From the IMG/VR virus record IMGVR_UViG_3300009285_000298, positions 1 to 22,415 of that record: DNA of 22,415 bases; one strand, 5' to 3'. Positions within the stretch are counted from its first letter, which is position 1. Every line of letters begins with the position of its first letter. Below are positions 1 to 22,415 of this stretch, in pieces. The DNA comes from a virus. The notes under the pieces were generated by a model that was not told where the DNA came from, did not search any database, and saw nothing but the letters and a program-made list of their open reading frames with translations. A program made the position numbers and the translations under genes.

Positions 1-39
1 AGGAAAAAAATAAAAAAATAAGCAGGCCTTTAACGCCTG
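1..39 (-). terminator. leftward intrinsic terminator
   Basis: Read on the minus strand, CAGGC (39-35) pairs with GCCTG (27-23) around a 7-nt loop and is followed by CTTATTTTTTTATTTTTTT up to the window edge. This is a typical rho-independent terminator for leftward transcription. On the plus strand the bases after the hairpin are not T-rich, so it would not work well rightward. The plus strand also reads AGG AAA AAA ATA AAA AAA TAA at 1-21, which could be the tail of a rightward gene outside the window, but that is very weak. Confidence 0.6.
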
Positions 40-155
40 AAAATTCTTGAGAACAAAGACCTTTTGGCTGGCGGGGTCGATATTGATTTGCCTTCTGAGT
101 ATTGTTTACCTTAGATATAATACTCTCTAGTATATCCTTCATAGTAGTAAATCTT

Positions 156-179
156 AAGTAGTAAGTTTATTTTGGTTGG
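156..179 (+). repeat. 24-nt direct repeat, copy 1
   Basis: The stretch begins AAGTAGTAAGT and ends GGTTGG. It matches 249-272 at 21 of 24 positions, and the three differences are all T/C. Both copies lie within the predicted leftward RNA and close to C-runs in the plus strand. Confidence 0.75.
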
Positions 180-248
180 TGAGCTAAGACCCCCCTACCC
201 ACATTACACATGAAGTAGTCTTATCGGAGGTATTCCCCCAGTGAGCAC

Positions 249-272
249 AAGTAGTAAGTCTATTTCGGCTGG
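249..272 (+). repeat. 24-nt direct repeat, copy 2
   Basis: This is the second copy of the repeat at 156-179, 93 bp away in the same orientation. It begins AAGTAGTAAGT and ends GGCTGG. The repeat pair lies just upstream of the putative small terminase gene, where packaging sites are often found, but nothing here proves that role. Confidence 0.75.
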
Positions 273-341
273 AGCCGCTATGTACTGTGCGCTTTTATTT
301 AGAGTGACGCGCCATCTACCCCCCATCACTTGTTACCATCC

Positions 342-370
342 ATTATAGCATATCATGGATAATAATGCAA
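342..370 (-). promoter_or_regulatory. leftward extended -10 promoter
   Basis: On the minus strand TTGCAT (370-365), a 17-bp spacer and TATAAT (347-342) preceded by TGC (350-348) form a full consensus. It matches the tRNA-array promoter at 1111-1139 in -35, spacer length and extended -10, including the GG after the -10. The predicted start is near 335. It diverges from the rightward promoter at 399-427. Confidence 0.75.
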
Positions 371-398
371 TAGGATTTTCCACAGGGTATTAAAAGAC

Positions 399-427
399 TT
401 TACAAAGTAGCATACTTATGATATAAT
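399..427 (+). promoter_or_regulatory. promoter for putative terS, leaderless
   Basis: TTTACA (399-404), a 17-bp spacer ending in TGA, and TATAAT (422-427). The predicted start of transcription is at 434, exactly the A of an in-frame ATG, so the mRNA would be leaderless. Confidence 0.75.
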
Positions 428-433
428 ATGGGT

Positions 434-1060
434 ATGCTTGCTGAGCAGAAGAAGAAAGCCAAAATTGATTTCAACCGTGTCGGACCTAAATATCTTTCCG
501 ATAAGCAAAAGGCAGAGATGTATATGTTGCTGGGGAAGATGTCTGCATACGATGCAGGGATCGCACTTGGTCTTGGTAAGCGATTGACAACAGCCAACTC
601 TGTAAGAGGAGTGGTTGCAAAGGTGAAGATTGAAGTTGAGGATAATCCTGAACGATTCCTGCCTTATGGTGTGAACAAGAAGGTGTATGCTCAAGTAAAC
701 TCTGCTTCAGAGGAACGTCAGGCACTAGTGCACAAGGTAGATAAGCAGCTTGCAGAGAAGGATGCCAAGGATGATGTGCAGCTGAAGGACTTGATTCTTG
801 ATGGAAGAAAGCAAGCGTTCACTATCCTAATGCGAAAGCTTAAGTTGATTAACTCAAGCAAGAAGCGTTTGGATGATGCGAATGTAAGTTCATTGGCGCA
901 GGTTTTCGGAATCATCTTTGATAAGGGTCAGATCATTCAGGGTCAGTCTACTGAGAACATTGCAATGATGGCGAAGGTGGATAGTAATATGACTCCTCAG
1001 CAGTTGATGCAAGCAGTGCTAGGTGTGAGAGAGCAGATTATTGAAAGCAAGAACAAGTAA
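434..1060 (+). CDS. putative terminase small subunit
   Basis: A 208-aa, lysine-rich, mostly helical protein. An N-terminal stretch (LSDKQKAEMYMLLGKMSAYDAG, about residues 20-41) looks like a helix-turn-helix DNA-reading region. The C-terminal part (SLAQVFGIIFDKGQIIQG and following TENI, about residues 150-172) resembles the segment common in phage small terminase subunits. Such subunits recognise the packaging site and hand DNA to the large subunit. An ATG two codons upstream (428) lies directly against the -10 box and would not be transcribed from the predicted start, so 434 is preferred. It is separated from the large subunit by the tRNA array. The assignment rests on pattern and position and is moderate. 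Confidence 0.6.
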   Translation: MLAEQKKKAKIDFNRVGPKYLSDKQKAEMYMLLGKMSAYDAGIALGLGKRLTTANSVRGVVAKVKIEVEDNPERFLPYGVNKKVYAQVNSASEERQALVHKVDKQLAEKDAKDDVQLKDLILDGRKQAFTILMRKLKLINSSKKRLDDANVSSLAQVFGIIFDKGQIIQGQSTENIAMMAKVDSNMTPQQLMQAVLGVREQIIESKNK

Positions 1061-1065
1061 GATGC

Positions 1066-1100
1066 GAAGCATGGCTTCTGTGTTGTAGTTTGGTTTTGTG
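1066..1100 (+). terminator. weak hairpin after terS
   Basis: GAAGC (1066-1070) pairs with GCTTC (1074-1078) around ATG, followed by a T/G-rich rather than pure T stretch. It sits between the terS stop and the tRNA promoter, where a terminator would be expected, but it is weak. Confidence 0.35.
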
Positions 1101-1110
1101 GATAACCTTC

Positions 1111-1139
1111 TTGCATAGCGAATCATTATTTGCTATAAT
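1111..1139 (+). promoter_or_regulatory. promoter of the tRNA array
   Basis: TTGCAT (1111-1116), a 17-bp spacer ending in TGC, TATAAT (1134-1139). The predicted start (1146) is only 6 nt before tRNA-Asp, so the array transcript would begin almost at the first tRNA. This is the only clear promoter seen before the one at 5044, so the whole array may be one transcript. Confidence 0.8.
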
Positions 1140-1151
1140 GGATAGGTACAA

Positions 1152-1223
1152 GCGTTCATGGTGAACTGGTTATCACGTTACCCTGTCACGGTAAGGTAAG
1201 GGGTTCGATTCCCCTTGGATGCG
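1152..1223 (+). tRNA. tRNA-Asp (GTC)
   Basis: Acceptor GCGTTCA/TGGATGC with wobble pairs, D-stem GTGA/TCAC, anticodon stem TTACC/GGTAA with loop CTGTCAC, T-arm AGGGG-TTCGATT-CCCCT. Discriminator G fits Asp. The next bases are CT, with no CCA. Confidence 0.9.
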
Positions 1224-1299
1224 CTAGTAGCGAAGCGAGGGCTTCAGGAAAGATCATTGACAATTTAGTTTGAATGTTCAGGTGGAATTCCTGACACAT

Positions 1300-1372
1300 G
1301 CGGAGTTCTGCTAGAGGCTTAGGCAACTGGTTTTTCACATCAGTAACATGGGTTCGAATCCCGTACCCCGTA
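1300..1372 (+). tRNA. tRNA-Glu (TTC)
   Basis: Anticodon stem CTGGT/ATCAG with loop TTTTCAC, D-stem TGCT/GGCA, T-loop TTCGAAT. The acceptor GCGGAGT/ACCCCGT has one A-C mismatch and G-T wobbles. No CCA is encoded. Confidence 0.8.
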
Positions 1373-1379
1373 CTTGTTT

Positions 1380-1452
1380 GGTTCGCCATGTCCCAAGGTT
1401 GGCGAGCGAGTCTCCAAAACTTGCTGGTTCAGTTCGATTCTGAAGCGTTCCG
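1380..1452 (+). tRNA. tRNA-Trp (CCA), imperfect
   Basis: Anticodon stem CGAGT/ACTTG with loop CTCCAAA, the usual Trp loop. T-arm TTCAG-TTCGATT-CTGAA. The acceptor GGTTCGC/GCGTTCC has two T-T mismatches and the D-stem TGTC/GGCG is wobble-rich. The D-arm is nearly the same as in tRNA-Ala at 4157, which supports it. Discriminator G fits Trp. It may be partly degenerate. Confidence 0.65.
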
Positions 1453-1458
1453 CAACAT

Positions 1459-1532
1459 TCTTTCATACCTCAACTGGCAGAGGGCACCGCTGTTAACGGT
1501 TGAAGTTCTAGGTTCGAATCCTAGTGAAAGAG
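1459..1532 (+). tRNA. tRNA-Asn (GTT)
   Basis: Perfect acceptor TCTTTCA/TGAAAGA, D-stem CCTC/GAGG, loop CTGTTAA in stem ACCG/CGGT, T-arm CTAGG-TTCGAAT-CCTAG. Discriminator G, then CA. Confidence 0.9.
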
Positions 1533-1554
1533 CATCGAAGTTTAAAACTCGGTT

Positions 1555-1569
1555 GGTGGGTTTCCCGCC
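1555..1569 (+). repeat. GGTGGG-TTT-CCCGCC spacer hairpin
   Basis: A 6-bp stem with a 3-nt loop between two tRNAs. The core GTGGGTTTCCC and the GTAA(G/A)CGC a few bases on recur at 2529-2552, inside another array element. Function unknown. Confidence 0.5.
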
Positions 1570-1603
1570 ACGTAAGCGCAGTATTCAATGCTGTGGCCGA
1601 TAT

Positions 1604-1678
1604 GGTCTTGTCGTCTACGTATGGTTAGGACAGCTCCCTCTCAAGGAGCAGAACAGGGTTCAACTCCCCGTGAGATCA
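1604..1678 (+). tRNA. tRNA-Glu (CTC)
   Basis: Anticodon stem GCTCC/GGAGC with loop CTCTCAA, D-stem GTCT/GGAC, acceptor GGTCTTG/TGAGATC with wobbles, T-loop TTCAACT. Discriminator A, then CA. Second Glu isoacceptor in the array. Confidence 0.8.
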
Positions 1679-1757
1679 CAACATGGATCACAGTGCAAGG
1701 ACTATTACTTGCGAGGATAACCATCATCAGAAGATAACTGAGATAAAAATATCACAT

Positions 1758-1830
1758 AGTCGTTTAGCTCAATTGGCAGAGCAACTTTTTTACACAAAGA
1801 AGGCTGAAGGTTCGAGTCCTTTAATGACTA
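1758..1830 (+). tRNA. tRNA-Val (TAC)
   Basis: Acceptor AGTCGTT/AATGACT, D-stem GCTC/GAGC, anticodon loop TTTACAC in a 4-bp stem CTTT/AAAG, T-arm GAAGG-TTCGAGT-CCTTT. Discriminator A followed by an encoded CCA (1831-1833). Confidence 0.85.
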
Positions 1831-1863
1831 CCAACTGTCCGTAATGACATTAAACTAGTTCAT

Positions 1864-1936
1864 ACGTTCATGATGTTAATGGCTAGCATTACTGACTTCC
1901 AATCAGTGCGTGAGGGTTCGAATCCCTCTGAGCGTA
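1864..1936 (+). tRNA. tRNA-Gly (TCC)
   Basis: Acceptor ACGTTCA/TGAGCGT, anticodon stem ACTGA/TCAGT with loop CTTCCAA, T-arm GAGGG-TTCGAAT-CCCTC. Encoded CCA at 1937-1939. Confidence 0.9.
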
Positions 1937-2003
1937 CCAAAAGGCTCTTGTTCCCGAAGTAAGTTAAACCTTCTTACTATTAATCTGCAAACGGGTTACT
2001 TGT

Positions 2004-2076
2004 CACGTTGTCGCCAAGATAGCAAGGCAGCGAATTGCAAACTCGCAATGCATGAGTGCAAGTCTCATCTACGTGT
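2004..2076 (+). tRNA. tRNA-Cys (GCA)
   Basis: Anticodon loop TTGCAAA in stem GCGA/TCGC. Acceptor CACGTTG/CTACGTG with one mismatch. Discriminator T is the Cys identity base. The T-loop is TGCAAGT instead of TTC.., and the D-stem has 3 bp. Encoded CCA follows (2077-2079). Confidence 0.75.
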
Positions 2077-2081
2077 CCATT

Positions 2082-2154
2082 ACGTGCTTAGCCAAGTGGT
2101 AAGGCCTCCAGCTTATATCTGGAAGATTTCGTTGGTTCGAATCCAACAGTACGT
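2082..2154 (+). tRNA. tRNA-Ile (TAT)
   Basis: Acceptor ACGTGCT/AGTACGT, anticodon stem TCCAG/CTGGA with loop CTTATAT, T-arm GTTGG-TTCGAAT-CCAAC. Anticodon TAT reads the rare AUA codon. Encoded CCA at 2155-2157. Confidence 0.85.
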
Positions 2155-2155
2155 A

Positions 2156-2240
2156 CCAGTTGTTGAATACCCACCTCAAGGGACGCATGACGGGCGTGGG
2201 GATCACTCAGGTCGCTCCTGAATAGATGTGCGTACAACTG
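2156..2240 (+). other. 85-nt inverted-repeat element, tRNA-sized
   Basis: CAGTTGT (2156-2162) pairs perfectly with ACAACTG (2234-2240). Inside are CCCAC/GTGGG, ACGC/GCGT with a 7-nt loop, and a TCAGG-TCGCT-CCTGA hairpin. The overall length equals a class II tRNA, but no T-loop (TTCRA) is present. It may be a decayed tRNA or another structured RNA. The 5' arm overlaps the CCA of the preceding tRNA. Confidence 0.35.
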
Positions 2241-2243
2241 ATT

Positions 2244-2315
2244 GCCCCTGTCGTTCAATGGACAGGATGCGAAGCTTCTAACTTCACGATCTAGGTTCGA
2301 TTCCTAGTGGGGGCA
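2244..2315 (+). tRNA. tRNA-Arg (TCT)
   Basis: Acceptor GCCCCTG/TGGGGGC, D-stem GTTC/GGAT, anticodon loop CTTCTAA in stem GAAG/CTTC, T-arm CTAGG-TTCGATT-CCTAG. Reads AGA. Discriminator A, then CA. Confidence 0.9.
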
Positions 2316-2382
2316 CAGGTAAGATAGTACCCATAAGAACACTACGGTCCTGCCAGCCACAAGTCTGCTAATACTTGTAAAT

Positions 2383-2455
2383 GCTTCGTTAGTGTAGCGG
2401 GTCTGCACATTTGTTTGAAACACAAATAGTATTGGTTCGATTCCAATATGGAGCA
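2383..2455 (+). tRNA. tRNA-Phe (GAA)
   Basis: Acceptor GCTTCGT/ATGGAGC, D-stem GTGT/GCAC, anticodon stem TTTGT/ACAAA with loop TTGAAAC, T-arm ATTGG-TTCGATT-CCAAT. Discriminator A, then CA. Confidence 0.9.
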
Positions 2456-2460
2456 CATGT

Positions 2461-2585
2461 TTGATTTCTGAATTGAGGTTGTAAGTTTTTGGTTACTTCA
2501 TGGTAAATATAGGTTCGAATCCTATCTCGTGGGTTTCCCACTTGGTAAACGCCAAACTCAACTATCTCCTCAATTCAGAAATCAA
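2461..2585 (+). other. T-arm-containing element inside an 18-bp inverted repeat
   Basis: A perfect 18-bp inverted repeat (2461-2478 with 2568-2585, starting TTGATTTCTG and ending CAGAAATCAA) encloses 89 nt. These contain a canonical tRNA T-arm (ATAGG-TTCGAAT-CCTAT, 2509-2525) and a GTGGG-TTT-CCCAC hairpin (2529-2541). No upstream 5' acceptor strand pairs with CTCGTGG after the T-arm. The best partner, CCAC(TT)G, lies downstream. It is either a rearranged or permuted tRNA-like gene, or a decayed tRNA captured in a long hairpin. Confidence 0.45.
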
Positions 2586-2590
2586 CACAT

Positions 2591-2673
2591 ACTTAAGTGG
2601 TGGAACGGTATACACGATAGTCTTAGAAACTATTGCCCCTCGTGGATTGGGAGTTCAACTCTCCCCTTAAGTA
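2591..2673 (+). tRNA. tRNA-Leu (TAG)
   Basis: Perfect acceptor ACTTAAG/CTTAAGT, anticodon stem ATAGT/ACTAT with loop CTTAGAA, long variable arm TGCCCCTCGTGGAT as expected for Leu, T-arm GGGAG-TTCAACT-CTCCC. CCA at 2674-2676 is shared with the first two bases of the next tRNA. Confidence 0.9.
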
Positions 2674-2674
2674 C

Positions 2675-2747
2675 CAGCAATTACTCGAACGGCATAGAGG
2701 AAAAGCTTAAACCTTTTATTTTCTGGGTTCGACTCCCAGATTGCTGA
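2675..2747 (+). tRNA. tRNA-Leu (TAA) lacking the long variable arm
   Basis: Perfect acceptor CAGCAAT/ATTGCTG, anticodon stem AAAAG/CTTTT with loop CTTAAAC, T-arm CTGGG-TTCGACT-CCCAG. The D-loop GAACGGCATA matches that of tRNA-Leu(TAG), yet the variable region is only ATTTT, so this Leu tRNA has lost its class II arm. It starts inside the CCA of the previous tRNA. Confidence 0.8.
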
Positions 2748-2788
2748 CTACCTTGATTGGTAAGGTCCGAAACGACTCTAAACTATTT

Positions 2789-2860
2789 ATCTCTATCGTT
2801 CAACGGATAGGATGCTTCCTTGCGAAGGAAGCGATTGTGGTTCGATTCCACATAGGGGTA
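2789..2860 (+). tRNA. tRNA-Arg (GCG)
   Basis: Acceptor ATCTCTA/TAGGGGT, D-stem GTTC/GGAT, anticodon stem CTTCC/GGAAG with loop TTGCGAA, T-arm TGTGG-TTCGATT-CCACA. A GCG anticodon for CGC/CGU codons is unusual because most bacteria use ACG. Confidence 0.85.
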
Positions 2861-2866
2861 CCCTTT

Positions 2867-2938
2867 GTCTTATTAGTTTAACGGACAGAATGATCGTCTT
2901 CGAAACGATTGATGTAGGTTCGACTCCTGCATGAGACA
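2867..2938 (+). tRNA. tRNA-Arg (TCG)
   Basis: Acceptor GTCTTAT/ATGAGAC, D-stem GTTT/GAAT, anticodon stem ATCGT/ACGAT with loop CTTCGAA, T-arm GTAGG-TTCGACT-CCTGC. Third Arg isoacceptor. Discriminator A, then CA; the glutaredoxin ATG follows 4 nt after the discriminator. Confidence 0.9.
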
Positions 2939-2942
2939 CATT

Positions 2943-3203
2943 ATGGTAGAAATATATTCAACACCAACCTGTACGTATTGCCATGTGGCGAAGATGTATT
3001 TCAAGGATAATAAGATTGATTACGTGGAGTACAACGTGAAGGCTGATACTGAAAGAAGAAGCTTCATGTTGGAGAACTATGGATCAATGGGAGTTCCAGT
3101 TATTGTACATGGAAAGCATTACATGATTGGTTGGAGCGTAGAAAAGTTTAATGCACTTATGGCGCAATCGGCAGACGCAGTTGCCTCAAAAGCAAAACAG
3201 TAA
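2943..3203 (+). CDS. glutaredoxin
   Basis: An 86-aa protein with the thioredoxin-fold pattern of a small glutaredoxin: strand MVEIYSTPTC, active site CTYC (Cys10 and Cys13), and the cis-proline motif GVPVIV near residue 52. It would reduce disulfides, for example in ribonucleotide reductase, with glutathione or a similar thiol. A longer frame opens at 2931 inside tRNA-Arg(TCG); ATG 2943, just after that tRNA, gives the natural N-terminus. The family fold is complete by about residue 73. The last 16 residues (LMAQSADAVASKAKQ region) are encoded by the following tRNA-Leu(CAA), which begins at 3153. No SD is visible. The gene may be read from the array transcript, in which case tRNA processing would cut its 3' end. 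Confidence 0.85.
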   Translation: MVEIYSTPTCTYCHVAKMYFKDNKIDYVEYNVKADTERRSFMLENYGSMGVPVIVHGKHYMIGWSVEKFNALMAQSADAVASKAKQ

Positions 3204-3226
3204 AGGTTCGAATCCTTTTAGGTGCA
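3153..3226 (+). tRNA. tRNA-Leu (CAA), overlaps the glutaredoxin gene
   Basis: Acceptor GCACTTA/TAGGTGC, D-arm GCG/CGC with a GG-containing loop, anticodon loop CTCAAAA in TTGC/GCAA, T-arm AAAGG-TTCGAAT-CCTTT, discriminator A and encoded CCA (3227-3229). The variable region is about 5-6 nt, so the usual long Leu arm is missing. The first 51 nt lie inside the glutaredoxin reading frame. Confidence 0.85.
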
Positions 3227-3231
3227 CCAGT

Positions 3232-3314
3232 GGAAGTTAAAGTGGATAGGTTCCACACCTCTTTGCTAAAGAGTGAGAAGGTAAAACTTTGTGTTTCGAG
3301 TACACTGATTTCCG
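3232..3314 (+). tRNA. tRNA-Ser (GCT)
   Basis: Acceptor GGAAGTT/GATTTCC, D-stem GTGG/CCAC, anticodon loop TTGCTAA in CTCT/AGAG, long variable arm (about 3275-3290), T-loop TTCGAGT in GTGT/ACAC. Discriminator G fits Ser. The non-standard T-stem makes it easy to miss. Confidence 0.8.
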
Positions 3315-3346
3315 CATTGAGATAGCAACCTCACTAAACGCTGTAT

Positions 3347-3418
3347 TGCCCTGTCTTCTAATTGGCAGGAATCTGGACTCTGAATCCAGCAATGTAGGAT
3401 CGTAGCCTACTGGGGCAG
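3347..3418 (+). tRNA. tRNA-Gln (CTG)
   Basis: Acceptor TGCCCTG/TGGGGCA, D-stem TTCT/GGAA, anticodon stem CTGGA/TCCAG with loop CTCTGAA. The T-loop is ATCGTAG rather than TTC... Discriminator G fits Gln, then CA. Confidence 0.85.
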
Positions 3419-3481
3419 CAAATTGGTGTCTAAGCAAGTAACGCCTGACCAGCCTACTTCACCAGAACGACTTAAGGTTAA

Positions 3482-3610
3482 ATGACTAGCATAGAAAAAA
3501 AGATGAGATTGAAAGGTTGGAACAGACACTCATATAAACAAATGAGAAGAAAGTTTCAGCGAGTTTGGAAAATGGAAATTTGCCAGAGAGGTCTATCGGG
3601 GCGCACTTGA
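3482..3610 (+). CDS. possible small basic protein, 42 aa
   Basis: An ORF starting MTSIEKKMRLKGWNRHSY, rich in Lys and Arg, opens 7 nt after an AAGG sequence and fills the longest gap in the array. Its last 12 codons lie within tRNA-Ser(TGA), and its stop TGA is made of the last T of the 5' anticodon-loop region. This parallels the glutaredoxin/tRNA-Leu overlap. I recognise no family. It may be a chance ORF. Confidence 0.3.
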   Translation: MTSIEKKMRLKGWNRHSYKQMRRKFQRVWKMEICQRGLSGRT

Positions 3611-3658
3611 AATGCGTTAGGTGTAAAAGCCACGGGGGTTCGACTCCCTCAATTTCCG
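3574..3658 (+). tRNA. tRNA-Ser (TGA)
   Basis: Perfect acceptor GGAAATT/AATTTCC, anticodon stem GCGCA/TGCGT with loop CTTGAAA, long variable arm, T-arm GGGGG-TTCGACT-CCCTC. Discriminator G, then CA. The D-arm sequence GCCAGAGAGGTCTATCGGGG is typical of Ser tRNAs. Confidence 0.9.
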
Positions 3659-3719
3659 CAGCTTGTTAGTTGTCATAGATGTGAGAGATATCTCCAAAAA
3701 TACATGAGTAACTATCCGT

Positions 3720-3746
3720 AGTGATCCGCGCGTTGAAAAGATCACT
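3720..3746 (+). other. spacer hairpin AGTGATC/GATCACT
   Basis: A perfect 7-bp stem with a 13-nt loop just before tRNA-Tyr. There is no T-run, so it is not a standard terminator. It may guide processing of the array transcript. Confidence 0.35.
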
Positions 3747-3754
3747 TCGTTAAT

Positions 3755-3837
3755 GCCTTTTTATTCTGTAGGGAGCAGAGGGAGCCTGTAAAGCTCTTGA
3801 CCAATGGTTGCTGTGAGTTCGACTCTCGCGGAAGGCA
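3755..3837 (+). tRNA. tRNA-Tyr (GTA)
   Basis: Acceptor GCCTTTT/GGAAGGC, anticodon stem GGAGC/GCTCT with loop CTGTAAA, long variable arm (bacterial Tyr type) about 3799-3812, T-arm GTGAG-TTCGACT-CTCGC. Discriminator A, then CA. Confidence 0.85.
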
Positions 3838-3843
3838 CATGTT

Positions 3844-3915
3844 ACCCCTATCATTTAATGGTTAGGATAGCTCTCTTTTAAAGAGTCCGTATTGGTTCGA
3901 GTCCAATTGGGGGTA
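3844..3915 (+). tRNA. tRNA-Lys (TTT)
   Basis: Acceptor ACCCCTA/TGGGGGT, D-stem ATTT/GGAT, anticodon stem GCTCT/AGAGT with loop CTTTTAA, T-arm ATTGG-TTCGAGT-CCAAT. Discriminator A, then CA. Confidence 0.9.
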
Positions 3916-3921
3916 CAAGAT

Positions 3922-3992
3922 ACGTGTATAGGTTAGTGGTAGACCGTTGCTCTGATAAGGCAAAAGTTATGGTTCGATTCCATGTATACGTA
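3922..3992 (+). tRNA. tRNA-Ile (GAT)
   Basis: Acceptor ACGTGTA/TATACGT, D-stem GGTT/GACC, anticodon stem TTGCT/GGCAA with loop CTGATAA, T-arm TATGG-TTCGATT-CCATG. No CCA; CT follows. Confidence 0.9.
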
Positions 3993-4002
3993 CTCGGTGA
4001 AT

Positions 4003-4073
4003 GTCTTTATAGTTCAGTGGTAGAACAGATGGCTCTTAACCATTCGATCTAGGTTCGATTCCTAGTGGGGACA
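4003..4073 (+). tRNA. tRNA-Lys (CTT)
   Basis: Acceptor GTCTTTA/TGGGGAC, D-stem GTTC/GAAC, anticodon stem GATGG/CCATT with loop CTCTTAA, T-arm CTAGG-TTCGATT-CCTAG. Discriminator A, then CA. Confidence 0.9.
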
Positions 4074-4076
4074 CAA

Positions 4077-4152
4077 TGCAGACGGACAAGGCTTTGGCGT
4101 GGTAACTATCCTTCACTTGGTTAAATCCATGATGGGTAGCGCGTGGTCTGCA
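4077..4152 (+). other. 76-nt inverted-repeat element, tRNA-sized
   Basis: TGCAGAC (4077-4083) pairs with GTCTGCA (4146-4152), giving a 76-nt element with a 7-bp closing stem, as in a tRNA. It also holds a CTATCC/GGGTAG stem. No T-loop or standard anticodon loop is seen. It may be a decayed tRNA (Met, His and Thr are absent from the array) or an unrelated structure. Confidence 0.35.
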
Positions 4153-4156
4153 ATTT

Positions 4157-4229
4157 GGGCTAGCATGTTCCAAGGCTGGCGAAGGATACTTGCACTATCT
4201 TTGGGGTGGTTCGATTCCACTCTGGTCCA
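4157..4229 (+). tRNA. tRNA-Ala (TGC)
   Basis: Acceptor GGGCTAG/CTGGTCC with wobbles, anticodon stem GGATA/TATCT with loop CTTGCAC, T-arm GGTGG-TTCGATT-CCACT. The D-arm TGTTCCAAGGCTGGCG closely matches that of tRNA-Trp at 1380. It lacks the G3-U70 pair usual for Ala by my alignment, where G3-T70 is formed instead through GGG/TCC. Discriminator A, then CA. Confidence 0.8.
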
Positions 4230-4262
4230 CAACTGAGCTAAGCAACTCACTAAACTGTTTAT

Positions 4263-4573
4263 GGGACTGAAAGGTTTCGACAGCATTATTGTTTTAAAGA
4301 CGGCGAGATCGCAACTACTACACATGCGTAAAAGTGGAGTAACACGTAACTGCAAAATCAGATACAAAAATTCGTTCGCCTTACATGGCATTCCTTCGGG
4401 AGTTCCAGTTTGCCTAACGATGTTGTCACGCAAGGTGGAGCGCGTAACGTTGACAGCATAATCACTCGCTCTGGTGGAGGTGTCCAGATTCGTGTACGTT
4501 GATCTCATCAACTATATCTCGTAGATGTTTTTAGAAGATAGTGTTGGACGGGGTTTCGATACCCCCAGTTCCA
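4263..4573 (+). ncRNA. ssrA: tmRNA (transfer-messenger RNA)
   Basis: The 5' end GGGACTG-AAAGGTTTCGAC matches the tmRNA signature, and the 3' end GGACGGGGTTTCGAT...CAGTTCC supplies the T-arm and the other acceptor strand (7 bp). The T-loop is one base longer than normal. CATTAT-type pairing between about 4284 and 4540 fits helix 2. The likely resume codon is GCA at 4352, after GTAACT; the frame reads AKSDTKIRSP...EFQFA and stops at TAA 4415-4417 (21 aa). With one more A in the run near 4366-4370 the frame would read ...TKNSFAL, closer to usual tags. tmRNA with SmpB rescues stalled ribosomes and tags the peptide for proteolysis. Phage-encoded copies are known but uncommon. Confidence 0.85.
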
Positions 4574-4581
4574 CAATGTAG

Positions 4582-4612
4582 ACTGGAGATTAGCTTAAAG
4601 CTAACTTCCAGT
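4582..4612 (+). other. 13-bp hairpin after tmRNA
   Basis: ACTGGAGATTAGC pairs with GCTAACTTCCAGT (one mismatch) around TTAAA. No T-run follows, so it is more likely a processing or stability element of the array transcript than a terminator. Confidence 0.5.
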
Positions 4613-4620
4613 TCACTTAT

Positions 4621-4691
4621 CAGTTTGGATGGTAATGGTGGCCGATGCGCCTTGGATGCGTATAGACTGGGTTCGATTCCCAGCAGACTGA
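4621..4691 (+). tRNA. tRNA-Pro (TGG)
   Basis: Acceptor CAGTTTG/CAGACTG, D-stem TGGT/GCCG, anticodon stem TGCGC/GCGTA with loop CTTGGAT, T-arm CTGGG-TTCGATT-CCCAG. Discriminator A, then CA. Confidence 0.85.
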
Positions 4692-4715
4692 CAATTTATA
4701 AATAGTTCTTTTTAA

Positions 4716-4919
4716 ATGTTTACAGAGGAAGCAATGCAGAGTTTGGGTTGTCCAGATTGTAAGATTCCGTTAGTTGAAAAGGAAACCCTCGGTCTTGAGG
4801 AATGGAATTGTGGTTGTGGTTACTGGGTTAAAAATTTAAGTAAGGGCATTCTCGCTTCAAAGCCGATGGTCCTTCTTATGTTTGAAAACATTTCGGAAAC
4901 AAATAACTTACATAGTTAA
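4716..4919 (+). CDS. small zinc-ribbon protein
   Basis: A 67-aa protein with a CPDC knuckle (Cys12, Cys15) and a CGC pair (Cys32, Cys34) separated by 16 residues, the layout of a small zinc ribbon. The tail after residue 45 has no recognised motif. Zinc ribbons of this size commonly bind nucleic acid or protein, so no exact role can be assigned. An alternative ATG at 4734 has AGAGGA 4 nt upstream and would give 61 aa beginning MQSLGCPDC. The gene sits inside the tRNA array between tRNA-Pro and tRNA-Gln, like the glutaredoxin earlier in the array. Confidence 0.6.
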   Translation: MFTEEAMQSLGCPDCKIPLVEKETLGLEEWNCGCGYWVKNLSKGILASKPMVLLMFENISETNNLHS

Positions 4920-4946
4920 AGGCATCAGTGCCTGATTTAAATTTAT

Positions 4947-5017
4947 TGCCTTGTCGTCTAACGGCAGGACGCGAAGCTTTGGACTTCGCTATCGTGGTTC
5001 GAATCCATGCGAGGCAG
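4947..5017 (+). tRNA. tRNA-Gln (TTG)
   Basis: Acceptor TGCCTTG/CGAGGCA, D-stem GTCT/GGAC, anticodon stem CGAAG/CTTCG with loop CTTTGGA, T-arm CGTGG-TTCGAAT-CCATG. Discriminator G, then CA. This is the last tRNA of the array. Confidence 0.9.
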
Positions 5018-5043
5018 CATTGTGTGAATTGTTGATAACACTC

Positions 5044-5072
5044 TTGCTTAATTGTCAAGAATGTGTTATACT
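5044..5072 (+). promoter_or_regulatory. promoter for terL
   Basis: TTGCTT (5044-5049), a 17-bp spacer ending in TGT, TATACT (5067-5072). The predicted start is near 5079, giving a 27-nt leader with AAAGG 8 nt before the GTG start. Confidence 0.7.
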
Positions 5073-5105
5073 TAGAATTGGCGGGCAAGACGAAAGGTAA
5101 GTCGC

Positions 5106-6785
5106 GTGGCTCATAACCATGAAATACTGGGATCGTTACCCAGGCTCCGCTACTATATGGAATTGACAGAGCAGCAGCAAACTACAGAGTTCCAAAGACG
5201 GCAAAGAAAGTTCCAGGACTATCTCGCATCGGAAGCGTACTCTAAGAAGTTACTTGAAAGATTGCAGATCAATGACGCTGCAAATAGTCGCATTGAGGCG
5301 CGTGCCCAAGTGTGGAATCTTTGTGCTCGTCCAGATAATCCTGTTGAGGGATGTATCTTTTTTATTGAGAACTTTGGATTTACTTTTGATCCTAGACCTG
5401 CAGCTGCTCCCCACCACTTACCCTTCATGCTCTTTGAGTATCAGAAGGAAGCAATAGCTTGGCTCATTAAACATATTGATGGTGGTACTGATGGTCTTCT
5501 GGAAAAGTCCCGTGATATGGGTATATCATGGGTTGTTTTCGTTTGGGTCCCAATCTGGTACTGGCTTTTCAGAGATGGAAGTAACTTGCTCGTGGGTTCC
5601 TATAAAGAGGACCTTGTGGACAACAAAACAAAGGATTCTCTGTTCGGTATGATTGACTATGGTATTGACTCGCTCCCTAAATGGATGCTGCCAAAGAACT
5701 TTCGTAAGGATAAACACAGAACACATCTGAAGTTGATGAATCCCCAGAACGGAAACCTTATTGCTGGTGACACTATGAATCCTGACTTTGCTCGTGGTTC
5801 ACGTAAGACTGTTGTTCTCTTTGACGAGCTTGGATCGTGGGACTACGCAAAGGATGCATGGGAATCTGCAGGAGACTCCACCTCATGCCGTATCGCAAAC
5901 TCAACACCTAAAGGATACAACTACTATGCAATGTTGCGTGAGAGTGGAATTGATGTGCTGACACTGCACTGGAAGAAGCACCCAATGAAAGATGAGCAGT
6001 GGTATGAGTTCGAAAGATCAAGACGTACTGAAGAAGAAGTCGCTCAGGAGTTGGACATTTCATATAACAAATCTCAAGAGGGACGTGTCTACAAAGAGTG
6101 GAACGAACAGAATGTTGAAAAGGGAAACTTTCCATACGATGATAACTTGCCTCTCTATATTGGTTGGGACTTTGGAAAGACAGATGATACAGCAATTATT
6201 TGGATGCAACCAGAAGGAAGAAAGTGGAGGATCATAGATACCTATCGCAACAACAACAAGTTGATAGATTTCTACATTCCTTTCGTCACAGGGATTATGC
6301 CCAGCGAGGGATACAACTATTCATCCTCAGATATTGACACGATAATGGCGCACAAGAGTTGGAAGCGAGGAATACACTTTGGTGATCCTGCTGGACGTTT
6401 TGGAAACCAAGTAACTAACAAGACAGTATTGGATGTGTTGAAAGACTACGGAATCTTTATTAACTTCAATGAAGCATGGCAAGATTTTGCTGTGAGAAAA
6501 ACTGCTGCAAAGAAAATAATGATGGATGGCATAAAGCTGAACACCAATGATCGTACAAAGTACTTCTCAATGTGTATTGCGAATGCTGCCTATCCAAAGG
6601 TAAAGATCGAAGGAGTTGACGCAATACGAAGCCAAAAGCCACGCCATGATTATACCTCTCACTTCCGTTCTGCTTTCGAATATCTTTGCCTAGGAGTTGG
6701 AGAAATAAGACGAAGGGTGAGTAAGCCTTTTGACAAGTTTGAGCCAAAGAAGGTGATAGACCGCAGAAGATCAATAGGGTACTAA
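5106..6785 (+). CDS. terL: terminase large subunit
   Basis: 559 aa, the usual length for this motor. The ATPase part shows a Walker A-like motif EKSRDMGISW (residues 133-142), a Walker B VVLFDE (236-241) and a coupling motif NSTPKG (265-270). The RuvC-like nuclease part starts with YIGWDFGKTDDTAI (351-364), with the metal-binding Asp in DFG, and includes HFGDPAGR further on. It docks on the portal, drives DNA into the prohead by ATP hydrolysis and cuts it at the end of packaging. Start: GTG at 5106 with AAAGG upstream. A later ATG at 5157 (MELTEQQQ) is possible. It has its own promoter after the tRNA array. Confidence 0.95.
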   Translation: MAHNHEILGSLPRLRYYMELTEQQQTTEFQRRQRKFQDYLASEAYSKKLLERLQINDAANSRIEARAQVWNLCARPDNPVEGCIFFIENFGFTFDPRPAAAPHHLPFMLFEYQKEAIAWLIKHIDGGTDGLLEKSRDMGISWVVFVWVPIWYWLFRDGSNLLVGSYKEDLVDNKTKDSLFGMIDYGIDSLPKWMLPKNFRKDKHRTHLKLMNPQNGNLIAGDTMNPDFARGSRKTVVLFDELGSWDYAKDAWESAGDSTSCRIANSTPKGYNYYAMLRESGIDVLTLHWKKHPMKDEQWYEFERSRRTEEEVAQELDISYNKSQEGRVYKEWNEQNVEKGNFPYDDNLPLYIGWDFGKTDDTAIIWMQPEGRKWRIIDTYRNNNKLIDFYIPFVTGIMPSEGYNYSSSDIDTIMAHKSWKRGIHFGDPAGRFGNQVTNKTVLDVLKDYGIFINFNEAWQDFAVRKTAAKKIMMDGIKLNTNDRTKYFSMCIANAAYPKVKIEGVDAIRSQKPRHDYTSHFRSAFEYLCLGVGEIRRRVSKPFDKFEPKKVIDRRRSIGY

Positions 6786-6791
6786 CTCACT

Positions 6792-6956
6792 ATGATATAT
6801 AAAATTACAAAGACGGTTGAGGCAGACAGTGTTATTGACGCTGTACTTTGCCCAAAGAACGAACAGATCACTGAGATTGAATTAGTAGATAACAACAATA
6901 GGCAACGACCTATTGGATACCAAGGAGAAGATGCGGGTTCACTCAGAAAAAACTAA
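6792..6956 (+). CDS. 54-aa hypothetical protein after terL
   Basis: A short ORF (MIYKITKTVEADSV...) begins 6 nt after the terL stop, in the tight spacing used by the other genes here. It is acidic in the middle and matches no family I know. Its last 26 nt overlap the start of the HNH endonuclease gene. It may be a whole small gene, or the 5' remnant of a gene cut when the endonuclease inserted. Confidence 0.55.
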   Translation: MIYKITKTVEADSVIDAVLCPKNEQITEIELVDNNNRQRPIGYQGEDAGSLRKN

Positions 6957-7383
6957 AATTAAGATTTCTACATCATTGATGGGGCATTCTGTTTCTGAAG
7001 AAACAAGAAAGAAGATAAGTGTCGCTTCGCTTGGACATATTGCTTGGAATAAGGGTAAGCCAAACACTTGGACAAAAGGTAGTGGTAAAACAAAACTATC
7101 TGTCCTGGTGCGAACATCTGAAAAATATATTCTTTGGAGGAATTATGTTTACGAACGAGACAAGTATACATGTGTTCTTTGTCAACGCGCAGGTGGTAAT
7201 TTAAATGCTGACCACATAATTCCTTTGTCAAAACTTTTAAGTGAAAATGATATAAAAAATATTCAGGAAGCATTAAGGTGTGACAAATTGTGGGACGTAA
7301 ATAATGGTAGAACATTATGTGTCCCGTGTCATAGAAATACTATTACTTATGGGTTAAGGATTTACAAAAATGTTACATGTTGA
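6931..7383 (+). CDS. HNH homing endonuclease with NUMOD-type repeat
   Basis: 150 aa from ATG 6931 (AAGGAG just upstream; a TTG at 6913 would add 6 residues). The N-terminus carries a NUMOD3-like DNA-binding segment SEETRKKIS...GHIAWNKGK (about residues 22-43). The C-terminal half is an HNH domain: zinc CVLC (81-84), DH (94-95), NNG (124-126) and CVPCH (130-134). Such free-standing enzymes cut a cognate site in endonuclease-free relatives and spread by repair. It lies between terL and the next packaging-region gene, overlaps both neighbours (26 and 14 nt) and is more AT-rich than they are, as expected for a mobile insertion. Confidence 0.9.
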   Translation: MRVHSEKTKIKISTSLMGHSVSEETRKKISVASLGHIAWNKGKPNTWTKGSGKTKLSVLVRTSEKYILWRNYVYERDKYTCVLCQRAGGNLNADHIIPLSKLLSENDIKNIQEALRCDKLWDVNNGRTLCVPCHRNTITYGLRIYKNVTC

Positions 7384-7744
7384 AGGCACACGGTGGTTCA
7401 GAAGACTTTATAAGGACGTTATGAGAATGTCCCCCCACTTCCGCTTCAAGCGCATTAAGCTTGGCTTCTACCGTATCTACTGGAAGCAAGCCTATATCCA
7501 TGAGGTGTATAAGGACATGCCTGAGAAGGGTTATGACATTGAAGAATACGATCCAAGATTTGAGAGCCAGAGTTACTTTGAGGAATACGAAGACAACGCA
7601 GAGCTGACTCGCAAGATTAAGAATTATGTTGAGGGCTACTGGGATTCCCTGGACAGAATACGTACTCGGACCTACTTGATAAAGAATAGTAAGGAGTTCA
7701 ATGAGGAAGCAACAGGAGCTTATCAACAGATGGTTGTAAAGTAA
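7370..7744 (+). CDS. hypothetical protein of the terL-portal interval
   Basis: 124 aa, rich in Arg, Lys, Tyr and Glu, with a basic aromatic N-terminus (RWFRRLYKDVMRMSPHFRFK) and an acidic middle (DIEEYDPRFESQSYFEEYED). No known domain is recognised. Its place between large terminase and portal suggests a packaging or head-assembly role, but that is inference. The ATG at 7370 lies inside the HNH gene (14-nt overlap), so the original start may have changed on insertion. MRMSPHF at 7421 is an alternative. Confidence 0.75.
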   Translation: MLHVEGTRWFRRLYKDVMRMSPHFRFKRIKLGFYRIYWKQAYIHEVYKDMPEKGYDIEEYDPRFESQSYFEEYEDNAELTRKIKNYVEGYWDSLDRIRTRTYLIKNSKEFNEEATGAYQQMVVK

Positions 7745-7746
7745 AC

Positions 7747-7775
7747 TTGCATTAAAGTCAAGTATGTGGTATAAT
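7747..7775 (+). promoter_or_regulatory. promoter for the portal gene
   Basis: TTGCAT (7747-7752), a 17-bp spacer ending in TGG, TATAAT (7770-7775). The predicted start near 7782 leaves a 12-nt leader with no SD. Confidence 0.8.
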
Positions 7776-7793
7776 TGTAGGTAAGTTTAAACT

Positions 7794-9869
7794 ATGGCAA
7801 TAAAGAACAGATCGGTTGTCAAGGAGGCAAATCCAGAGTATTCAAATAAGTTAGAGCACAAACCATCTGCCAAGGAGCAGGAGGTTGTTACTGCTGTATA
7901 TAATAAGTTTCGTGATGCTGAGACTGAGCGCAATCGGTCTTTCGAATATTTTGATGGTCTTACTCTAGTAGACTACATTGATGATTCCGTAAGACGTTTC
8001 ACAACAAACGTTGACGAGAGAGAGAACATTGAAGACTGGCAAGCAAGAATCCACGATCCATTCACACGCAATAAGGTGATGGCTGTTCTCGCTAAGGTTG
8101 CCAAGATGATGCCTATTGCTGAGTTCAAGCCACGAGGAGATGAGGACTTTAGACGTGCACAAATCCTTACAAGCCTTTATGAGTATGCTGAAGAAGTAGA
8201 CGACTACGAAGAACTAATGACGTTCGTACTTCTTGAGTCTATCGTTAAGGGCACTGTAGTTGGATATGAGGGACATGAGCGAAAGGAAAAAATGACACGC
8301 TTTGTCACGAAGCAGGATGATGATATTAAGGTTGATGAAAAGAAGACTGTCACAAGCAGACTCTTTGGAGCTATCGTTCCGCTTGAGGAGTTCTATCCTT
8401 CATCTGTTGCAATCAGATCAGTAAAGCAGATGCCTTACTGTTTCCGCGCAAAGGAGATGTCCTACTCGAAGTTCTGCATGGACTTCACAATGTACGATAA
8501 GTCTAAGTATGTTCAGGCTCACAAGAAAATCTGGCCAGAGGGACAGCAGCCTTTCTACGCAGATGTTATCTCTCGCAATTTGACAGAAGGAACTGTTCAG
8601 GTTCTTTGGTACTACAACCAAGATGTTGATGAGTACACAATCATTGCTAATGGTGTTTGGCTTAACCCTGTTCACTATGGAAAGAAGGGAGAGGAATCAT
8701 CAGAAGCAATTTCTCCACTACCATTCAACCACAAGTCACTTCCTTTCTACGATATTAAGTTTGACCTATTCGGTTCAGATTTCTTCTACGGTAAGTCAAT
8801 GCCTGACAAGCTGAAGTCTATGCAGGATGTTTTGAACGTGTTGACAAACATGCTTCTGGACCAGTCCTTCCTTACAATCTTCCCACCAATTTTAACAAAC
8901 GGATTCGATCCTATTGAGGATGATTACCTACGCCCAGGAAGACGTACTCCTATTGATACACAGGGTATGTCTCTTAAGGATTCATTTATGAAGCTTGACC
9001 TTGGCACACCAAGTGGCTGGCACCAGTACATTCTTGAGTACACACGTAAGATCATGGAACAGTCTTCAATGGATCAGGTGTCTCAGGGTGTTGCAGGTGT
9101 AGGAGAAAGAACTACAGCGCAGGAAATTCGTGTCGCTGCTGAGGGTGTTGCCTCAATGCTTGGACTATGGGGAAGACAGATCAACTATGGTATTAAGCGT
9201 AAGGCTACACTAAAGGCAAGTAACGTGATGCAGTTCTGGACAGACTCTGACAATCCAATGATTCGAAAGATTCTTGGAGAGGGTGGAGTTGAGCAGTTCA
9301 ACGATGCATTCAACACGTTCACCATAAAGAACACTGTCCTTACCGATGGTAAGCGTGGAACAAAGGTTATTGAAATGTATAAGGACAAGTCAAAGATGCC
9401 TTCAAAGACAAAGGTAAAAACTCGTGAGATGATTCTCGCAAAGAATACTGGAGTACGTACTGAGATCATGGCTGTTGCTTCACCTTACGTACAAGACTTT
9501 TCATTCGATACAGTGTTGGTAACAAACCCACGCAGTGAAGCTGGACGTGATATTGACAAGGCAATGCAGCTAGAGAAGGTTCGTGTCTACATGAGCTTCT
9601 TCCCTGACTTGGTTGACCGTGAGGAACTTGCTGCACAGACAGCTGAGAAGCTTGGTGACGATCCAACAAAGGTGCTTAAGAGTGAGTTGTTTAACCCACC
9701 ACAGCCAACACCAGAAGGACAGCCAGGGCAGGGACAGAATCCTATGCAGGACCAAGGTACACCAACTAAGCCAACAACGAATCTCGCTGAGAATAACATT
9801 AAGGGTATGCAGGGTGGTATGCAGTCACTAAACGATCTGCAAGCACTGCAGCAATCAATGCTTGGTTAA
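7794..9869 (+). CDS. portal protein
   Basis: 691 aa, within the range for large podovirus- or siphovirus-type portals. It is mainly helical, with a long middle region containing PLPFNHKSLPFYDIKFDLF and a following GKSMPDKLKSMQDVLN segment typical of portal stem and wing regions, a MDQVSQGVAGVGERTTAQEIR stretch that recalls the active loop region of many portals, and a Pro/Gln/Gly-rich tail (about residues 637-691). The portal forms the dodecameric ring at one vertex that nucleates head assembly, binds the terminase and passes DNA. Position after terL and before scaffold and capsid supports the call. Its own near-leaderless promoter lies just upstream. Confidence 0.9.
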   Translation: MAIKNRSVVKEANPEYSNKLEHKPSAKEQEVVTAVYNKFRDAETERNRSFEYFDGLTLVDYIDDSVRRFTTNVDERENIEDWQARIHDPFTRNKVMAVLAKVAKMMPIAEFKPRGDEDFRRAQILTSLYEYAEEVDDYEELMTFVLLESIVKGTVVGYEGHERKEKMTRFVTKQDDDIKVDEKKTVTSRLFGAIVPLEEFYPSSVAIRSVKQMPYCFRAKEMSYSKFCMDFTMYDKSKYVQAHKKIWPEGQQPFYADVISRNLTEGTVQVLWYYNQDVDEYTIIANGVWLNPVHYGKKGEESSEAISPLPFNHKSLPFYDIKFDLFGSDFFYGKSMPDKLKSMQDVLNVLTNMLLDQSFLTIFPPILTNGFDPIEDDYLRPGRRTPIDTQGMSLKDSFMKLDLGTPSGWHQYILEYTRKIMEQSSMDQVSQGVAGVGERTTAQEIRVAAEGVASMLGLWGRQINYGIKRKATLKASNVMQFWTDSDNPMIRKILGEGGVEQFNDAFNTFTIKNTVLTDGKRGTKVIEMYKDKSKMPSKTKVKTREMILAKNTGVRTEIMAVASPYVQDFSFDTVLVTNPRSEAGRDIDKAMQLEKVRVYMSFFPDLVDREELAAQTAEKLGDDPTKVLKSELFNPPQPTPEGQPGQGQNPMQDQGTPTKPTTNLAENNIKGMQGGMQSLNDLQALQQSMLG

Positions 9870-9872
9870 CGT

Positions 9873-10199
9873 ATGGCAAAGAAGAAAGAGTTGTCTGAAC
9901 TAGAAATTGCGGTCCTTGTTGATAAGACACTTGGGCATGACATGACTCCTTTTGGGGAGAAAGAGGAAGCTGAACTATTCAAGCTTCTTGCTGCTGTTCC
10001 ACGATTTAAGGAATGGTTGAGAACGTTGATGCTGGAAGACAGATCACGCTACTTTGCTGCACAGAGTCCTGGTGAACAGTTGATGCTTAAGGGTGGATAT
10101 AATCGTATCGCAACAATGAGATCGAAGGTGATGCTTTCAGAAAAGAGGGCTGTGGAGAAGCGAGTCCCAAAACTTCCTTCTTCAAAGCGTACAATGTAA
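9873..10199 (+). CDS. hypothetical protein, 108 aa
   Basis: Starts 4 nt after the portal stop (TAACGTATG), with no SD. It is helical and charged, with a basic C-terminus (EKRVPKLPSSKRTM). I do not recognise the family. Between portal and scaffold it could be a small head or assembly protein. It is the last gene of the portal operon, because a new promoter begins 2 nt after its stop. Confidence 0.75.
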   Translation: MAKKKELSELEIAVLVDKTLGHDMTPFGEKEEAELFKLLAAVPRFKEWLRTLMLEDRSRYFAAQSPGEQLMLKGGYNRIATMRSKVMLSEKRAVEKRVPKLPSSKRTM

Positions 10200-10200
10200 T

Positions 10201-10229
10201 TTGCTAAATTATGTAATCTGTGTTATAAT
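10201..10229 (+). promoter_or_regulatory. promoter for the scaffold-capsid operon
   Basis: TTGCTA (10201-10206), a 17-bp spacer ending in TGT, TATAAT (10224-10229). The predicted start is near 10236. It drives the scaffold, decoration and capsid genes, which need high expression. Confidence 0.8.
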
Positions 10230-10235
10230 GTAATT

Positions 10236-10395
10236 GAGGTGTGTTCTGATATGGTTCCGCATTCGGGTTAAGAACGTTGATGGGGATCAGATCAGACTAC
10301 AACTCCTTCGGGTAGTCGCATTATCAAAGAGGACTCAACCTCTCGCTGGACTCTACCAGCGTCAACAAAAGGGTTAATAATAAAAAGGGAAAGAT
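10236..10395 (+). promoter_or_regulatory. structured 160-nt leader of the capsid operon
   Basis: The leader can fold into GTTCT/AGAAC (10243-10275), GACTAC/GTAGTC with an inner CC-TTCG-GG (10295-10317), AGAGG/CCTCT (10328-10343) and CGCTGG/CCAGCG (10344-10361). The last two are directly adjacent and carry near-identical loops, ACTCAA and ACTCTA. A purine-rich stretch (AAAAAGGGAAAG) precedes the ATG. No known riboswitch is recognised. It may stabilise the mRNA or be bound by a phage protein. Confidence 0.6.
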
Positions 10396-11043
10396 ATGAC
10401 AGAAGAAGAAAAACAACAGCTTGCAAAAGCTGGTGAATTAGCAGAGCAGGTAAAAGTTCTTACGCAGAATTTGACTAACGTTGTTGAGGAAGTAAAAACC
10501 CAGCGCGAGAAGATTCAGGCGAAAGATGCAGAGATCGAGGTTCTTAAAACTAAAGTCAAGCCCGATGCAAAAGTGGAGTCCCCTGAGGACGTTGAAGCGA
10601 TTGTAAGACGTGTCAATGGTGAGAGAGATGAGAAAACAGCATCCGAGAATAAAACATCTGCCGAGCAAAAGTTTCTTGCGAGACACAAAGAATTTTCAGC
10701 AGACAATGATCCAGGTGGTATCAAACTAGCAGCATGGAAGGCCAAGCTGGGACGTTTCAACCAGCAGGGTCTTGTTAAGGAAGAAGATTTCATAAGTGTT
10801 TTTGAAGAAGCTTACGTTCTAGTAATTCCCCCACAGGAAAGAACGATAGTTGCGCCTTACTCAAGTGAGTCGCCATTGTCGCCAAATGCCCCAGAATCTA
10901 AAGTGAAATCTGAACTAAGTGATAGGGAGCGAAAGCTTCTCACAGTCCTTGGTCCAACATGGAACGAAGAAAGATTGCTGAAGGTAAAAACATCCAGGGG
11001 TGCGGGATTCGTAGAACAATTAATGACGCATTCTAACATTTAA
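10396..11043 (+). CDS. scaffold protein
   Basis: 215 aa, acidic and very rich in Lys, Glu and Gln. An N-terminal coiled coil spans about residues 1-55, followed by a charged linker (KVESPEDVEAIVRR), a middle helical region and a C-terminal basic helix-turn segment (ERLLKVKTSRGAGFVEQL). It lacks any enzyme motif. Placement directly before the decoration and capsid genes, together with the coiled-coil composition, is the classic pattern of a scaffold that guides capsid assembly and then leaves the prohead. It is the first gene after the structured leader and one of few here with an SD-like purine run. Confidence 0.75.
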   Translation: MTEEEKQQLAKAGELAEQVKVLTQNLTNVVEEVKTQREKIQAKDAEIEVLKTKVKPDAKVESPEDVEAIVRRVNGERDEKTASENKTSAEQKFLARHKEFSADNDPGGIKLAAWKAKLGRFNQQGLVKEEDFISVFEEAYVLVIPPQERTIVAPYSSESPLSPNAPESKVKSELSDRERKLLTVLGPTWNEERLLKVKTSRGAGFVEQLMTHSNI

Positions 11044-11047
11044 TAAA

Positions 11048-11566
11048 ATGAGTTTTATTTTTAGAGGGACATTCAATTCCAACAGCGGTCCTCTCCTAAG
11101 ACGTGAAATCCTTGGTAACTCAGTTACCTTCGTACAGGCAGACTCCCTTAAGCTTTCTTCTGGGTTTCTTGTCGCAGGTACAGCTGGTGCTCTTGTCTAT
11201 GGACATCTTCGCGCAGTCTCTACGGAGCTTGGAGTTGGTGTTAACACAACTGGTGCAGCTGGTGCAGCTATGGGTTCATACGTTGGATCATATCTTACAG
11301 CATCTGACAACCAGACAGTAGGAAAGGTGAAGGGAGAAGTTGACATTTCAAAGATGTCAATTGTTCAGGCTGACTTCGAGACAGCAATTGGAACAACAAC
11401 AGGTTCAAACCTTGCAGGATACTTCTGCGATTTGGACAGCGCAACTCAGCTTGACGAGTCTGATACGACAACAACAACAATGCAGTACGCACTACATGGT
11501 GTTGATCCTATCAAGTCTTCATGTGCACTTGCAAACATTTATGAGTCTCAGGTATTTGGAGTATAA
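11048..11566 (+). CDS. putative capsid decoration protein
   Basis: 172 aa, rich in Gly, Ala, Ser and Thr, with predicted beta structure and no cysteine-rich or catalytic motif. It lies between scaffold and major capsid protein, the usual place for a head decoration protein (lambda gpD position), and starts 4 nt after the scaffold stop with no SD. The sequence is not recognisably gpD, so the role rests on position and composition. A head-fibre or minor capsid protein is the main alternative. Confidence 0.6.
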   Translation: MSFIFRGTFNSNSGPLLRREILGNSVTFVQADSLKLSSGFLVAGTAGALVYGHLRAVSTELGVGVNTTGAAGAAMGSYVGSYLTASDNQTVGKVKGEVDISKMSIVQADFETAIGTTTGSNLAGYFCDLDSATQLDESDTTTTTMQYALHGVDPIKSSCALANIYESQVFGV

Positions 11567-11590
11567 CTCTAACCTTAATTTTAAACCAAT

Positions 11591-12556
11591 ATGGAATCAA
11601 GAGGAAATTGGACAGACCTGATTGCAGGTGTCGGCCTTGAAATCTCAGAAGTTTTCGATCAGGGACAGGAGGAATACCTTCCAGGAATCGCAAGCATTCT
11701 AATGACAGGCACAGGAACGGGCGCACAGCGTAACGTAACAGGTAAGACTGGTGCGGGTAAGCTTGAGCAGTTCTCAGACGGTGACGACATCCCAGGAGGT
11801 CGCCGCTACAAGACTTACACAACGGACATTGTGTACAACAACTACGGTAAGCACCTTGTAGTAACAGCAAACACAATCGCAGATCGTGATTGGGGAGAAG
11901 ACCTAGACGAGATGAAGGACCTTTCAGTAGGTGCTAACTACTCGCAGGACGAAGCTGGTATGCAGCTATTTAACGGATCATTTGCAACAACAGCAAAGGT
12001 AAATGGGTACACAATGAACTGGTACGGTGACGGAAAGCCACAGTTCTCTACTGTACACCCTACCGTTGTTCCTGGTGCATCTACTCAGTCAAATGCATCT
12101 GCAACTGGAATCGCATTCGGACACGACAGCCTTGAAGTTGGTAAGCTAGCGAAGATTCGCCAGCAGACTGACGATGGTATGGCTCTATCAAAGAACGGTA
12201 AGGATGTCCTTGTTGTTCCCCCAGCACTAGAGCGTGAGGGACAGGAGGAACTTAACTCTGTTCTTACACCTGAGTCAGCAGAGAACGCAATCAACGTTTA
12301 CAAGGGATCAGCCGATATGGTGACATCTCTATTCCTTGACGGAGTAAACGGAGGTTCAAACACAGCATGGTTCTTGCTTACAGCAGGTCGCCACAAGCTT
12401 GGTCACGAAGTACGTCAGGCTCCTGTCATGGGAACAGACGTTGCTATCCTAAGCAAGATTGTGACATTCACAGTTGATGCTCGTTGGGCTAACTACTCTA
12501 AGGAGTGGAAGCGCACATGGGGATCAAAGGGTGATCTCGCAGCTTACTCAAGCTAA
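11591..12556 (+). CDS. major capsid protein (HK97-fold type)
   Basis: 321 aa, close to the usual size. The segment KNGKDVLVVPPALEREGQEE (from about residue 201) matches the conserved VPPALE region of HK97-fold capsid proteins related to the Mu gpT group, followed by a region VTSLFLDGVNGGSNTAWFLL and the P-domain-like C-terminus VTFTVDARWANYSKEW. It would form the icosahedral shell on the scaffold. No SD is seen (ACCAATATG). The codon choice is strongly biased toward a few codons (AAG, GGT, GCA, CTT), as expected for the most abundant virion protein. Confidence 0.85.
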   Translation: MESRGNWTDLIAGVGLEISEVFDQGQEEYLPGIASILMTGTGTGAQRNVTGKTGAGKLEQFSDGDDIPGGRRYKTYTTDIVYNNYGKHLVVTANTIADRDWGEDLDEMKDLSVGANYSQDEAGMQLFNGSFATTAKVNGYTMNWYGDGKPQFSTVHPTVVPGASTQSNASATGIAFGHDSLEVGKLAKIRQQTDDGMALSKNGKDVLVVPPALEREGQEELNSVLTPESAENAINVYKGSADMVTSLFLDGVNGGSNTAWFLLTAGRHKLGHEVRQAPVMGTDVAILSKIVTFTVDARWANYSKEWKRTWGSKGDLAAYSS

Positions 12557-12568
12557 CGGAAATAGTTT

Positions 12569-12589
12569 GTACGTTCTATCAAAACGTAC
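12569..12589 (+). other. hairpin after the capsid gene
   Basis: GTACGTT pairs with AACGTAC around a 7-nt loop, 13 nt after the capsid stop. No T-run follows. It may be a weak attenuator or mRNA end, or the border of the endonuclease insertion. Confidence 0.4.
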
Positions 12590-12621
12590 CTCGCACAATT
12601 TTATCCTTAGTCTCCAGGTAA

Positions 12622-12957
12622 ATGTATAGAGTAACGAGACAAAAATCTACCAAGGCTGAACGGATCGTGTATGAACTTTTAAAAGAACTACACCTTCCGT
12701 TTAAGCATCGGTGGATAGTCAATGGCCGAGAAATAGATTTCATTGTGGGCAACTTCGCAATAGAAATAGATGGTCATGAACAAGATGGTTTGAAAAATGA
12801 GGAGTTGGCACGATTGGGTTATGTCCCTATACATTTCAACAATCAAGAAATTTTAAACGATAGGGAATCAATTAAAGTAATTTTAAAAAATATATGGCAA
12901 CAGATTTTCCAAACGGAGTCTCAAGTTTCGGAGCAATGCTTCCAATCTCACCAGTAG
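12622..12957 (+). CDS. Vsr/DUF559-type endonuclease, probable homing enzyme
   Basis: 111 aa. The pattern AERIVYELL (Glu13), REIDF (Asp39), AIEIDGHEQDG (Glu48, Asp50, His52) and a later GYVPIHFNNQEI strand is that of DUF559/Vsr-like PD-(D/E)XK-related nucleases, which include the free-standing EDxHD homing endonucleases of phages. It is inserted between major capsid and beta-helix genes, is more AT-rich at its 3' end than its neighbours and overlaps the next gene by 64 nt. It likely nicks or cuts a site in the capsid region of related phages. No role in the virion is expected. Confidence 0.8.
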   Translation: MYRVTRQKSTKAERIVYELLKELHLPFKHRWIVNGREIDFIVGNFAIEIDGHEQDGLKNEELARLGYVPIHFNNQEILNDRESIKVILKNIWQQIFQTESQVSEQCFQSHQ

Positions 12958-13865
12958 GACCTACACAGGGTAAGACTTGGTTCGTGAAGCCTAGCACTGG
13001 AAACGATAGTAACTCTGGTAAAAGCCCTGCACAGGCGTTTAAGACACTTGTTCAGGCACTCGCAGCTGCAACAGCAAATCAGAACGATGTTGTGTACATG
13101 CTTACAGAAAGCAACACAGCAGCTTCAACAACTGATTATCAGGCAGCAGCACTTGACTGGAACAAGGACGGTGTTCACCTTATTGGTGTTGGCGCAGGTC
13201 CTATGATCGGACAGCGTTCACGTATCGCTCAGCTTTCAACGGTAAAGACAATTGAAGACCTTTTCACTGTTTCTGCTGACAACTGTTTGATTGCAAACCT
13301 TGAAATCTTCCACGGTGTCGCAACAGGAACACAGACAGCAGGACGCGCTATGGTTGTTTCTGGACAGCGCAATCGCATTGTAAACTGTCAGATTTCTGGT
13401 ACTGGTGATTCGTCATTTGACGACTCTGGTGCTCGTTCACTTGCAGTTACTGGTGCAGAGAACACTTTCCAGCACTGCTACATTGGTCTTGACACTGTTA
13501 TCCGCGCAACTCAGGTAGCTGAAGTTACAATTGGTGACATTGCGAGAACTATCTTCGAAGATTGTTTCTTCCAGACATACACCTCTCTTTCAACATTCAA
13601 GATGGTTACTTACTCAGCACCTGATCGCTTCGTGCTCTTTAAGAACTGCATTATCAGCGCGGTTCAGAACATCACATCTGCGGTTGCTCCTACGGGCGCA
13701 CTTGCTGCAGCAACAAGCGTGAATGGAAACATTCTCTTGGTGAACACTCCTGTCATGGGATTTGCTGATGTAACTACAGCTGATGATCTTAAGGTACTTG
13801 TGTACGGTTCAGGAAACGGAACACTCGTTGGTCTTGGTCTTGCTGGAACAGTTGACGTTGCTTAA
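12894..13865 (+). CDS. right-handed beta-helix structural protein
   Basis: 323 aa. The start WFVKPSTGNDSNSGKSPAQAFKTL (about residues 29-52) is the DUF1565-like opening of many parallel beta-helix proteins. Repeated N-x-(I/L/V)-containing turns follow (NCLIANLEIF, NRIVNCQISG, NTFQHCYIG), the ladder pattern of the pectin-lyase fold. No catalytic Asp cluster is evident. In phage heads such proteins act as decoration or head fibres; as fibres they bind the host. It follows the capsid gene and begins in the TATATGGC context used by other genes here, inside the 3' end of the endonuclease gene. Confidence 0.75.
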   Translation: MATDFPNGVSSFGAMLPISPVGPTQGKTWFVKPSTGNDSNSGKSPAQAFKTLVQALAAATANQNDVVYMLTESNTAASTTDYQAAALDWNKDGVHLIGVGAGPMIGQRSRIAQLSTVKTIEDLFTVSADNCLIANLEIFHGVATGTQTAGRAMVVSGQRNRIVNCQISGTGDSSFDDSGARSLAVTGAENTFQHCYIGLDTVIRATQVAEVTIGDIARTIFEDCFFQTYTSLSTFKMVTYSAPDRFVLFKNCIISAVQNITSAVAPTGALAAATSVNGNILLVNTPVMGFADVTTADDLKVLVYGSGNGTLVGLGLAGTVDVA

Positions 13866-13886
13866 TAGAATCAACTCCTGTTCTTA

Positions 13887-13909
13887 CTTGGTCCCTTCTG
13901 GGGATCAAG
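13887..13909 (+). other. 9-bp hairpin between structural genes
   Basis: CTTGGTCCC pairs with GGGATCAAG (one G-T) around TTCTG in the 71-nt gap before the next gene. No T-run follows, so it is more likely an RNA stability or processing element than a terminator. It sits in the longest gap inside this operon. Confidence 0.5.
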
Positions 13910-13936
13910 ATAAGGACGGGAACTAACTACACTACT

Positions 13937-14380
13937 ATGGGTCAATACTATCCCTCAAATCAGTCAAACGTTCTCGTTGGTTCAAAGACCGATGGAGGCA
14001 CACGCACATCAGTTGATCTTACAGCTTCTTACGATGTTGCAAATAAAACAAAGGTAATTAAGACTGCTGGCTTTACAATGATTGACGTTGATGTGCTCTA
14101 CACAATGGGTGCAACTGAAACATCTAACTCTATTGAAATGCGTGTTCAGGTTTCTAACGACAATGTAAATTTTTACCGCATGATGATTGAAACCATCTCT
14201 GGTGGACAGTCAGTACTTACTGCTCGTGAATTTACCTTTGTTGGTACAAACGCAGCAGCAGCAACATTCTCAATTCCTCTCGACGTTATGTACAACTACA
14301 TGGAGTTTACCTTCAAGGAAACTGGAAAGGTAACTAACTTTGGAACGGTTTTTGCTGAGTGCACACTAAGCGGTCAATAA
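13937..14380 (+). CDS. beta-rich virion protein, 147 aa
   Basis: The sequence alternates hydrophobic and polar residues (FTMIDVDVLYTMGATETSNSIEMRVQVSNDNVNFYRM), with ASYDV and TFKETG strands typical of a beta-sandwich. It matches no domain I can name. Phage proteins of this size after the capsid and beta-helix genes are often head-completion, decoration or fibre-associated proteins. It starts after a hairpin-bearing gap without an SD. Confidence 0.65.
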   Translation: MGQYYPSNQSNVLVGSKTDGGTRTSVDLTASYDVANKTKVIKTAGFTMIDVDVLYTMGATETSNSIEMRVQVSNDNVNFYRMMIETISGGQSVLTAREFTFVGTNAAAATFSIPLDVMYNYMEFTFKETGKVTNFGTVFAECTLSGQ

Positions 14381-14387
14381 ACAAATC

Positions 14388-15137
14388 ATGACTCCTGAAG
14401 AAGAAATCAAAATCAATAACTTCAAGGAGCAGTATAACTCGATCAAAAAGAACATTGAGATCGCCAACACTGAACTTGAACATTCTCACGCTAGAACAAA
14501 AGGAGCAGAGGAAACTCTAGCTTCCCTTGGCTTCAAGGTTGAAGATGCTGTTGCACAGCTAGACATGCTTCATGGGCAAGCAGCGGTAATACACCAAAAC
14601 ATTGCTCATGATCTAAATGAGCTTACTCGCCGTGAACGAGAGTTGGATGAAAGAGAAAAGATATTCTTCTCCCAGAAGGCTGATGAGGAGGAAAAACTAC
14701 AAAAGACTATCACTCAACTGTCAAGTCAGATTGCACTTATTCAGGACGAAATCAAAAAGTTGAATGATCTCAAGAAGGAAGTTTCTGAAGATTATGCGCT
14801 TGCACTTGGAAAGACACAACTTGCCTATGAGCAGTTTGAAAAGGTGGAGGATGCAATTCAAATACTTCACGACCAACATCTTGATCTACAGACCAAGCAC
14901 GATCATTTGGTGAAACTTGCCAATGAGGAAATCAAGGCAAAGCAAGTTGAACTTACTTCTGTTGAGAAAAAAATCGCTGAGGAAGTTGAAAAGGTGCGAT
15001 CTCCAAAAGAATCTTTGGTAAAAGAGATTCAAGAATTTGAACGCAAGAAGGATAACCTTGAAGTCATGTATCGCAGAACTAAATACGCCTTTGAACAGAT
15101 TTATCCGAATCAGGACTTGGACACACTAATTAAATAA
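14388..15137 (+). CDS. long coiled-coil protein
   Basis: 249 aa, almost wholly heptad-patterned and rich in Glu, Lys, Leu and Gln, from about residue 10 to 225, ending in a short globular tail (YRRTKYAFEQIYPNQDLDTLIK). It has no membrane segment or enzyme motif. It is likely an extended oligomeric rod. The neighbouring fibre-like genes suggest a fibre shaft or an assembly chaperone for fibres. It starts 7 nt after the preceding stop, without SD. Confidence 0.65.
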   Translation: MTPEEEIKINNFKEQYNSIKKNIEIANTELEHSHARTKGAEETLASLGFKVEDAVAQLDMLHGQAAVIHQNIAHDLNELTRRERELDEREKIFFSQKADEEEKLQKTITQLSSQIALIQDEIKKLNDLKKEVSEDYALALGKTQLAYEQFEKVEDAIQILHDQHLDLQTKHDHLVKLANEEIKAKQVELTSVEKKIAEEVEKVRSPKESLVKEIQEFERKKDNLEVMYRRTKYAFEQIYPNQDLDTLIK

Positions 15138-15139
15138 TT

Positions 15140-16642
15140 ATGCAAATACGACAACCTCAAACTCCTGGTATCGGTGGACTGAAGGAACTAACATCAGCTG
15201 AACTCGCATTCATTCAAGGGCTTGCTGGTGGATCATTTGTTGAAGGTGACTTGTTCTATTACACCGCTGGTGCTATTACTCGTTTCCCTATTGGAACAAA
15301 CGGGCAGATTCTTTCTTCAGACGGAACTGATCCCGTATGGTCTTCTGCTGGTGCTGGTGACATGGTGCTTGCCACTATTCAAACAGTTACTGCTGCGAAG
15401 ACATTTAACTCTGGTAAGTTGATTCTTGCTGGGGCTACTTCTGGAACAACAATACTTAACTCAGGCGCAATCGCTGGGTCTTCTGTTCTCACCCTTCCCG
15501 TTGCTACTGACACTCTTGTTGGCAAGGCAACTACGGATACTTTCACAAATAAAACATTTGATGCAGATGGAACGGGTAACTCAATCACAAACATTGAGAA
15601 CGCTGACATTAAAGCTGCTGCTGCTATCGCGGTAAACAAACTTGCTGCACTTACTGCAAGTGAGATTGTTATTACAGATGCTAGCGGATTCATTGCTTCT
15701 GCAGCAGTTGCAACCTATCCGTCACTCACAGAACTTACTTATGTTAAGGGGGTAACTTCTGCTATCCAAACTCAACTTGGAACTAAGGCTCCAACTACTT
15801 CACCAACATTCGCAACATCAATAACAGGAAGCTATTTGACCGCTTCTGAAATTCTTATAACTGATGGCTCAAAGAACATAGTTTCTGCAGCTGTTGCTAC
15901 ATATCCTTCCCTTACTGAACTGACTTACTTAAAAGGTGTAACCTCAGCAATTCAGACACAGATAGGAACTAAGGCTCCTACTACAGCTCCAACATTTGCA
16001 ACGTCAATCACTGGATCATATCTTACTGCTTCAGAGATGCTTATCACAGATGGCTCAAAGAATATTGTCTCTGCTGCGGTTGCAACATACCCATCTTTGA
16101 CAGAACTTACTTATGTTAAGGGGGTAACTTCTGCAATACAGACACAGTTGAACGCACGACTTCCTCTTGCTGGTGGAACAATGTCAGGGAATATCACACT
16201 GGGGGAAAACACTTCAATCGCTCTTGATCCTGCTGGCTCTGCTGATGGAAAGTACTCAGGTACAACTGTCACGGGAACGGGTGGAGCAACTATCGCCTTT
16301 GGTGATTTGGTTACACTCGATAAAGATGATTCACGTTGGGAACTTGTAGACATCTCAGTTGCTGCAGCTGCAACGGGTGATGCTCGTGGAATCATTGGAA
16401 TTGCTGTCACATCATCCTCTGATGGTGGTGCTCTTACTATTCTTCTTAACGGAATTATTCGCGCAGATGCAAACTTCCCTGCTCTCACTATTGGTGCTGC
16501 AGTCTACGCTTCAACAACAGGAGACATCGTTGTGGCACAGCCAACAACAGTTGACTATGTTATCCGTGTTGTTGGGCACGCACTTACTGCCGATGAAATC
16601 TACTTCAATCCAGAGAATGACTGGATAACGCACATTACATAA
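15140..16642 (+). CDS. repeat-containing tail-fibre-like protein
   Basis: 500 aa. Residues 171-232, 233-294 and 295 to about 337 are tandem copies of a 62-aa unit (TASEI.ITD.S, SAAVATYPSLTELTY, KGVTSAIQTQ, GTKAPTT.PTFATSITGSYL), the last one truncated. The following RLPLAGGTMSGNI motif is common in phage fibre proteins. The C-terminal domain (DDSRWELVDIS to the end) is beta-rich and probably the distal or capping part. It likely forms a trimeric fibre, with the repeat number setting its length. It begins 2 nt after the coiled-coil gene stop. Confidence 0.75.
   Translation: MQIRQPQTPGIGGLKELTSAELAFIQGLAGGSFVEGDLFYYTAGAITRFPIGTNGQILSSDGTDPVWSSAGAGDMVLATIQTVTAAKTFNSGKLILAGATSGTTILNSGAIAGSSVLTLPVATDTLVGKATTDTFTNKTFDADGTGNSITNIENADIKAAAAIAVNKLAALTASEIVITDASGFIASAAVATYPSLTELTYVKGVTSAIQTQLGTKAPTTSPTFATSITGSYLTASEILITDGSKNIVSAAVATYPSLTELTYLKGVTSAIQTQIGTKAPTTAPTFATSITGSYLTASEMLITDGSKNIVSAAVATYPSLTELTYVKGVTSAIQTQLNARLPLAGGTMSGNITLGENTSIALDPAGSADGKYSGTTVTGTGGATIAFGDLVTLDKDDSRWELVDISVAAAATGDARGIIGIAVTSSSDGGALTILLNGIIRADANFPALTIGAAVYASTTGDIVVAQPTTVDYVIRVVGHALTADEIYFNPENDWITHIT
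15650..16150 (+). repeat. three tandem 186-bp coding repeats
   Basis: Copies start at 15650, 15836 and 16022, exactly 186 bp (62 codons) apart, and the third is incomplete. The protein repeat is more alike than the DNA, where many third positions differ, so the copies have diverged under selection for the protein. Confidence 0.85.
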
Positions 16643-16643
16643 T

Positions 16644-17069
16644 ATGGCTCACTTCGCACATATAAACCCAGTCACAAACATTGTAGATCAAGTAACCGTA
16701 ATTGAACGTGCTGTTATTGAGCAAGCTGGTGGTTGGTTGGTCAATGGAGTGAAGCGTCCCCTCTCAGAGTGGAGACAGACATCATACAACTCAAGCAAGG
16801 GTGTTTATCGTGGAACGAGCAAAGAGTCGGGAAGTATTGAGGATGTGAAGGCTCGCAATCGTCGCAACTTTGCGGGGATAGGATACGAATACCATCCTGC
16901 TGACGACATGTTTACACCTCCAAAGCCTTTTATATCGTGGTCACTCGACAAAGCAAAAGGACTCTATGTTGCACCAACACCAAAGCCAACACTTGAGCGT
17001 GGTGACAGTGCCGCATGGAGTGAGAAAATTCAGGATTGGGTGATTACTCGAAAAGTAATTACTGAATAA
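16644..17069 (+). CDS. small virion-associated protein, 141 aa
   Basis: The pattern MAHFAHINPVTNIVDQVTVIE near the start, WRQTSYNSSKGVYRG in the middle, then an N..GIGYEYHPADDMF.PPKPF.SW.LD segment is one I know from many aquatic phage structural regions, where it occurs beside tail-fibre genes. Its exact role is not known to me. It starts one base after the preceding stop (TAATATGG), which suggests coupled re-initiation. Confidence 0.65.
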   Translation: MAHFAHINPVTNIVDQVTVIERAVIEQAGGWLVNGVKRPLSEWRQTSYNSSKGVYRGTSKESGSIEDVKARNRRNFAGIGYEYHPADDMFTPPKPFISWSLDKAKGLYVAPTPKPTLERGDSAAWSEKIQDWVITRKVITE

Positions 17070-17070
17070 T

Positions 17071-18051
17071 ATGGCAACAGCAAAAGTATTTGTACAAGGT
17101 TCGGGAGGAGGTGGTGGTGCTTCTGGGTCTGCGAACGGTGGTGCTGGTGGTGGAGGAGGAGGAGGGTACACCTACAATGCCACACGAACAGTAACAGCAA
17201 CTTCATACACGATCACTATCAATTCGGGTGGTACGGGTGCAACAACAGACAACACAAGCGGAACTGCTGGTGGGGCTTGTATTTTTGATGATGGCGGTAC
17301 TGCTATCACGGGAAACGGTGGTGGTTATGGAGCAGGTGACATTGCTGGTGCAGACGAAAACGGTGGTACTGGTGGTAATGGTGGAGGTGCGAAACGCGCA
17401 GGAACTGGTGGTACTTCCAATCAGTCACTTTTTGCTGGTGGTAACGGTGGTGGAGGTTCTGTCAATGAAGGTGCTGGTGGTGGAGGAGGTGCTGGTGCAG
17501 CTGGTGCTGCTGGTACTTCTACAACTGGTGGAACAGGAGGACTTGGTGTTGCTAATGCTGCTGTTGGTTCTCTACTCTCAATTGCTTCGGCCCCAGATAC
17601 CTCTCATTCTGGTGGCGGTGGAGGAGGTGGTATTTATGGTGCAGACTTCGCTGGACTTGGTGGTGATGGCGGTGGAGGAAAAGGTGGTTACGGAAACACT
17701 GGGACAGGTGCAAGTGGTGTTGCGGGAACAGCAAATACTGGAGGTGGTGGAGGAGGTGGTGGAGGAGGTGTTGGAAGCGGAACAGACGGAGGAAACGGTG
17801 GTTCGGGTATTGTAATCATCATGTATACCACTGCAGACTTCGCAGGTGGACATACTGGAGGTAATGCGACTGGTACAAGTGGGTCTGAGACATGGGTGAA
17901 ATTTACATCCAGCGGAACATTTACTCTTTTGGCTGCTGGTGCATCTGGTCCCGCTAACGTGAAAACAAAAAAGGGACTCGCCATTGCCTCAGTCAAAACA
18001 ATGAAAGGTCTTGCAATCGCTTCAGTAAAAACGTCCAAAGGACTAGCATAA
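17071..18051 (+). CDS. glycine-rich adhesin-like protein
   Basis: 326 aa. Residues about 10-265 are dominated by Gly runs (GGGGG, GGTGG, GAGGGGGAG), the composition of polyglycine-II helix bundles found in phage tail-tip adhesins such as the gp38 group. A beta segment (IVIIMYTTADF, ETWVKFTSSGTFTLLAAG) follows, and the end carries three copies of VKT(K/M/S)KGLAIAS. Together this points to a receptor-binding or fibre-tip protein. It starts one base after the previous stop. Alternative frames over the GGT/GGA repeats are open only because of the repeats. Confidence 0.75.
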   Translation: MATAKVFVQGSGGGGGASGSANGGAGGGGGGGYTYNATRTVTATSYTITINSGGTGATTDNTSGTAGGACIFDDGGTAITGNGGGYGAGDIAGADENGGTGGNGGGAKRAGTGGTSNQSLFAGGNGGGGSVNEGAGGGGGAGAAGAAGTSTTGGTGGLGVANAAVGSLLSIASAPDTSHSGGGGGGGIYGADFAGLGGDGGGGKGGYGNTGTGASGVAGTANTGGGGGGGGGGVGSGTDGGNGGSGIVIIMYTTADFAGGHTGGNATGTSGSETWVKFTSSGTFTLLAAGASGPANVKTKKGLAIASVKTMKGLAIASVKTSKGLA

Positions 18052-18055
18052 ATAT

Positions 18056-18619
18056 ATGGAAGATCAAAAGCAGCAAATAAAAGACCTACGAATCGAAATA
18101 GGAAACCTTGAGGATAAGGTTGCTGCTTTGTCAAAAGAGAATGAAACATTCAAGAGAGATAACAATAGATGGAGTGGGCAGGTTAATGATCCTACGCTAT
18201 CAATGCCTCTCAACTTTCGCAACAAACAGGCTATCAATACACACGTTGCATACCCAATAAGACACTCACTCACTGGTACTGAGCCAGCTACTGCTGCAAA
18301 CTATGAGGTGTTTTTTACCGCAGACTATCCTTGTGAGGTTGTATCAGTAAGTGAAGTACATCGTGTGCTTGGAACAGACGGTAGTGCTGTTACACTCAAT
18401 ATTGAGAAACTTACTTCTGGACAGGCACTTGACGCAGGTACAGCTATTCTCACAACAGCATTAAGTTTAAAAACAACAATTAATGTTCCACAGTTTGGAA
18501 TTTTGGTAAGCACTGGAGCACGTGTCCTTGCAAGAGGAGACAGATTGGCGTTGGTTGACGCTGGAACATTAACAGCAGTTGCTGGCCTTACGGTTACAGT
18601 ATACATAAAGCAAATCTAA
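18056..18619 (+). CDS. coiled-coil plus beta-domain virion protein
   Basis: 187 aa. A heptad-patterned coiled coil occupies about residues 1-40 (QIKDLRIEIGNLEDKVAALSKE), followed by a beta-rich domain from about residue 70 (VFFTADYPCEVVSVSEV...VTVYIKQI). The layout, an oligomerising stalk and a sandwich head, fits a short fibre or head-fibre subunit. No exact family is recognised. It starts 4 nt after the Gly-rich gene. Confidence 0.65.
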   Translation: MEDQKQQIKDLRIEIGNLEDKVAALSKENETFKRDNNRWSGQVNDPTLSMPLNFRNKQAINTHVAYPIRHSLTGTEPATAANYEVFFTADYPCEVVSVSEVHRVLGTDGSAVTLNIEKLTSGQALDAGTAILTTALSLKTTINVPQFGILVSTGARVLARGDRLALVDAGTLTAVAGLTVTVYIKQI

Positions 18620-18620
18620 T

Positions 18621-20330
18621 ATGGCAAAAATAGTCCTTGATGAATTTACTGGTGGCCTAGGCTTTGGCTGGGGAAGCACTGCTGAGGCAACTCGATATAA
18701 TAAAAGCGCACGAACAAATCAGATCGTTGCTGGTTTCACAAACCCATTTGTATTCGACAAGATGATTGCTCCAGGAATTATTCGCTCTGGGGTAGTAACA
18801 AACGCAATCACACAGCTTACTCAGAACGACTTTCCTATCGCAATGGTGTCTCGTGACGATGCTGAAACAGATACCGTATCAGGAACATCTGTTTATTTTT
18901 CGACTGACAAGAATCTTTACATCATTAACCCAACAACAGACACACTTGTAACTTCTGGATGGCCTGTTGATATTTACGCATCTGCAAACGATCATGCGCT
19001 TGGTCCAACAGCAGCACAGACTGAGACAAATATGCAAGTTGATTCACTGGTAAACTATCAGGTCAATGGTGTAAGCAAGCTGCTTGTTTGGTATAGAACA
19101 ACAGGAACTGGAGGTAACGTATTTGATTTCTCTACATGGGACGGAACGAACATCGTTCAGCATGATGCTGCCACAGGTGCATCTACTGGTAACGCTGTAA
19201 ACATTCTTGATATTAACCACCATATTATTACTCAAGTATCAGACAACGGCTTTATGTACTTTGGTAATGGTAACAAGCTGCACAAGTTTGATGGTACTAC
19301 TTCAGGTGGTGCTCTTGGAATTGTTACAACAAGCGTGCTCACCCTCTCTGCTGGTACGATCATGGTTGATATGGCAGAGATGAACGGAAAGATATTCATT
19401 GCAGTCAAGCCACCAACAGCAGTCTATGCACCTCACGGGCTAAGCACAGCATGGCAAGCAAATTCAATGACTATCAGAGCAAGAACTTGTACGGTACTTG
19501 TCTGGAATAGAATATCCACAAACGTAAACATTGAGGATGCTATCAGTGTGGAGGACTGTTCAGACATCTACAACATCTACAGTACTGGAAACAGACTCTT
19601 TATCTGGACCCTTAATGGAAGGGGAATCTTTCAATTGCGTGAACTTATTGGTGGAAGATTCAAAGTTGTTGCTGACATTGGAAAGCAAACAATTGGACAG
19701 ACAGAAAAACTCTCTGGTGCACCAAGCTGCAAGACTGGCGTATCTAGCTTTGCAAATGGCATTGTTTGGCAGACTGACACAGGAGACATCTTCTGGTACG
19801 GAAGTGTTGTTGGCGATCAAGAGCAGGATGGTCTACACAAGATTGGACAAAATACTATCGCCAGTGATGATGAAATGGGTGGTATTGTCACACTTACAAA
19901 TGGGAAACTCTATGCGTTTTACTTTGATGATTCTGGTTCTGGAATAGATATTTCAGTGTTTAAGTTCTTTGACACTGCACAGACAGCTATTGCAACAACT
20001 ATTTATGGTGCACCAATTCAGCTTCCCAAGCTATCTCGTGTGAATGGAATTACCCTGTTCTTTGATGATACATCGGGAAATGCTGATTCTGGCACTACGA
20101 CTGTAAATGTCTATAACTCTTACACAAAGACTTCTGCTCCAAACAAAATGACAGCAACAATAGATCACGATGTAGACCTTGCAAAGGGATGGCTTTACAT
20201 ACCTCTTGGAATGGAGAACAGCAACATGATTCAACTTGGTTTGACTTATTCATCAGGTAAAACTGTAGCAAATCTTCCAAAGATTCACAGAGTTGAGATA
20301 GATTACACTCCTACCGACAAGTTGCTATAA
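18621..20330 (+). CDS. large beta-rich structural protein, possible propeller
   Basis: 569 aa. Repeating short segments with buried aromatic and Asn/Asp-Gly turns (VYFSTDKNLYIINPT, LLVWYRTTG, GFMYFGNGNKLHKFDGT, KIFIAVKPP, RLFIWTLNGRGIFQLRE, IVWQTDTGDIFWYGS) suggest a beta-propeller-like blade pattern. No catalytic motif is visible. In phages of this architecture such a protein is often a hub or tail-tube component beside the adaptor, but the role is inferred. It starts one base after the previous stop (TAATATGG). Confidence 0.65.
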   Translation: MAKIVLDEFTGGLGFGWGSTAEATRYNKSARTNQIVAGFTNPFVFDKMIAPGIIRSGVVTNAITQLTQNDFPIAMVSRDDAETDTVSGTSVYFSTDKNLYIINPTTDTLVTSGWPVDIYASANDHALGPTAAQTETNMQVDSLVNYQVNGVSKLLVWYRTTGTGGNVFDFSTWDGTNIVQHDAATGASTGNAVNILDINHHIITQVSDNGFMYFGNGNKLHKFDGTTSGGALGIVTTSVLTLSAGTIMVDMAEMNGKIFIAVKPPTAVYAPHGLSTAWQANSMTIRARTCTVLVWNRISTNVNIEDAISVEDCSDIYNIYSTGNRLFIWTLNGRGIFQLRELIGGRFKVVADIGKQTIGQTEKLSGAPSCKTGVSSFANGIVWQTDTGDIFWYGSVVGDQEQDGLHKIGQNTIASDDEMGGIVTLTNGKLYAFYFDDSGSGIDISVFKFFDTAQTAIATTIYGAPIQLPKLSRVNGITLFFDDTSGNADSGTTTVNVYNSYTKTSAPNKMTATIDHDVDLAKGWLYIPLGMENSNMIQLGLTYSSGKTVANLPKIHRVEIDYTPTDKLL

Positions 20331-20350
20331 ACGCGATTCTGTGGTATAAT
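20322..20350 (+). promoter_or_regulatory. promoter for the adaptor-like gene, leaderless
   Basis: TTGCTA (20322-20327), a 17-bp spacer ending in TGG, TATAAT (20345-20350). The -35 overlaps the end of the previous gene. The predicted start, near 20357, is only 5 nt before ATG 20362. Confidence 0.8.
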
Positions 20351-20361
20351 ATAACAATAAC

Positions 20362-21591
20362 ATGGCAGTAACCGTAGCTTCGATCATTACCAACCTTGAT
20401 ACATATATTAGAGACACTTCTAATAATAGTATCTCTGCAGCTGAACGTCTTCAGTACATCACTGAGGCGACTGTTTGGCTACAGGAAGAACTGCAGAATG
20501 ATTTGCAGAATGAAACCTATGACCTCAACTACCTTGATTCTGTATATAAGTACAAAGTTACTACTGCTGTGGCTGATCTGTTTGAGGCGGTAGACATGCG
20601 TAGAGCGCAGGACGATCATGTGATCTCTTGGTCAAGAAAGTCTCCCAGAGAAGTTGCTGAGGAGATAGGACAGCAGAGTGGTGAGTCAGTATATGCTATT
20701 GAGCGTCACGATAATGAGAACTATCTTCTTGTTAACCATGACTCTAAGTATCACGCCTTGATAGTTGAAAGTGGTGATGATCTTACGGCAAATGCAACTT
20801 GGCAGGTTGACAGTACCAACTCAGATGCAACCAACTTAACCCTTGATGAGGTGGAGTTTCTTTATGGAAACGGCTCTTTCAATTTTGATGCAGATGTGTC
20901 TCAAAGCGGAAACAACAGAGCAACCATCTACGCAGATGATTACGAAGAAATGGACCTTACTGATTACCTTGATCTTGCATCATGGATTTTCGAAGTATAC
21001 ATTCCTGACGTTACTAACTTTACATCAGTCACTCTTTACTGGGGTTCATCCTCAACTTCCTACTGGTCAGCATCAGCAACAACCGATATTAACGGTAGTG
21101 CTTGGGCTGCAGGATGGAATACAGTAAAGATTAACTGGGCAGATGCAACGGCAACTTCCTCACCTGATGAGACAGCAATTGACTACATACGATTGGATTA
21201 CAACTACGGTGCTGGACAGGGAGATGATACGGACTTTAGACTTGATCACTTGAGACTTGCAAGACCTGAGAAGCTAAAGTTCTACTACACATCATGGTCT
21301 GTTGGAGAGACAAGCACATCTGATTCTACAAAAGTATACGCCTTTGCAGCAACAACAAACGTGCCCTTCTTCTCTGGACAGTACGATCAGTACAAATATG
21401 CAGTTGCTCACAAGGCAGCCTCTCGTGCCTTCTTCAAGATGGGACTTCGTGATGATGCAATCTCTGAGGAGGTTGAAGCAATCAAAGCACTCAATCGTGC
21501 CAAGAAAGGAATCCCTTCTTCACGCACACCAGAGGTAAAGTCATTCAAGGTTGGTGGAATTAACTTTAGAAGAAGAACTAGACGTGGATAA
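20362..21591 (+). CDS. head-tail adaptor-like protein with inserted beta-sandwich
   Basis: 409 aa. The N-terminal about 110 residues (ITNLDTYIRDTSNNSIS, ERLQYITEATVWLQEEL) and C-terminal about 75 residues (YDQYKYAVAHKAASRAFFKMG, EEVEAIKALNRAKK) are helical and resemble the two halves of phage head-tail adaptor (connector) proteins that bind under the portal. Between them, about residues 135-305, lies a Trp/Tyr-rich beta-sandwich (SWIFEVYIPDV, VTLYWGSS, WAAGWNTVKINW, FRLDHLRL), the look of a carbohydrate-binding jelly roll. The basic tail RRRTRRG may touch DNA or the portal. Confidence 0.7.
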   Translation: MAVTVASIITNLDTYIRDTSNNSISAAERLQYITEATVWLQEELQNDLQNETYDLNYLDSVYKYKVTTAVADLFEAVDMRRAQDDHVISWSRKSPREVAEEIGQQSGESVYAIERHDNENYLLVNHDSKYHALIVESGDDLTANATWQVDSTNSDATNLTLDEVEFLYGNGSFNFDADVSQSGNNRATIYADDYEEMDLTDYLDLASWIFEVYIPDVTNFTSVTLYWGSSSTSYWSASATTDINGSAWAAGWNTVKINWADATATSSPDETAIDYIRLDYNYGAGQGDDTDFRLDHLRLARPEKLKFYYTSWSVGETSTSDSTKVYAFAATTNVPFFSGQYDQYKYAVAHKAASRAFFKMGLRDDAISEEVEAIKALNRAKKGIPSSRTPEVKSFKVGGINFRRRTRRG

Positions 21592-21596
21592 CACCC

Positions 21597-21625
21597 TTTA
21601 CTTTGTTATACTTTCGTGATATAAT
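21597..21625 (+). promoter_or_regulatory. promoter for the last gene, leaderless
   Basis: TTTACT (21597-21602), a 17-bp spacer ending in TGA, TATAAT (21620-21625). The predicted start, near 21632, is 5 nt before ATG 21637. Confidence 0.8.
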
Positions 21626-21636
21626 TATATAGAAAT

Positions 21637-22415
21637 ATGGACCCAAAAGCACCAGTAGCAGGATCATCAAATGAGGAGTTTATGCAGACACTGCAATCCA
21701 CTCTCCTGAATCAGTCAAACATCATATCCTCTCAGGATACAAATATAGAGAAGTCAATCCAGTCAGCAATTACTGGTATTCAGACATCTGCAGACAAATC
21801 TAAACAGGCACTTGAATCATCTGCAAACAGAGAGATTTCTTTCCAGAAGGAACAGTTTGGTCAGCAACGTACCGCAGCACTTGAGGCTGGACGTGGTGGT
21901 GCAGTTGGTACAGTTGCTCTTGCCGATCTTGATACGAGAACAGAAAAGAGTTTGAGAGACATGGAACAACGCAAGCAGGAACTAATCTTGCAGGGTGACG
22001 CAGCAGCAGCTGGTAAGATTTCTGATCTACAGTTGAAGTCTCTTGAGTTCCAACAGCAAGCACGCCAGCAAGTATTTTCTAATCTACTATCACTAGGTAA
22101 CTTTGCGATTAGTAAGCAACAGGAGAATAGACTTTCCTCACAGCAGAACTTTGCTGAGAAACAAGCTATTAATAGTGTTGCTCTAAAGTACGGACTATCA
22201 GTATCCGCTGGTGAGACACTTGACTCTATTACTACAAAGGCAATGCCATTTGCTTCCGAGGAGCAAAAGCTTTCCCTTGCAAAGACACGTGCTGATATTG
22301 CTCGTGCGAACGCAGAAGCACAGAAGGCTCTTAAGGGAGACAAAGTAAAGATGGATCAACTTACTGCCATGACACTTGCTCAGTCTATTAATGACAAGAT
22401 TGAATCAGGTGATAT
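21637..22415 (+). CDS. helical, Gln/Ala-rich virion protein, partial
   Basis: Open from ATG 21637 to the window edge (259 codons, no stop). The protein is almost all helix and rich in Gln, Ala, Ser and Lys, with coiled-coil stretches (REISFQKEQFGQQRTAALEAGRG, MEQRKQELILQGDAAAAGKI, QKLSLAKTRADIARANAEAQ). A Gly-Arg-Gly-Gly break near residues 85-90 separates two helical parts. The composition fits an internal virion or ejection protein or a tape-measure-like protein. No motif decides between these. Its own leaderless promoter lies upstream. Confidence 0.7.
   Translation, partial: MDPKAPVAGSSNEEFMQTLQSTLLNQSNIISSQDTNIEKSIQSAITGIQTSADKSKQALESSANREISFQKEQFGQQRTAALEAGRGGAVGTVALADLDTRTEKSLRDMEQRKQELILQGDAAAAGKISDLQLKSLEFQQQARQQVFSNLLSLGNFAISKQQENRLSSQQNFAEKQAINSVALKYGLSVSAGETLDSITTKAMPFASEEQKLSLAKTRADIARANAEAQKALKGDKVKMDQLTAMTLAQSINDKIESGD

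Follow-up and report, generated by a model that had tools for sequence, protein, structure and literature searches.

Does the DNA at the left end of this phage contig, next to the gene for the terminase small subunit (terS), specify an RNA of its own, and what could such an RNA do? The window, meaning the whole stretch of DNA analysed, is an entire IMG/VR record of 22,415 bases (class linear), and its position 1 is the contig end. The initial annotation proposed that an RNA is transcribed leftward here and acts either in packaging, as phi29 pRNA does, or in regulation. The two terminase genes were placed as follows.

428 to 1060, plus strand: terS, from tblastn against relatives (25-38% identical) and the presence of TerL downstream
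5106 to 6785, plus strand: terL, from ORF and similarity evidence

The relatives were drawn from viral contigs, with TerL 47-68% and TerS 25-38% identical. The interval between terS and terL, at 1152-5152, holds a tmRNA and over 20 tRNA genes; the relative L019 has a comparable array of about 18 tRNAs between the same genes. Past terL come a portal-like gene and then more rightward genes. The claim that the rest of the window is read rightward agreed with the direction of its main ORFs, tRNAs and promoters. A comparison of bases 1-1500 with 50,697 phage records gave no match. The closest TerL relative, L096 (73%), is on a contig labelled as an archaeon, and another, L097 (49%), is in a contig of a Parcubacteria MAG; both carry the conserved element of about 95 bp described below. 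These two TerL relatives suggest Patescibacteria as hosts, although MAG binning is weak evidence.

The features found to the left of terS are listed here.

342 to 370, minus strand: leftward promoter, with -35 TTGCAT (370-365), a 17-bp spacer and extended -10 TGC-TATAAT (350-342), from the clade promoter matrix
338 to 360, no strand assigned: dyad ATCCAT-11-ATGGAT over the leftward -10, a possible operator, seen in the sequence
399 to 427, plus strand: rightward terS promoter with its -10 touching the annotated ATG at 428, from promoter scans
6 to 39, minus strand: intrinsic terminator, hairpin CAGGC-7-GCCTG (39-23) and T-tract (22-6), from its unique grade, shuffles and fold
12 to 335, minus strand: predicted leftward noncoding RNA of about 320 nt, starting at about 335 and ending in the T-tract, from the promoter, the terminator and the lack of a coding signal

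The promoter was scored with a matrix trained on 117 TGnTATAAT sites of related phages, with the window excluded. It scored 24.4 against a training median of 24.6, and when the 428-bp region was shuffled 1000 times, this score was reached once. No other minus-strand site in the window matched the matrix, while seven plus-strand sites did, including the sites that immediately precede terS, the tRNA array and the portal-like gene. In the relatives and the window together, TGnTATAAT occurs at 173 distinct sites compared to about 50 expected. At 102 of these, TTG stands exactly 17 bases upstream. TTGCAT ranks third in frequency among the -35 sequences paired with this -10 in the clade. A generic sigma-70 scan expects TTGACA, with which TTGCAT agrees at just three of six positions, and for this reason it did not pick up the leftward promoter. 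Thus, the promoter first described at this site is present on the minus strand at 370-342 and typical of the clade, but calling it a full consensus overstated its likeness to E. coli promoters. Its described resemblance to the tRNA-array promoter was confirmed, since the site at 1111-1139 has an identical -35 and -10. The dyad over the -10 gives a weak self-match. On the other strand, the terS mRNA is probably leaderless and read from the ATG at 434, because the -10 touches the annotated ATG at 428. The promoters at 20350 and 21625 likewise have a start codon no more than about 12 nt away.

The hairpin with a long T-tract that had been noticed downstream of this promoter was recovered at 39-6. 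The stem at 39-23 is followed by CTTATTTTTTTATTTTT, and both strands of the window were scanned without finding another terminator of such grade. A terminator of equal grade appeared in 0 of 1000 shuffled versions of the 335-nt stretch, and the local fold of 60-1 is -10.1 kcal/mol. The promoter and the terminator thus give independent support to the start and the end of a leftward RNA about 320 nt long.

Such a stretch could instead be the 5' end of an ordinary leftward protein operon, with a first gene in either a 40-aa ORF (326-204) or an ORF that runs from 142 beyond the contig edge. Codon scores were judged on a scale where true gene pieces average 0.30 (5th percentile about 0.00) and false ORFs average -0.43. 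The 40-aa ORF scored -0.22, a value that equals or exceeds only 0.8% of the true pieces; for the ORF that starts at 142 and reaches the edge, the corresponding figures were -0.14 and 1.5%. The part of the latter before the terminator scored -0.02, which equals or exceeds 2.3% of true pieces and is reached by 4.4% of false ones, so that this part has a small chance of being coding. Scores this low, at the 0.8-2.3% end of the distribution for true gene pieces, bear out the view that no convincing ORF lies between promoter and terminator. The terminator also falls inside ORF 142, which stays open through it with no stop up to the contig edge (142-2). No conserved minus-strand protein gene was recognized through 142-1, where the codon score is low, and tblastn found no relative better than E 0.7. 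The open frame at the edge speaks for a protein operon, as does the finding that the left arms of relatives begin with small leftward genes. Also, the main genes of the window start without an obvious Shine-Dalgarno sequence and, therefore, the lack of one at the inner ORFs is no argument against coding. On balance, a protein operon starting here is improbable. The promoter, the terminator and the lack of coding signal together make a good case for a discrete, apparently noncoding transcription unit that runs leftward beside terS.

The leftward RNA shows no excess folding compared to shuffles (z -0.35; sliding windows were also examined). Rfam returned no family at E<=5 for positions 1-430, and a search of the window with Rfam 15 gave nothing above the gathering score outside the tRNA/tmRNA array. 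These results bear on the proposal that the RNA works in packaging like phi29 pRNA. The two RNAs are alike in that the phi29 one (Rfam Phage_pRNA) is a phage noncoding RNA with a positional link to packaging, and the position beside terS is all that favors the proposal. The window RNA shows no match in fold or in Rfam, and its phage has the usual pair of TerS and TerL; pRNA systems are not known to use this terminase pair. We therefore consider the packaging role initially suggested to be very unlikely.

The RNA does contain the two repeats of 24 nt that had been described, together with a shorter box.

249 to 272, no strand assigned: 24-nt repeat copy, CCAGCCGAAAUAGACUUACUACUU in the RNA, from repeat comparison
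156 to 179, no strand assigned: 24-nt repeat copy, CCAACCAAAAUAAACUUACUACUU in the RNA, from repeat comparison
143 to 152, no strand assigned: third, shorter copy of the AGTAGTAART box, from a motif count in the whole window

The two long copies are 88% identical, and no further match to them was found within the window. The AGTAGTAART core occurs three times in the window (143, 157 and 250), compared to 0.11 expected, and all three are inside the leftward RNA region. The G-runs reported on the minus strand were seen directly at about 321, 234 and 190.

Relatives were searched for the same RNA. BLAST and local alignment of the window RNA against them detected no homologue, and an exact scan of viral contigs for the 24-nt repeat found none. 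When both sequences were shuffled, alignments as good arose in 32 of 400 trials for the window and L049 and 13 of 400 for the window and L071, which is not significant among the pairs tested; a kinder, one-sided shuffle test gave 4 of 300 for each. Further relatives added through TerS alignment and the portal included no close relative having the region, and a literature search found no known RNA beside terS. Promoter-to-terminator units shorter than 500 nt were then sought on both strands of 30 loci. Three were found, those of the window, L071 and L023, and each lies upstream of terS on the minus strand. Because the window was the starting point of this search, L071 and L023 are its only independent finds.

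L071, minus strand: leftward RNA of 326 nt, 427 bp upstream of terS, z -3.2
L023, minus strand: leftward RNA of 240 nt with a weaker promoter

The L071 RNA resembles that of the window in promoter type, length and intrinsic terminator. In contrast, it is strongly folded, and the sequence similarity of the two is within chance.

A second set of candidates was recognized by the motif TTTTCTTAGGGGGACTTTT.

L034:6610-6431, L019:2799-2665, L036:1006-903 and L110:2626-2480, minus strand: leftward RNA candidates with the motif
L115:13802, L116:4674 and L117:4314: the motif elsewhere, with no terminase seen nearby

L034 and L019 have a leftward RNA in common (alignment z 5.4), L036 shares its 3' motif, and in L110 the motif adjoins a gene weakly similar to TerL. 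Two of these candidates are strongly folded, and Rfam gave no match where they were scanned. Judged by sequence, they may form a possible new phage RNA family in which the 3' motif is followed by a C/T-rich tract. Host copies of the TTAGGGGGACTTTT motif were sought in 380 genomes from the phylum of the Parcubacteria MAG, and none was found. All four candidates resemble the window RNA in their extended -10 promoter and closeness to a terminase gene, and those of L034, L019 and L036 also lie on the same strand relative to terS. They differ from it in having no sequence match; the TTTTCTTAGGGGGACTTTT motif is absent from the window RNA at up to 3 mismatches. At most, the leftward RNAs near terS appear to have place and direction in common, with no detectable sequence.

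The main rival to the reading that we prefer is that the transcript, about 320 nt long, is an independent regulatory RNA acting in trans. Its repeated single-stranded boxes would then base-pair with RNAs of the phage or the host, or serve as binding sites for a protein. This reading would account for an RNA with its own promoter and terminator and with an AYTTACTACT box that occurs three times in it and nowhere else in the window. The L110 candidate, which is of the same type as that of L019, sits between genes of the other strand and so would be independent there. The lack of excess structure, of any further repeat match in the window and of a homologue argue against this explanation, which is a real possibility but an unlikely one.

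Most relatives do share a different sequence in this region, a minus-strand element of about 95 bp composed of TGTATTAC, then TATTATAAAATTTGG, GGGGGTATATATA and TGTCCCCATACCCCC, and usually near terS.

L028:883-976, L043:6034-6127, L013:4997-5094, L096:871-960 and others, minus strand: conserved element, from sequence conservation

The element, which has G/C runs, was found in about 33 loci, where it lies upstream of terS. In 12 of 16 large records it is present as a single strong copy, with no other copy approaching it in strength. No consensus RNA pairs were found in it, suggesting that it is a DNA site. It is a candidate cos/pac site or origin, which its place and copy number would fit. A copy proposed in the window was only a marginal match (69 of 2000 shuffles were as good) with an 11-nt insertion. 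In L096, the element ends 408 bp before terS; the window's copy could therefore lie just past the left edge, and probably does. The same observations bear on whether the stretch acts as a control region in the DNA itself, through operator repeats, a cos/pac site or an origin, and yields an RNA that has no function. The repeats, the dyad over the promoter and the G/C runs are consistent with this, as is the single-copy element near terS in relatives. However, the match here is marginal and a functionless RNA leaves the strong terminator unexplained, making this explanation quite improbable.

The arrangement of related genomes puts the leftward promoter in context. In 11 of them, 86-100% of the coding to the left of the terS junction (by ORF bases) is leftward, and in the two arms examined the products include a primase-helicase and a polynucleotide kinase. 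In L100 (7514-10036, minus strand), the left-arm primase-helicase carries a Hint/homing-endonuclease insertion, an intein. By ORF direction, terS is the divergence point in the relatives, so a leftward promoter just upstream of it is expected and is less odd than first thought. L043 and L046 have small ORFs close behind their leftward promoter; the window instead has a terminated, untranslated stretch.

The explanation that we favor, at slightly less than even probability, is that the window RNA is the promoter-proximal, terminated leader, or a short RNA, of a leftward arm. A clade-standard promoter would start an untranslated RNA at about 335, and the intrinsic terminator would end it about 320 nt on, just before a leftward (early, replication) arm that we infer to lie beyond the contig edge. 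Most transcripts would halt at the terminator. The remainder would enter the left arm by leakage or via an antiterminator, as with lambda pR'/6S RNA or the pL leaders, and the repeated ACUUACUACU boxes would be candidate binding sites in the RNA. Computation directly finds a promoter of clade strength and a terminator unique in the window on the same strand, the repeats, and inner ORFs that score as noncoding. The transcription itself, the position of the left arm in this phage, the control of readthrough and the role of the boxes are what the model would add. The leftward coding in the 11 related genomes also favors a leader, as do the candidates upstream of terS in L071, L023, L034, L019 and L036. 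Against it, the contig ends at the terminator, so that it shows no left-arm gene of this phage, and no antiterminator or nut/put-like fold was identified, the left arm being outside the contig. No homologue of the RNA was found, and the L110 candidate points into opposite-strand genes and cannot be a leader there.

A broader idea, that a phage group probably infecting Patescibacteria keeps a leftward noncoding RNA gene by terS, conserved in place and direction rather than sequence, and uses it to switch between the early arm and packaging, is speculative and rather doubtful. For this uncultured phage group, the analysis gives a concrete, sized transcript to seek where the early and late arms diverge. 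Two general features emerge from the relatives. Leftward RNAs recur near terS, and the 95-bp DNA element, present in single copy, is a candidate site of packaging or replication.

The lambda leaders are among the closest known systems. Lambda 6S RNA runs from pR' to tR' and is a late leader that is terminated until Q acts. The window RNA differs from it and from the pL/pR leaders in that an antiterminator, a pause site and a nut site were not identified. In the lambda leaders, the intrinsic terminator precedes an operon; a same-strand operon is found near terS in the 11 related genomes, and the contig of the window ends at its terminator. The likeness is in a strong phage promoter directly upstream, a short untranslated RNA, and an intrinsic terminator within a few hundred nucleotides with no gene between.
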